A stretch of DNA of 55,622 nucleotides, taken from assembly GCA_004298505.1 (NCBI GenBank), contig SCRO01000085.1, positions 1-55,622 on the forward strand, in the 5' to 3' direction. Origin of the DNA: Rhodanobacter sp. (GTDB lineage: Bacteria > Pseudomonadota > Gammaproteobacteria > Xanthomonadales > Rhodanobacteraceae). Positions 1 to 55,622 of the stretch are shown here, one piece after another; position 1 is the stretch's first letter; each line of letters begins with the position of its first letter. The notes under the pieces were generated by a model. That model saw only the letters and a program-made list of their open reading frames with translations, was not told the DNA's origin and did not search any database. The position numbers and the translations under genes were made by a program.

Positions 1-35
1 ATCCCGACGGCGATCCCTTCTGAAACCGTCAAACC

Positions 36-55
36 CCGCCGCCTGACAGCGGCGG
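36..55. terminator. GC-rich hairpin at the left edge
   Basis: A perfect 7-bp stem (36-42 with 49-55) encloses a 6-nt loop. Only two T residues follow, so it is at best a weak Rho-independent terminator for a gene lying to the left of the window. The DNA up to about position 75 is GC-rich, while the DNA after it is clearly AT-richer. Whether this marks an element boundary cannot be decided from this window. Confidence 0.3.
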
Positions 56-79
56 CTTCACGCCCGGCGACCCTCAATC

Positions 80-274
80 ATGCTGATCAGAGGGTCATCA
101 AAGAGCGTGCTCATGCTCAACCAGCTTTATTTGAAGTCGGAACTTAGGGACGACAGCTTGGTCTCCAAGCAGGACGACATGCTGTATGCCCTTACTGATG
201 ACGATGATCCGTGGACGAAGATTGTTCGAGAGTATCTCGGTCTAACAGCAGGACGAGTATTTGATGATGAGTGA
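80..274 (+). CDS. small hypothetical protein of the mobile element
   Basis: An open frame of 64 codons or fewer has an acidic C-terminal half (a DDDD run) and no recognisable domain. The first ATG (80) has no ribosome binding site. A GTG at 107 lies 12 nt after an AGAGGG, and an ATG at 113 follows, so the true start is uncertain. Its base composition matches the neighbouring recombinase genes rather than the downstream chromosome, so it belongs to the foreign segment. It converges on the resolvase gene, with the stops 36 bp apart. No function can be assigned, and it may not be expressed. Confidence 0.3.
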   Translation: MLIRGSSKSVLMLNQLYLKSELRDDSLVSKQDDMLYALTDDDDPWTKIVREYLGLTAGRVFDDE

Positions 275-310
275 TTCCTGCCGCTTGAATATGCTTACCA
301 TGTAATGGTT

Positions 311-982
311 TTAGGTGGTAAGCGCATTTATGCGTAGAAGAATGTTTCTTACGCCAGCAGCAGTCCAGCGACCACCACGCTGTGTACCCACACCGTGTGC
401 CTCGAGAGATTTGGCAAGGCTTGAATAAGAAGTCGCGCCCTGTGCGTGGAGTGCTTGCATCACAGTCTTGATGCCTTTCGCAAAGGCATCTGCCTGTTCG
501 CGCGTCTTATCAGATGCCATCTTTGATTGATTGGCAGCATTCGGGTTGCCGAGACGGACGCCGCGAGCTTTGGCGGCAGCAAGGGATGCCTTGGTACGCT
601 GTGCAATGACTTCTCTTTCATATTCAGCTACTGCGGCAATGATATGGATGGTGAGCTTGTTTGCATGCGGCATGTCTGCTGCGACAAACTCGACGCCTGA
701 CCGTAGAAGTTCGGAGATGAAATGGACGCTACGAGCCAGACGGTCAAGCTTGGCAATGACAAGCATTGCCTTTTCAGAGCGACATTGCTTCAAGGCTGCT
801 TTCAACTCGGCTCGCTCGTCGATAGCCCCCGACTCCACTTCCCTGCGTTCAGCGATGAGCGTGCCTCCTACGGATTGAACATAGGCTTGGACTGCGGCTC
901 GCTGCGCATCTAGCCCCAAGCCGCTTTGTCCTTGGCTAGTCGTTGAAACCCTGTAGTACGCGATAAATGAAGACGTTGCCAT
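311..982 (-). CDS. small serine recombinase (resolvase/invertase family)
   Basis: The 223-aa protein has the resolvase N-terminal fold. The YYRVS motif puts the catalytic serine at residue 13; AKLDRLAR follows near residue 77, then the EYEREVIAQRT long-helix region. A C-terminal helix-turn-helix region (WTAAGVRNILLR) would contact DNA. Its size fits enzymes that resolve dimers or invert DNA rather than large serine integrases. The ATG at 982 has a GGA-type ribosome binding site within TAGGATCTG. A 32-bp palindrome (990-1021) lies 7 bp upstream and is a plausible binding site and operator. Inferred role: resolving element multimers or cointegrates produced by the neighbouring Rep-like protein. 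Confidence 0.88.
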   Translation of the reverse strand: MATSSFIAYYRVSTTSQGQSGLGLDAQRAAVQAYVQSVGGTLIAERREVESGAIDERAELKAALKQCRSEKAMLVIAKLDRLARSVHFISELLRSGVEFVAADMPHANKLTIHIIAAVAEYEREVIAQRTKASLAAAKARGVRLGNPNAANQSKMASDKTREQADAFAKGIKTVMQALHAQGATSYSSLAKSLEAHGVGTQRGGRWTAAGVRNILLRINALTT

Positions 983-989
983 CAGATCC

Positions 990-1021
990 TATAAAACCCA
1001 ATTGAACATTTGGGTTTTATA
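990..1021. promoter_or_regulatory. 32-bp palindrome, probable resolvase site/operator
   Basis: Two perfect 12-bp inverted arms (990-1001, 1010-1021) flank an 8-bp spacer. The size resembles a resolvase dimer-binding subsite, which typically has about 12-bp inverted ends within 28-34 bp. It sits immediately upstream of the resolvase ATG, as expected for an autoregulated res site. Alternatively it could fold as a hairpin in single-stranded DNA and serve as a single-strand origin. Confidence 0.6.
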
Positions 1022-1123
1022 ATATGTGCTGCTGCCACAAAGGTAAACCCCCAATGAATGCCGATTTGGGCAATTTTGCGCCGTACAAGTTCCTGTTTTT
1101 GAATGCCTTTCAGACGACAAATC

Positions 1124-1143
1124 TGTGGATAAATTGTGGATAA
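1124..1143. promoter_or_regulatory. tandem DnaA boxes
   Basis: TGTGGATAA occurs at 1124-1132 and again at 1135-1143. Both copies match the reverse complement of the consensus DnaA box TTATCCACA exactly. The copies have the same orientation and repeat every 11 bp, about one helical turn. They lie 152 bp upstream of the Rep-like gene. Such boxes commonly recruit host DnaA at plasmid and chromosomal origins; use in this element is inferred. Confidence 0.6.
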
Positions 1144-1294
1144 CTCGACGAGGTCAAACCTGCCAGATAAATACACCAGGACCGTGGAAGCTGCCACGGC
1201 GTCGCCTTTGTGGGCGTGTCAGTCCCTTCAGGGCAGGGTCCTCAGATCGCCGTAGCTGGCGGCTTATAAATGACTATTGCCTGAGAGGTGAGAC

Positions 1295-1903
1295 ATGAAA
1301 ACTCGTGAATACCTCATGCACAAGTACGAGAGCTACGAAGCTCAAGGTCATTCGATCTTCGCAGTGACGCTGTCAACGTATGTCAAGGACGATGAACTTG
1401 CCTCAAGTGACGACATGAGAAAGTTCTGGGATTTTCATTTCATATACCGAGTGGATAAATGTCTGCCGTATAAGCTGAAGAAAAAGTTCGATCACGACTT
1501 CGTCGTCGAACGATCAAAGGCAGGGCATTACCATTACCACGGATTGTTGGCTTTCACAGATGAAGCCGGCAAAAAGATCTGGCGCGATGGAGAACTAAAC
1601 ACTCAGTTGCAGCGTGATCTAAATTCGTTTCGTTCAAAAGGCATCGATCGACCATTTCGGGTGAATACGTACTTCATCGAACAGAAGAGGTCATGCGGGA
1701 TCGGTGCGTGGATTACATATATCACGAAAGCAAAGGAGATCCCTATGGCGAGTACATACGACAGGAGATCTTTCAACCAAGAGGAGTGGCGTAGTGACTA
1801 CGCAAAAAGAAAATCAGCTACAGCGACAGGTTCAGGACCTTGCAAAACATTCGAAGGTTGCGAAGCGACTCATGCCGTTCGAGAAGCGCGTCGAACGAGT
1901 TGA
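1295..1903 (+). CDS. HUH-type replication initiator-like protein (Rep)
   Basis: The 202-aa protein shows the three motifs of single-tyrosine HUH endonucleases in order. A hydrophobic strand ending in T-L (IFAVTLSTY, residues 21-29) matches Rep motif 1. A His-rich HYHYHG (78-83) matches the metal-binding HUH motif. WITYITKAKE (139-148) gives the catalytic Tyr142 and Lys145 of the YxxK motif. This family nicks one strand to start rolling-circle replication or transposition. The last 50 residues are polar and probably disordered. The ATG is preceded by GAGAGGTGA, and the 3' end overlaps the next small gene in another frame. It could instead be related to inovirus Gp2-like initiators. It was recognised from motifs only; no search was run. 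Confidence 0.7.
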   Translation: MKTREYLMHKYESYEAQGHSIFAVTLSTYVKDDELASSDDMRKFWDFHFIYRVDKCLPYKLKKKFDHDFVVERSKAGHYHYHGLLAFTDEAGKKIWRDGELNTQLQRDLNSFRSKGIDRPFRVNTYFIEQKRSCGIGAWITYITKAKEIPMASTYDRRSFNQEEWRSDYAKRKSATATGSGPCKTFEGCEATHAVREARRTS

Positions 1904-1961
1904 AGATCTATTGACCGGTATCTTAGAAGTATTGCTCAAGACGTTGCTTGTCCCGCGTTGA
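1794..1961 (+). CDS. small basic helical protein overlapping rep
   Basis: This 55-codon frame starts at GTG 1794, with GAGGAG at 1781-1786 placed 7 nt upstream. That spacing decides this start over the in-frame ATG at 1704, which has none. The product is rich in Gln, Lys, Glu and Leu, with a heptad-like spacing suited to a short coiled coil (FEKRVERVEDLLTGILEVLL). Its first 110 bp overlap the 3' end of the Rep-like gene in a different frame, and its last 26 bp overlap the convergent integrase gene. It may be a copy-control or accessory partner of Rep, but this is only inferred from position. Confidence 0.5.
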   Translation: MTTQKENQLQRQVQDLAKHSKVAKRLMPFEKRVERVEDLLTGILEVLLKTLLVPR

Positions 1962-3735
1962 TCTTGCGATTGGTAAGAAGCTTCTTCATCCTTGGATCTT
2001 TCTTGAACCTCAAGGCGACATCCTGCCAGCCGTCGATGGCTTGAGTGTCGCTGTTCCGATATAGAATCTTAAGCATGAAAGAGTACTGTCTTAGATTCTT
2101 CTCGACCTGCTGCGCGGTTTGTAGATCAACGGGTCGGCGCTTGGGGTCGATTTCAAGTGCGTCGTCTTGGCGTATGTGAATTGGCTCGACAGTGATGCGC
2201 TCAATGAGACGGTGAAGTTCGCTTGCAAGCGAGCGGCGAATCCTTTCTGGTGATTCAGTCGCGTCTGATTCCTTGATCTTCTTGAGCAGGGAGCCGATGA
2301 CTTCTTGCCTGACCTTGGGGCTGATAGTCATCAGGTCATTGATTTCAAGTTCGGCTGTCTCGATCTTGATGTTGAATTCGCCAAGCTCCTTTTCGAGTTT
2401 GGCGAGCGCATCGTTGAGAGACGTGCTCGTGTTTGATCCATCTTCGATTGTTTTTATGATGCGTGCAATTTTCGTGTTGATCCCGTCACGGTCAACATGA
2501 AGCATGCTTAGGTCGTGCTGCAAATCTGCGAGGCGCTGCTGGCGGGAGCTGCCGCCCAGGACCTTGCCTACATCGAGGGTTTCGATGGCGTGCAGAACCT
2601 TGCTCTCAACGATCTCATACCGAAACGGGCGCGCTTTGCAGCTTCCGCCTGCAAGAGCCACGGAACAGCGCAGATATTGTCCACCACCCTTCGGCGCTCG
2701 ACCCTTGTCCAAGTAGCGCATACCTGCGGAGCATTTGCATCTGAGCAATCCAGTGAGCAGGTTGGCATAGGTTGCTCCCTTCCTGCCGCCCCCCCTCGTA
2801 CGCCTGCTGGCTTTGGCTTGGGCTGCTTCGAGGAATTGTTGGGATGAGATGATCGCAGGGTAGTAGCCCTGTATCGGGTCGCCATCATCCACCAGCCTGC
2901 GTTTTTTGTCTTTATCAACTTGAACGGTGTGAGGCTGAAATTCGCCAAGCACCGTGCGGCTTGCAAGAATCTTCTTGATGTATGTGTCTCGCCATACTGC
3001 ATTCTTCCGATTGCCCCAAGGTTTGATGCCACGCTTATTGAGATACTGGGCAACGGAGTAAGCGCCGTAGCCATTGCAGGTCATATCAAAAATTTCTTTG
3101 ATGATCTCAACTCGCTCGGGAATTTCTACGATCTCGTTCTTGGCCCTGTCGGCACGAAGCCAAGCTGGCACCTTGCTTGTCAGGATGGTTCCAGATGTAC
3201 GTAAACGCTCGCGCTTCCCGATCCATGTGTGCGACAAGAGGTCGGCTTTCCGTTTTGATTCCTCATGCGCACGCGCCATTGAGCCAAGCGCGATGTAAAG
3301 CTGGAAGCTCTGATTTTCGATGGTCTCTTCCGAATAAGTCTGCCCATCATCAAGCGTCACCAGAATGATGCCCTTGTTGATGATGTCGCTGAGACGAGCA
3401 AACGCCTTGGTGACCTTGTCTCTGCTTAGCCTGTCCATGGATTCCACGATCAGGTAGCTGCCGCGTTCAATGTCGCCGCTATCCACAAGATCCTTGAATC
3501 TGGCTAGTTCACCGAACTCGGCGTTACTTCCACGAAAGGCAGATATCCCAAGATCGTCGAAGCTCTCGATAAACTCCAGACCGTGTTTTTCGGTGTAGTC
3601 GCGCGTGCGCGACAACTGACGACGTTTCGAATCACCCTTCAACTGTTCGGGGGTGGACATACGGATGTAGGAGTAAGCCTTGGGCCTTGGCTTCTCTGCT
3701 GGAGCCGTGGACGGCTGATCCTTCTTCATGTGCAT
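1936..3735 (-). CDS. large serine recombinase (integrase of the element)
   Basis: The 599-aa protein has the large serine integrase layout. An N-terminal catalytic domain (about 20-160) has YIRMS, giving catalytic Ser27, and MDRLSRD. A recombinase domain follows (about 180-290). A zinc-ribbon region with paired cysteines (CKCSAG...LRCSVALAGGSC, about 350-385) comes next, then a long helical coiled-coil segment and a C-terminal tail. Such enzymes integrate and excise elements at attP/attB without homology. The start at 3735 is chosen for the AAGGGG 7-8 nt upstream; a second ATG (3729) is in frame. The gene points inward from the element end and stops about 45 bp short of the interrupted comM, as is usual for an integrase next to its att site. 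Confidence 0.92.
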   Translation of the reverse strand: MHMKKDQPSTAPAEKPRPKAYSYIRMSTPEQLKGDSKRRQLSRTRDYTEKHGLEFIESFDDLGISAFRGSNAEFGELARFKDLVDSGDIERGSYLIVESMDRLSRDKVTKAFARLSDIINKGIILVTLDDGQTYSEETIENQSFQLYIALGSMARAHEESKRKADLLSHTWIGKRERLRTSGTILTSKVPAWLRADRAKNEIVEIPERVEIIKEIFDMTCNGYGAYSVAQYLNKRGIKPWGNRKNAVWRDTYIKKILASRTVLGEFQPHTVQVDKDKKRRLVDDGDPIQGYYPAIISSQQFLEAAQAKASRRTRGGGRKGATYANLLTGLLRCKCSAGMRYLDKGRAPKGGGQYLRCSVALAGGSCKARPFRYEIVESKVLHAIETLDVGKVLGGSSRQQRLADLQHDLSMLHVDRDGINTKIARIIKTIEDGSNTSTSLNDALAKLEKELGEFNIKIETAELEINDLMTISPKVRQEVIGSLLKKIKESDATESPERIRRSLASELHRLIERITVEPIHIRQDDALEIDPKRRPVDLQTAQQVEKNLRQYSFMLKILYRNSDTQAIDGWQDVALRFKKDPRMKKLLTNRKINAGQATS

Positions 3736-3773
3736 GCAAAATCCCCTTGAAGGGTCATGGACTTTATTTGGAC

Positions 3774-3779
3774 ATTATA
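3774..3779 (-). promoter_or_regulatory. putative -10 box of the integrase promoter at the element end
   Basis: A perfect TATAAT reads on the minus strand 38 bp upstream of the integrase ATG. It lies within a few bp of the junction with comM. The matching -35 position would fall in comM sequence (about 3797-3802), where no TTGACA-like hexamer is present. The missing half could be supplied by the other element end after circularisation. Transcription itself is not shown by the sequence. Confidence 0.5.
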
Positions 3780-3800
3780 GGTTGCTGGTCGGGCCGCCCG
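3775..3800. mobile_element. right attachment junction of the element in comM
   Basis: The comM-like reading frame begins abruptly at about 3781 with LLVGPPGTGKT, the Walker A motif. The DNA immediately left is AT-rich and encodes nothing ComM-like. The recombination crossover must therefore lie in or next to this motif. The exact core cannot be fixed because the left junction is outside the window. ComM/YifB genes are known insertion sites for genomic islands, notably AbaR islands of Acinetobacter, which use different enzymes. Confidence 0.6.
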
Positions 3801-4633
3801 GCACCGGCAAGACCATGCTGGCCGAACGCCTGCCCGGCATCCTGCCGCCGTTGTCCGAATCCGAAGCACTGGAGACCTGCGCGGTGTTGTCGGTCTCCGG
3901 CCAGGTCACCGACCTGGCGCGCTGGCGGCGGCGGCCGTTCCGTGCGCCGCACCACACCGCCTCGGCGGTGGCCCTGGTTGGTGGCGGTTCCTACCCGCGC
4001 CCGGGCGAGATCTCGCTGGCGCATAACGGCGTGCTGTTTCTGGACGAGCTACCCGAGTTCAGCCGGCATGTGCTGGAGGTGCTGCGCGAGCCGATGGAAT
4101 CGGGCCACATCATGATCTCGCGGGCGGCTCGGCAGTCGACGTTTCCCGCCCAGTTCCAGCTGGTGGCCGCGATGAATCCCTGCCCCTGCGGCTACGCCGG
4201 CGATCCGCGCTGCCAGTGCACGCCGGATCAGGTGCAGCGTTACCGTTCGCGTATTTCCGGGCCACTGCTGGATCGCATCGATCTCTGCGTGCAGGTGCCG
4301 CCGGTACCGCTGGCTGAACTGGGCACGCCGCGCAATGACCGTGACGAGGATTCCGCCACGGTGCGCACGCGCGTGCTCAAAGCGCGCAGGCAGTCGCTGA
4401 TGCGTGCCGGGCGGCCAAACGCGGAAATCAGCACGCGCGAACTGGAACGCGACTGCGCGTTGGGTGCGCCGGAGCGGCGCTGGTTCGAGGGTGCACTGGA
4501 GCGGCTCGGCCTGTCCGCCCGCGCCTACCACCGGGTGCTGCGGGTGGCTCGCACCATCGCCGATCTGGATAGTGGCGCGGCCCTGCTGGAGCGCGAATAC
4601 CTGGCCGAAGCGCTGCAGTATCGCCGCCTCTGA
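3781..4633 (+). pseudogene. comM: comM 3' fragment (Mg-chelatase-like AAA+ helicase), interrupted
   Basis: This encodes about 284 C-terminal residues of ComM/YifB, a protein of roughly 500 aa that promotes branch migration during natural transformation. Present are Walker A (GPPGTGKTML), the RAPHHTAS motif, the Walker B region (GVLFLDELPEF), the cysteine-rich CPCGYAGDPRCQC segment and the C-terminal Mg-chelatase helical domain ending LAEALQYRRL. The N-terminal Lon-like half is missing because the mobile element entered at Walker A. The frame is open back to an ATG at 3728 inside the integrase leader, but no ribosome binding site precedes it. A functional ComM is therefore unlikely while the element is integrated. 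Confidence 0.88.
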
Positions 4634-4637
4634 AGGC

Positions 4638-4719
4638 AGGAGTGAGTGCAGAGGAGTGAGAAGTGAGAGAAAGCACGCATCTGCTCTTGCTCACTCCCCA
4701 CTCCTCTGCACTCACTCCT
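4638..4719. repeat. long inverted repeat between comM and the antiporter gene
   Basis: Arms of 20 bp (4638-4657 and 4700-4719) are perfectly complementary. They extend inward with partial pairing around a loop of about 42 nt. It follows the comM stop by 4 bp and ends with GCTTTT, so the transcript would fold into a strong hairpin and may act as a terminator. The arm sequence (AGGAGTGAGTGCAGAGGAGT) differs from the GTAG-REP family elsewhere in the window. Confidence 0.75.
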
Positions 4720-4789
4720 CGCTTTTCGGACGCTGGACGTGCACGCCGCCGCGTGTTTCGATGGCGGCCCGATGTGTCCAAGGATTGCC

Positions 4790-6604
4790 ATGATTATCGA
4801 GCTTGGCCTGATGCTCGCCGGGATGCTGATGATCGGTTTCCTGGCGCAATGGCTGGCGTGGCGGGTGAAGTTGCCGGCGATTCTGTTTTTGCTGCTGGCC
4901 GGCATTGTGCTCGGTCCGGTGAGCGGCGTGCTGAACCCGGACAAGCTGCTGGGCGACCTGCTGTTTCCGATCGTGTCGCTGGCGGTGGCCGTGATCCTGT
5001 TCGAGGGCAGCCTGACCCTGCGTTTCCACGAGCTGCCTGGCATCGGGAAGGCCGTGCGCGGCTTGGTTACCTACGGCGCCATCGCCACCTTGCTGCTGCT
5101 GGCATGGGCCGCGCATGCCATGGCCGGGGTGAGCTGGCCGATCGCCTTGCTGTATGGCGCACTGGGTAGCGTAACCGGGCCGACGGTGATTGCGCCGATG
5201 CTGCGCACGCTGCGGCCAAACGCACGTATCGCCAACACGCTGCGCTGGGAAGGCATTGTGATCGACCCGCTGGGCGCGTTGTTCGCGGTGCTGATCTTCG
5301 AGGCGATCGTGTCGCGCGAGCAAGGCCATACGATCGGTGTGTTCATCGCCACTATCGGCAGTGGCGTGGTGATCGGTGCCGTGGCGGCGTGGCTGGTGGC
5401 ATTTTTCCTGCGTCGGCAGATGATTCCCGAATACCTGCAGAACTACGCCGTGCTGGCTGCCGTGTTGCTGGCCTTCAGTCTTTCCAACGCGCTTACCCAC
5501 GAATCGGGCCTGCTGGCGGTGACGATCATGGGGATCGCGCTGGGCAACATACGCGGCGTGCACATGGACGACATTCTGGACTTCAAGGAAAGCCTCACCA
5601 CCGTGCTGGTGTCGGTATTGTTCATCCTGCTGGCGGCGCGATTGCCATGGCCATTGCCGCCGGGGATGCTGGTGGCCGGCATCGCCTTGTTTGCGGTCGC
5701 CCAATTGATTGTGCGGCCGCTGACTGTGTCGCTGGCCAGCGTAGGCAGCCAACTCAGCTGGCGCGAGCGTGCGCTGATTGGCTGGGTGGCGCCGCGCGGC
5801 ATCGTGGCGGCGTCGGTGTCGGCGCTGTTCGCCTTACGCCTGGATGCGCTGGACGTGCCCGGTGCCGACGCGCTGGTGCCGCTGATCTTCACCCTGATCA
5901 TCGGCACGGTGGTACTGCAGAGTGCGACTGCGCGGCCGCTGGCGATCTGGTTGAAAGTGGCCGAGCCGGAACCGCACGGCGTGTTGATCTTCGGCTCCGA
6001 TGCGGTCGCCCGTGCGATCGGCAAGGCGCTCGGCGAGGCCGGTTTCCGCGTGGTGCTGGCCGACGACGAGTGGGAAGGCATCCGGCTGGCCCGCATGGAG
6101 GGCCTGACCACGTTCTTCGGCAACCCGGCCTCGCCGCATGCCGAGCTGCATCTGGATCTCACCGGTATCGGCCGGTTGCTGGCCTTGTCCACCCATCGCG
6201 AGCGCAACTCGCTGGCGTGCGTGCATTACCGCCAGGAGTTCGGTCGCGAGAAGGTTTACCGGCTGCGCAACCTAACCCCGCTGGAAAACACCGATCGCGC
6301 CGCCCTGGCGGGCAACCTGCTGGCGCCGCCGTTGTTCGACGAGACGATCACCCACGGCCGCTTCGCCGAGATGCTGGAGCAGGGTTGGCGGATCAAGCTG
6401 ACCAAGCTCACCGACACCTTCGACTGGCCGCAGTTTATCGAGCAATACGGCTCGGCCAGCGTGCTGATGTTCGCTGTGGAAGAGAAAGGGACCCTGCGGG
6501 TCGCCTCGACCAAGCGCAAGCTGGAACCGAAATCGGGCTGGACCGTGATCGTGCTGGTACCGCCGCCCGATCCGGCCCCGAGTAACTGTGACCCTGACCG
6601 GTAG
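4790..6604 (+). CDS. cation:proton antiporter (CPA family) with C-terminal nucleotide-binding-like domain
   Basis: The 604-aa inner-membrane protein has about 12 hydrophobic segments over residues 1-390. It carries antiporter landmarks GSVTGPTVIAPML and WEGIVIDPLGA, in which the acidic residues suit ion translocation. From about residue 396 a soluble Rossmann-like region (HGVLIFGSDAVARAIG) resembles TrkA-N/RCK regulatory domains. It probably exchanges Na+ or K+ for protons; the ion cannot be read from sequence. The start at ATG 4790 is chosen because AAGGA lies 6-7 nt upstream; earlier in-frame ATGs (4739, 4772) lack this. The TAG stop is supplied by the GTAG end of a REP repeat. Confidence 0.85.
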   Translation: MIIELGLMLAGMLMIGFLAQWLAWRVKLPAILFLLLAGIVLGPVSGVLNPDKLLGDLLFPIVSLAVAVILFEGSLTLRFHELPGIGKAVRGLVTYGAIATLLLLAWAAHAMAGVSWPIALLYGALGSVTGPTVIAPMLRTLRPNARIANTLRWEGIVIDPLGALFAVLIFEAIVSREQGHTIGVFIATIGSGVVIGAVAAWLVAFFLRRQMIPEYLQNYAVLAAVLLAFSLSNALTHESGLLAVTIMGIALGNIRGVHMDDILDFKESLTTVLVSVLFILLAARLPWPLPPGMLVAGIALFAVAQLIVRPLTVSLASVGSQLSWRERALIGWVAPRGIVAASVSALFALRLDALDVPGADALVPLIFTLIIGTVVLQSATARPLAIWLKVAEPEPHGVLIFGSDAVARAIGKALGEAGFRVVLADDEWEGIRLARMEGLTTFFGNPASPHAELHLDLTGIGRLLALSTHRERNSLACVHYRQEFGREKVYRLRNLTPLENTDRAALAGNLLAPPLFDETITHGRFAEMLEQGWRIKLTKLTDTFDWPQFIEQYGSASVLMFAVEEKGTLRVASTKRKLEPKSGWTVIVLVPPPDPAPSNCDPDR

Positions 6605-6688
6605 GAGCCCGCTTGCGGGCGATGCTGTTGCTCTGATGCCTGGAATCGATCAAGGCGAAAGCATCGCCCGCGAGCGGGCTCCTACCGG
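6598..6688. repeat. GTAG-type REP inverted pair, copy 1
   Basis: Two 28-bp arms (6598-6625 and 6661-6688) are inverted with one mismatch around a 35-bp centre. Each arm has the REP pattern GTAGGAG then CCCGC-NN-GCGGG then CGATGC. It fills the gap between two convergent genes, supplies the antiporter TAG stop and stops 4 bp short of the aceA stop codon. Transcripts from either side would form a strong hairpin, so it may act as a bidirectional terminator. Related copies are at 13669, 16575, 36828 and 37683. Confidence 0.88.
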
Positions 6689-6692
6689 TGTG

Positions 6693-7988
<1,296 letters not shown>

Positions 7989-8011
7989 GGCATGACTCCG
8001 TGGTGTCTTCA

Positions 8012-8036
8012 ATCCCTCTCCGGGTGGGAGAGGGGA
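8012..8036. repeat. short hairpin between aceB and aceA
   Basis: CCCTCTCC pairs with GGAGAGGG around a 5-nt loop in the aceB-aceA gap. The same CCCTCTCC/GGGAGAGGG pattern is a common intergenic repeat in xanthomonads. A related block seems to have entered the tdk coding region at about 37130. It could set the ratio of aceB to aceA mRNA, which is inference only. Confidence 0.5.
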
Positions 8037-8046
8037 GGGTGAACTT

Positions 8047-9639
8047 TCAAAGTTGGTCGTAGGCGGGCAGGGTGAGGAAATCACCCAGTTCGTCCGCGTG
8101 GGTCATCGTGGAAATCAGTGCGGCGGCGGCATCGGCACGGCTGGCGCCGGGATGCTGACTCTCGCGCAGGTGGTGGGTATGCGCGGCGAGCGCCTGGTCG
8201 AACAGGGCGAAATCGATCGGCGCCTCGTCGGGGAACTCGACGCCATCGTGATGCAGCCATTGCCACAGCTGGGCGCGGGCGATCTCGGCGGTGGCGGCGT
8301 CTTCCATCAGGTGATGGATGGGCACGCAGCCCAGGCCATCGAGCCACGCGGCAGTATAGCGCAGGCAAACCTCGACGTTGTTGTCGAAACCGGCGCGGCT
8401 GATCGTGCCGCCGGGCGCGGCGAGCAACTGCTCGCGCGTTACCTGGACGTCCTCGCGCAGCTTGCCGAGCTGGTTTGGCGCGGGCATGTACTTGTCGAAG
8501 ATCTCCTGCGCCACCGCCACCAGCGCCGGATGGGCGACCCAGGTGCCATCGTGGCCAGCCTGCACTTCGCGCAGCTTGTCCGCGCGTACCTTGTCCAGCG
8601 CGGCCTTGTTCGCCGCCTCGTCGCCCTTGATCGGGATCTGTGCGGCCATGCCGCCCATCGCAAAGGCGCCGCGGCGGTGGCAGGTCTTGATCAGCAGTTC
8701 GGAATAACCTTTCAGGAACGGCACCGTCATGCCGACCTGGCCGCGCTCCGGCAGCAGACGGTCGGGATGACCCCTCAGAGTTTTCAGATAGGAAAAGATG
8801 TAGTCCCAACGGCCGCAGTTGAGACCGACGATGCGCCGGCGCAGCGCATGCAGGATCTCGTCCATCTGGAACGCGGCCGGCAGCGTCTCGATCAGCACGG
8901 TGGCCTTCATGGTGCCCACTGGTAGCTGCAGCTCGTCTTCGGCGGCGCTCATCACCTCGTCCCACAGCGCGGCCTCTTCCATCGCCTCCAGCTTGGGCAG
9001 ATAGAAGTACGGGCCGCGGTCGCGGCGCTGCAGGGCACGCGCGTTGTGAAACACGAACAGGCCGAAGTCGACCAGCGCGCCGGACATCGGAGCGCCGTCT
9101 ACGCAGAAGAAGCGATCGTGCAGATGCCAGCCGCGTGGGCGCACCACCAGCACGGCGGGGTTGTCGTCGACGCGGTAGCTCTTGCCTTCAGGCGAGCGAA
9201 ATTCGATGCTGCCAGCCACCGCGTCACGCAGGTTGATCTGGCCGTCGAGCTGGTTGGCGAAGGTCGGCGAGGAGGAGTCCTCGAAGTCGGCCATGAACAC
9301 CTTGGCCCCGGAGTTCAGCGCGTTGATAATCATCTTACGCTCGACCGGGCCGGTGATCTCGACACGACGATCGCGCAGCGCGGCGGGAATCGGCGCCACG
9401 GTCCAGTCCGCGGCGCGCAGCTGCACGGTGTCGGCCCGGAAGTCAGGCAGGCCGCCGGCATCGTAGAGCGCCTGGCGCTCGCGCCGGGCCTGCAACAGAC
9501 GCTGCCGCGAGGCCTCGAAGTGGCGATGCAACTGCGCCAGGAAGGCCAGTGCCGCCGGCGTCAGGATGCCCTCGTAAGCGGTGCCATCGGCGAGGACCTC
9601 GGCCATGCCTGCATCGAGTCGTTCCTGCGCTACTGCCAT
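8047..9639 (-). CDS. aceB: malate synthase A
   Basis: Malate synthase joins glyoxylate and acetyl-CoA into malate, completing the glyoxylate shunt with the downstream aceA. The 530-aa protein matches malate synthase A length (E. coli about 533). It shows the hallmark [11 protein letters not shown], the [16 protein letters not shown] active-site region and [12 protein letters not shown] with acidic metal ligands. ATG 9639 is chosen because GGAG lies about 7 nt upstream; the open frame extends further without a ribosome binding site. It is first in the aceBA operon and divergent from a LysR-type regulator gene. Confidence 0.97.
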
Positions 9640-9690
9640 GATCTCGCTCCGTGTCGTGGATGACTCGAAATTAGGCCATGAGAGGGTGGT

Positions 9691-9736
9691 TTGACAAACT
9701 AAATGTTTCAATCATTAATATGAGTATTGTCAATAC
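9691..9736. promoter_or_regulatory. aceB/LysR divergent control region with promoter and palindrome
   Basis: TTGACA at 9691-9696 with ATTAAT/TTAATA 17-18 bp further on (9714-9720) makes a plausible forward promoter for the LysR-type gene. A 13-bp palindrome GTATTGTCAATAC (9724-9736) follows. LysR regulators usually bind interrupted dyads with T-N11-A in the region between divergent genes, and this dyad contains that pattern. No confident minus-strand promoter for aceB could be picked out. Confidence 0.45.
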
Positions 9737-9762
9737 AGGCGGTAAGATGCTGAAATCACTCA

Positions 9763-10800
9763 ATGAAAAATTCTGATGGCATACAAGACCGGTCGAAAAA
9801 ATCGCGCGGCAGCGCAACAAAAAAGCGTGCCGCTCGCGAAGCGTCGGCCGAAAGCAGCGGTCGCTACTACTACAAAGGCAATCGCCACAAGCAGTTACGC
9901 GCCTTTGTCAGTGTGGTGAAGCTGGGTACGCTGACTCGTGCCGCGGAAGCGCTATTCGTGTCGCAGCCCACGATCAGCCTGCAATTGCAGGCGTTGGAGC
10001 GGGAGCTGGGAGTGATCCTGATGGACCGCCGCCGCCGCCGCATCAACCTCACCGACGCGGGCGAGGCCTTGTACGAGCTCGCGCGGCCGCTGGTCGAGGG
10101 CTGGGAAACGCTGGATCGGGACTTCCAGGCCAAGGTGAAGGGCTTGCAGGCCGGCCGGCTGGTGATCGCGGCGGGCACCTCGACCATCCAGTACCTGCTG
10201 CCGGAGCTGGTGCGTCGTTACCGCGCGCTCTTTCCCGCAGTGCGGCTGCAACTGGCCAATGTCACCGGCAAGGATGGTATGGCGTTGTTGCGTGCCGACG
10301 GTGCGGACTTCGCGGTCGGCTCCATGCTGGACGTGCCCAATGACATCGCCTGGGCGCCGGTGCACCACTACGATCCGATGCTGATCATGCCGCTGGACCA
10401 TCCGTTGGCAGGGAAGGACAACATCACGCTGGAAGATCTCTCGCCCTATGGCCTGATCCTGCCGCCGCAGCGTCTGTCCACCTATCGCCTGGTCGACCTG
10501 GTGTTCCAGCAAAGCCAGGTGTCCTACCACGTGGCAATCGAGGTCGGCGGCTGGGACGTGATCAAGGAATACGTGGCGATGGGCATGGGCATCTCGATCG
10601 TCACCGGCATCTGCATCACCGCAGCCGACAGTACGCGGCTGGTCGCACGCAACATGAATCAGTTCTTCCCGCAGCGCAGTTACGGCGTGGTGATGCGCAA
10701 AGGCAAGTTCCTCAGCGCCGAGGCGCGGGCGTTCATCGACCTGATCCGGCCCGGGCTGCTCACGCGCGATTACGACGAGCCCGGTCATTCCGGACGGTAA
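9763..10800 (+). CDS. LysR-type transcriptional regulator (CysB-like), divergent from aceBA
   Basis: The 345-aa protein has a winged HTH at about residues 45-82 (LTRAAEALFVSQPTISLQLQALE). A periplasmic-binding-protein-like effector domain follows (about 130-335). A 40-residue basic, low-complexity N-terminal extension precedes the HTH and is unusual for most LysR proteins. It is transcribed away from aceB across a 123-bp gap holding a dyad, the classical arrangement for a LysR gene controlling its divergent neighbour. It therefore probably regulates the glyoxylate shunt; the effector is unknown. The ATG at 9763 is the first in the frame, and no strong Shine-Dalgarno is visible. Confidence 0.85.
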   Translation: MKNSDGIQDRSKKSRGSATKKRAAREASAESSGRYYYKGNRHKQLRAFVSVVKLGTLTRAAEALFVSQPTISLQLQALERELGVILMDRRRRRINLTDAGEALYELARPLVEGWETLDRDFQAKVKGLQAGRLVIAAGTSTIQYLLPELVRRYRALFPAVRLQLANVTGKDGMALLRADGADFAVGSMLDVPNDIAWAPVHHYDPMLIMPLDHPLAGKDNITLEDLSPYGLILPPQRLSTYRLVDLVFQQSQVSYHVAIEVGGWDVIKEYVAMGMGISIVTGICITAADSTRLVARNMNQFFPQRSYGVVMRKGKFLSAEARAFIDLIRPGLLTRDYDEPGHSGR

Positions 10801-10896
10801 ACCCTGCGGCAACATGACATGGACCTTCCCTCCGCGGCGTCCCGTCATGCCGTCGCCAGGTTAATCCACGTTGCGATGGTGTCAGCAGGCGCCCGC

Positions 10897-11319
10897 TCAT
10901 TCGAGCTCCGGCTTGCGCGAGCGATCCTGCTTGATCCTGCCGCGCTGCTGCTTGGTTACCCGCCGGCGTTCCTTCGAGGCGCGGGTTGGCCGGGTGGCAA
11001 CGCGTTTCTTCGGTGGCTTCAACACGTCGTGGATGATCTCGATCAGGCGCTCCCTTGCATCCTCGCGGTTGCGGGACTGGTCGCGGAAGCGGCGCGCCTG
11101 GATCACCATCACGCCATCGCCGGTCAGTCGACGGTCGCGTCGCGCCAGCAGGCGTGCACGCACATCGTCGGGCAGGCATGCGGACTGGGCTACATCGAAG
11201 CGCAGTTCCACCGCGCTCTCGGTGCGATTCACGTGCTGCCCGCCCGGGCCGTCCGCGCGCAGGAAGCGCTCGACCAGTGCGGACTCGGGAATGCGAATGG
11301 TGTGGCTGACGATCAACAT
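10897..11319 (-). CDS. arfB: alternative ribosome-rescue factor ArfB (YaeJ)
   Basis: The 140-aa protein has the class-I release-factor catalytic motif GGQ (GPGGQHVNR, GGQ at residues 26-28). Its C-terminal tail is very basic (KKRVATRPTRASKERRRVTKQQRGRIKQ). This layout is that of ArfB, which enters the empty mRNA channel of stalled ribosomes with its basic tail and hydrolyses peptidyl-tRNA. It lacks the stop-codon-recognition domain of RF1/RF2, as expected. It lies 22 bp downstream of ubiB on the same strand and may share its transcript. Confidence 0.93.
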   Translation of the reverse strand: MLIVSHTIRIPESALVERFLRADGPGGQHVNRTESAVELRFDVAQSACLPDDVRARLLARRDRRLTGDGVMVIQARRFRDQSRNREDARERLIEIIHDVLKPPKKRVATRPTRASKERRRVTKQQRGRIKQDRSRKPELE

Positions 11320-11341
11320 GCGATGAGTCTAATCGTCTCGA

Positions 11342-12991
11342 TCAGCGGGGGCGCGAGCAGCCGAGTGCGAACGCGAGCAGGCCGGCGGCGCCGAGCAGCA
11401 GCGGTGGCCAGGTGCCGTGCTGTGGTGCCAGCGACCACAGCAGGGTGGCGCTGAGGATGAGGGTAGCGCCGAGCAGGCCGCCGCCGAGCATGCGCAGCAC
11501 GCGGCCGGCGAGCCGGGCCTGGTGACTCAGCGCATCCACGTCGGTAAGCAGGCGCTGCTCGCCGCGACCGGCCTGGCGCAACGCGTCACGTACCAGGTCG
11601 GGAAATTCCGGTGCATGGTGCAGCCATTCGGGCAACCGCTTGCTCATGTCGCGCAAGGTACGCAGCGGGCTGTAACGCTGGCGCAGGATGCGCTTGAGTA
11701 CCGGGTGCGCCACTGCCCAGATATCGATCTCGGGGTCGAGCATGCGCCCGACGCCCTCGATGTTGAGCAGGGTTTTCTGCAGCAGAATCAATTGCGGTTG
11801 CAGGGTCAGATCGAAGCGGCGCGCGGTCTGGAACAGTTTCACGACCAGCTCGGCCAGCGAGATCTGCGACAGCGGGCGGGTGAAGTATGGCTCGCACACC
11901 GTGCGTACGGCGGCTTCAAGTTCATCCAGCCGCACATTGGCAGGCATCCAGCCGGCCGCCACGTGCAGTTGCGCGATGCGCGCGTAATCGCGCTCGAACA
12001 ACGCGATGAAGTTCTGCGCCAGCCAGTACTGGTCGGCTTCGGGCAGCGAGCCCATGATGCCGAAGTCCAGCGCGATGAAGCGCGGTTCGTCGATGCGCGA
12101 GGGGTCGACCCAGATGTTGCCGGGATGGGCATCGGCATGGAAGAAGTTGTCGCGAAACACCTGCTCGTAGAACACCCGCACGCCCTTGACGGCAAGCGCC
12201 TTGCGGTCCAGTCCGGCGGCGTCGATCGCCGCGATGTCGTCGCTGCTGATGCCGTACACACGTTCGAGCGTGAGTACGCGCGCGCCGGTCAGTTCCCAAT
12301 GCACCGCCGGCACGTACAGATCCACGCCGCTGGCAAAGTTGCGCTTGAGCAGGCTGGCGCTGGCGCCCTCGCGCTGCAGGTCGAGCTCGTTCTCCAGCAT
12401 CTTCTCGACTTCGGCCACCACGTCGAGCGGGCGGATCTTGTCCGCATGCGGATGCCAGCGCTGGGCCAGTTCGCCCAGCGAGCGCAGCAGCTTCACGTCG
12501 CGGGCGATCCGCGCGTCAATGCCCGGGCGCAGCACCTTCACCACCACTTCGCGCCCGTCGCGCAGGGTGGCGGCGTGTACCTGGGCAATCGAGGCCGAGG
12601 CCAGCGCCGTCTCGTCGAAACTCGCGTAGAGCTGATCGGTCGAGGCGTTCAACTGCTGCTCGACGATGGCGCGTGCCTCATTGCCGGGGAACGGCGCCAC
12701 CTGATCCTGCAACAGCGAAAGCTCGTCGGCGATATCGAGCGGAATCAGGTCACGCCGGGTCGACAGCACCTGTCCGGCCTTGACGAAAATCGGCCCCAGC
12801 TCGGTCAGCGCCAGTCGCAGCCGCTCGCCGCGCGACATGGTGGCCACGTTGGCACGTGGTCTGGCCAACAGCGGGCGCAACAGCTTCAGGGGTCGAAACA
12901 GGTGCGCGGCGTCGACCAGTTCGTCCAGTCGCCAGGCCAGCAATACTGAAGCCACCCGCAGCAGGCGCGGCACCACGGTCAGCGGCGTCAC
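11342..12991 (-). CDS. ubiB: ubiquinone biosynthesis regulatory ATPase/kinase UbiB
   Basis: The 549-aa member of the ABC1/ADCK/UbiB atypical kinase family is similar in length to E. coli UbiB (546). It has the family-specific KxGQ motif (KAGQ, 71-74), the kinase-like core with VVVKVLRPG and FHADAHPGN, the metal-binding DFG (LDFGIMG) and two hydrophobic segments at the C-terminus for membrane anchoring. UbiB supports coenzyme Q synthesis. Its ATG overlaps the ubiJ stop by 4 bp (12988-12991), showing translational coupling. The methyltransferase ubiE, which heads the ubiEJB operon in E. coli, is 17 kb away here. Confidence 0.95.
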
Positions 12992-13638
12992 GCGGCATCG
13001 CCCTGCATGCGCCGGGCCAGCCGCTGCACGCGCGCCTCCAGCCGTTCGCTGCGTTCGCGCAAGGTATCCACGTCATCCAGGAAGGTTTCGACCTCACCCG
13101 GCGCCAGCGCAACGCGCGCCTCGTCGCGCAACCAGTCGGCAGCGTCCTCAGTGAGATGTGCGGCCGATTCGCGGGCATGCACCAGGCCCTTGCGCACGGC
13201 CCTGGCCAGCGGCACGCCCAACACATCGCCGAAGGCGCGTGCGAACGCCTCTTCAAAATCCGGGGCGAACTTGCTGGATAGCTTCTGCAGTCGGCGTGCC
13301 AGCTCGGCGTCGCCGGCGATCTCCACCTTGCCTGGCGCGACACCGTCCTCGTCGCGGCGGAACATCATCGCGAGCAGGCTGCCTGGCGTGGCCGCCACTT
13401 TCAGCTGGCTGTCCTCGTCGGCCGGGCCGACGCACAGCTTGCCGTCCTCGACATTGATCGCGAGCGCGATTTCTGGGCCGCGCAGATGCAACTGCACGCG
13501 GCGGCCGTCCAGCGCCAGCAGCTTGTGCTGCGTCTCCGGATCCAGCGCCAGCGTGTGGTTGAGTGCGGTTTCCAGCGCGCGCCCGGCGAGCTTGCGCAGC
13601 GGGTGCGGGATCCAGGCATTGGGCGAGGCGGCGTTCAT
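12988..13638 (-). CDS. ubiJ: ubiquinone biosynthesis accessory factor UbiJ (SCP2-like)
   Basis: The 216-aa protein has an N-terminal SCP2/sterol-carrier-like lipid-binding domain (about 15-120; [19 protein letters not shown]). A C-terminal coiled-coil helical region follows, ending in repeated R-E-R-S-E-R-L-E-A patterns. UbiJ helps hold the hydrophobic ubiquinone intermediates in the soluble Ubi complex. The start at ATG 13638 ([10 protein letters not shown]) gives the family length; the frame upstream runs through a REP element and is not expected to be translated. It is coupled to ubiB by a 4-bp overlap. Confidence 0.88.
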
Positions 13639-13668
13639 TTGCCGATTGTAGCGGTGCCGACCGTGATC

Positions 13669-13737
13669 TGTAGGCGCCCGCTGGCGGGCGGTGCTGGTTG
13701 CGCAATCCAAAAGCATCCCCCGCCAGCGGTATCTACC
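13669..13737. repeat. GTAG-type REP inverted pair, copy 2
   Basis: The left arm (13669-13694) and right arm (13713-13737) are inverted but more diverged than copy 1. The TGTAGGCGCCCGCTGGCGGG core is recognisable. It sits between ubiJ and trmL, with the end of the right arm supplying the trmL TAG stop (13733-13735). Both flanking genes are on the minus strand, so it lies upstream of ubiJ and could terminate trmL transcription. Confidence 0.75.
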
Positions 13738-14206
13738 GTGTTGGTGCGGCACCGGTGAATCCGAGTTGGCGCCAGGCTTCGTACACTGCCACCGCGACCG
13801 TGTTCGACAGGTTCAGGCTGCGGCTGTCCGGTTGCATCGGCAGCCGCAGGTGCCGCGCCGCGGGAATGCCCTCGAGCACGTCGGTGGGCAGTCCGGCGGT
13901 TTCGCACCCGAACAGCAGGGCATCACCATCGGCAAAGCGGACGTCGACGTGGGCAACGCGGCCGCGGGTGGTGAAGGCGAACACGCGTGGTGCGCCGATC
14001 GCGTCGAGGCAACTGGCCAGCTCGTCATGCGCCGCGATACGGGCGAATTCGTGGTAATCCAGCCCCGCTCGACGCAGCCGCGCATCATCGAGCTCGAAGC
14101 CGAGCGGGCGGATCAGGTGCAATGCCGCGCCGGTGTTCGCGCACAGGCGAATCACGTTGCCGGTATTGGGCGGGATCTCGGGACGGAACAGGATGACATG
14201 GAGCAT
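13733..14206 (-). CDS. trmL: tRNA (cytidine/uridine-34 2'-O)-methyltransferase TrmL
   Basis: The 157-aa minimal SPOUT methyltransferase matches the length of E. coli TrmL (157). It has the N-terminal [13 protein letters not shown] motif, the FGCETAGLP loop and the trefoil-knot SAM-binding end ([25 protein letters not shown], given here only as a region near residues 121-145). It methylates the wobble ribose of tRNA-Leu isoacceptors. The TAG stop is provided by the arm of an adjacent REP repeat, so the last residues (TR) may be encoded by repeat DNA. Confidence 0.93.
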
Positions 14207-14269
14207 CCAGCCATTATCGCGCGTCCTGCGCTGAGCCGTGTCCGCGTTTCAACCCGGGATGCGCGCGCA

Positions 14270-14437
14270 GACCACGCCGCTTGGCCTGCCTTCGGCGCGG
14301 CCGCGCCCGATGCACCTGCCGCCAGCGCCGCACGAGTACTTCAAGCCGTTCGCGATCCCGGGCAGTACCTGAAAGAGTAGTTCAAGGACCTGCTGGCGGC
14401 CACGCCGGACAGCGTCAAGACGGCGGCGAACAAGTAG
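14270..14437 (+). pseudogene. 3' remnant of an unidentified gene, with internal stop
   Basis: One plus-strand frame reads ...ARVLQAVRDPGQYLKE, a TAG at 14378, then FKDLLAATPDSVKTAANK and a second TAG at 14435. Both halves look like coherent protein sequence, and a strong intrinsic terminator follows. This pattern fits the decayed C-terminal end of a real gene. No start or N-terminal domain is visible, and I do not recognise the family. It lies upstream of trmL in a 420-bp gap. Confidence 0.4.
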
Positions 14438-14489
14438 CTGTAGAACCGGCGGCGAACGCTGCTGCTGCGAGGCCCCGAAGCAAACCTGT

Positions 14490-14524
14490 ACGCGCCAGCG
14501 GACCAGTTTCGCTGGCGCGCGTTT
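14490..14524 (+). terminator. intrinsic terminator
   Basis: A perfect 10-bp GC-rich stem (14490-14499 with 14509-14518) encloses a 9-nt loop and is followed by CGTTTT. This is a textbook Rho-independent terminator on the plus strand. It would close the transcript of the gene remnant just upstream, supporting the idea that a functional gene once lay there. Confidence 0.8.
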
Positions 14525-14627
14525 TGGAACCATTCGGGGACGCACTCGTTTCCCCGCGTTAGGATGGAGGCTGGGCCGGTAGCGGCCCGGCCTCTCTACC
14601 TCGCAAACCACTCTCGCGGAGCCACCC

Positions 14628-15023
14628 ATGCGCAAGACCCTGCTGCTCGTCCCCGTCGTGCTGCTGAGTGCCTGCAGCTGGGGCATCACCCTGGACCCGG
14701 CGGCGAAGAACGTGCGCACCGCCTGGAACGACAATGTCTCGAGCTGCCGCGAACTGGGCAAGGTCACCGTGTCAGTGATGGACCGTGTCGGTCCGGTCGA
14801 CCGCAACAACATCACCGTGCGCGACGAGCTCGAGGTACTGGCGCGCAACCAGGCCGCTGAAATGCATGCCGACACGATCAAGCCGCTGGCCGAACCCAGC
14901 AACGGCTCGCAGCCGTGGGGTGCATATCAGTGCGGCGTCGGTGGCCTGAAGCCCGCACAGCATGCCAGGCCGGCAGGCGCGTCTTCCGCCGGCGTGCAGA
15001 CGTTTCCGATAAAGGGTGGTTGA
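14628..15023 (+). CDS. DUF4156-family outer-membrane lipoprotein
   Basis: The 131-aa protein begins with a lipoprotein signal peptide (MRKTLLLVPVVLLSAC). The LSAC lipobox gives acylation at Cys16. The mature part has the DUF4156 pattern: CRELGKVTVSVMDRVG, NNITVRDELEVLARNQAA and MHADTIKPL, with two conserved cysteines (in SCREL and YQCG) likely to form a disulfide. Its C-terminal tail is Ala/Gly/Ser rich. GGAG precedes the ATG. Its molecular role is not established; resemblance to RcsF-like envelope lipoproteins is only in layout. Confidence 0.82.
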   Translation: MRKTLLLVPVVLLSACSWGITLDPAAKNVRTAWNDNVSSCRELGKVTVSVMDRVGPVDRNNITVRDELEVLARNQAAEMHADTIKPLAEPSNGSQPWGAYQCGVGGLKPAQHARPAGASSAGVQTFPIKGG

Positions 15024-15159
15024 GTCGAGCGTTTCCTTACGGCGTACGTTGACAACCGGCTTTTGGACCCATCCGGATTGATCCGTGGCATGAGAGCGGC
15101 ACGGCGGTCCGCGCGGGGTCACCCGCACGGCCGGTAGGCGCGTGGGGGCAGGGTTTGCG

Positions 15160-16578
15160 ATGATGGAGGGTATGATCGAACGCAAGACCTTGTTGACGAC
15201 CCCGGCTCGCCTCGCCCGGCGCCTGCTGCCGTTCCCGCCGCGCGGTTCGCACGGCTTGCCCGACACGCTGCCGGCGTTCGCCGTGGCCGCGGACGCGATC
15301 ACTTGCCTGCCCGATCCGGCCGCGTTCCGCCGGGCCCTGCTACGGATGATCGCGCAAGCCACCCGGCGCATCGTGATCGTGACCTTGTACCTACAGGACG
15401 ACGATGCCGGTCGCGAAGTCCTCGAAGCCCTGCACGCAGCCAAGGCGCGCCGACCCGAGCTGCAGGTTGCTGTCTTTGTCGACTGGCATCGCGCCCAGCG
15501 CGGCCTGATCGGCAAGCACAAGAGTGAAGGCAACGCTGGTATGTATCGCGAGTTTGCCCGGCGCTTTGGTGACGGCGTGGCGATCCACGGCGTGCCGGTG
15601 CAGAACCGCGAACTGTTCGGCGTACTGCATCTGAAGGGTTTCATCATCGACGACGCGGTGCTCTACAGTGGCGCCAGCATCAACGATGTCTACCTGGCAC
15701 GACACGAGCGCTATCGGCTCGATCGCTACCACCTGCTGCGCCACGCGGGCCTGGCCGATGCGATGGCCGGTTTCGTGCAGAGCTACCTGCTGGCAAGCGC
15801 GGCGGTGCGTCGGCTGGATAGCGGCGCGGTTCTGACCACGCGCAGCCTGCAGCCGGCCATTCGCATTCTGCGCCAGCAACTGCAACAAGCGCACTATGCG
15901 GCGCCGCTTGAATCGCCGGGTCCGCGCGAGGTGGCGGTGACGCCGCTGCTCGGCTTCGGTCGCACCGACAACACGCTGGACGCGATGCTGCTGGCGTTGC
16001 TGCGCGACACCCGCGAGCGGGTTATCCTGCTGACCCCCTATTTCAACCTGCCGCGACCGGTGCGGCAGGTGCTGGGCCAGTTGCTGCGACGCGGTTGCAG
16101 CATCGACATCATGGTCGGCGACAAGACCGCCAGCGATTTCTTCATTCCGCCCGACCAGCCGTTTACCACGATCGGGCTGTTGCCCTACCTGTACGAGAAC
16201 AACCTGCGTCGCTTCGCCCGTGCGCACCGGCGGCATGTCGACGCCGGTCAGCTCAACCTCTACCTGTGGCGCGATGGTGACAACAGCTATCACCTGAAAG
16301 GCTTGTTCGTCGATGACGACGTGGCCATTCTCACTGGCCACAACCTCAACCCGCGGGCATGGTCGCTGGATCTTGAGAACGCCTTGCTGTTGCGCGATCC
16401 TGCGGGTCTGCTGCAGGCGCAGCACCGGGCCGAGTGGGTCGCGCTGCGGCGCCATGCCACGCGACTGTCCGACTACCGTGCGCTGGAAAGCCCGCGAAAC
16501 TATCCGCCCGAGGTGCGCAAGCTGCTGAAACGACTCAAGCGCACCCAGCTTGACCGGTTGCTCAATCGCCTGCTGTAG
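15160..16578 (+). CDS. pssA: CDP-diacylglycerol-serine O-phosphatidyltransferase (PssA, phospholipase D type)
   Basis: PssA condenses CDP-diacylglycerol with serine to make phosphatidylserine, the precursor of phosphatidylethanolamine. The 472-aa protein has two phospholipase-D HKD-like motifs, HLKGFIIDD (from His157) and HLKGLFVDD followed by HNLNPRAW (from His378). This matches the E. coli PssA layout (about 451 aa) at the membrane surface. The start is uncertain among tandem ATGs at 15160 and 15163 (GGGGGCAGGG upstream), a GTG at 15142 and an ATG at 15172. The TAG stop belongs to a REP repeat. Confidence 0.92.
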   Translation: MMEGMIERKTLLTTPARLARRLLPFPPRGSHGLPDTLPAFAVAADAITCLPDPAAFRRALLRMIAQATRRIVIVTLYLQDDDAGREVLEALHAAKARRPELQVAVFVDWHRAQRGLIGKHKSEGNAGMYREFARRFGDGVAIHGVPVQNRELFGVLHLKGFIIDDAVLYSGASINDVYLARHERYRLDRYHLLRHAGLADAMAGFVQSYLLASAAVRRLDSGAVLTTRSLQPAIRILRQQLQQAHYAAPLESPGPREVAVTPLLGFGRTDNTLDAMLLALLRDTRERVILLTPYFNLPRPVRQVLGQLLRRGCSIDIMVGDKTASDFFIPPDQPFTTIGLLPYLYENNLRRFARAHRRHVDAGQLNLYLWRDGDNSYHLKGLFVDDDVAILTGHNLNPRAWSLDLENALLLRDPAGLLQAQHRAEWVALRRHATRLSDYRALESPRNYPPEVRKLLKRLKRTQLDRLLNRLL

Positions 16579-16665
16579 GAGTCCGCTCTCGGGCGATGCT
16601 CTTGCTTTTGCGAATCCCCAATCCCAATTCCCGGGCACAGGGCATCGCCCGCGAGCGGTATCTAC
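16575..16665. repeat. GTAG-type REP inverted pair, copy 3
   Basis: The left arm begins GTAGGAGTCCGCTCTCGGGC at 16575. The right arm (16642-16665) ends with TATCTAC. It lies between convergent pssA and the GNAT gene and supplies the TAG stop of both (16576-16578 on plus, 16662-16664 on minus). It is probably a bidirectional hairpin terminator. Confidence 0.82.
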
Positions 16666-17264
16666 GGTTGGCGGGCGAGGCGATCCAGGCGCATGCCGAG
16701 CCAGTTCGCCACATGCGGCCATTCCTCGGCCAGGATGCTGAAGCACACCGTGTTGCGCAGGCTGCCGTCGGCGCGGCGTTTGTGCGCACGCAGGATGCCC
16801 TCGCGCTGCGCGCCGAGGCGTTCGATGGCGCGCTGCGAATCCTCGTTGCGTTCATCGGTGTGGAAGGCAACCGCCACGCAGCCCAGGGTGTCGAAGGCGT
16901 GTTCCAGCAGCAACAATTTGCAGGCGGTATTGATGTGGCTTTTCTGCCGGCGCTTGGCGTACCAGGTGTAGCCGATGGCGAGCCGCGGCAGATCGGGGTC
17001 GATCTCGTAGTAGCGCGTGCTGCCGACGATCTCGCCGCTGCCGGCTTTACGCACGGCGAAGGGCAGCATCAGCCCGTCGGCCTGGCCTTGCAGCGCCCTT
17101 TCGACGTAATCGCGCGTGCGCCCGGGAGCGGGCACGCTGGTGACGACAAGGTTCCACAGTTCGCCGTCGGCGGCGGCGGCTTCCAGTGCCGGGACGTGAT
17201 CCAGGCATAACGGTTCCAGCACGACGTAGTCGTCCTGCAGCCGGGCCGGGGTAAGCGGATTCAT
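16662..17264 (-). CDS. GNAT-family N-acetyltransferase (RimJ/RimL-like)
   Basis: The 200-aa protein has the GNAT fold pattern. It shows LEPLCLDHVPAL near the start, GEIVGSTRYYEID (strand 4 region), an acetyl-CoA-binding segment around KSHINTACKLLLLEHAFD and the late VAFHTDERNEDSQRAIERLGA, typical of the RimJ/RimL branch. Members acetylate protein N-termini or small molecules; the substrate here is unknown. ATG 17264 is preferred over GTG 17288 on family length. The REP at its 3' end provides the TAG stop. Confidence 0.82.
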   Translation of the reverse strand: MNPLTPARLQDDYVVLEPLCLDHVPALEAAAADGELWNLVVTSVPAPGRTRDYVERALQGQADGLMLPFAVRKAGSGEIVGSTRYYEIDPDLPRLAIGYTWYAKRRQKSHINTACKLLLLEHAFDTLGCVAVAFHTDERNEDSQRAIERLGAQREGILRAHKRRADGSLRNTVCFSILAEEWPHVANWLGMRLDRLARQP

Positions 17265-17284
17265 GAGCATTCCAGAGGCGGGGT

Positions 17285-17491
17285 TCACGCGTCGAGGTCG
17301 GGGATCAACTTGCTCTCAAGCCGGGCAATATGATCTTTGAGCAGAAGTTTGCGTTTCTTCAGCCGGGTCAGTTGCAGCTCGTCACGGCCGATGGCGTGGG
17401 CCAGTTGCTCGATCGCCGCGTCGAGATCGCGATGCTCCAGCCTGAGCTCGGCAAGCAGGTGGGCGATTTCGGCGTGATCCTGGATCTGCAT
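17285..17491 (-). CDS. YdcH-like DUF465 small coiled-coil protein
   Basis: The 68-aa protein is built almost entirely of heptad-like helices (HLLAELRLEHRDLDAAIEQL, then RLKKRKLLLKDHIARLE). The ending KRKLLLKDHIA is characteristic of the YdcH/DUF465 family, usually 55-80 aa and of unknown function. The start at ATG 17491 (MQIQDHAEIA) gives the family length. It lies 20 bp upstream of the GNAT gene on the same strand and may be cotranscribed. Confidence 0.8.
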   Translation of the reverse strand: MQIQDHAEIAHLLAELRLEHRDLDAAIEQLAHAIGRDELQLTRLKKRKLLLKDHIARLESKLIPDLDA

Positions 17492-17627
17492 GGAGGTGGC
17501 GATGGTGCGACGGGTTTCCGATTTTAGCGCGTGCTCACCCCGCACGGGGGCGGCTGGTGATCACAGTTGTTCCGCGGCGCGTCACGCCCCGATATTTGCC
17601 TGCGAGCTGCGTCGGCAGGCGCTGGTC

Positions 17628-17637
17628 TTGGTATAAT
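17628..17637 (+). promoter_or_regulatory. extended -10 promoter for the aminotransferase gene
   Basis: CTTGGTATAAT contains a perfect TATAAT (17632-17637) preceded by an extended TG element. It is 145 bp upstream of the aminotransferase start. No convincing -35 hexamer lies 17 bp upstream, as is common for extended -10 promoters. The roughly 140-nt leader between shows no obvious gene. Confidence 0.5.
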
Positions 17638-17781
17638 TCGAAATGTTGCTTGTCGTCGGCACACCCAGCGTGATCCGCGTGCCGTAGCTACCCGCCGCAC
17701 GGCAAGGATGCGGCGCGCCGGTGCGATCGGCACCGCAGATTGTCATGCTTGTTCCCCCGCCCACCCTATCGAGTACTGAAC

Positions 17782-18984
17782 GTGTCCTTCTTTGCCTCTG
17801 TTGAAATGGCTCCCAGCGATCCGATCCTGGGCCTGACCGAAACCTATCTGGCGGATACGCGGCCGCACAAGATCAATCTCGGCGTGGGTGTCTATGTCGA
17901 CGAGCAGGGGCATATCCCGCTGCTGCGTACGGTGCATGAGGTGGAGCAGGCCCTGGCCGTCTCGGCGACGCCGCGCGGCTACCTGCCGATCGATGGCCTG
18001 CCGGCCTATGTCCAGCTCACCCGGCAGTTATTGTTTGGCGCCGATTCGCCGCTGCTGGAGGCGGGCCGGGTGGCCACGGCGCAGACCATCGGCGGCAGCG
18101 CCGCACTGCGCGTGGCGGCGGATTTGCTCAAGCAGGTGGCTGGCAGCGGCGCAAAGATCGCGATCAGCAACCCGAGCTGGGGCAACCATCACGTGGTGTT
18201 TCGCACCGCCGGCTTCGAGCTGCTGCAATACCGCTACTACGACGCGGTAACCCATGGCCTGGACTTCGCCGGCATGCTGGAGGATCTGGGTAAGCTGGAA
18301 CCAGGTACCGTGGTGTTGCTGCATGCCTGCTGCCACAACCCCACCGGTGTCGATCTCACGAGCGCGCAATGGCAACAGACGATTGCTGTGCTGAAGGAAC
18401 GCCGGTTGCTGCCCTTTGTCGACATGGCCTACCAGGGCTTCGACCAGGGTCTCGCCGCCGATGCCACGGCGATCCGCCTGCTGGCGGCGGCGGAAATCAA
18501 GGCGTTCGTGGTGGCCAATTCGTATTCCAAGTCGTTCTCGCTGTACGGCGAACGTGTCGGCGCACTGTCGATCGTCGGCGCCGATCGCGATGAGGCGGCG
18601 CGACTGCTGTCGAAGATCAAGCAGACCATCCGCGCCAACTACTCCAGCCCGGCAGCGCACGGCGCCAGCCTGATTGCCGGCGTGCTCGGCAGCAGCGAGC
18701 TGCGTGGCCGCTGGGAGCAGGAGCTGGGCGAGATGCGCACACGCATCCATGCAATGCGCGCCGGCCTGGTCGAACGTCTGGCAGCGCAAGGCGCATCAGG
18801 TTTCGGCTTCATCCAGAGCCAGGCCGGCATGTTTTCCTACTCGGGCCTGAGCAAGGCGCAGGTGCTGCGCCTGCGCGGGGAACATGCGATTTACGCGCTC
18901 GACAGCGGTCGCATCTGCGTGGCGGCGCTCAATCATTCGAACCTTGACGCCGTGGCCGCGGCAATTGCCGCGGTTACCCACTGA
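17782..18984 (+). CDS. aspartate/aromatic aminotransferase (class I, TyrB/AspC-like)
   Basis: The 400-aa PLP enzyme is of fold type I. It shows KINLGVGVYVDEQG, the CCHNPTGVDL loop, the PLP lysine in NSYSKSFSLYGERVGAL (Lys250) and IKQTIRANYSSP. These are the signatures of the AspC/TyrB group, which swaps amino groups between aspartate or aromatic amino acids and 2-oxoglutarate. AspC and TyrB cannot be told apart by eye. The GTG at 17782 (VSFFASVEMAP) is chosen because the family starts there; upstream in-frame codons would give an atypical leader. Confidence 0.9.
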   Translation: MSFFASVEMAPSDPILGLTETYLADTRPHKINLGVGVYVDEQGHIPLLRTVHEVEQALAVSATPRGYLPIDGLPAYVQLTRQLLFGADSPLLEAGRVATAQTIGGSAALRVAADLLKQVAGSGAKIAISNPSWGNHHVVFRTAGFELLQYRYYDAVTHGLDFAGMLEDLGKLEPGTVVLLHACCHNPTGVDLTSAQWQQTIAVLKERRLLPFVDMAYQGFDQGLAADATAIRLLAAAEIKAFVVANSYSKSFSLYGERVGALSIVGADRDEAARLLSKIKQTIRANYSSPAAHGASLIAGVLGSSELRGRWEQELGEMRTRIHAMRAGLVERLAAQGASGFGFIQSQAGMFSYSGLSKAQVLRLRGEHAIYALDSGRICVAALNHSNLDAVAAAIAAVTH

Positions 18985-18996
18985 ACCCCCACCTAC

Positions 18997-19071
18997 GTCA
19001 TTCCGGCGCAGGCCGGAATCCAGTGCCTGGCGATGGCCGCGGCGCCGCGTGTCGGCCTGCGCCGGAATGAC
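18997..19071. repeat. perfect 18-bp inverted repeat
   Basis: Arms 18997-19014 and 19054-19071 are perfectly complementary around a 39-bp centre. The arm GTCATTCCGGCGCAGGCC belongs to a widespread class of intergenic palindromes found in many proteobacteria. It lies between the aminotransferase and rdgC stop and start, where its hairpin could end the upstream transcript. A related half-copy is at about 46861-46889. Confidence 0.8.
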
Positions 19072-19117
19072 GGCCGCCATGGACCTGCCTCACGGCAGCA
19101 CCGATCCGGATACCTGA

Positions 19118-20035
19118 ATGTTCTTTCGCAACCTCACGCTGTTCCGCTTTTCTCCCGCCGTCGCCACCGATCTGGATCGCCTCGATGAAGCGCTGGCCGA
19201 GCATCGCCTGCGCCCCTGCGGTTCGCTGGAGATGTTCACCCGCGGTTTTGTGCCGCCGGTCGGCCGCGGCGAGGGCGAGCCGCTCACGCACACCGTCAAG
19301 CAATCCACCCTGTTCACCGTGGGCGGCGAGGACAAGTTGTTGCCGGCCGCGGTGGTCAACGACGAGCTGCAGCGCAAGGTGCAGAAGATCGCCGAGGCGG
19401 AAGGGCGCAAGGTGGGTGGGCGTGAGCGCAAGCGGCTCAAGGAGGATCTGCTGACCGAACTGCTGCCGCGTGCGTTTGTACGACAGTCGCGCACGTCCGC
19501 CTACGTCGACAAGAAGCATGGCTGGCTGGTGCTCGATACATCCAGCTGCAAGTCGGCCGAAAACGCGCTGACCCAGGTGCGCGAGGCGCTGGGCAGTTTT
19601 CCCGCGGTGCCGCTGGCGCCGGAAGAGAGTCCGCGCGTGCTGATGACCGACTGGCTGGCCACCGGCAACCTGCCTGCCGGCTTGGCGCTGGGCGACGAGT
19701 GCGAGCTGCGCGACCCGGCCACTGCTGCCGGCGCGATTGCCCGCTGTCGCCGCCAGGAGCTGGAGGCGGAGGAGGTCAAGGAGCACCTGCGCAACGGCAA
19801 GCAGGTGTTCATGCTGGGCCTGACCTTCGACGACCGCATCAGCTTCGTGCTGGGCGAGGACCTGGTGATCCGCAAGCTGAAGTTCCTCGACGTGGTGATG
19901 GACGAGCTGGGCGACAGCCAGCAGGACGCGCACGCCGAAATGGACGCCAGTTTCGCCCTGCTGACGCTGGAACTGGCCCGATTGCTGGGCAAGCTGGAGG
20001 AATGGTTCGGTCTGCCGCGTCCCACGGACGGCTGA
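19118..20035 (+). CDS. rdgC: recombination-associated protein RdgC
   Basis: The 305-aa protein matches E. coli RdgC in length (303) and in conserved blocks: MFFRNLTLFRF at the start, a central KVQKIAEAEGRKVGGRERKR lysine-rich stretch, and RISFVLGEDLVIRKLKFLD near the end. RdgC forms a ring-shaped dimer on DNA and limits RecA loading during recombination and replication restart. The ATG 19118 follows a stretch without a clear ribosome binding site. It is followed by a MITE-like repeat starting 24 bp after the stop. Confidence 0.95.
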   Translation: MFFRNLTLFRFSPAVATDLDRLDEALAEHRLRPCGSLEMFTRGFVPPVGRGEGEPLTHTVKQSTLFTVGGEDKLLPAAVVNDELQRKVQKIAEAEGRKVGGRERKRLKEDLLTELLPRAFVRQSRTSAYVDKKHGWLVLDTSSCKSAENALTQVREALGSFPAVPLAPEESPRVLMTDWLATGNLPAGLALGDECELRDPATAAGAIARCRRQELEAEEVKEHLRNGKQVFMLGLTFDDRISFVLGEDLVIRKLKFLDVVMDELGDSQQDAHAEMDASFALLTLELARLLGKLEEWFGLPRPTDG

Positions 20036-20058
20036 GACCCGCATCCGGCGGGCTCCGG

Positions 20059-20220
20059 GGAGCCTGTCGGACTTTACTCGGTGGGTCTGCGAATCCATCT
20101 GTGCGGTCCATATTTCCGCCGCTTTTTGACCCATAGAACCACTATGGGCCTGCAAAGCGTCGAAAATCTGTCCTCGCACAGCTGAATTCTCGCCTCAACC
20201 GGCAAAGTTCGACAGGCTCC
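20059..20220. mobile_element. 162-bp foldback MITE-like element, copy 1
   Basis: The terminal inverted repeat begins GGAGCCTGTCGGACTTT. The element folds along its whole length around a central CCCATAG/CTATGGG palindrome. It is about 94% identical to the copy at 29451 (9 differences in 162 bp by eye). It encodes no protein, so it would need a transposase in trans. It lies between rdgC and the ygjP-like gene; no clear target duplication is visible. Confidence 0.82.
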
Positions 20221-20330
20221 TAGCGCTCGGCCTGACGCAAGCTCCTTGCGCCCGGGGGGCAGCTTCCGGCCATACTGTCCGTTCGGGCACGCCGCATTGC
20301 CAATGCGACGCCCGGACGGACGGCACGATC

Positions 20331-21101
20331 ATGACGCAACAGCTCGAAGGCGACTGGCTGGAACTGGCGACGGCGGGCGGCAACACTATCCTGGTGTTGA
20401 AAGCTGCCCATCCGCGCGCACGACGCCTGCGCCTCACCGTCACCCCAAACGGCGCCCGCGTGTCGTATCCCCCCGGCACGCATCCGGCCCAGGTCAATGC
20501 CTTCCTGCGCAGCCACGCCGAATGGCTGGAGCACAAGCTCAACGAACTGAACCTGATCGTGAAGCCGCTGCCGCCGCTGCGGGTGGGTCATCCGTGCATC
20601 TTTCCGTTGCGCGGCGAGGCGGCGGAACTGGACTGGGCCGAGGGCGCCTATCCGAAGATCGAGGCGCATGCGGAGGGCCTGACGCTGGTGATCCCGCGCC
20701 CGCACAGCCGTGCCTTGCCGGTCGCGCGCGGCCTGCTGGCGTCGCACCTGGAGGCGTTGATCCGGCGCGACGTGTCGCGCTGGCTGGCCGGTTACGTGCC
20801 GCAGCTGGGCCTGGCGCCCACCTCGCTGCGGATTCGCCCGATGAAGAGCCTATGGGGCAGCCTGGACACGCGCGACCGCATCAACCTCGACCTGGCGCTG
20901 GCGCTGGCGCCGGCGCCGGCGCTGCGCTACGTGCTGGTGCACGAGCTGTGCCACCTCAAGGTGCGCAACCACTCGCCGCGCTTCTGGGCGCAGGTGGAAA
21001 ACCTGTTCCCCGACTGGCGCGAACAGCGCGCCTGGTTGCGCCAGCATGGCGCGATCCTCAAGGCCGAACTCGACCGGTTGATCGCCGATGTGGCCGACTG
21101 A
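20331..21101 (+). CDS. YgjP/DUF45-family metal-dependent hydrolase
   Basis: The 256-aa cytoplasmic protein has the zinc-peptidase-like HELCHLKVRNHSPRFW motif. The ligands are expected at His204, His208 and possibly His214, with Glu205 catalytic. This is the signature of the YgjP/WLM-related DUF45 family, whose members are predicted metallopeptidases with unproven substrates. SLWGSLDTRDRINLD upstream of the motif is also typical. The ATG at 20331 is 110 bp after a MITE-like copy. Confidence 0.85.
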   Translation: MTQQLEGDWLELATAGGNTILVLKAAHPRARRLRLTVTPNGARVSYPPGTHPAQVNAFLRSHAEWLEHKLNELNLIVKPLPPLRVGHPCIFPLRGEAAELDWAEGAYPKIEAHAEGLTLVIPRPHSRALPVARGLLASHLEALIRRDVSRWLAGYVPQLGLAPTSLRIRPMKSLWGSLDTRDRINLDLALALAPAPALRYVLVHELCHLKVRNHSPRFWAQVENLFPDWREQRAWLRQHGAILKAELDRLIADVAD

Positions 21102-21123
21102 TCACACCGCTTGCCTGACCTCT

Positions 21124-21249
21124 GGAACTGGCCGTCGGCGGACTGATACCACAAGCTCACTGTGGTCGCTGTCTCCGGCACTGGTGACGAACGGCCCTTG
21201 TCGCAGGGTTCGCCATCCCATCTACACCGGCATGCTGGCGGGTGTTGAA
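21124..21249 (+). pseudogene. fragment of an isoprenylcysteine carboxyl methyltransferase-like gene
   Basis: The frame reads LVTNGPCRRVRHPIYTGMLA at 21181-21240. The GP(Y/C)R-x-VRHPIYTG motif is the hallmark of the ICMT/PEMT-like membrane methyltransferases. Only about 40 residues around the motif survive. The transmembrane segments before it and the usual FGxxYxxY end are missing, so this is a relic. It sits in the 288-bp gap between the ygjP-like gene and a convergent hydroxylase gene. Nothing else recognisable lies in that gap. Confidence 0.6.
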
Positions 21250-21389
21250 AGTCGCCGCGCTGATGCGGACGGCAGATGGTCCGCTGCAAATCACGCGCAG
21301 CAAGCACTCGATACACGCGTAGTCGAGTACGGACCCGAGTCGGAATCCGGTACGTTGCAGAGGACAGGAAGGCCCGCTACGGCAAACCG

Positions 21390-21977
21390 TCAGAGCTTGC
21401 GCATCTGGCGCACGTAGCGCGTGCCAAACACGATGTCCCACAGCAGCGTGGTGACGCCGAAATTGGTTTCCGGATGGTAATGATGCACGTGGTGGGCGCC
21501 GGCCCAGCGGCGCAGCAGCGGCTGCTTGAAGCGTACGTGGTGGATGATGAAATGGGACAGGCCGTAGGTGATGTAACCGAGCGTGATGGAGCCGGCCAGC
21601 AACAGCGCGAAGCCGAGTGGCATCAGCCACACGAGCAGCCCGGCCAGGGCGAGCAGCACGATCGGTGGCAGGAAGAACGGCAGCGAGTCGTACCCGAGCG
21701 GGTGCTCGTGATGCATCCGGTGGCCTTGTTCGAACAGCGGGATATGAGTGTGGAACAACCAGCGGTGGATCAAGTATTCGATGAAACTGAAAACAAACAG
21801 CCCGAGCACCAACGCGAGCGGAGCCCGCCACGCGCTGCCGTCGAGATGACGCCAGCCTGCGGCCAGCAACACGGCGCACAACGCCGCGTCCACAGCGAAC
21901 TCCGCCCAATAGTTGGTGCGGGTGGTGGACATCCGCGCAATCGCATCCAGACCTGAATGAACGAGGCTTCTCTTCAT
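21390..21977 (-). CDS. sterol desaturase/fatty acid hydroxylase superfamily protein
   Basis: The roughly 195-aa membrane protein has four or so hydrophobic segments and the histidine clusters of the di-iron hydroxylase superfamily. These are HRWLFH, GHRMHHEHP, HFIIHH and HHVHHYHPETNFGVT. Members hydroxylate lipids or carotenoids; the substrate is unknown. The start is uncertain: ATG 21977 (MKRSLVHSGL) is chosen, while ATG at 21932 (MSTTRTNYW) or the longer frame to 22046 are alternatives. It converges on the gap holding the ICMT relic. Confidence 0.82.
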   Translation of the reverse strand: MKRSLVHSGLDAIARMSTTRTNYWAEFAVDAALCAVLLAAGWRHLDGSAWRAPLALVLGLFVFSFIEYLIHRWLFHTHIPLFEQGHRMHHEHPLGYDSLPFFLPPIVLLALAGLLVWLMPLGFALLLAGSITLGYITYGLSHFIIHHVRFKQPLLRRWAGAHHVHHYHPETNFGVTTLLWDIVFGTRYVRQMRKL

Positions 21978-22115
21978 CGCTGTGCTTTCTCGCTCGGTTC
22001 CGTACCAAATCGCGGGTTCATGCATCCATTCTCCCATGTCGGCCACAACTACTCACGATACTCTCATCCAGTCTGGCTGAGTCGCGCCTGAGCAGCTCGA
22101 CCACGGTGTCGCAGG

Positions 22116-23102
22116 TCAGTGTGACAGGGCGAATCCGGTGAGGATCTGCGCGGTTTCCGCTGGTTTTTCGAGCATCGGCATGTGATTGCAGCCGTTCAGG
22201 GTACTGGTGCTGATCGCACTGGCTGCCGTCAGGCCATTACGCAAGCTGTTCAGCGCAGAAATATCGACGATCTTGTCGTCATGGCACCACAGGCCGAGTA
22301 CCGGCATGGTCAGTTGGCCAAGCCGGTGCTGCACGGCAAGATACTGCGACGGTTGGCGCAGCGCATCGAAGGTGCGTTGAATGAAGGCATGGTTGTGCTG
22401 GTTTCGCTTGACCAGCACGTCGACAAAGCGGCCGGGGATCTGCGGCGGCTGCTCGAACGCCAGCGCGACGGCGCGGGCGAAACCCGCGCGATCATCGAAA
22501 ACAAACGGGTCGTTGCCGGCCAGCGCTTGCCGGTCGAACGCGTTCGGTCTGGCTTTCAGGCCGAACGCGTCGACCAGCGCCAGTTCGCCCACATGCTGCG
22601 GATGCATGGTCGCGTAGACTCCGGCGATTGCCCCGCCCATCGAATGGCCGACCAGCACGAAGCGCCGCAGGCGTAGTGCTTGCACGAACGCGTCAAGGCG
22701 TGCGGCCTGCGCGTCGATGTCATAGCTGGCCTGCGCATTGCGCGAGGACTCGCCCCAGCCGGGCAGGTCGGGAATGATCAGGTGGAAATGCGGTGTCAAC
22801 AACTTCGCCACCGGCAGCCAGACCTCCTTGCTGCTGGCGAAACCGTGCAGCAGCACGATGGTCGGGCCGGTGCCGCCTTCGTAGTAGACCCAGCGGGTAT
22901 CACCGGCCTGCACCGACTGCTTGTCCAGCTTCGCGGCCATCAACTCGCGCATGAAGTTCGCGCGCATCAGCCATTGCGGTGCGAACAGGTAGCTGCCGCC
23001 GAGTACGATGACCAGCAGCGCCACCAGCCACGCCAGGAACTTCAGCCGGCGCCGCAGCATGCGTTTCCAGAGCGGGGCGGAGGCACGGGTTGACTGGGAC
23101 AT
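22116..23102 (-). CDS. alpha/beta-fold hydrolase, membrane-anchored
   Basis: The 328-aa protein has one N-terminal transmembrane segment (about 21-40, FLAWLVALLVIVLGGSYLF) and then an alpha/beta hydrolase fold. It shows LLHGFAS for the oxyanion hole, the nucleophile elbow GHSMGG (Ser154), an acidic residue near DKIVD and a final histidine in CNHMPMLE. It resembles lipases/esterases of the inner-membrane face; the substrate is unknown. ATG 23102 follows AGGAAG at 5 nt. Its 15-nt ribosome binding site/start block CCAGGAAGCTTGATG is identical to that of glk at 54066. Confidence 0.85.
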   Translation of the reverse strand: MSQSTRASAPLWKRMLRRRLKFLAWLVALLVIVLGGSYLFAPQWLMRANFMRELMAAKLDKQSVQAGDTRWVYYEGGTGPTIVLLHGFASSKEVWLPVAKLLTPHFHLIIPDLPGWGESSRNAQASYDIDAQAARLDAFVQALRLRRFVLVGHSMGGAIAGVYATMHPQHVGELALVDAFGLKARPNAFDRQALAGNDPFVFDDRAGFARAVALAFEQPPQIPGRFVDVLVKRNQHNHAFIQRTFDALRQPSQYLAVQHRLGQLTMPVLGLWCHDDKIVDISALNSLRNGLTAASAISTSTLNGCNHMPMLEKPAETAQILTGFALSH

Positions 23103-23151
23103 CAAGCTTCCTGGTGAGTTTGCGGCCGGTTGCGTGCTTCTCTGGGCAAAA

Positions 23152-23211
23152 GCCGGCGGTCGGTGCCCGCCCTACGGCGCGGTGATTGTAGGGCGGGCAC
23201 CGCCCGCCGGC
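23152..23211. repeat. 24-bp inverted repeat
   Basis: Arms 23152-23175 and 23188-23211 pair with one mismatch around a 12-nt loop. The core is GTAGGGCGGGCACCG. It lies between two genes on the same strand (M1 peptidase then the hydrolase) and would form a very stable RNA hairpin, possibly ending the peptidase transcript. It is not of the GTAG-REP family in this window despite the GTAG start. Confidence 0.75.
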
Positions 23212-23284
23212 GCTTGCCGTGATATGCAATCGAGAGCAGAGCAAGGGACAGCACTGGACGGGGGAAGGGAAGCAATCATCATGC

Positions 23285-25153
23285 TCAGTGAGGCTTGTCT
23301 GCTTGCTCCGGCTGTTTTGCGTTGGCGATGATGCCTGCTACGGCCTGCTGGGTCAGCGGGTGGTAGCCAGCCTTCGCCTTGGCATAGACCTGCTCGGCGT
23401 AGGCCAGTCCGTCCGGCGTCTTCACCAAGGCCTTGTACAGCGGCGTGGTCAGGTAGAGCCGGCCGATCCGGGTCATGTGCTCGGCGGCGGCGGGCCACAC
23501 CGCCTTGTCGCCAGCGGCGATGGCATGGCTGTACCAGCGCATGCCGATCTCGGCGTTTGGCGTGCCGGTGAGATGCCAGGCGGCGTCGAGTTGCTGCATC
23601 TGGTCGAGCTTCGGCGCGTCGGGCAGGCGATCGAGGAAGTACATCCATTCCTGCGTGTTCCAGCTCTTTGCGTCGAGCTTGTCGGCGGCCAGGGTACCGG
23701 CGAGGAAGTCGCCCCGCTCCTTGTCGATGGCGTCGAAGCGGGGTGAATCGGGCAGCGGCGCATCCTTCGGAATCCCGGTGCCGTAGACCCACTCGTGTAC
23801 CTCGGCCCAACTCATCTTGCCGGGATACTTCTCGATGAGGTTGGGCTTTAAGTAGTCGAGCATCTGCTCGGTGCTGATGCTGTGCCAGGCGAAGTGGTCG
23901 AAGTAGCCCTTGAGGTAGGCGTCGAAGTCCTTGCGGCCGAAGCGTTGCTCCAGCGTGCGCAGGAACCACGAGCCCTTGTCGTAGGCTACGTCCGACAGCG
24001 AGTCGTCGGCGCCCACCCCACGCGGGGCGGGCGCCAGCTTCTGCGAATTCGCCGGCAGGTCGCCGATGGACTTCTGCAGCGCGCGCGCTGACAGCAGCGC
24101 CTCCTCGTTGACCTGGCGCTTGCCATACACGGCCTCGGTGATGCGGCCCTGCACGTAGGTGGTGAAACCCTCGTTGAGCCAGATATCGCGCCAGCTGGCG
24201 GCGGTGACCAGGTTGCCCGACCACGAATGCGCCAGCTCATGCGAAACCAGCGAGACCAGGCTCTTGTCGCCCACCAGCACGGTCGGCGTGGCGAACGTCA
24301 TGTTCGGGTTTTCCATGCCGCCGAACGGGAACGAGGGCGGCAGCACCAGCAGGTCGTAGCGACCCCAACGATATGGGCCATACAGCTTCTCGGCCGTCAC
24401 GATCATCTTCTCGGTGTCTTCGAACTCGTGCGCCGCCTTGCCCACCACCGATGGTTCCGCATATACCGCCGAGCGCGGGCCGGTCTCCTGTACCGCAATG
24501 TCGCCGGCGGCGATCGCCAGCAGGTAGGACGGAATCGGGTGCGGTTGGTCGAAGCGGAAATCGCCGTCCAGCGGATGCCTGGCGTCGTTGAGTGCACTCA
24601 TCACCACGCGGATGTGCTTCGGCACGCTGACATGCGCGTGGTAGGTGAAGCGGATCGCCGGCGAATCCTGCAGCGGCGCCCACGAGCGTGCGTGGATCGA
24701 CTCGGACTGCGAGAACATGAAGGGCGCCTGCTTGTCCGCGGTCTGCGCCGGGGTCAGCCATTGCAGGCCGCTGGCGTGCGGCGAAGTGGTGTAGACGATG
24801 CGCACCTGGGTGGGATGCTTCGGCACGGCGATAGTGAGCTTGCTGCCCAGCTCCTTGTCGCGTGGCGCGAGCGCGTACGTGAGTGCGCTGGCCTTGCCGT
24901 CGGCGCCAAGCGCGCTGATCGAGGTGATCTTCAGGTCGCGGGTATCCAGCACCAGTGCCGGCGCCGCGGGATTCTTCCAGTTCAGCTTCAGCGTGGCGAC
25001 GCCGTCGAGTTGCTTGTGCGGGAAGTCGAGCTGCAGGTCGAGATCCAGATGCGTCACCACCACCTGGTCGGGTTGCGCATACGAGTGGGGATCGTTGGCA
25101 TGGGCGGCCAGCGGCAGCAGCGTGCCGACGGCAAGGACAGGGAGCAGGCGCAT
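23285..25153 (-). CDS. M1-family aminopeptidase (leukotriene-A4-hydrolase-like), exported
   Basis: The 622-aa protein has a Sec signal peptide (MRLLPVLAVGTLLPLAAHA). An N-terminal beta-sheet domain follows, then the catalytic core with GGMEN for N-terminus recognition and the zinc motif HELAH (305-309) with Glu328 18 residues later (WLNEGF). A C-terminal helical domain as in LTA4 hydrolase and cold-active aminopeptidases completes it. It removes N-terminal residues from peptides, here in the periplasm or outside. ATG 25153 is chosen for the signal peptide; AGGAG lies about 11 nt upstream, longer than usual. Confidence 0.92.
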   Translation of the reverse strand: MRLLPVLAVGTLLPLAAHANDPHSYAQPDQVVVTHLDLDLQLDFPHKQLDGVATLKLNWKNPAAPALVLDTRDLKITSISALGADGKASALTYALAPRDKELGSKLTIAVPKHPTQVRIVYTTSPHASGLQWLTPAQTADKQAPFMFSQSESIHARSWAPLQDSPAIRFTYHAHVSVPKHIRVVMSALNDARHPLDGDFRFDQPHPIPSYLLAIAAGDIAVQETGPRSAVYAEPSVVGKAAHEFEDTEKMIVTAEKLYGPYRWGRYDLLVLPPSFPFGGMENPNMTFATPTVLVGDKSLVSLVSHELAHSWSGNLVTAASWRDIWLNEGFTTYVQGRITEAVYGKRQVNEEALLSARALQKSIGDLPANSQKLAPAPRGVGADDSLSDVAYDKGSWFLRTLEQRFGRKDFDAYLKGYFDHFAWHSISTEQMLDYLKPNLIEKYPGKMSWAEVHEWVYGTGIPKDAPLPDSPRFDAIDKERGDFLAGTLAADKLDAKSWNTQEWMYFLDRLPDAPKLDQMQQLDAAWHLTGTPNAEIGMRWYSHAIAAGDKAVWPAAAEHMTRIGRLYLTTPLYKALVKTPDGLAYAEQVYAKAKAGYHPLTQQAVAGIIANAKQPEQADKPH

Positions 25154-25275
25154 GGAATGGAAAACTCCTGGACTCGGAAAACCCCGAGTATGCCATTGCC
25201 TCGCCGTTACCCGCCTGTGACACAAGGCGGGCGTAATCGAATGCCGCGCTTGATCGGCGTGCGGTCGGCGCATCT

Positions 25276-26229
25276 TCAACAGTAACGATCCGCCAGCTTG
25301 TCGGTGGCCTGCACCAACTGGTCGACAATCGCTGGATCGGCGGCGCTATGGCCGGCCAGCACGATGTGCAGACCGGCCTCGGGCCAGGCCTGGCTCAGCT
25401 CCCAGGCGCTGGTGACCGGGCAGATGATGTCGTAGCGGCCGTGCACGATGGTGGCTGGAATGTGCCGGATACGTCCGACATCGCGCAGCAGCTGGTCGGG
25501 TTCGAGAAACAGTGCATGGCGGAAATAGTGCGCTTCCACCAGCGCGAGGCTGACCGCGTGGTGGGGATCCCCGAAAATGCCGGGCGCGTCGGGGTCGTGG
25601 ACCAGGGTGGTGCTGCCGCCCTCCCACGCGCTCCATGCCTGCGCAGCGGCGAGCCGCGTGGCTTCGTCGGTGCTGTTCAATCGTTGCCAGTAGGCGTCCA
25701 GCATCGAATCGCGTTCATCGGGTGGAATGAACTCCACGAAACGTGCCCAGCGCTCCGGAAAGATCTGACTGGCGCCGCCCTCGACCTCGTTGAACCAGCG
25801 CAACTCCTGCGGTCGCCCGAGGAAAATCCCGCGAAGCACGATACCCAAGGCGTGTTGCGGGTATGCCTGCGCGTAGGCCAATGCCAGGGTCGAGCCCCAG
25901 GAGCCACCGAACACTACCCAGCGTTCGATGTCCAGGTGTTTGCGGATCGCCTCGATATCGGCGACCAGATGCGGCGTGGTGTTGTCGGTGAGTTCGGCGA
26001 ACGGCGTGGACTGCCCGCATCCACGCTGGTCGAACAGCACAATGCGATAGCGCGCCGGATCGAAGAAGCGGCGGTGGTACGCGGACAAGCCGGCGCCCGG
26101 GCCGCCATGTAAAAACACTACCGGCAGGCCGGCCGGATTGCCGCATTCCTCGATGTACAAGGTGTGCAGCGCATCGACGGCCAGCGCATGGGTCCGGTAA
26201 GGCTCGATCTCGGGATACAGCTCGCGCAT
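25276..26229 (-). CDS. pip: proline iminopeptidase (S33)
   Basis: The 317-aa cytoplasmic alpha/beta hydrolase releases N-terminal proline from peptides. It has HGGPGAG (41-47) for the oxyanion hole, DQRGCGQS and the nucleophile elbow GGSWGS (Ser110). It also shows RYDIICPV for the catalytic Asp and GHSAAD for the His. These match bacterial prolyl aminopeptidases of about 315 aa. It starts 22 bp after the phosphatase gene and precedes the M1 peptidase on the same strand, grouping two peptidases. Confidence 0.93.
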   Translation of the reverse strand: MRELYPEIEPYRTHALAVDALHTLYIEECGNPAGLPVVFLHGGPGAGLSAYHRRFFDPARYRIVLFDQRGCGQSTPFAELTDNTTPHLVADIEAIRKHLDIERWVVFGGSWGSTLALAYAQAYPQHALGIVLRGIFLGRPQELRWFNEVEGGASQIFPERWARFVEFIPPDERDSMLDAYWQRLNSTDEATRLAAAQAWSAWEGGSTTLVHDPDAPGIFGDPHHAVSLALVEAHYFRHALFLEPDQLLRDVGRIRHIPATIVHGRYDIICPVTSAWELSQAWPEAGLHIVLAGHSAADPAIVDQLVQATDKLADRYC

Positions 26230-26251
26230 GATTTCGGCTCCTTGCTGCGTG

Positions 26252-27946
26252 TCAGCTGGTCTCGAACTGTAGCGCGCCGGTGAGGTCGCCGGGTGCGGGG
26301 CCGCCGGCGGCGATCATCGCGGCATCGCGCAGCTTCAGGCCGGGCAGTTGTTTCAACCCGAAGCGGCGGGTGATGAAGCGCAGGATCGATCCAGTGTCGT
26401 AGATGGTGTGGTCGACAAAGCCTTTCTTCGCGTGCGGTGACACGATGATCGCCGGGATCCGCGAGCCCGGGCCCCAGCGGTCGCCCTTGGGCGGCGCCAC
26501 GTGATCCCACCAGCCGCCGTTCTCGTCCACCGTGAGCACCACCAGCATGTGCGGCCATTGCGGACTCTTCTGCAAGGCTTCGAGCACCCGTGCCAGATGG
26601 GCGTCGCCCGCTTCCAGGCTGGCGTAGCCGGCGTGCATGTTGAGATCGCCCTGCGGTTTGTAGAACGTCACCGGCGGTAGCGTACCGGCCTCGCTGGCGG
26701 CGATGAAATGATTGCTGGCCGCGCTGCTGCCAACGCCGGCATCGCGCAGATGCTGCTCGCGCGCCGCAGTACCCGGGGCGAACTGGAGAAAGTAGTTGAA
26801 CGGTTGGTGATGCGGCTGGAAGTCCGGTATTTCCGGAAATTCCTGGTGGTTGCCCTCGCCGCGTCCTTCACGCGCCAGCTGCCACGCCCCGGCGTACCAC
26901 GCCCAGTCGACATGGGCTCGTGACAGCATGTCGCCAATGGTCAGGTGTGTTTGTGCCGGCAGCGTGTCCGCCCTGGCCGGATCGGCCAGTCGTGCATCGT
27001 GTGGGTCGGTGCTGTAGCCGGGGGCATAGGCTGGCCCCAGCGTGTTGACCGCCCAGAAATCGGGAGTCAGTGCATCGCTCGAAGCCCACTGCGGCCGCCC
27101 CTGCATCGCGCTGGCTGGCGAGTCGGCTGCGAACTTCGGACGGATACCGGTCGGATCGTTCCCTTCCATCATCGCGATCAGAAATTTTGCCGGGCTCTGG
27201 TCGGCGTCGGGATAGAACGGCGGCTGCGCTGCAGCCAGGTACTGGTGGTTGAGGAACGAACCACCGAATGCGCCCATGAAGAAGTTGTCGCACAACGTGT
27301 ATTGCCGGGCAAGTTGCCACAGGTGTAACCGGTTCGACGTGTCTGCGTAGTGGCCCATTACCATCGCGCCGGTATTGCCCCAGGCGACGAAGCCGTCGTT
27401 GCGACCGTCGTTGATCTGCAGCTGGTTCTCGTAAAAACGATGGATCAGGTCGCGCGTGATCACGCCGTGCGGCAACAGCGTTCCCTGCGGCGTGCGCAGC
27501 GCGAAGGGCTGGTTGGGCAGCCCGGTGATGGCGTGCTCGTCGATGTGATAGTGCTGGCCGTCGACAGTCTGCGGGTGCGGTACCAGGCCGCTCCAGATCG
27601 GCGGCAGTGTGGTCAGTACGCTGCCATCGCGATCGCGCTGGCGGTATTCGGGAGAGTCGAGCGCCTTCAGCGGCTGGGCCAGCCCCGGGAAGCCAGCGAA
27701 CAGATTGTTGAAGCTGCGATTCTCGGCATACAGCACCACGACGTGGTGGATGTGCTCGCGCAGGTTGGCGTCGAGCGCAGCATCGTTCTGCGTCGCCGCG
27801 GATGCCGGGCGCATGTTCTCACGGCGGCATCCGCCCAGGGTGATGGCGGCACCCGCCAGCACCATGCCGCCGAGGACGCGGCGGCGTTCCGGGTTGCGGG
27901 GGGCTTCATCTTCGGTGCCGGGCGGGGTTGCTGGCTTGTCGGTCAT
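26252..27946 (-). CDS. AcpA-like acid phosphatase/phosphoesterase, exported
   Basis: The 564-aa protein belongs to the phosphoesterase (phospholipase C/AcpA) family. It shows VVVLYAENRSFNNLFAGFPG near the start, FKALDS-like linkers, the metal-site block GHYADTSNRLHLWQL, and LTVDENGGWWDHV with PGSRIPAIIVSPHAKKGFVDHT near the end. An N-terminal RRRVLGG motif before a hydrophobic stretch suggests Tat export, and LGGC suggests possible lipidation at Cys40. It hydrolyses phosphate esters in the periplasm; substrate range cannot be read. It may share a transcript with pip, 22 bp downstream. Confidence 0.85.
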   Translation of the reverse strand: MTDKPATPPGTEDEAPRNPERRRVLGGMVLAGAAITLGGCRRENMRPASAATQNDAALDANLREHIHHVVVLYAENRSFNNLFAGFPGLAQPLKALDSPEYRQRDRDGSVLTTLPPIWSGLVPHPQTVDGQHYHIDEHAITGLPNQPFALRTPQGTLLPHGVITRDLIHRFYENQLQINDGRNDGFVAWGNTGAMVMGHYADTSNRLHLWQLARQYTLCDNFFMGAFGGSFLNHQYLAAAQPPFYPDADQSPAKFLIAMMEGNDPTGIRPKFAADSPASAMQGRPQWASSDALTPDFWAVNTLGPAYAPGYSTDPHDARLADPARADTLPAQTHLTIGDMLSRAHVDWAWYAGAWQLAREGRGEGNHQEFPEIPDFQPHHQPFNYFLQFAPGTAAREQHLRDAGVGSSAASNHFIAASEAGTLPPVTFYKPQGDLNMHAGYASLEAGDAHLARVLEALQKSPQWPHMLVVLTVDENGGWWDHVAPPKGDRWGPGSRIPAIIVSPHAKKGFVDHTIYDTGSILRFITRRFGLKQLPGLKLRDAAMIAAGGPAPGDLTGALQFETS

Positions 27947-28187
27947 GGGTTGATGCGATGAATGGTATGGGTCGGGTCGTCAGGAGTGCGGTGCGGCTTC
28001 GGCGTAGAAACGTGCAGCCAGACGGCGGTTTCAGCGGCGTGAGCGGCGCCTGGCATGCAGGCCAGGGCTACAAGCACCGGCCAGTGGCAGCGAGACAAGG
28101 TGACGTATCGCCATCCTCTGGATAAACAGGCACGGCGTGCAAGTATGCGTCGCCCAGCCAGCTGGTGACCGTGACAAAAGTACTGGG

Positions 28188-28487
28188 TGTCGCGCGGCCA
28201 CGGTGGCGGTGTCGGCGATCCGGGTGCGCGAGCGGCTGTCGGCGCGCACGCTGACGGGTGTGGGCGTGGCCCTGGTCGGCGTGCTGCTGGTGGTGCTGGC
28301 CAGCGGTCAGCAGGTGAAGTTTCAGCCGATCGCGGTGCTGATCGGCTGGTTGTGGCTGGGCGAGCATCCGGGCCCGCTGACCCTGGTCGGCGGCGTGATC
28401 ACAGTAGCCGGCATGGCACTGGCCAATACGCGGCGGCGCACCTTGCCGGAGGTGCCGCCGATGTCGATACCGCGCGAATTGCGTTGA
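28188..28487 (+). pseudogene. EamA/DMT transporter remnant with internal deletion
   Basis: Two pieces of an EamA drug/metabolite transporter are fused in frame. RERLSARTLTGVGVALVGVLLVVLA is the end of the first EamA repeat. QPIAVLIGWLWLGEHPGPLTLVGGVITVAGMALANTRRR is the end of the second (regions given approximately). The first repeat's N-terminus and most of the second repeat are absent, leaving about 90 of about 300 residues. It lies in a 540-bp gap; the stretch 27947-28187 shows nothing recognisable. Its stop abuts the convergent FmdE-like gene. Confidence 0.7.
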
Positions 28488-29105
28488 TCAGTTGAGCCGG
28501 GTCAGCCTGACGACTTCGGGGTTGTCGGCATGTTCCACCAGCAAACACTTCACGCGGCCCTGCCAGGCTTGCCCGAAGGCCGCGCGTTGTTGCGGGCTGG
28601 CCTCCGGGTCGAGTGCGGCACCCAGCAGTGGACGCAGGTTGGCCGGTGCAGGCACGCCCGCGAGATCCAGTTCCACCGACACGGTTTCGGCGGTGTCACG
28701 CCGACGAACCTGCAGGGCCGCGTTATCATCTGGCGTCGAAAAGCTCAACAGCGATTGCCGCACGAACCGGCCAGCGATGCCGTGGAATCCGTTGTCAGCC
28801 GCGGCACCGGTGATCAGGGTGAAGATCTGCGCGATCACGCCGTTGACCCCCTCGCTTTCCGCGCCAGGTATCTGTACGTCGACGCCACCGCGTTCGGCCG
28901 GCCCGTCCGGATAAAGTGCGCGCAGCGCCGCGCGGGCCATCAAGTACGCGCCGGCCACGGTGGGGCAGGAATGGCCAGCCAGTCGTACCGCATCGAGATA
29001 GTGGTAGTCGATCAGGCCGTCGTCGGCGGCGCCGAGCAGCGCCGCTAACGGATCACGCATTGAAATCACCGGTGCCTGGTCGTAGAAGGCTGGATAACGC
29101 ATCAT
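28488..29105 (-). CDS. FmdE-like domain protein
   Basis: The 205-aa soluble protein has the formylmethanofuran-dehydrogenase subunit-E-like pattern AGHSCPTVAGAYLMARAAL with its His-x-Cys site. A GAESEGVNGVIAQI block and NGFHGIAGRFVRQSLLSF follow. In bacteria without methanogenesis such proteins often sit beside DUF2249 genes near denitrification or anaerobic respiration loci; their role is unproven. ATG 29105 overlaps the upstream DUF2249 stop (ATGATG/TGA), indicating coupling. A second ATG at 29102 could also serve. Confidence 0.75.
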   Translation of the reverse strand: MMRYPAFYDQAPVISMRDPLAALLGAADDGLIDYHYLDAVRLAGHSCPTVAGAYLMARAALRALYPDGPAERGGVDVQIPGAESEGVNGVIAQIFTLITGAAADNGFHGIAGRFVRQSLLSFSTPDDNAALQVRRRDTAETVSVELDLAGVPAPANLRPLLGAALDPEASPQQRAAFGQAWQGRVKCLLVEHADNPEVVRLTRLN

Positions 29106-29368
29106 TCGACCGGCAAACCCGTGATGCCGAAGTCGATCACCACGGCGTCGGCATCGCGCTGGCGATAGGTCACGGTGAGGTTGTCGCCGAGGCGATCGCG
29201 TAACTGGGCGATCAGCGGGATCGGGTCGTGGTCGTTGATGAAGCGCATCGTCTCGCCCGAGCGCAGGGCGCCGATCGCGCCGAAGATCGCCGAGTGACGA
29301 AACCGGCGGGCCACGCCGCGGGCGTCAAAAAGATGAGTGTTCTGGTCGGTGGCAAGATCGATGGACAT
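29102..29368 (-). CDS. DUF2249 domain protein
   Basis: The 88-aa protein matches the SirA/TusA-like DUF2249 fold: LFDARGVARRFRHSAIFGAIGAL followed by GETMRFINDHDPIPLIAQL and a closing VTYRQRDADAVVIDFGI (described by region). The HDP motif is typical of this family. ATG 29368 (MSIDLATDQN) is chosen; the frame upstream runs into MITE DNA. It overlaps the FmdE-like gene by 4 bp, forming a two-gene operon. The pair is often linked to nitrogen-oxide respiration in the literature, which is inference here. Confidence 0.78.
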   Translation of the reverse strand: MSIDLATDQNTHLFDARGVARRFRHSAIFGAIGALRSGETMRFINDHDPIPLIAQLRDRLGDNLTVTYRQRDADAVVIDFGITGLPVE

Positions 29369-29450
29369 GGTGCTGGGATCCGCGAGGAAAGGGAGTCCAA
29401 CATACGCCGCGCACCGCGGCGAGCCACTGATCTGGATCAGTGCAGGCCCA

Positions 29451-29612
29451 GGAGCCTGTCGGACTTTACTCGGTCGGTCTGCGAATTCGGCTGTGCGGTC
29501 CATATTTCCGCCGCTTTTTGACCCATAGAACCACTATGGGCCTGCAAATCGTCGAAAATCTGTCCTCGCACAGCCGAATTCTCGCCTCGACCAGCAAAGT
29601 CCGACAGGCTCC
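29451..29612. mobile_element. 162-bp foldback MITE-like element, copy 2
   Basis: This copy has perfect 17-bp terminal inverted repeats (GGAGCCTGTCGGACTTT). A 15-bp subterminal inverted block contains GAATTCGGCTGTGCG, and a central palindrome lies at 29522-29540. The same length and about 94% identity to copy 1 show a mobile or amplified family. It abuts ubiE: its last base plus two flanking bases form the ubiE TAG stop. No coding capacity is present. Confidence 0.85.
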
Positions 29613-30379
29613 TAGAATTTGTACGCGCGATGGATCGCCACGATGCCGTTGGTCAGGTTGCGCACCTCGACCTTGCCGAAGCCGGCGCGCTCGATCATGC
29701 CCTTGAGGGTTTCCTGATCCGGGTGCTTGCGGATCGATTCGGCCAAATACCGGTAGCTGTCGGCGTCGCCGGCGAACAACTGGCCGAGCTTCGGCAACAC
29801 CTTGAACGAGTGGAAGTCATACAGCTTGCCGAACAGCTCGCTCTGCACGCGCGAGAACTCGAGCAGCAGCGCTCGGCCACCGGGCTTGAGCACGCGGTAG
29901 ATGTCGGCCAGCGCCTGGTCCTTGTCGGTGACGTTGCGCAGGCCGAAGGCCATCGTCACTGCATCGAAACTGTTGTCCGGAAACGGCAATGCCTCGGCAT
30001 TGAGCTGGGCCCAGCGCAGGCCGCCGACCAGGCCGCGATCGGTCAGGCGATCGCGGCCGATGTCAAGCATCGCCGCGTTGATGTCGCCGACCACCACCTC
30101 GCCCGTCTCGCCGACTACCGGCTTGAGCAAGGCGGCGATGTCACCGGTACCACCGGCCAGGTCCAGTACACGGTCGCCGCGACGCACGCCGCTGGTGGCC
30201 ACGAAGTGGCGCTTCCACAACCGATGGGTGCCGAACGACATCAGGTCGTTCATCAGGTCGTACTTGCGCGCGACCGAGGTGAACACCTGGCCGACCAGCT
30301 TCTGCTTGTCGCCGACAGGCACGTCGCGAAAGCCGAAGTGGGTGGTGGATTCCGGCGTGGATTTCGATGGTTCGTTCAT
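29612..30379 (-). CDS. ubiE: ubiquinone/menaquinone C-methyltransferase UbiE
   Basis: The 255-aa SAM-dependent methyltransferase adds the C-methyl group to demethylmenaquinol and 2-polyprenyl-benzoquinol. It shows [17 protein letters not shown], the SAM-binding [18 protein letters not shown] and ends VAIHRAYKF like E. coli UbiE (251 aa), so it is full length. The TAG stop lies exactly where a MITE terminal repeat begins. It is not next to ubiJ-ubiB, unlike in E. coli. Confidence 0.96.
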
Positions 30380-30624
30380 CTCGGCAATGCTACAGCAAGG
30401 CAGGAGGCTTCAATCAGATGACGCGCCTCTCGCCTTCGCCTTCTCCCCCCCGTTGGGGCCGTCTCTTGATCACGTCTTGCATTGATGCGGAAGAGCCGGC
30501 GGGCAGTGGAGAGGGAGCGAACGCAAGAAGCTTGATGCGACCGTCCTCGACCACCAGGGTGGTCTCGCCGAGCATCTTGCCGGCGGCGGGGTCGAGCAGG
30601 TGTGCGCTGACACCGTCCGGATCG
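30380..30624. other. gap between plsB and ubiE with a possible gene fragment
   Basis: A minus-strand frame that enters from within the plsB 3' end reads HLLDPAAGKMLGETTLVVED and then GRIKLLAF around 30540-30610. This has the look of a protein domain end but is short, lacks its own start and is not identifiable. The rest of the gap is low-complexity CT-rich sequence. No promoter or terminator was recognised. Confidence 0.25.
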
Positions 30625-33291
30625 TCAGGCGCCCGGCGGGCTCGCCCCGCGGCCGCTGCCGTCACGCCGTTCATGCTCGCATTGCTCGGTGTCGACATGG
30701 CGCTGGTGCAGGTCTGACGCCGAAGCGTCGTCGGGCAATGGCGCTGTTGGCATCGCTTGTACTTCCGGCGCGTTGGCCGGATCGCCCGCGGCCTGCGCCT
30801 TGTCGCCGCCGGGGGTGATCTTGAGGATCGAGTGGCGTACGTCGCGCGAGAGGATCACGCGTGCATCGCGCACCAAGTCTTCCAGTGCGCTGTCATAGTC
30901 GAGCTTGCCGTCTTCGTCGGTCCATACCACCTTGCGCTCGCGCAGTTTCTGGATGAAGCCGCGAAACAGGGCCTTGTCGAAGAATTCCGGGGCGGACAAC
31001 TCGTTGAGCAGGCTCAGTCGCTGCGCGGTGAGCGTGCAGGCGTTTTCCAGTTGGGCGCCGGTGAGCGTGTGCGGGCCGTTCTTGGCCAGAGCTGCGATGG
31101 TGATGTAGTAACGCTCGAAGGCCTGGATCAGGCTGCGCGCGACCACCCGCAGCTGGAACGCGCTGTCTTCCTGGCCGGCACTGCGCTCCAGCGAGCGGCC
31201 GTCATTGTTGGACTCGAGCAGGCCGCGCCGCACCAGCAAGTCGATGGTTGCCTGCAACTGCTGCGTGAAACCCTCTTCATCCCACGGCAGGAACAGCTCG
31301 CCCTGGATGAAGGGATAGATGATGCCGCCCAGGCGCAGGATCGCGTCGCGCGACATGCGCCGGTTGTTGAGGAAGCAGCAGGCGATCCAGGCCGCGCTCG
31401 CCATCAGGTGCAGCACGTTGTTGCGAAAATAACTCAGCAGCACGGCTTGCTCGCCGCTGACGGTGAGTACGTCCCCCAGCGGATGCTTGACTCGTTCGAT
31501 CCAGCCCATTTGTTCGCCATAGGCGATGATCGCGGCGGGGTTCATCGCGGTTAGAGTGACGCGGTCGGAGTAGGGGAGTTCCTCCAGCAGCGCCTTGCTC
31601 AGCTCCAGCTGGGTCAGCAGGTCGCGCTCGGACATCGCATGCTTGGGCGTGGCCAGCAGGGCCAGCGCCAGCAGGTTGATCGGATTGACGTCGGCAGCGC
31701 GGTTGATGTTGATGTGGATCTGCTCGGCAAGCTGGTCGACCACCCTGCGCAGCCATTCCGGTTTGGCATCCGGATCACCGCTGCCTTTGCGCCAGTCGGC
31801 GCTGGCGGCATCCAGCAGTGGAGTCAGCTCGATCGGCTCGCCGAAATTCAGCGCGACATGTCCGAAGTGCTGCTTGAGCAGGCTGCGCAGGCCGCGCAAC
31901 AGGTTGAACAGCGATTCCTTTTCCTTCGGTTTGCCGCTGAGTTCGCCGGCGTAGGCGTTGCCCTCCATCAGCTTTTCGTAACCTATGTAGACCGGTTGAA
32001 ACAATACCGGACGACGCGGTGCTCGCAAAAACGCGCGTACGGTCATCGACAGCAGGCCACTCTGTGGCGTCAGCAGGCGGCCGGTGCGTGAGCGGGTGCC
32101 TTCGATGAAATATTCGATCGGTGCGCCGCGGTCGATCAGCTGCGCCAGGTACTCTTTGAAAACCACGGAGTACAGCGCATTGCCGGAAAACTTGCGCCGC
32201 TGGAAGAACGCTCCCCCGCGCCGCAGGATTGGCCCGATCACCGGCAGATTCAGGTTGACTCCCGCCGAGATATGCGGCACCACCACGCCGGACACATGCA
32301 ATTGGTAGCTCATCAGCAGATAGTCGGCATGGCTGCGATGGCTGGGCACATAGATCACCTCGTAACCAGGCGCGGCGGCGCGGGTCTGGTCGAAGTGGTG
32401 CATGGCGATGCCGTCGTACAACTTGTTCCAGAAATTGGACAGCACGAAGGAGGCCGAACGCACCACCGGATGCGAGTAGTCCGCAGCGATCTCCAGCATC
32501 ATCTTGTGCGCCTTGCGCCAGGCCTTCGCGTGGCTGATCTTCTCCTTGGCTGCGCTAGCGGTGATCGCCGCGCGCACCGGCTCGGCGTTGAGCACGGCGT
32601 CGACCACAGTGCGCCGATGCGACAGATCCGGCCCGATCACCGCGGCGCGGATGCGGTGGAAGTGGGTACGCAGCACCCGCGCGATCTTGCGCGTGAAGCG
32701 CTCCGGGCTGATCTCGCCGGATTCCTCCAGCACGCTGCGCAACGACAACGGCGCGGAGAAATGCACCACGGTGTCGCGGCCGTTCAGCAGCAAGGCGAGC
32801 ATGCGGCCAAAGCGGCCGACCATCACCCAGTTCTCCGAGAACAGCACCCGGAACCAGCCGCTGTCGCGACTGGGAGCACGACCGACATAGATCGCCACCG
32901 GGACGATCTGGATGTCGTGCCCGGGCGCGACATCCAACGAGTGCGCCAACTGGCGCAGCGCCTCATTGGCGGCGCGTTTGCGGTTGTGCCCGAAGACCCA
33001 GCCGTCGCGCCGGGTCAGCGCAAATACCGAGCGCCGCCGGCGCGTGCCGGCCAACGTCTGCATCGGGCTGGGCAGGCCGGCTTCGCGGCAGGCGCGCTGC
33101 AGGATCAGCGCGTCGGAGAAACCGTCGCGCTCGATCACGTAGCAGACCGGCACGCCGGGCTGCAGCAGCGTCGCCGGCTCGGCCGGGTCGCGGCGGATGC
33201 GCACCCACGGCTGCAGCAGCTGGCCGGCAAGGTTGAACCACCAGGGGGCGCGGCGGCGTGCGATGGAGTCCACGGCAGGGGTATTCGGCAT
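30625..33291 (-). CDS. plsB: glycerol-3-phosphate 1-O-acyltransferase PlsB
   Basis: PlsB acylates position 1 of glycerol-3-phosphate, the first step of phospholipid synthesis at the inner membrane. The protein has the acyltransferase motif HRSHAD (318-323), followed by GAFFQRRKF and FIEGTRSRTGR, the classical substrate-binding blocks. At 888 aa it is longer than E. coli PlsB (807). Most of the excess is a polar Ala/Asp/His-rich tail after HSILKITPGG that looks disordered. With pssA at 15.2 kb, two of the main phospholipid enzymes are in this window. Confidence 0.95.
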   Translation of the reverse strand: MPNTPAVDSIARRRAPWWFNLAGQLLQPWVRIRRDPAEPATLLQPGVPVCYVIERDGFSDALILQRACREAGLPSPMQTLAGTRRRRSVFALTRRDGWVFGHNRKRAANEALRQLAHSLDVAPGHDIQIVPVAIYVGRAPSRDSGWFRVLFSENWVMVGRFGRMLALLLNGRDTVVHFSAPLSLRSVLEESGEISPERFTRKIARVLRTHFHRIRAAVIGPDLSHRRTVVDAVLNAEPVRAAITASAAKEKISHAKAWRKAHKMMLEIAADYSHPVVRSASFVLSNFWNKLYDGIAMHHFDQTRAAAPGYEVIYVPSHRSHADYLLMSYQLHVSGVVVPHISAGVNLNLPVIGPILRRGGAFFQRRKFSGNALYSVVFKEYLAQLIDRGAPIEYFIEGTRSRTGRLLTPQSGLLSMTVRAFLRAPRRPVLFQPVYIGYEKLMEGNAYAGELSGKPKEKESLFNLLRGLRSLLKQHFGHVALNFGEPIELTPLLDAASADWRKGSGDPDAKPEWLRRVVDQLAEQIHININRAADVNPINLLALALLATPKHAMSERDLLTQLELSKALLEELPYSDRVTLTAMNPAAIIAYGEQMGWIERVKHPLGDVLTVSGEQAVLLSYFRNNVLHLMASAAWIACCFLNNRRMSRDAILRLGGIIYPFIQGELFLPWDEEGFTQQLQATIDLLVRRGLLESNNDGRSLERSAGQEDSAFQLRVVARSLIQAFERYYITIAALAKNGPHTLTGAQLENACTLTAQRLSLLNELSAPEFFDKALFRGFIQKLRERKVVWTDEDGKLDYDSALEDLVRDARVILSRDVRHSILKITPGGDKAQAAGDPANAPEVQAMPTAPLPDDASASDLHQRHVDTEQCEHERRDGSGRGASPPGA

Positions 33292-33541
33292 CTGGCTATT
33301 CTACGCGGCCACGTGATTCAGTCGTTGTCGGTTACGCTGGCGGCCGCGACTGGCGCCTGAGATCCGCGCCAGCGTCGGCTGGCTCGACTGCTGGTACGAC
33401 TCGCACACGTTGTCCAGCGTGTCCTCGGCGCGGGGCTCTTCGAGAGTACGACGGGTGCGTTCTCGCGGTGGATGAGGTCGGGGCTGGCAGTCGGCCCGGG
33501 CTGCTGACAGACTGGCGCTCCCGTAGCCCGGTTGACCCAGC

Positions 33542-34573
33542 ATGGATCCATTCCAGCCTGCCTTGCGTGAGCCCTCCTTTGCGATTCGCTGCACGAGCTA
33601 CGTGCTGGTCGCGCTGGGACTGTTGCTGGCCATCCTCGTGCACCTGTTGTCGGCCTTGCTGGCTGGTTTGCTGGTGTACGAACTGGTGCAGTCGATGGCT
33701 CCGTTACTGGGTCGGCGGCTATCCGGTGATCGCGCGCGGATGCTGGTGGTGGCCGCGTTCGGAATCATCGTGGTGGGCCTGCTGATCCTGCTTATTCTCG
33801 GCACGATCAGTTTTTTTCGCAGCGAGGTCGGCAACCCCGAGCTATTGTGGCAGCAGCAGTTGATGCCGCTGGTGGACAAGGCCCGGCAGCAGTTGCCGGC
33901 GGTGCTGGTCAACCATTTGCCCGACAGCGTGAATGACCTGCGCGTAAGCGCGCTCGAACTGGCGCGCCGTCACGCGGCCCAGCTGCAACTGGCCGGCAAG
34001 GGCGCAGTGCACGCCCTTACCCACATCATTATCGGTCTGGTGCTGGGCGCGATCATCGCGCTCAGCCATACCCGGCCCGCACATCAGATGGGCCCCCTGG
34101 CGGCGGCGCTGAGCCGGCGCTGCACCCACCTGGCCGAGGCGTTCCACAACATCGTGTTTGCGCAGGTCAAGATCTCGCTGATCAATACGGTGTTCACCAC
34201 GGTGTTCCTGCTTGGCGTGCTGCCACTGCTGGGCATCCATGTTCCGTTGGCCAAGACCCTGGTGCTGGTGACTTTCATCGTCGGCCTGCTGCCTGTGATC
34301 GGCAACCTGATCTCGAATACCGCCGTGGTGATAGCCGGCTTGTCGGTATCGCTGGGCGTGGGCATTGCCGCGCTGGTGTTCCTGATCCTGATCCACAAGC
34401 TCGAGTACTTCCTCAACGCGCGCATCGTTGGCACCCAGATCCGTGCCCGCGCCTGGGAACTGCTGCTGTCCATGCTGCTGATGGAAGCTGCCTTCGGTCT
34501 GCCTGGCGTGGTCGCCGCGCCGATTTACTACGCCTATCTGAAGCATGAGCTTGAGGCGAGCGGGCTGATCTGA
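33542..34573 (+). CDS. AI-2E family transporter/permease
   Basis: The 343-aa membrane protein has about seven to eight hydrophobic segments. The C-terminal part follows the AI-2E/YdiK pattern: VPLAKTLVLVTFIVGLLPVIGNLISN and a final AAFGLPGVVAAPIYYAYLK. Some family members export autoinducer-2, but others act in Na+/H+ exchange, so the role here is open. ATG 33542 lacks a strong ribosome binding site. The 250-bp gap upstream shows nothing else recognisable. Confidence 0.82.
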   Translation: MDPFQPALREPSFAIRCTSYVLVALGLLLAILVHLLSALLAGLLVYELVQSMAPLLGRRLSGDRARMLVVAAFGIIVVGLLILLILGTISFFRSEVGNPELLWQQQLMPLVDKARQQLPAVLVNHLPDSVNDLRVSALELARRHAAQLQLAGKGAVHALTHIIIGLVLGAIIALSHTRPAHQMGPLAAALSRRCTHLAEAFHNIVFAQVKISLINTVFTTVFLLGVLPLLGIHVPLAKTLVLVTFIVGLLPVIGNLISNTAVVIAGLSVSLGVGIAALVFLILIHKLEYFLNARIVGTQIRARAWELLLSMLLMEAAFGLPGVVAAPIYYAYLKHELEASGLI

Positions 34574-34634
34574 AGCGAATGCCTGTTTGGCGTCGTTGCG
34601 CCTCACCAAGCTGCAGTCCGGTGCGTAGCTTGCC

Positions 34635-36623
34635 TCAGTGCGGCGCGCCCGCCAGCATCGCCGCGATTTTCGCCATATGCGATTCGGCAGTTTCGCGGGT
34701 CACTTCCTTGTCGGCCTCTTGATCCTTGCCCTGCCAGTGCAGGTCGGCCGGCGGCAGTTCGTGCAGGAAGCGGCTGGGCTGGTTACGGTGCAGTTCGCCG
34801 TAGCGCCTGGTCTGTGCGCACCAGGACAGCGTCAGCAACTCTTTCGCGCGGGTGATGCCGACGTACATCAGCCGGCGCTCCTCGTCGAGGCGCCCTTCGT
34901 CGATGGCGCCTTCGTGCGGTAGCGTGCCGTCCTCGCAGCCGACGATGAAGACGAAGCGGAACTCCAGTCCCTTGGCGGCATGCAGGGTCATCATGCGCAC
35001 GGCATTGCCCGGTTCATCGCGGTCGGCATGGCTGAGCAGCGCCAGTTGCGCGGCGAGGTCGCCGGCCGAGTTGCCGCCCTTGCGCATCGCGCGAAACCAG
35101 TCAACGAGCTCTTTCAAATTACCCAGTTTGCGCTCGCGCACGCTGGCATCGGGCGTGCCGGCAGCGATCTGCGCGGCGTAGCCGGTACGCGTCAGGATCC
35201 GCTCGACCAGCTCGGCGGCGCTTTCGTGCAGCGAGGCGCTGCGCAATTCATCCAGCAGGTTGGCAAACGAGGCCAGTGCCGCGGCCGGGCGTGGAGTGAG
35301 CTGGCGCAGCACGCCGTCACTGCGGCTCGCCTCGAGCAGGGAGCAGTGGCGCGACTGCGCGATCTGGCCCAGCTTCTGCAGCGTGGTGGCACCGATTTCC
35401 CGCTTCGGCACATTCACCACGCGCAGGAAGGCGGCGTCGTCGCTCGGGTTGGTCAGCAAACGCAGGTAGCACAGCAGGTCCTTCACCTCGGCGCGATCGA
35501 GAAACGAGAGCGCGCCGGTGAGGTGATACGGAATCCGCGCCAGGCGTAGCGCCTTCTCGAGCACCCGTGCCTGAAAGTTGCCGCGATACAGGATTGCCAT
35601 GTCGTGCCAGCGCGCCTGGTGCCTGTCGGCCAGGGTGGTGGCGATCGCGGCGACGCGGTCGGCCTCCTGCTCCGCTTCCTTGCACTCCAGCACGCGGATC
35701 GGCAAGCCCTCGGGAAGCTCGCTCCACAACTTTTTTTCGTGCTGGTGCGGGTTGTTGGCGATCAGCGCGTTGGCCGCGCGCAGGATGCGTTTGCCGCAGC
35801 GGTAGTTCTGTTCGAGCTTGATCACGCGCAGGTTCGGCCAGTCGCGGCCGAATTGGTCGATGTTCTCCGGGTTGGCACCACGCCAGGCGTAAATAGACTG
35901 ATCGTCATCACCCACGCAGGTAATGTTGCCGCGCGCGCCGGTCAGCGTCTTGAGCAGCCTGTATTGCGCGTCATTGGTGTCCTGGTATTCGTCCACCAGC
36001 AGGTAGCGCAAGCGCTCGCGCCAGATGCCGCGGCATGCGGCGTCGCCTTCCAGGACACGCAGCGGCAGCCGGATCAAGTCGTCGAAATCCACCGCGTTGA
36101 ACGCCGCCAGGCGCTGCTGGTACAGGTCGTAGATGGTTGCCGCTTCCAGCTCGCGCGGGCTGCGTGCGGCAGCCAGTGCTTCCTCCGGCGAAAGCCCGCC
36201 GTTCTTGGCGCGGCTGAGCAAATTGCGCAGGCCGAACAGGGCCTCGGGCTTGGCCCCTTTCGGCGCGAGCTCCTTGACGATGCCGCTGCTGTCGTCGGCG
36301 TCGAGCACCGAGAAGCCGCGGCGCAGGCCGGCGCGGGCGTGTTCGATCTGCAGGAATTTCAGCCCCAGCGCATGGAAGGTGCTGACGGTGAGCGCGGCGG
36401 CATCTTCGCTGCTAACCAGCTTTGCCACGCGCTCGCGCATCTCGCGCGCGGCCTTGTTGGTGAAGGTGATCGCGGCAATCTTCGCGGCGCCGAGTTGGCG
36501 GCGCTGGATCAGGTAGGCGATCTTCTGCGTGATCACGCTGGTCTTGCCGGAACCGGCCCCGGCCAGTACCAGCAGGGGCCCCTCGCAGTATTCCACGGCG
36601 GCCAGTTGTTGTGGGTTGAGCAT
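34635..36623 (-). CDS. rep: ATP-dependent DNA helicase Rep (UvrD family)
   Basis: The 662-aa superfamily-1A helicase matches Rep (673 aa in E. coli). It has LNPQQLAAVEYCEGPLLVLAG, Walker A GAGSGKT (22-28), ITFTNKAAREM (motif Ia), LLVDEYQDTN (motif II), the GDDDQSIYAWRGA motif III and MTLHAAKGLEF near the C-terminus. It unwinds 3'-5' ahead of replication forks and at restarted forks. Rep helicase is also the partner of many rolling-circle Rep proteins in gammaproteobacteria, which is relevant to the HUH element at 1-3780. Confidence 0.95.
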   Translation of the reverse strand: MLNPQQLAAVEYCEGPLLVLAGAGSGKTSVITQKIAYLIQRRQLGAAKIAAITFTNKAAREMRERVAKLVSSEDAAALTVSTFHALGLKFLQIEHARAGLRRGFSVLDADDSSGIVKELAPKGAKPEALFGLRNLLSRAKNGGLSPEEALAAARSPRELEAATIYDLYQQRLAAFNAVDFDDLIRLPLRVLEGDAACRGIWRERLRYLLVDEYQDTNDAQYRLLKTLTGARGNITCVGDDDQSIYAWRGANPENIDQFGRDWPNLRVIKLEQNYRCGKRILRAANALIANNPHQHEKKLWSELPEGLPIRVLECKEAEQEADRVAAIATTLADRHQARWHDMAILYRGNFQARVLEKALRLARIPYHLTGALSFLDRAEVKDLLCYLRLLTNPSDDAAFLRVVNVPKREIGATTLQKLGQIAQSRHCSLLEASRSDGVLRQLTPRPAAALASFANLLDELRSASLHESAAELVERILTRTGYAAQIAAGTPDASVRERKLGNLKELVDWFRAMRKGGNSAGDLAAQLALLSHADRDEPGNAVRMMTLHAAKGLEFRFVFIVGCEDGTLPHEGAIDEGRLDEERRLMYVGITRAKELLTLSWCAQTRRYGELHRNQPSRFLHELPPADLHWQGKDQEADKEVTRETAESHMAKIAAMLAGAPH

Positions 36624-36827
36624 GGATCGGAACAGTGCGTGATGCGGAGACCGATGTTAACAGAGCGGCGCTGGCCGGCCGGCGGGTCTGCGCCATAAGT
36701 GGCCGTACCACGGCCTACGGGAAGCGGCGCGACCGCGCACCGTCCGTCGCATGCGTACCCGGTGTGGCAGCAAGACTTCGACCAGCTGCTTCCCGCGCGA
36801 CTGGCGCCGCAGCCACGCCGGGCACCG

Positions 36828-36920
36828 CTACCGGCTGGCCCGCTCGCGGGCGATGCTCTGGCTCTGATGCACGAAGTTGGATCAAATCAACAGCATCGCC
36901 TGCAAGCGGGCTCCGGTTAC
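36828..36920. repeat. GTAG-type REP inverted pair, copy 4 (diverged)
   Basis: The left arm (36828-36857) holds CCCGCTCGCGGGCGATGCT. The right arm (36892-36920) holds AGCATCGCCTGCAAGCGGGC. The GTAG head is degraded to TACCGG. It lies 46 bp upstream of tdk, in the 343-bp gap between divergent rep and tdk. It is the only copy here not touching a stop codon. The rest of that gap shows nothing recognisable. Confidence 0.7.
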
Positions 36921-36966
36921 TCAATGTCCGCGCTACCATGTGTAGTCACCGACCGAACGTGCGCCC

Positions 36967-37686
36967 ATGGCCAAGCTCTACTTCTATTACTCGGCGATGA
37001 ACGCCGGCAAGACCACCACGTTGCTGCAGAGCGCGTACAACTACCACGAGCGCGGTATGCGCACGCTGATCCTGAAGCCGGATATGGATACCCGCGAGCA
37101 TGACGAACCCCGATCCGACCCTGGGGGCCACCTTCCCTCGCAAGCGGGAGAAGGGGAGAAAGTGCAGCCTGCGGCTGCGGACACCACGCTGGTGGCTTCG
37201 CGCATCGGCCTGAAGGCGAATGCGCGGCGCTTCAGCCGCGATGAGGATTTGTTAGCCCTGGTCGAGGCGGATATCGCATCGCGCGGCGCCTTGCACTGTG
37301 TGTTTGTCGACGAGGCGCAGTTCCTGAGCAAGGCGCAGGTGTGGCAGATCAGCGACGTGGTCGACCGGCTGCATATCCCGGTGCTCGCGTACGGCCTACG
37401 TACCGATTTCCGCGGCGAGCTGTTCGAGGGCAGCCATCATCTGCTGGCCTGGGCCGACAACCTGGTGGAGATCAAGACGATCTGCCATACCGGCCGCAAG
37501 GCCACCATGGTGGTGCGCGTGGATGAACAGGGCCGCGCGGTGACCGACGGCCCGCAGGTTGAGATCGGCGGCAACGAACGCTATGTCTCGGTGAGCCGCG
37601 CCGAGTTCAAGAAGATCAGCGCGGGCCAGGGCCGTATCGAGCTGCAGCAAACCGTGCTGCCGCTCGACTCCACCGGCGGCGTGTAG
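36967..37686 (+). CDS. tdk: thymidine kinase with an in-frame repeat insertion
   Basis: Thymidine kinase phosphorylates thymidine in nucleotide salvage. The N-terminus ([14 protein letters not shown], Walker A), [24 protein letters not shown] and [11 protein letters not shown] follow E. coli Tdk. Between DTRE and LVASRIGL about 30 residues (44-75, nt about 37096-37190) are inserted relative to E. coli, making 239 aa against about 205. The inserted DNA contains a CCCTCGC/GCGGGAGAAGG palindrome like intergenic repeats. The zinc-binding CxxC is altered (CHTG) and a later Cys is Ser (SVSRAEF), so zinc binding is doubtful. The TAG stop comes from a REP. Confidence 0.92.
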
Positions 37687-37748
37687 GAGCCCCTTTGATC
37701 TTCCATTGTGCATCAGAGCAACAGCATCGCCCGCGAGCGGGCTCCTAC
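37683..37748. repeat. GTAG-type REP inverted pair, copy 5, with T-run
   Basis: The left arm is shortened. GTGTAGGAGCCC (37681-37692) pairs perfectly with GGGCTCCTACAC (37739-37750), and the full right arm is 37724-37748. A run of six T (37753-37758) follows, so it can act as a real Rho-independent terminator for tdk. It provides the tdk TAG stop at 37684-37686. Confidence 0.8.
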
Positions 37749-37800
37749 ACGATTTTTTCGGCCTGGGCGTTGCCCGGTCGCCGCTTGATCAAGGAATGTG

Positions 37801-38568
37801 ATGAGCCACCCGATCACCATCCCTGCCTGGCAGCGCCCGCACTGGCAGGCCAGCGACGAGAAGATCCTGCTGCAGTTCTATGTGTTCGGGAAGTTCGGCG
37901 CCGTGCGCGTGCCGTCGCAAGACTACGGCAGCCCTGGCCTGCCACCAGGCATTACCGCCACCAGCCATCGCCAGGCCGACCTGCGTAGCTGGGACGGCTA
38001 TCCGCTGAAAGGCGCGATGGGACGCATGTACAAGGCCGATGCGCCGCAGGCTTGCCAGCGTGCCCTGGATGCACCCGAAGTGATGGTGGTGCGCGGCACG
38101 CTGCCGGACAGCCCGGCCACCGGCTACCTACGCGATACCCTGGGCGTACTGGCGGGGATGCTCGATATCGGTGGCGTGGCGGTTCTCGATCCGCAGATCC
38201 TCAGCCTGCTCGATGCCGATGCCTGGCGTCGGCACTACCTGATCCGCGATGGCGCGCCGATCCGCCACCATCTGCTGATCCTGTGCGAAGGCGAGCCCGA
38301 GCCGGGCCGCTCGTGGATCCACACCCGCGGCATGCGCAAGTTCGGCCGCCCCGACATCAGCATCCATCAGGTGCCTGATGCCGCGATCGACCGTGCCGGC
38401 GCGTTGTGCGAGCAGCTGGTCGAGCTGCAGGTGCTGGGTGCACATTTCACCGACGGTCAGCTGCTTGAGGGTGACGCTATGCCGACGGGTCTCGTGGCGA
38501 AGCTCGGCGGCGGCATCGACGATCCGCAGTTCAACAACAGCTGGGTCGGGTTCCGCTGGCAGTCGTAA
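37801..38568 (+). CDS. conserved hypothetical protein
   Basis: The 255-aa soluble protein has no signal peptide or membrane segment. It shows an acidic/aromatic start (IPAWQRPHWQASDEKILLQF), then WDGYPLKGAMGRMY, DIGGVAVLDPQ, HHLLILCEGEPEPGRSW and IHTRGMRKFGRPDISIHQV. The last block recalls DUF4261-type proteins, but I would not assign it on this alone. ATG 37801 is well supported by AAGGA five nt upstream; the GTG just before it (37798) is less likely. It converges on the nitroreductase gene across a 75-bp gap holding a hairpin. Confidence 0.75.
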   Translation: MSHPITIPAWQRPHWQASDEKILLQFYVFGKFGAVRVPSQDYGSPGLPPGITATSHRQADLRSWDGYPLKGAMGRMYKADAPQACQRALDAPEVMVVRGTLPDSPATGYLRDTLGVLAGMLDIGGVAVLDPQILSLLDADAWRRHYLIRDGAPIRHHLLILCEGEPEPGRSWIHTRGMRKFGRPDISIHQVPDAAIDRAGALCEQLVELQVLGAHFTDGQLLEGDAMPTGLVAKLGGGIDDPQFNNSWVGFRWQS

Positions 38569-38576
38569 CGAATCAA

Positions 38577-38613
38577 GGCGGAAAGAGAGGCATAGGTGTG
38601 CTCCCTTTCCGCC
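38577..38613. terminator. hairpin between convergent genes
   Basis: GGCGGAAAG (38577-38585) pairs with CTTTCCGCC (38605-38613) around a 19-nt loop that can partly extend the stem. It lies between the stops of two convergent genes. No long T-run follows on either side, so termination strength is uncertain. Confidence 0.45.
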
Positions 38614-38643
38614 GGTCCCGTGCGCATGACGCGCTCACCAGGC

Positions 38644-39243
38644 TCAGCCCTTGACGATGAAGCGCTGGCTGTCTTCCATGAAGGCCTTCTCGCCGAAACC
38701 ACCTTCATGGGAACCGAACGGCATCTGCGCGCGCAGTTTCCATGAGGCGGGCACGTTCCATTCCTGGCGGGTCGCTTCGTCCGTCACCGGGTTGTAGTGC
38801 TGCAGGCTGGCGCCCACGCCGGCTTCGGTCAACGCCAGCCACACGGCGAATTGGGCCATGCCGCCGGATTGCTCGGACCATACCGGGAAGTTGTCCGCGT
38901 AAAGCGCGAACTGTTGCTGCATCCTGGTGACCGCAGCCTGGTCCTCGTAGAACAGGACGGTGCCGACGCCGGCGGCGAAGCTGTCCAGCTTGGCGGCGGT
39001 CGCGGCGAAGGCGTCTGCCGGCACGATCTTGCCGAGCTCCTGTTTGGCCAGTGACCAGAACTTCTCGCTCTGCTCGCCGAACAGGATTACGGCGCGCGAA
39101 CTCTGCGCGTTGAACGGGGATGGCGCATGCCGCACGGCTTCCTTGATCAAGGCGGTGAGCGCGTCCTTGTCCAGCGACACGTTCTTGCCCAATGCGTACT
39201 GGGTGCGGCGTTTCTTCAGCGATTCGATCATGGTGCTGTTCAT
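38644..39243 (-). CDS. nitroreductase-family oxidoreductase
   Basis: The 199-aa FMN-dependent protein belongs to the nitroreductase superfamily. It has an N-terminal basic FMN-phosphate contact (KKRRTQYALGKN), the PSPFNAQSSRAVILFG active-site region and a late GASLQHYNPVTD segment, as in YdgI/YfhC-like members. It probably reduces quinones or nitro-compounds with NAD(P)H. ATG 39243 is preceded by a GGAG-type site. The 250-bp gap upstream has two CAATTCG direct repeats (39439, 39461), 22 bp apart, of unknown use. Confidence 0.85.
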   Translation of the reverse strand: MNSTMIESLKKRRTQYALGKNVSLDKDALTALIKEAVRHAPSPFNAQSSRAVILFGEQSEKFWSLAKQELGKIVPADAFAATAAKLDSFAAGVGTVLFYEDQAAVTRMQQQFALYADNFPVWSEQSGGMAQFAVWLALTEAGVGASLQHYNPVTDEATRQEWNVPASWKLRAQMPFGSHEGGFGEKAFMEDSQRFIVKG

Positions 39244-39493
39244 GGAGATTCCTCAAGCATGTAGGGAGTCGATGCGTTGGAATCGTGGTACGGAAATGTC
39301 TTGGCCAGGGAAACAGTCGCTAGGCGGCTGCTTCGCGAGCCGTTACCTGGATAGCGCGCCGGCTTGGCCGCGTCATGCAAGTCCCGATACGATTCACAGA
39401 CGATGATATTAGTCGCGAAAATGGCTCTGGCTAGTTGGCAATTCGTACTTGGTCTGTTTCCAATTCGGATACAATCGGCACATGTTCGATACA

Positions 39494-40321
39494 TCATCGC
39501 TGACAGTGCGGGCACCAGAACGTGGAGCGCTGGCCCAGCACCGCCTGTCGGATCGAGGTGCCGCAGATGCGGCAGGGTTGGCCGGCGCGGCCATACACGT
39601 ACAACTCGCGCAAGAAATAGCCCGGGGCGCCATCGGGATTGAGAAAGTCACGCAAGGTGGTGCCACCGCACTCGATCGCCCAGGCCAGGATGCGCTTCAC
39701 TTCCGTCGCCAGCCGCGCGTAGCGTGCGCGCGCGACGGCGCCAGCGGCGCGGCGCGGATCGATGCCGGCGGCGAACAGCACTTCGCTGGCGTAGATGTTG
39801 CCCACGCCCACCACCACCGCACTGTCCATCAGGAACAGTTTCACCGCGGCGGTGCGGCCACGCGAGCGCCGCCACAGCAGGTCGCCGTCGAACGCATCGG
39901 CAAGCGGTTCGGGGCCGAGATGCGCCAATAGTTCATGGGTTTCGCCCGGTGCCTGCCACAGCAGGCAGCCGAAGCGGCGCGGGTCGGTGAAACGCAGGAT
40001 GCGCGGCGCCTGCGCGAGCGTGCGCTCCAGCGCGATGTCGACATGGTCGTGCTTGCCCACCGGTGCGTCCGGCGGCAGCACGCGCAGCACGCCGGACATG
40101 CCCAGGTGCAGCAGGGCACTGCCGGCGGCCGTGTGCAGCAGCAGATACTTCGCGCGCCGTTCCACCGCATCGATGCGCTGGCCGGGCAGCAGCGCACTGA
40201 TCTCGGCGGGAATTGGCCAGCGCAGATCCGGGCGACGCAGGATGACGCCTGTCACGCGCCGGCCGATCAGGTACGGCGCGATGCCGCGGCGGGTGGTTTC
40301 GACTTCAGGCAATTCAGGCAC
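39494..40321 (-). CDS. mutM: formamidopyrimidine-DNA glycosylase (Fpg)
   Basis: MutM removes 8-oxoguanine and other oxidised purines from DNA. The 275-aa protein begins (M)PELPEVE, so Pro2 and Glu3 are the catalytic residues after removal of the initiator. It ends with the zinc finger CRICGTSI...FWCPHCQR. The start is a GTG at 40321, fixed by this invariant N-terminus; the longer frame upstream would bury Pro2. It lies 16 bp after the four-gene ABC operon and is probably part of it. Confidence 0.96.
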
Positions 40322-40337
40322 GGCATGATTCCGCGAT

Positions 40338-40835
40338 TCAATGCAACTCGGTGGTCTTGATTTCCGGCGAGCGCGGCATGTAACGCGCCGACACCAGTGC
40401 AACGCGCTGACCAACTTGCACGTACTGCTGCGGTCCGGTCACCGCGCTGACACCGAACGCCAGCGTTTGGCCATCCAGGTCGAGCACGGCACGCGGTGGC
40501 GCCAGGCCGATTTTCGCCCGATCGAAGTCGCCGAGCGGGCGCCAGCTCAGCACCGGCGCAGCAGCGATATCCGTCAGGTCGTTCAGCCGATCATCATCGG
40601 TCACCTGGCGCGCGGTGCCGTCGGTACGCCACCAATGGCCGTCGCTGCGCTTCTCGTAGTGCAGGGTGGCGGCACCGGGCAGGGTGAGGCTGATGTGGCT
40701 GATTGTCGTCGGGTCGAGTGCGGTCAGGCTGCCATTCCCGTGGCTGGTATCGCGCTGCCATTGCCAGCCGGCAAGTGCGAGCAACGCCAGCACGGCGCAC
40801 AGCAGCAACAGACGTTGGCGCGTGGCGCGCTTCAT
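40338..40835 (-). CDS. DUF4340-like protein of the ABC operon
   Basis: The 165-aa protein has an N-terminal membrane anchor ([16 protein letters not shown]) and an extracytoplasmic domain ([34 protein letters not shown]). This has the pattern of DUF4340 proteins, which travel with GldG-like genes. It is shorter than typical DUF4340 proteins. It starts 3 bp after the GldG-like gene stops, so the two are cotranscribed. Function unknown; it probably assembles with the transporter on the periplasmic side. Confidence 0.7.
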
Positions 40836-40838
40836 CGT

Positions 40839-42194
40839 TCAGCGCCGGCGCCGACGCCACACGATCGCGCCACCGATCAGCAGCAGCAGCAGCGGCAGCA
40901 CGATCAGAAAACCAAAGCTCAGCGCATTCAGTTCGCCCTGCGAGATTTCCAGCAGCCGGTCCGGTGCGCCGCGCGGCGGCAAGTTGACCAGCTTGTCGTC
41001 GCCCAGCAGCCAGTCGAACACGCGCTCGCCCAACGCGCGGTTGCCACCATTGCCCAGGAAAGTGTTGGAGAGGAAATCGCCGTCGCCGATCACCACGGCG
41101 CGCTGTTCACTCTTGTCCGGGCTGGGTGACAGCCGACTCAGCGCAAAGCCGAAATCCAGCGGGCCTTTCAGTTCGCCGGCGGTGGCGTCGAAGCGGATGT
41201 CCGAGGTCTTCGTGTTGTCGATCGGCTTGAACGCGGTCCAGCTCTGCGGGCTGGAACGCAGGAACGCCTGCACGGCCCACTTCGTGCGAGCGACCTGCGC
41301 CAGTGCCGACACCTGCGGGAACAGCGTGGTCAGCTGAAAGCCCTGGGTGATCGCCTGCGGCGGGTAACTGCCTAGCGCGATCATGCGTGGATCGTGCAGG
41401 CCCAGCGCGGTGCCGGAACCGTCGACCAGTACGCCGGGCAGCACGCGTACGCCAAGCGCCTCGGCCAGCGGCTTGAGGCCGAGGTCGTCGTTGCCCGGCT
41501 CGGTGAGCCACAGCAAGTTGCCACCGCTCTGCACGTAGTTCAGCAGCGCCTTCACTGCGCCCGGCGGTAGTGGCACGGTGGGACTGGCCAGCACCACCAG
41601 GTCGGTGTGCTCGGGCACCGCGTTGACCTGGGCAAAGTTCAGCGGCACCGCACGCATGCCGCGACTCTCCAGTTGCGCCATGAAGGTGCCCAGGTCGGCG
41701 TTCGCCTGGCCATTCGCACGCCGCTCGTCGTCGCCGGTGACGAAGGCGACAATGCGATCGTTGCCCCGTTGCAGCCGTTCCAGCGCGTTGGTGAGGTTGC
41801 GTTCGGAGAGCTCGTCCAGCCGCTGCTCACGGCCCTTGTAATGCAGGATCAACGCGCCATCGACGGTGACGCCGAGCTCGCGCATCTTCGCCGGGTCCAG
41901 CTGCGGGTCGACGAAGCGCAGGCTCAGGTCCGGTTTCACCGCCTGGTAGCGCTTGAGAAAACCGGCGATGGTCTGGCGCAGGTCGCCCTGCGGGTTGGCG
42001 TAGCTGACGACCTCCACCGGGCCATCCAGTTGCTTCAGTACGGCGCGGCTTTGCGCCGACAGGCTGATGCGACCATTCGCGGTCCAGTCGGCGCGGTAGT
42101 CGTAGCGGGTGCCGAGATACCCGATGGCCGCACAGGCGAGCACCAGCAGCAGCGCGAACAGCCAGCCGTCCAGACGTCTGAACACGTTGCGCAT
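40839..42194 (-). CDS. GldG-like ABC transporter auxiliary protein
   Basis: The 451-aa protein has an N-terminal transmembrane helix (LFALLLVLACAAIGYLG) and a large extracytoplasmic ABC_transp_aux/GldG domain (YRADWTANGRISLSAQSRAVLKQL and FVTGDDERR, by region). A second helix at the C-terminus precedes a basic RRRRR end. GldG works with GldA and GldF in Bacteroidetes gliding; in non-gliding proteobacteria the homologous operon has unknown substrates. The start codon overlaps the permease stop by one base (TGATG). Confidence 0.85.
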   Translation of the reverse strand: MRNVFRRLDGWLFALLLVLACAAIGYLGTRYDYRADWTANGRISLSAQSRAVLKQLDGPVEVVSYANPQGDLRQTIAGFLKRYQAVKPDLSLRFVDPQLDPAKMRELGVTVDGALILHYKGREQRLDELSERNLTNALERLQRGNDRIVAFVTGDDERRANGQANADLGTFMAQLESRGMRAVPLNFAQVNAVPEHTDLVVLASPTVPLPPGAVKALLNYVQSGGNLLWLTEPGNDDLGLKPLAEALGVRVLPGVLVDGSGTALGLHDPRMIALGSYPPQAITQGFQLTTLFPQVSALAQVARTKWAVQAFLRSSPQSWTAFKPIDNTKTSDIRFDATAGELKGPLDFGFALSRLSPSPDKSEQRAVVIGDGDFLSNTFLGNGGNRALGERVFDWLLGDDKLVNLPPRGAPDRLLEISQGELNALSFGFLIVLPLLLLLIGGAIVWRRRRR

Positions 42195-42949
42195 CAGCCA
42201 CGCTCCTTGTCAGTGGCAAGCCGGCGCGTGGCGAGCGCCAGCGAAAGCGCGATCAGCAACACGAACCACAACACGTCGGCGCTGGAGACCAGGCCGCGCA
42301 ACAGCGGCTGTACATGCGTGCTCATCGCCAGCCAGTTGATCGCGCCGCCGTTGATGCCCGTCATTTGCGCGCCCAGATTCACGCTCCACAATACCAACGC
42401 CAGGATCAGCGCAGCGGCGGCAGCGATTGCCGGATGTGAAGCAAAACTCGAGCAGGCCACGCCCAGCGCCGCCAGCGCCGCCAGCATCAGTGCGATGCCC
42501 AGCGTGGCGGCGGCCAGCTTGCCCCAGTCCAGGTGGGTGGCGTGGGCCAACGTCAGCGGCATCGCCAGAGTCAGCAGCAGCCACAGCAGCAGCCAGCCCA
42601 GGATTGCCAGGTACTTGCCCAGCACGATGCGCGATGCCGGCACGCCGGCAGCGAACAGCAGCGGCAGGGTACCGTTGCGCCGTTCGCCGGCGATCACCGA
42701 CATGGTCAGCAGCGGCACCACCAGGAAGGCCAGCTGGGCCAACTGTCCCAGCAGGGGCACCGCCACCAGGTCGGTGAAGCCGGGGCCATCGGGCAGTGCG
42801 GCGCGCTGGATCTGGCCGGCCAGGAAACTGCCCAGCAGCAAGGTGAAATTCCAGCCAAGCCAGGCCAGGGTCAGCGCAGCCAATACCCAGGCCAACGGAC
42901 GCACCAGCAGGCGACGCCATTCCAGTCGTGTCACTACCAGTGTGTTCAT
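42194..42949 (-). CDS. GldF-like ABC transporter permease
   Basis: The 251-aa protein has about six hydrophobic helices and the ABC-2 permease layout. An early cytoplasmic RLEWRRLLVRPL is followed by VPLLTMSVIAGERRNGTLPLLF, a hallmark of the NosY/GldF type. It forms the membrane channel with the ATPase whose gene it overlaps by 4 bp (42946-42949). Confidence 0.88.
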   Translation of the reverse strand: MNTLVVTRLEWRRLLVRPLAWVLAALTLAWLGWNFTLLLGSFLAGQIQRAALPDGPGFTDLVAVPLLGQLAQLAFLVVPLLTMSVIAGERRNGTLPLLFAAGVPASRIVLGKYLAILGWLLLWLLLTLAMPLTLAHATHLDWGKLAAATLGIALMLAALAALGVACSSFASHPAIAAAAALILALVLWSVNLGAQMTGINGGAINWLAMSTHVQPLLRGLVSSADVLWFVLLIALSLALATRRLATDKERG

Positions 42950-43704
42950 GCGGCCTGTACCGGGGGGTGGTTCATCGCAATCTCGAAGAAGGTCTTCTCC
43001 AGCGCGGCATGATCGTCGGCCGGCACGGCACCAGCATGGCGCAGCCTGCCCTCATGCAGGATCGCCACGCGATCGCAGACCGTGGTGACCTCGGCCAGCA
43101 GGTGCGTAGACAGGATCACCGCGGTGCCGGCCGCGGCCTGCTCGCGGATCAGCTTGCGCAGCGCGGCGACCTGCACCGGGTCGAGTGCGTTGGCCGGTTC
43201 GTCCAGCACCAGCAGGGCAGGCTGGTGCAATAGCGCGCAGGCCAACCCCAGTCGCTGGCGCTGGCCTTGCGAGAGAACGCCAGCCAGGCGTCGCGCCAGC
43301 GGCTGCAGTTCCAGTCGCTCGACGATGTTCGTGCGCGCCTCGCGCAGGGCGACGCCACGCAGCCCCCGCAGGCGGCCATGCGCATCCAGGTGTTCGGTGA
43401 TAGTCAGTTCCGGCCACAGCGGAGCACGCTCGGGCAGCCAGCCAATCCATGTGCGCGCCAGTTCGGGCCGCTCCAGGAAATCCTCGCCGTTCAGCTTGAT
43501 CTCGCCGCTGTCCGGGCGCAACGCGCCGGCGATTATCGACAACGTGGTCGATTTGCCCGCGCCGTTGACGCCGAGCAGACCCAGCACCTGGCCGCGCGGC
43601 AGCGCCAGACTCAGATCCCGCACGGCCGGACGCCCGGCCCGGCGCCGGTTGACGTGTTCCAGTTGCAGCGTTGGGATGGGTGATGCGGGAATGATCGTGG
43701 TCAT
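42946..43704 (-). CDS. GldA-like ABC transporter ATPase
   Basis: The 252-aa nucleotide-binding protein has Walker A LGVNGAGKSTT, the signature LSQGQRQRLGLACAL, Walker B LLVLDEPANALDP and the switch-histidine region ILSTHLL. This is the CcmA/NatA/GldA type of ATPase that works with ABC-2 permeases. It is first in the operon ATPase-permease-GldG-DUF4340, with mutM closely behind. The promoter should lie in 43705-43888. Confidence 0.93.
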   Translation of the reverse strand: MTTIIPASPIPTLQLEHVNRRRAGRPAVRDLSLALPRGQVLGLLGVNGAGKSTTLSIIAGALRPDSGEIKLNGEDFLERPELARTWIGWLPERAPLWPELTITEHLDAHGRLRGLRGVALREARTNIVERLELQPLARRLAGVLSQGQRQRLGLACALLHQPALLVLDEPANALDPVQVAALRKLIREQAAAGTAVILSTHLLAEVTTVCDRVAILHEGRLRHAGAVPADDHAALEKTFFEIAMNHPPVQAA

Positions 43705-43888
43705 TGCATGATTGTCACGGCGACCCCATGGTTAAACAACAGGTGATTGTCGTGTTTGCGAACCAACACCAGTTTGACGTTTGCCGCTTGACACGCTGGT
43801 ATCATGAGTAGCCAGTCGCGCTGGCAGGTACGGAAACCCCTCGCCTAGACTCCGCCCATTTCCCGCTGTTCCCCATCTGGTTATTTCC
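43705..43888. promoter_or_regulatory. divergent promoter region of the ABC operon and desaturase gene
   Basis: TTGACG (43774-43779), TTGACA (43788-43793) and TATCAT (43800-43805) lie close together on the plus strand. None of the pairs has the ideal 17-bp spacing. They are reasonable candidate elements for the desaturase gene starting at 43889. A minus-strand promoter for the ABC operon was not identified. Confidence 0.25.
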
Positions 43889-45082
43889 ATGCTTGACGCT
43901 GTACTCGATTTCCTCAATAACGGTCTCGTTCGCGCGAGTTGGGGCCAGATCGCGATCTATCTGTTGATAGTGACCCAGCTCACCATCTTGACGGTGACAC
44001 TGTATCTGCATCGCAGCCAGACCCACCGAGGCGTGGATTTCCACCCGGCGCTGGCGCACTTCTTCCGCTTCTGGGGCTGGCTCACCACCGGCATGGTCAC
44101 CCGCGAGTGGGTGGCAGTGCATCGCAAGCACCATGCCAAGGTCGAGACCAAGGAAGATCCGCACAGCCCGGTAATCTACGGTATCAACAAGGTGTTCTGG
44201 GACGGTGTCTCGCTGTACCGCGATGCCTGCGAGAACAAGCAGGATATGCAGCAGTACGGCCGCGGCACTCCCAACGACTGGGTCGAGCACCATGTGTATG
44301 GCGCGCATCCGTACTGGGGGCCGACCTTGATGTTGCTGATCAGCGTCGCGCTGTTCGGCGTGATCGGCGCCGCGATCTGGGCGGTGCAGATGATCTGGAT
44401 CCCGTTCTGGGCCGCTGGCTTCGTCAACGGCATCGGGCACTGGGCCGGCTACCGCAATTTCGAGACCGCCGACACCTCGCGCAACCTGATTCCGTGGGGT
44501 TTCTGGATTGGTGGTGAGGAGTTGCACAACAACCACCACGCCTTCCCCAGCTCGGCCAAGTTCGCCCTGCGCAAGTGGGAATTCGACATCGGCTGGGCGA
44601 CGATCTGCGGTCTGCGCGTGATCGGCCTGGCCAAGGTGTTGCGCGTGGCGCCGTCGCTGGACGTGCGACCAAACGTGCGCTTGCCCGATGCCGAAACCTT
44701 GAAGGCAGTGCTGACCCTGCGCTTCCAGGCGATGACTGACTACTACCGCAGCGTGATCATGCCGACCCTGCGCGACGAGGCGCAGCATGCCGGCGAGAGC
44801 ATCAAGACGATCCCGCGTCGGTTGCGCCGGGCCATGGCCGACGGCGGCCGCTGGCTCGACAGCGAAGGTCGCGACCGCATGCAACTCGTGCTGGCCAGGC
44901 GTCCCTCGCTGAAAACCGTGGTCGAGTTCCGCGGCCGCCTGGCGGCGCTGATGGAGCAGCGCGGCGCGGAGCAGGCCCTGAAGGGTTTGCAGCAGTGGAT
45001 CCGCGAGGCCGAGGAAAGCGGTATCCGCGTGCTGCAAGAGTTCGCGCAGCGGCTCAAGGGCTACACGGTCGCTGCGGCCTGA
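43889..45082 (+). CDS. acyl-CoA/acyl-lipid fatty acid desaturase
   Basis: The 397-aa membrane di-iron enzyme introduces a double bond into fatty acyl chains. It shows the three histidine boxes of stearoyl-CoA-type desaturases: HRSQTH (41-46), HRKHH (78-82) and HNNHH (213-217), between pairs of transmembrane helices. The C-terminal 150 residues are soluble and helical, as in Pseudomonas DesA-type proteins. Such enzymes tune membrane fluidity. This is the last core gene before the low-GC restriction-modification relic. Confidence 0.92.
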   Translation: MLDAVLDFLNNGLVRASWGQIAIYLLIVTQLTILTVTLYLHRSQTHRGVDFHPALAHFFRFWGWLTTGMVTREWVAVHRKHHAKVETKEDPHSPVIYGINKVFWDGVSLYRDACENKQDMQQYGRGTPNDWVEHHVYGAHPYWGPTLMLLISVALFGVIGAAIWAVQMIWIPFWAAGFVNGIGHWAGYRNFETADTSRNLIPWGFWIGGEELHNNHHAFPSSAKFALRKWEFDIGWATICGLRVIGLAKVLRVAPSLDVRPNVRLPDAETLKAVLTLRFQAMTDYYRSVIMPTLRDEAQHAGESIKTIPRRLRRAMADGGRWLDSEGRDRMQLVLARRPSLKTVVEFRGRLAALMEQRGAEQALKGLQQWIREAEESGIRVLQEFAQRLKGYTVAAA

Positions 45083-45302
45083 GTGCGATTCGGCCTGTCT
45101 TGGTCGCCGTGGTGGCGATCAAGGCGACTTGAAGATGAAAGTCCTTGACCCACCCGGCAACGGGAAGGGTGTAGCCGAACAGCAAGGGTGTCCGTCGCGA
45201 GGCGGAATCTGGTGGTAGCGTAGACCGCATGAAACCCGCCGTTCGTGAGTGGTCGAGCATGCGTGCGCGCTTGGTGATCGGTTGATCCCAGTCTCTTTTA
45301 CT

Positions 45303-46388
45303 TCAACGCGATCCGCCTCGTGGGCGAAGACTGGTATCAGCTCCCGCAAGCAGACGCCGGACCCGTCCAATGGAATACTGTGTTTCGTCGGAAAGATCGC
45401 GTATGGACGAGCCAGCCTCATATTGCAGTTTCAGCTGTTCGCCTAACTGTTCCGCCTCGTCATACTTCAGCCGAGCGTGGGCTGGCAGGTCGGAAATAGC
45501 GATGGGACCACCACCATACCCCTTGTGTTGGCGCCCGCGGGGCGGAACGTCGCACGCCGCTTCAGCTCCCCAGCAGGTCCAGTTCGGTTGAGGGTATCTT
45601 GCGAACATCTCCAGGTACGGGCCAGGCGAGCAGCGTTCAATGAACCCGTATTGTTCGTCGGGCTTTCTCGAGTGTTCGCGCTTCCTGGTTTCGATCATGT
45701 TTACTTGACTGCGAGCTGGGGAAAGGGTTCGCATCGACCCCCGAACGCCAAACAAGATAAGTTCCGTCACGTTGCGAAAGTAGAACCCTACGCCGCGACC
45801 GTCCGGACCACCGTCCTTGCGCCGCTTGGCCCAGACTACGTTCGAAACATACCTGAACCCCCATGCTTTCATGACGGCCATGCCCTCCGGGAGCAACGCA
45901 TTGGGAACCCACAAGTAGAGGTGAGCGTTGCGTGCGGCAACTGACGCGACCGGCAAACCCAGGATCGCTTCCAAGTCCATCGTGGCATAGCGGTCGAGAC
46001 GACGATGTTCGGGAGCGACCTTGCCAGTGCGGTTGGTAAAGCGCCAGGGTGGATCAGCCAGAATGGTGCTCCATCCGCCGCTTGTTTCGGGAAGGCCAGC
46101 GTCATGTTGTTGTGCCTCAAGCGCGCGAGCCAAGACAGTCTCCCAATTCAGATCTTCAGAGTGGAGATCATAGTAGATCTTGGGGGAAAAGTCTCTTTCG
46201 TCTGGTCGAGTCAGGTGTTCGACCGACCCTCGCGTGCGTGCCTGAGTGTTGACGTTGAAACGCCGGTTCGCTGCACCGCGTATCCCACCTCTGAGCTCCG
46301 GAAGGAAATCGCAAGTTTGTTTCAGACGGTCGAGTAGGGCTCCCCGTTCCAAGTAGCCGGGGTGGCTGCTACAACAGGTAGTGGACAT
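45303..46388 (-). CDS. MT-A70-family DNA adenine methyltransferase with C-terminal HTH-like tail
   Basis: The methyltransferase core has ILADPPWRF (catalytic DPPW, 112-115), LYLWVPNALLPEG, WGFRYVSNVVWAK and RNVTELILFGVRG, the MT-A70/MunI-like pattern for N6-adenine methylation. The last 60 residues (LQYEAGSSIRDLSDE... VRRLLAGADTSLRPRGG) look like a helix-turn-helix ending in the LRxRGG motif. The first 100 residues are not recognisable and overlap the broken nuclease gene, so the real start may be downstream of ATG 46388. GC content and codon use are lower than in the neighbours, a sign of transfer. Its partner nuclease is truncated, so it may now be an orphan methylase. Confidence 0.8.
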   Translation of the reverse strand: MSTTCCSSHPGYLERGALLDRLKQTCDFLPELRGGIRGAANRRFNVNTQARTRGSVEHLTRPDERDFSPKIYYDLHSEDLNWETVLARALEAQQHDAGLPETSGGWSTILADPPWRFTNRTGKVAPEHRRLDRYATMDLEAILGLPVASVAARNAHLYLWVPNALLPEGMAVMKAWGFRYVSNVVWAKRRKDGGPDGRGVGFYFRNVTELILFGVRGSMRTLSPARSQVNMIETRKREHSRKPDEQYGFIERCSPGPYLEMFARYPQPNWTCWGAEAACDVPPRGRQHKGYGGGPIAISDLPAHARLKYDEAEQLGEQLKLQYEAGSSIRDLSDETQYSIGRVRRLLAGADTSLRPRGGSR

Positions 46389-46765
46389 GTCCCGAGAGCG
46401 ACGCGTCCCTTGAAATTATCGACCAAGTAACCCTCCTGCTCGACCGGAGGCAAGTGTTCAACAATCTTTCCTCCACGCGAAACCAAGACACCCTGGGTGG
46501 AAAGGTCCACGCGGATTTCTCGCCAATTGCGTTGAGAAAACATGTCATCGATCTGACGCGCGATATCCCCTCGATTTCCACCCTTCTTGAGCCAGTGGAC
46601 GGGGTCAAGCGCAAAAGTGCGAAGAACATCCGTAATCTCCTTCCATTCTGCAGGGCAAACAGAACGCAGCACGGCCGAAGCGGAACTTGTTTCGAGGAAG
46701 GCCCAGCGCGCGCGGGTGGCGGGGTCGAGGACGACCGGGTCGTCGTAGGTATTTGTTTCAAACAT
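46322..46765 (-). pseudogene. BglII-like restriction endonuclease, truncated
   Basis: The 147-residue frame resembles the N-terminal half of BglII-type nucleases. It has CPAEWKEITDVL, KKGGNRGDIARQIDDMF, NWREIRVDLS and EGYLVDNFKGRVAL. In the family this last strand leads directly into the catalytic EWNxKD-type motif. Here it breaks after VAL (residue 124) into unrelated sequence and stops. The catalytic residues are therefore missing and nuclease activity is not expected. The gene lies immediately upstream of and overlaps the methyltransferase frame. The family call is from remembered motifs and not from a search. Confidence 0.6.
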
Positions 46766-46773
46766 TCAGCGAG

Positions 46774-46779
46774 TATATC
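46774..46779 (-). promoter_or_regulatory. TATACT -10-like box just upstream of the nuclease start
   Basis: On the minus strand TATACT lies only about 8 nt before ATG 46765. No Shine-Dalgarno lies between, so the mRNA would be nearly leaderless. No good -35 was found 17 bp further up. This is a low-confidence promoter for the restriction-modification relic. Confidence 0.3.
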
Positions 46780-46822
46780 CGGCAGATGTGTGTAGGCGAT
46801 CCGTCAAAACTGTCAGATAGGA

Positions 46823-46847
46823 AAAACCCGCCACGAGGGCGGGTTTT
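46823..46847. terminator. intrinsic terminator after rpmG
   Basis: AAAACCCGCC (46823-46832) pairs with GGCGGGTTTT (46838-46847) around a 5-nt loop. It is flanked by A/T runs, so it would work in both directions. It lies about 80 bp downstream of rpmG on the minus strand, ending the rpmBG transcript and insulating it from the restriction-modification relic. Confidence 0.85.
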
Positions 46848-46928
46848 GAGTACTTCACTAGATTCCAGCGTTCGCTGGGATGACGTTCCGGCAGAGCCGT
46901 TCGCGCGTGGCGTGAACGGGCCCTCACG

Positions 46929-47096
46929 TCATTTGATCTTGCCTTCCTTGTACATCACATGCTTGCGCACGACCGGATCGTACTTCTTGAACTCGAACTT
47001 TTCCGGGGTGTTTTTCTTGTTCTTCTGCGTGGTGTAGAAGTGGCCAGTGCCGGCCGAGGAGATCATGCGGATCTTGTCTTGTGATTTGTTGGCCAT
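46929..47096 (-). CDS. rpmG: 50S ribosomal protein L33
   Basis: The 55-aa basic protein reads [20 protein letters not shown] after Met and then [20 protein letters not shown], ending [10 protein letters not shown]. This is the standard proteobacterial L33 sequence and length. It has no CxxC zinc pairs, so it is the zinc-independent form. It starts 11 bp after the rpmB stop, giving the usual rpmB-rpmG operon. It is too short to be found by length-based gene calling. Confidence 0.96.
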
Positions 47097-47107
47097 GATT
47101 TGTTCCT

Positions 47108-47344
47108 TTAGACCTTTTCGCCGCGGGCGCGCATGTCGGCAAGCACGGCTTCGATGCCATTCTTGTCGATGGTGCGCAGGGCGTTGTTGGACACACGCAG
47201 CTTGATCCAGCGGTTTTCGCTGGCAACCCAGAAGCGACGCTCATGCAGGTTCGGCAACCAGCGACGACGGGTACGGTTGTTGGCGTGCGAGACGTTGTTG
47301 CCGCTCATCACACCCTTGCCGGTGACTTGACATACACGGGCCAT
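47108..47344 (-). CDS. rpmB: 50S ribosomal protein L28
   Basis: The 78-aa protein starts [20 protein letters not shown], continues with [14 protein letters not shown] and ends in a basic/acidic tail, matching L28 (78 aa in E. coli). ATG 47344 is decided by a perfect GGAGGT four to five nt upstream; the longer frame to 47386 has none. It heads the rpmBG operon. The 313-bp gap to secB (47345-47657) carries both divergent promoters, but none could be assigned with confidence. Confidence 0.97.
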
Positions 47345-47657
47345 GAAGACCTCCACAAGAATGGCTGAAAAAGCCGTGATTACCACCCGTTAGCCAGGGT
47401 GACATCGGCCCAGCGGCGCTGGTGCGCCACGCAATGCTGGAGAGCGCTGCAACGCCCGGTCGCTTGGGTTCGTATTGCGTGACGAACTGCCCGGAGAACC
47501 GGGCCGACATGGGGCGAGCCGTGTATTGTTGCAGAGATCCGCGCTCGTGCGCAATCATCCACTATCCTCGCGTGGCCGTTCAGGGATGCGCAAGACGGGG
47601 ATGTATGGAACAATCAATCTCTTTGCGCGACCGCCCAAGACTTGAGAGGAACACCCG

Positions 47658-48161
47658 ATGGCACAAGAGATCACCAATGACCAGGCCAATGGCCAGGCCA
47701 GTCAGCCGCAGCTGGTGATGCAGAAGATCTATGTGAAGGATGTTTCCTTCGAGGCGCCGAATGCGCCGCAGATCTTCCAGGAAATCGATGAAACCAGCCA
47801 GCCGCAGGTGCAACTCAACCTGGGCCAGAAGGCGACCGATCTGGGCAACGACCTGTACGAAGTGGTGCTCAGCCTCACCCTGACCTGCACGGTCGGCGAG
47901 CGCACCGCTTATCTGGCGGAGGTCGAGCAGGCCGGCGTGTTCGGCATTGCCGGTTTCAACGAGGCCGACCAGGCAGGCATCATCGGCAGCTACTGCCCGA
48001 ACCTGCTGTTCCCGTATGCGCGCCAGGTGATCTCCTCGATGGTGCTGGAGGGTGGCTTCCCGCCGTTCCTGTTGCAGCCGATCAATTTCGACGCGCTGTA
48101 TGCCGAACAGCAGCGCCGTGCCGCGGGTGGCGACCAGGCTCCGGCCACGCTCAACAGCTGA
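47658..48161 (+). CDS. secB: protein-export chaperone SecB
   Basis: SecB keeps preproteins unfolded and delivers them to SecA. The 167-aa protein has the family blocks IYVKDVSFEAPNAPQIF, LEVVLSLT-like strand (YEVVLSLTLTCTVG), EVEQAGVFGIAGF and the C-terminal ISSMVLEGGFPPFLLQPINF. The acidic/Gln-rich N-terminus is longer than in E. coli. RBS GAGAGGAA lies before ATG 47658. It is followed 9 bp later by gpsA, the conserved secB-gpsA pair of gammaproteobacteria. Confidence 0.97.
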   Translation: MAQEITNDQANGQASQPQLVMQKIYVKDVSFEAPNAPQIFQEIDETSQPQVQLNLGQKATDLGNDLYEVVLSLTLTCTVGERTAYLAEVEQAGVFGIAGFNEADQAGIIGSYCPNLLFPYARQVISSMVLEGGFPPFLLQPINFDALYAEQQRRAAGGDQAPATLNS

Positions 48162-48170
48162 GTCCAGCGC

Positions 48171-49196
48171 ATGCCTGACCAGCCGAAGCTGACCATCCTC
48201 GGCGCCGGCTCCTGGGGCACGGCGCTGGCGGCGCTCACGGCGCGCAATGGCGTGTCGACCCGGTTGTGGGGTCGCGACGCCGACGCGCTGGCGGTCGTGG
48301 CCGCGCGGCGCTCCAACGAGCGCTATCTGCCGGGCATCAGGCTGCCCGAGACTCTGCGCTACGAAGCCGACTTGGGCGTCGCCGTGCGCGGCGCCGACAT
48401 CGTGTTGATCGTGGTGCCCAGCCATGCCTTCGCCGCCATGCTGGATACGCTGGCGCCCGTCCTCGATGCAGGCACCTCGATCGCCTGGGCCACCAAGGGT
48501 TTCGAACCCGGCACCGGGCGCTTCCTGCATGAGCTGGTGGCCGAAAAGTTGCCGGGTCGGCCCGCGGCGGTGGTTACCGGGCCGTCGTTTGCCAGGGAGG
48601 TGGCGACTGGTTTGCCCAGTGCGGTCACCGTGCATTCGGATGACGATGCCTTTGCGCAGCAATTGGCGAGCCTGCTGCACGCGCCGAACCTGCGCGCCTA
48701 TTCCGGCGGCGACATGCTCGGCGCCGAGCTCGGCGGGGCGATGAAGAACGTGTTGGCCGTGGCCACCGGCATCGGCGATGGCATGCAGCTGGGTCTCAAC
48801 GCCCGCGCCGGCCTGATCACCCGCGGCATGAACGAGATGCTGCGCCTGGGCGTGGCGCTGGGCGCGCGGCCGGAAACCCTGATCGGTCTGTCCGGTTTGG
48901 GCGACCTGGTGCTGACCTGCACCGGCGACCTGTCGCGCAATCGTCGGCTCGGCCTGGCGCTCGGGCAGGGCGTGGCGATCGACGAAGCGGTGCGCCGGAT
49001 CGGCCAGGTGGTCGAGAGCATTCTCAGCGCCGACGAGGTCGCCCGACTCGCTGCCAAGCACGGCCTGGATCTGCCGATCAGCGCCAGCGTGCGCGCCGTG
49101 CTGCATGGCGAGGTCACGCCGGTGGATGCTCTCAAGGCGCTGATGGCACGCGAGCAGAAACCGGAATACCCGCAAGGCCTGTTCGACCATCACTGA
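48171..49196 (+). CDS. gpsA: NAD(P)+-dependent glycerol-3-phosphate dehydrogenase
   Basis: GpsA makes sn-glycerol-3-phosphate from dihydroxyacetone phosphate, supplying PlsB. The 341-aa protein has the Rossmann [10 protein letters not shown] (11-20), IVVPSHAF, the catalytic Lys in [16 protein letters not shown], and [20 protein letters not shown] near residue 240. Together with plsB and pssA in the window it gives the start of phospholipid synthesis. It is cotranscribed with secB. Confidence 0.97.
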
Positions 49197-49294
49197 CGCT
49201 ATGTGGCCGCGCGCTTGAGCAGTGGCGTACAACAACAACCGCATCCAATCCCGGCGCTGCTAAGCTCAACTATTTGGTCGCCGCCACGGAACGC

Positions 49295-52318
<3,024 letters not shown>

Positions 52319-52324
52319 GCCGGA

Positions 52325-53008
52325 TCAATCGCGCGCCGCCACTTCGTCGACGTGCCGTAGCAGGTCGGCCGGATCGTCGTACACGCGGAATGCGCCGGAG
52401 TGTTGCAGCTCGTCCTGACCATAGCCGCCGGAGAGTAAACCCACACCCAGGGCGCGGGCACGCTGGGCCGCGAGCATGTCCCACACGCTGTCGCCGATTA
52501 CCAGCGACTCCCGGATATCCACGCCCAGGCGTTCGGCGGCGGCGATGAACAGATCCGGGTCGGGCTTCGCGTGACGCACCTGGTCGCGCGTGACCACCGG
52601 CACCCTCGCTGGATCCACGCCGAGCGCCGCCAGGTTGTGCCTGGCGGTTTCCATCCGCCCGCTGGTGGCGATCGCCCAGGGAATGTCCTGCGCCGTGAGG
52701 TGTGCGAGCAGCTCGCGCGAACCCGGCAACGGGCGCACCGACCCGAGCGCATGTTGTCGGTTGAACGCCTGCGCATGTCGGTCGCGCAGGCGCTCCAGCC
52801 GTTCCTCAGTGATTTCCAGCCCGGTCTCGCGTAACAACATGTTGGCGAACAGGCCGCCGCTCATGCCGATCTTGCGGTGGATGCGCCACACCGAGACATC
52901 GAGCCCTTCGCTGTCCAGCGCCTCCTTCCATGCCAGCACGTGCTGGTACACGCTGTCGATCAAGGTACCGTCGAGGTCGAACAGGAAAGCTGCGTTGCGG
53001 CGGGGCAT
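52325..53008 (-). CDS. HAD-family hydrolase (phosphoglycolate-phosphatase-like)
   Basis: The 227-aa protein has the HAD motifs in order. LFDLDGTLIDS gives the two catalytic aspartates (Asp11, Asp13). WAIATSGR contributes the motif II Ser/Thr, and the motif III lysine is in VRHAKPDPDLF. LVIGDSVWDMLAA gives motif IV. A helical cap between motifs I and II suits sugar phosphates or phosphoglycolate. It lies 42 bp after glk on the same strand, so the two may share a transcript. Confidence 0.88.
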   Translation of the reverse strand: MPRRNAAFLFDLDGTLIDSVYQHVLAWKEALDSEGLDVSVWRIHRKIGMSGGLFANMLLRETGLEITEERLERLRDRHAQAFNRQHALGSVRPLPGSRELLAHLTAQDIPWAIATSGRMETARHNLAALGVDPARVPVVTRDQVRHAKPDPDLFIAAAERLGVDIRESLVIGDSVWDMLAAQRARALGVGLLSGGYGQDELQHSGAFRVYDDPADLLRHVDEVAARD

Positions 53009-53049
53009 CTGGTTCTCCGGAGGTTGGCGCGTCGGCGGAATGCTTCTGG

Positions 53050-54066
53050 CTAGCGGCTGGGCAGCAAGGGCTGACCGGATTCCATCACCGCCAGTGCGGC
53101 GGCGCCGAGCAGGCCCGGCTCCGGGTTCATGATCGCCTGGGTTGGCACCTTTTCCATGATGTCGCGGAAGCGTCCCTTGGCCTCGAAGCGCTCACGGAAG
53201 CGACCGCGCTCGAGCCATGGCAGCAGGACCGGGATCAGCCCGCCGGTGAGGTAGACGCCATCCCATGCGCCGAGGGTGAGCACCAGGTCGCCGGTGACGC
53301 TACCGAAGATGCCGGCGAAGGTTTCCACTGTGCGCGTACACAGCGGGCAACTGCCGTCCTTTGCACGTTTGGTGATGTCTTCCGGCCTCAGGTCGGCAGC
53401 CTTCGCGCCCACTATGTGGCAGATCGCGTCGTACAGATTCACCAGACCCTGGCCGCAGATCAGCCGCTCGTTGGAGACGCGGCCGTATTTGTGGTTGAGG
53501 TAGTCGAGGATCGCGATGTCTTCCGGGGTATGCGCAGCGAAGCCGGCATGGCCGCCCTCGGTCTGCAGCACGCTGCAGTGCCGCTGACGCACCAGCAGGC
53601 CACCCACGCCAAGCCCGGTACCGGGGCCGACGATGGCGAAGGTCTGCTTGTCCTCGCTCCCGATCACCGGCCGCGCCACCGTGCCCACGTCGACCAGGTC
53701 ATCGCCCTGCAACAGGGTCACCGCCATGCTTTGCGCGGCGAAGTCGTTGACCAGGTGGACCTGTGTCAGGTTCAGGGCGCTGGCGGTCTGGCGTGCGGAG
53801 ATCGCCCACGGGTTATTGGTGACCTTGACCGTCTCGCCATCGACGATGCGACCGGCCGCCGCGATGATGGCGCGCTTCACTTCCAGCCCGGTGTCTGCCA
53901 GGTAGTGCTTGGCGGTCGATACCAGCGAATCGTGCTCGGCCACCCGGTAGCGCCGGATGCTGTCGGCCAGCAGTGGACGGGGACGCGAGGTGTCGGCCAC
54001 GCCGAAGCGGACATTGGTGCCACCCAGATCGACGAGCAGGGTGGGTACGCTGCGGGACGGGCTCAT
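53050..54066 (-). CDS. glk: glucokinase
   Basis: The 338-aa proteobacterial glucokinase phosphorylates glucose. It has LLVDLGGTNVRFGVAD (ATP-binding), HLVNDFAAQ, FAIVGPGTGLGVG and LQTEGGHAGFA with the conserved sugar-contact residues, and DGVYLTGGLIP. ATG 54066 is chosen over 54084 because AGGAAG lies 5 nt upstream; the 15-nt block around it equals that of the hydrolase at 23102. Its stop is TAG, rare in this window away from repeats. Confidence 0.94.
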   Translation of the reverse strand: MSPSRSVPTLLVDLGGTNVRFGVADTSRPRPLLADSIRRYRVAEHDSLVSTAKHYLADTGLEVKRAIIAAAGRIVDGETVKVTNNPWAISARQTASALNLTQVHLVNDFAAQSMAVTLLQGDDLVDVGTVARPVIGSEDKQTFAIVGPGTGLGVGGLLVRQRHCSVLQTEGGHAGFAAHTPEDIAILDYLNHKYGRVSNERLICGQGLVNLYDAICHIVGAKAADLRPEDITKRAKDGSCPLCTRTVETFAGIFGSVTGDLVLTLGAWDGVYLTGGLIPVLLPWLERGRFRERFEAKGRFRDIMEKVPTQAIMNPEPGLLGAAALAVMESGQPLLPSR

Positions 54067-54118
54067 CAAGCTTCCTGGCGACAAAGAAGCCCAAGCGTGC
54101 CGTCGTCGTCGTGCTTAG

Positions 54119-55255
<1,137 letters not shown>

Positions 55256-55520
55256 GCGGGCAGGATATCTGCCAGATATCGGGGCAGGTACAGTTCCTTC
55301 CTTGGGCCAACGAGCGTCATAGAGGCAAGAGCTTTCGTGCGCCTGCGGCGCCCGAGTTACTTTTCTGGCTCCTCCGCGAAATTAGTGGGTAAGTATGGGC
55401 GGCTAGACGGCCGTTGGCGGTGACACGCAGTCTGTAGGCGGAGCGAACAACGGAGCATTCCGGCCCCACGTCTGAGAAGATGAAGTCTGCGACAACCCAT
55501 CGCTCAGGGCGGAGGCCGGA
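55256..55520. other. intergenic region carrying a repeat and the left part of an IS
   Basis: After hemB there is a 7-bp-stem palindrome (about 55263-55279). A GTGCGCCTGCGGCGC motif followed by GAGTTACTTTTCT (about 55338-55365) is typical of intergenic repeats in xanthomonads and appears cut off here. From about 55380 the sequence is AT-richer and precedes the transposase start. The exact IS end could not be placed. Confidence 0.4.
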
Positions 55521-55622
55521 ATGCAGCTCAAGTCTATCCTCAACCGCGTGCAGAAGTTCCGGTCGTTTGTCTACGACAAGGTGTCGTGGGTAGGCGATGA
55601 TCAGGCGCCAGAGTTGGAGGTC
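55521..55622 (+). CDS. ISL3-family transposase, 5' end (cut by the window edge)
   Basis: The 34 codons read MQLKSILNRVQKFRSFVYDK and continue VSWVGDDQAPELEV. The MQLK-x-LLN-RV...SFVY opening is the usual N-terminus of ISL3-group transposases, ahead of a zinc-ribbon domain that would lie beyond the window. GGAGG at 55511-55515 is a good ribosome binding site. The family call rests on this short stretch only. Confidence 0.6.
   Translation, partial: MQLKSILNRVQKFRSFVYDKVSWVGDDQAPELEV

Follow-up and report, generated by a model that had tools for sequence, protein, structure and literature searches.

A putative mobile element with a large serine integrase and a probable HUH replication initiator inserted in comM of a Rhodanobacteraceae genome

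Sequence comparisons support the presence of a mobile element integrated in comM of a Rhodanobacteraceae genome. With a probability that we put a little above even, it is an integrative plasmid-like element, similar to AICEs in its working but standing outside that group. The window, i.e., the whole stretch of 55,622 bp that was analysed, is one entire contig (G000:C15:1-55622), and its positions 1-3782 are the right end of the element.

Insertion in comM and extent of the element

The 5' part of comM was found on contig C62 (about 20162-20871), directly followed by the left end of the element near the contig end. A sequence-only reading of the window had described a mobile element inserted in comM and named the 5' half to the left as the thing to look for; both comM halves are now located, and the half-sites at the two element ends match in inverted orientation. 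The half-site of attR has 13 bp, and its inverted copy lies beside the crossover at C62:20878-20890; a run of 13 was obtained in 0/5000 shuffles of 40-bp arms. The pair is arranged as would be expected of split attP half-sites, and the large serine integrase (LSR) encoded next to the junction is the presumed agent of the insertion. The insertion point is at Leu codons just ahead of the ComM Walker A motif, and comM is uninterrupted there in 29/29 same-genus loci examined. The att sites of an LSR are expected to share a 2-bp core, but attL reads CT and attR reads TT, so that such a core needs a mismatch, and only 1 bp is unambiguously common to both junctions and comM.

The contig edge cuts the element at the left. 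Its visible sequence amounts to 6.4 kb over two ends, with the middle missing (on unassembled or masked contigs). The 3.8 kb described by the sequence-only reading are its right end only; the Rep-like gene, resolvase, large integrase, and origin-like sites reported by comM are all present (ORFs, Pfam). G+C content is 51.4% in the right side, compared to 65.4% in the remaining window, and 52.5% in the left side on C62; judged by these low values, both sides are foreign DNA. Chance ORFs were ruled out by the recognised families or motifs together with the G+C shift. The left part terminates in a probable IS end common to three contigs. The search for the missing middle covered the first 6 kb (or the whole, if shorter) of 100/139 assembly contigs, with C46 searched whole and C67 over its first 20 kb, and the first 40 bases of the window contig were absent from the searched starts of these 100 contigs. 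Low-G+C stretches occur in eleven contigs; the ORFs of ten were read and had no visible link to the element.

Genes and origin-like region

Features of the right end of the element and the adjoining comM part (positions in the window)
Feature	Position	Strand	Basis or remark
Small serine resolvase/invertase-type recombinase, 223 aa	311..982	-	Pfam Resolvase E 1.1e-26; PHROG 125 E 5.4e-35
32-bp palindrome TATAAAACCC...GGGTTTTATA at resolvase gene start	990..1021	.	probable recombination or operator site
Two DnaA boxes TGTGGATAA	1124-1132, 1135-1143	-	exact match
Conserved block CCACGGCGTYGCCTTTGT(N)GGGYGTGTMAGTCCC upstream of rep, probable Rep origin site	1194..1226	+	shared with Frateuria terrea
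Probable HUH replication initiator (Rep), 202 aa	1295..1903	+	HYHYH, Y142xxK145; PF23343 E 5.2e-4
Possible 55-aa protein over rep 3' end	1794..1961	+	open frame within 85-aa ORF; uncertain gene
Large serine integrase (LSR), 599 aa	1936..3735	-	Resolvase, Recombinase, and Zn_ribbon_recom above cut-off; adjoins comM
attR	3763..3784	.	half-site TTTATTTGGACAT at 3763-3775; crossover at comM Leu codon 3782-3784
comM 3' part, Walker A onwards	3783..4633	+	Mg_chelatase E 4.7e-85; N-terminal part severed

In the LSR, the Recombinase (E 5.9e-18), Resolvase (E 3.5e-15), and zinc ribbon (E 4.9e-8) domains were all recognised over the Pfam cut-off, and the protein matched the PHROG 95 integrase (E 1.1e-68). 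It is not a Ccr-level SCC recombinase, as it scored 79.9 bits with the CcrB model, whose cut-off is 900. DNA relatives of the small resolvase (over 136-231 bp) are on plasmids, one of them beside parA and repA. The palindrome at its start is probably a recombination or operator site, and its arm pair was matched in 2/2000 mononucleotide shuffles. Palindromes of equal size but other sequence are at the gene start in two of seven related resolvases (pMNOD05 and L184); one gene has a weaker palindrome, and four have none near the start.

The third protein is probably an HUH replication initiator. Its PF23343 match is beneath the family cut-off and makes a weaker call than those for the LSR and resolvase, while HYHYH and YxxK are invariant in both available sequences (2/2), Rep and a 50% identical homologue from Frateuria terrea, whose own family match is also sub-threshold. 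The structure model of Rep is poor (mean pLDDT 59.9). VIA-align returned common ferredoxin-like folds only, Foldseek against the PDB placed IS608 HUH transposases on top (E 1.4e-3), closely followed by unrelated folds, and HUH was not separable from other ferredoxin-like folds in these structure searches. In the viral structure library 15 matches reach E 0.001, of which one is named ORF2/G2P and others are unnamed or plainly unrelated.

Both DnaA boxes of the window are in the element, its other 51.8 kb having none; when positions 901-1300 were shuffled 20,000 times (mononucleotide), at least one box arose in 68 cases and two in none. The core of the conserved block was found in 2/398 genomes of the order (own included), this one and Frateuria, in both upstream of rep. 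A 58-aa ORF with a sub-threshold ribbon-helix-helix match occupies the position of the possible 55-aa protein in the Frateuria locus. Folding of the region upstream of rep was not above shuffles (z -0.70), no Rfam match was found, and promoter and terminator scans stayed at chance level.

The left end encodes a 444-aa protein with hydrophobic stretches, as judged by eye, which has no match in IMG/VR or plasmids, and a 138-aa protein with no match in IMG/VR; the two other left-end proteins were compared with Pfam and NCBIfam only. A repressor of the left end is weakly similar to RstR (E 5.6e-11, 42.7 bits vs. an 80-bit cut-off).

Relatives and co-occurrence of the genes

As a single query, the window LSR had no confirmed relative in the contig collection or IMG/VR. 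Matches at 29-30% identity were obtained in 2/59 other relatives' genomes, and among 369 genomes of the class (own included) only G293, besides its own genome, matched at E<=1e-40, a strict limit set by us. Relatives occur in 21 records of the plasmid collection and in 17 phage records; every identity is below 60% (best 36% and 34%, respectively; 28-34% for the phage integrases). A two-row LSR alignment led to 14 IMG/VR loci, and none has a comM match within the available DNA. Rep relatives were found neither in plasmid records, phage records, and IMG/VR nor in the 59 other relatives' genomes (0/59). Within the family a strong match was present in 1/232 other genomes, five further matches (E 0.004-0.007) being treated as chance, and a two-row Rep alignment recovered Frateuria terrea alone from the contig collection. 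This homologue (genome G526, Rhodanobacteraceae) is in a different island type, beside glmS, and no LSR match was seen on the 20 kb read around it.

An element of about 10.8 kb lies at the identical comM codon in G293, a genome from a different family of Gammaproteobacteria. Its LSR is oriented as the window LSR and 39-41% identical to it over about 355 residues, or 32% over the full alignment. The element carries a different HUH Rep, of Phage_GPA type, and no match to the window resolvase or window Rep; its half-site repeat is weak (7 bp, reached in 73/5000 shuffles). The G293 LSR matched 30 plasmid-collection records (best 39%) and, among three genomes of its order, itself alone at E<=1e-45. 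A tree calculated from 17 LSRs did not place the window and G293 LSRs together (2% of 200 bootstrap trees), and a single clade for them was not rejected (AU p 0.166). By sequence the G293 element appears distantly related to the window element, and sisterhood of the two LSRs is not supported by the tree.

The proposal that Rep, resolvase, and LSR travel as a unit was not supported, as the trio is in no other genome searched; with no second trio, a conserved class is rejected on present data. Gene pairs recur once each, LSR with an HUH Rep in G293 and LSR with a 52% identical resolvase in L184.

Known systems, alternative readings, and meaning

In the available text of PMC3218068, AICEs (pSAM2 type) have an integrase and their own Rep and replicate like plasmids after excision; 19/144, among them a group that sits in protein genes, have serine recombinases. 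AICEs are thus a precedent for a combination that the sequence-only reading could place in no named class. The window element likewise has an integrase and its own Rep, the latter by motif and homology, but its host is gammaproteobacterial and not actinobacterial, its Rep was not assigned to RepSA, RepAM, or Prim-Pol, and the proteins encoded by its visible 6.4 kb, the middle being missing, include no FtsK/SpoIIIE-type Tra. Elements inserted in comM are described for Aggregatibacter, Mannheimia, Francisella, Pseudomonas syringae, and Acinetobacter, with likely loss of transformation, in the parts consulted of PMC4774983 and PMC11472951, the latter calling the Acinetobacter one Tn7-like. They share the target; for those other than AbaR, the comparison was made at the level of the target gene, apart from recombinase family and exact position. 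AbaR/Tn7-like islands have Tn7-like proteins, whereas here an LSR and half-sites are present and, in agreement with the sequence-only reading, no protein of the visible 6.4 kb is Tn7-like. Two serine recombinases, one large and the other smaller, are paired, as in the window element, in the Dehalococcoides ssrA islands (DsiB/DsiA) and in SCC (Ccr), according to the consulted part of PMC3146451. The window element differs from both in target, and its two recombinase genes are separated by rep, the small one being plasmid-resolvase-like. The SCC target is rlmH. In the portions available of the literature on comM with serine recombinase/integrase or any integrase, on LSR insertion sites, and on Rep with serine integrase, none was recognised as describing this element.

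The integrative plasmid-like reading is based on the location of the two comM parts and of each end of the element, the inverted half-sites, foreign G+C content on both sides, the uninterrupted comM loci, the G293 element, the Rep-linked origin motif, the DnaA boxes, and the plasmid-borne resolvase relatives, some with palindromes. Counted against it are the missing middle, the trio seen once, the Frateuria homologue without an LSR match on the 20 kb read, the core mismatch, and the dependence of the Rep assignment on a sub-threshold family match and motifs. The element may instead be a decayed composite island, in which an LSR-borne element later gained plasmid fragments and an IS and the replication genes are inactive passengers. 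This is in line with the probable IS end of the left part, a trio found nowhere else, and the Rep homologue in another island type, but the frames of Rep, resolvase, and LSR are open with domains or motifs kept, the origin motif is upstream of rep as in Frateuria, and both att half-sites are intact, and we regard it as rather unlikely.

HUH proteins can nick DNA for transfer. An integrative mobilizable or conjugative element, with the HUH protein as relaxase and transfer genes in the unseen middle, could also accommodate the hydrophobic 444-aa protein; it seems improbable, no relaxase, VirB4, or coupling-protein family being found among the visible element proteins. Still more doubtful is a filamentous phage or satellite with a serine integrase, to which the weak G2P-type Rep match, the RstR-like repressor, the LSR relatives in phage records, and the mention of phiRSM1, a serine-recombinase filamentous phage, in the available text of PMC3218068 would point. 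Zot (PF05707) had no match in the own assembly, which is incomplete, no coat gene was recognised in the visible element, the window proteins gave no significant phage structural match in PHROGs, and neither Rep (phage records, IMG/VR) nor the 444-aa and 138-aa proteins (IMG/VR) had matches. Of the plasmid-like and phage-satellite options offered by the sequence-only reading, the former is favoured, although the LSR resembles phage integrases; integration of the element stands, and the Rep, origin, and resolvase genes would fit a putative replicating circle of the kind which that reading envisaged.

Under the integrative plasmid-like reading, the LSR would have inserted a circle of the element into comM by recombination, at the Leu codons ahead of the Walker A motif. 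After a presumed excision, for which a directionality factor (none found) would be required, rolling-circle-type replication may begin from a nick made by Rep in the conserved block, close to the DnaA boxes, and multimers may be resolved at the palindrome by the small resolvase. In the integrated state ComM would be cut from its ATPase part, and natural transformation, to judge from published ComM work, would be lowered, so that the chance of the host being cured of the element would be smaller.

Insertion in comM and the joining of Rep with a serine integrase are each already known, and their Gram-negative combination before Walker A looks new. It is a speculative and rather doubtful extension that integrative rolling-circle plasmids of Gram-negative bacteria form a guild, with LSRs aiming at the Leu codons ahead of the ComM Walker A motif and interchangeable HUH Reps, in which the comM split disables transformation-based curing and excision restores it. 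The comM site may provide a Gram-negative serine integrase tool with a new attB. Mobile elements that disrupt competence genes have a central place in the idea of genome cleaning by transformation in bacteria; elements with serine integrase and HUH Rep at the identical comM codon in two families make a testable case, in which the element may both replicate alone and switch host transformation off reversibly.

Boundaries of the element in comM

The draft genome of this Rhodanobacter sp. is 3.78 Mb in 139 contigs, and the window is the entire contig C15. The foreign DNA splitting comM (the element) has its right end here, with G+C content of 51.4% left of the junction versus 65.4% right of it, and its left end on contig C62, where its G+C content is 52.5%. 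The sequence-only reading had predicted the other half of comM, and it was found beside that left end. The genome has one strong copy of the ComM N-terminal domain, at C62:20288-20653 (150 bits; reading frame of 274 codons). Three weaker matches score 29.5-43 bits in longer frames (492-856 codons) and probably belong to different genes. At the left junction (attL), comM runs up to CACCTGCT at about C62:20871, followed by CATATC and then ATGTCCAAATAAA. At the right junction (attR), the element ends with TTTATTTGGACAT, followed by TATAGG and comM TTGCTGGTC. The 13-bp words at both junctions are exact inverted copies, confined to these two junctions among the loci compared, and none of 5000 shuffled versions of the 40-bp arms contained a run of 13. 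Judged from sequence, this is the arrangement expected where a serine integrase has split attP into two half-sites.

The 3' part of comM was present in all 40 same-genus genomes searched (own included), and 30 of these loci, own among them, were compared at the site. The codons across it are uninterrupted in all 29 others (27 by a strict motif and two by a looser one), with more than 150 codons open upstream in 28. The element occupies the second of three Leu codons directly before the Walker A motif GPPGTGKT. Junction codons are CTGCTC at attL and TTGCTG at attR, and the same codon in the 27 strict-motif relatives is CTG (17), TTG (9), or CTT (1). The two junctions share no more than the middle T, so any 2-bp core must include one mismatch; with symmetric half-sites, attB would carry CT and attP TT. 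The difference between the cores may stem from a mismatched exchange or from a later mutation. Directly 3' of comM, at 4633-4724, lies a large inverted repeat with arms of 43 nt, 84% complementary. It is a member of a dispersed repeat family: short sequences resembling it occur on several further contigs and, by eye, 3' of comM in some relatives.

The element is real and bounded on both sides, but incomplete in the middle. About 120 bp, including hairpin CCCTCGGGGATT/AATCCCCGAGGG, are identical at three contig ends (C62:23539-23658, C67:22786-22904, and C46:1-120) and therefore probably represent one terminus of an insertion sequence present in several copies; the repeat had no match in the plasmid collection. 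The first 1300 bases of C15 matched only themselves in the assembly. In the search for the middle, stretches were read from 100 of the 139 contigs, some of the other 39 (C15 and C62 included) being covered otherwise, and nine contigs shorter than 3 kb read as masked. The stretch C77:1-6000, with low G+C content of 55.6% and several small ORFs, is by eye possibly a gene-cassette array, and no link to the element was seen.

Features of the comM element and of the comM element in G293, a gammaproteobacterial genome of another family
Stretch	Feature	Position	Strand	Remark
Window	Small serine recombinase (resolvase), 223 aa	311-982	minus	
Window	HUH-type protein (Rep), 202 aa	1295-1903	plus	
Window	Large serine integrase (LSR), 599 aa	1936-3735	minus	
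Window	comM from last Leu codons onward	3783-4633	plus	
C62, left end	138-aa protein			open frame
C62, left end	XRE-type regulator			HTH_3, E 1.1e-11
C62, left end	444-aa protein			hydrophobic stretches by eye
C62, left end	150-aa protein			open frame
G293, joined stretch	comM 3' part	8741-9592		
G293, joined stretch	LSR	9649-11388		adjoins comM 3' part, orientation as in window
G293, joined stretch	comM 5' part	20393-21037		

Rep, candidate origin, and resolvase

The single clear relative of Rep comes from Frateuria terrea; the two are 50% identical, and the HYHYH and YxxK motifs are invariant. A two-sequence AlphaFold model of Rep (mean pLDDT 59.9) shows a core of ferredoxin-like fold. The Foldseek PDB list is headed by IS608 HUH transposases (E 1.4e-3) with unrelated folds close behind, and VIA-align favoured generic folds. 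The assignment as a probable HUH replication initiator is based on motifs and homology rather than on this model. A conserved block lies upstream of both rep genes. Of 398 genomes searched in the order (own included), just these two contain its core, and the reversed pattern used as control was in none among the matches listed. The F. terrea gene is at a contig end, by eye adjoining glmS, and no LSR match was found in the 20 kb read there. This island (L062:1-6400) also holds a sub-threshold ribbon-helix-helix ORF and genes for an XRE regulator and for type I restriction-modification. The window has two exact DnaA boxes, one starting at 1124 and the next 11 bp further on at 1135, and none in its other 51.8 kb; when 901-1300 was shuffled by mononucleotide 20,000 times, 68 of the shuffles held at least one box and none held two.

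Part of the resolvase gene has DNA relatives (136-231 bp, 68-72% identity) on plasmids from Methylobacterium, Roseomonas, Granulicella, Polymorphobacter, and Deinococcus. In Polymorphobacter, parA and a gene for a replication initiator are close by. A 32-bp palindrome is located at the start of the resolvase gene. Palindromes of the same size and other sequence are located at the start of the pMNOD05 gene and of a 52% identical gene of L184, a 7-kb IMG/VR contig; among five further relatives, one (pMNOD03) carries a weaker palindrome, and the start of the gene lacks a nearby one in four. On L184 (845-4027), an LSR lies about 0.7 kb from this resolvase, so the pairing of LSR and related resolvase recurs once; a neighbouring gene there presumably resembles a phage tail protein. 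In Aeromonas caviae, a weaker resolvase match (33%) is about 1.6 kb from an LSR.

A second element in comM

In a class-wide sample of 369 genomes (own included), a cut-off of E<=1e-40 left a single LSR relative, that of G293 (39% identity, E 3.7e-72; 41% over 352 residues and 32% over the full alignment). The comM junctions in G293, CTGCTC and TTGCTG, are the same as those of the window element. Between them lie about 10.8 kb with G+C content of 56.8% versus 70% in the flanks. This element codes for a Phage_GPA HUH replication protein (E 2.6e-28, with a sub-threshold PF23343 match at 1.1e-5) as well as a staphylococcal-nuclease-like protein. The resolvase and Rep of the window had no match in it. 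In a tree of 17 LSRs, the two comM integrases were not grouped (together in 2% of 200 bootstrap trees), but one clade of both was not rejected (AU p 0.166); convergent targeting of comM and shared origin are both compatible with the tree. Another LSR, 27-30% identical to that of the window, was seen in a same-genus genome (L021:9250-10899), by eye near a lexA-like gene, and this stretch had no comM match.

Relation to known elements

Direct observations are the splitting of comM, the pairing of the half-sites, the genes carried, the origin-like sequences, and another element at the same codon in G293. Read most simply, this is an integrative plasmid-like element living in comM, which can probably exist also as a replicating circle. 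It would be excised, replicate, and have its multimers resolved. A phage could also be considered, as the LSR has relatives in phages and a weak RstR-like match was found, but Zot was not found in the assembly, itself incomplete. The plasmid-like element resembles actinomycete integrative and conjugative elements (AICEs) in pairing an integrase with its own Rep, and 19 of 144 AICEs have serine recombinases according to an excerpt of PMC3218068. It is kept apart from them because its host is not an actinomycete and its visible parts showed no Tra protein.

Elements in comM are already known in several genera (excerpts of PMC4774983 and PMC11472951). In these excerpts the recombinase family of those other than the AbaR type of Acinetobacter is not stated, so some may be like this element. 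Loss of comM reduces transformation (excerpt of PMC11472951), and the insertion may likewise cost the host its transformation. The finding is of moderate interest now, and would be of greater interest should integrases that target comM turn out to form a widespread group.
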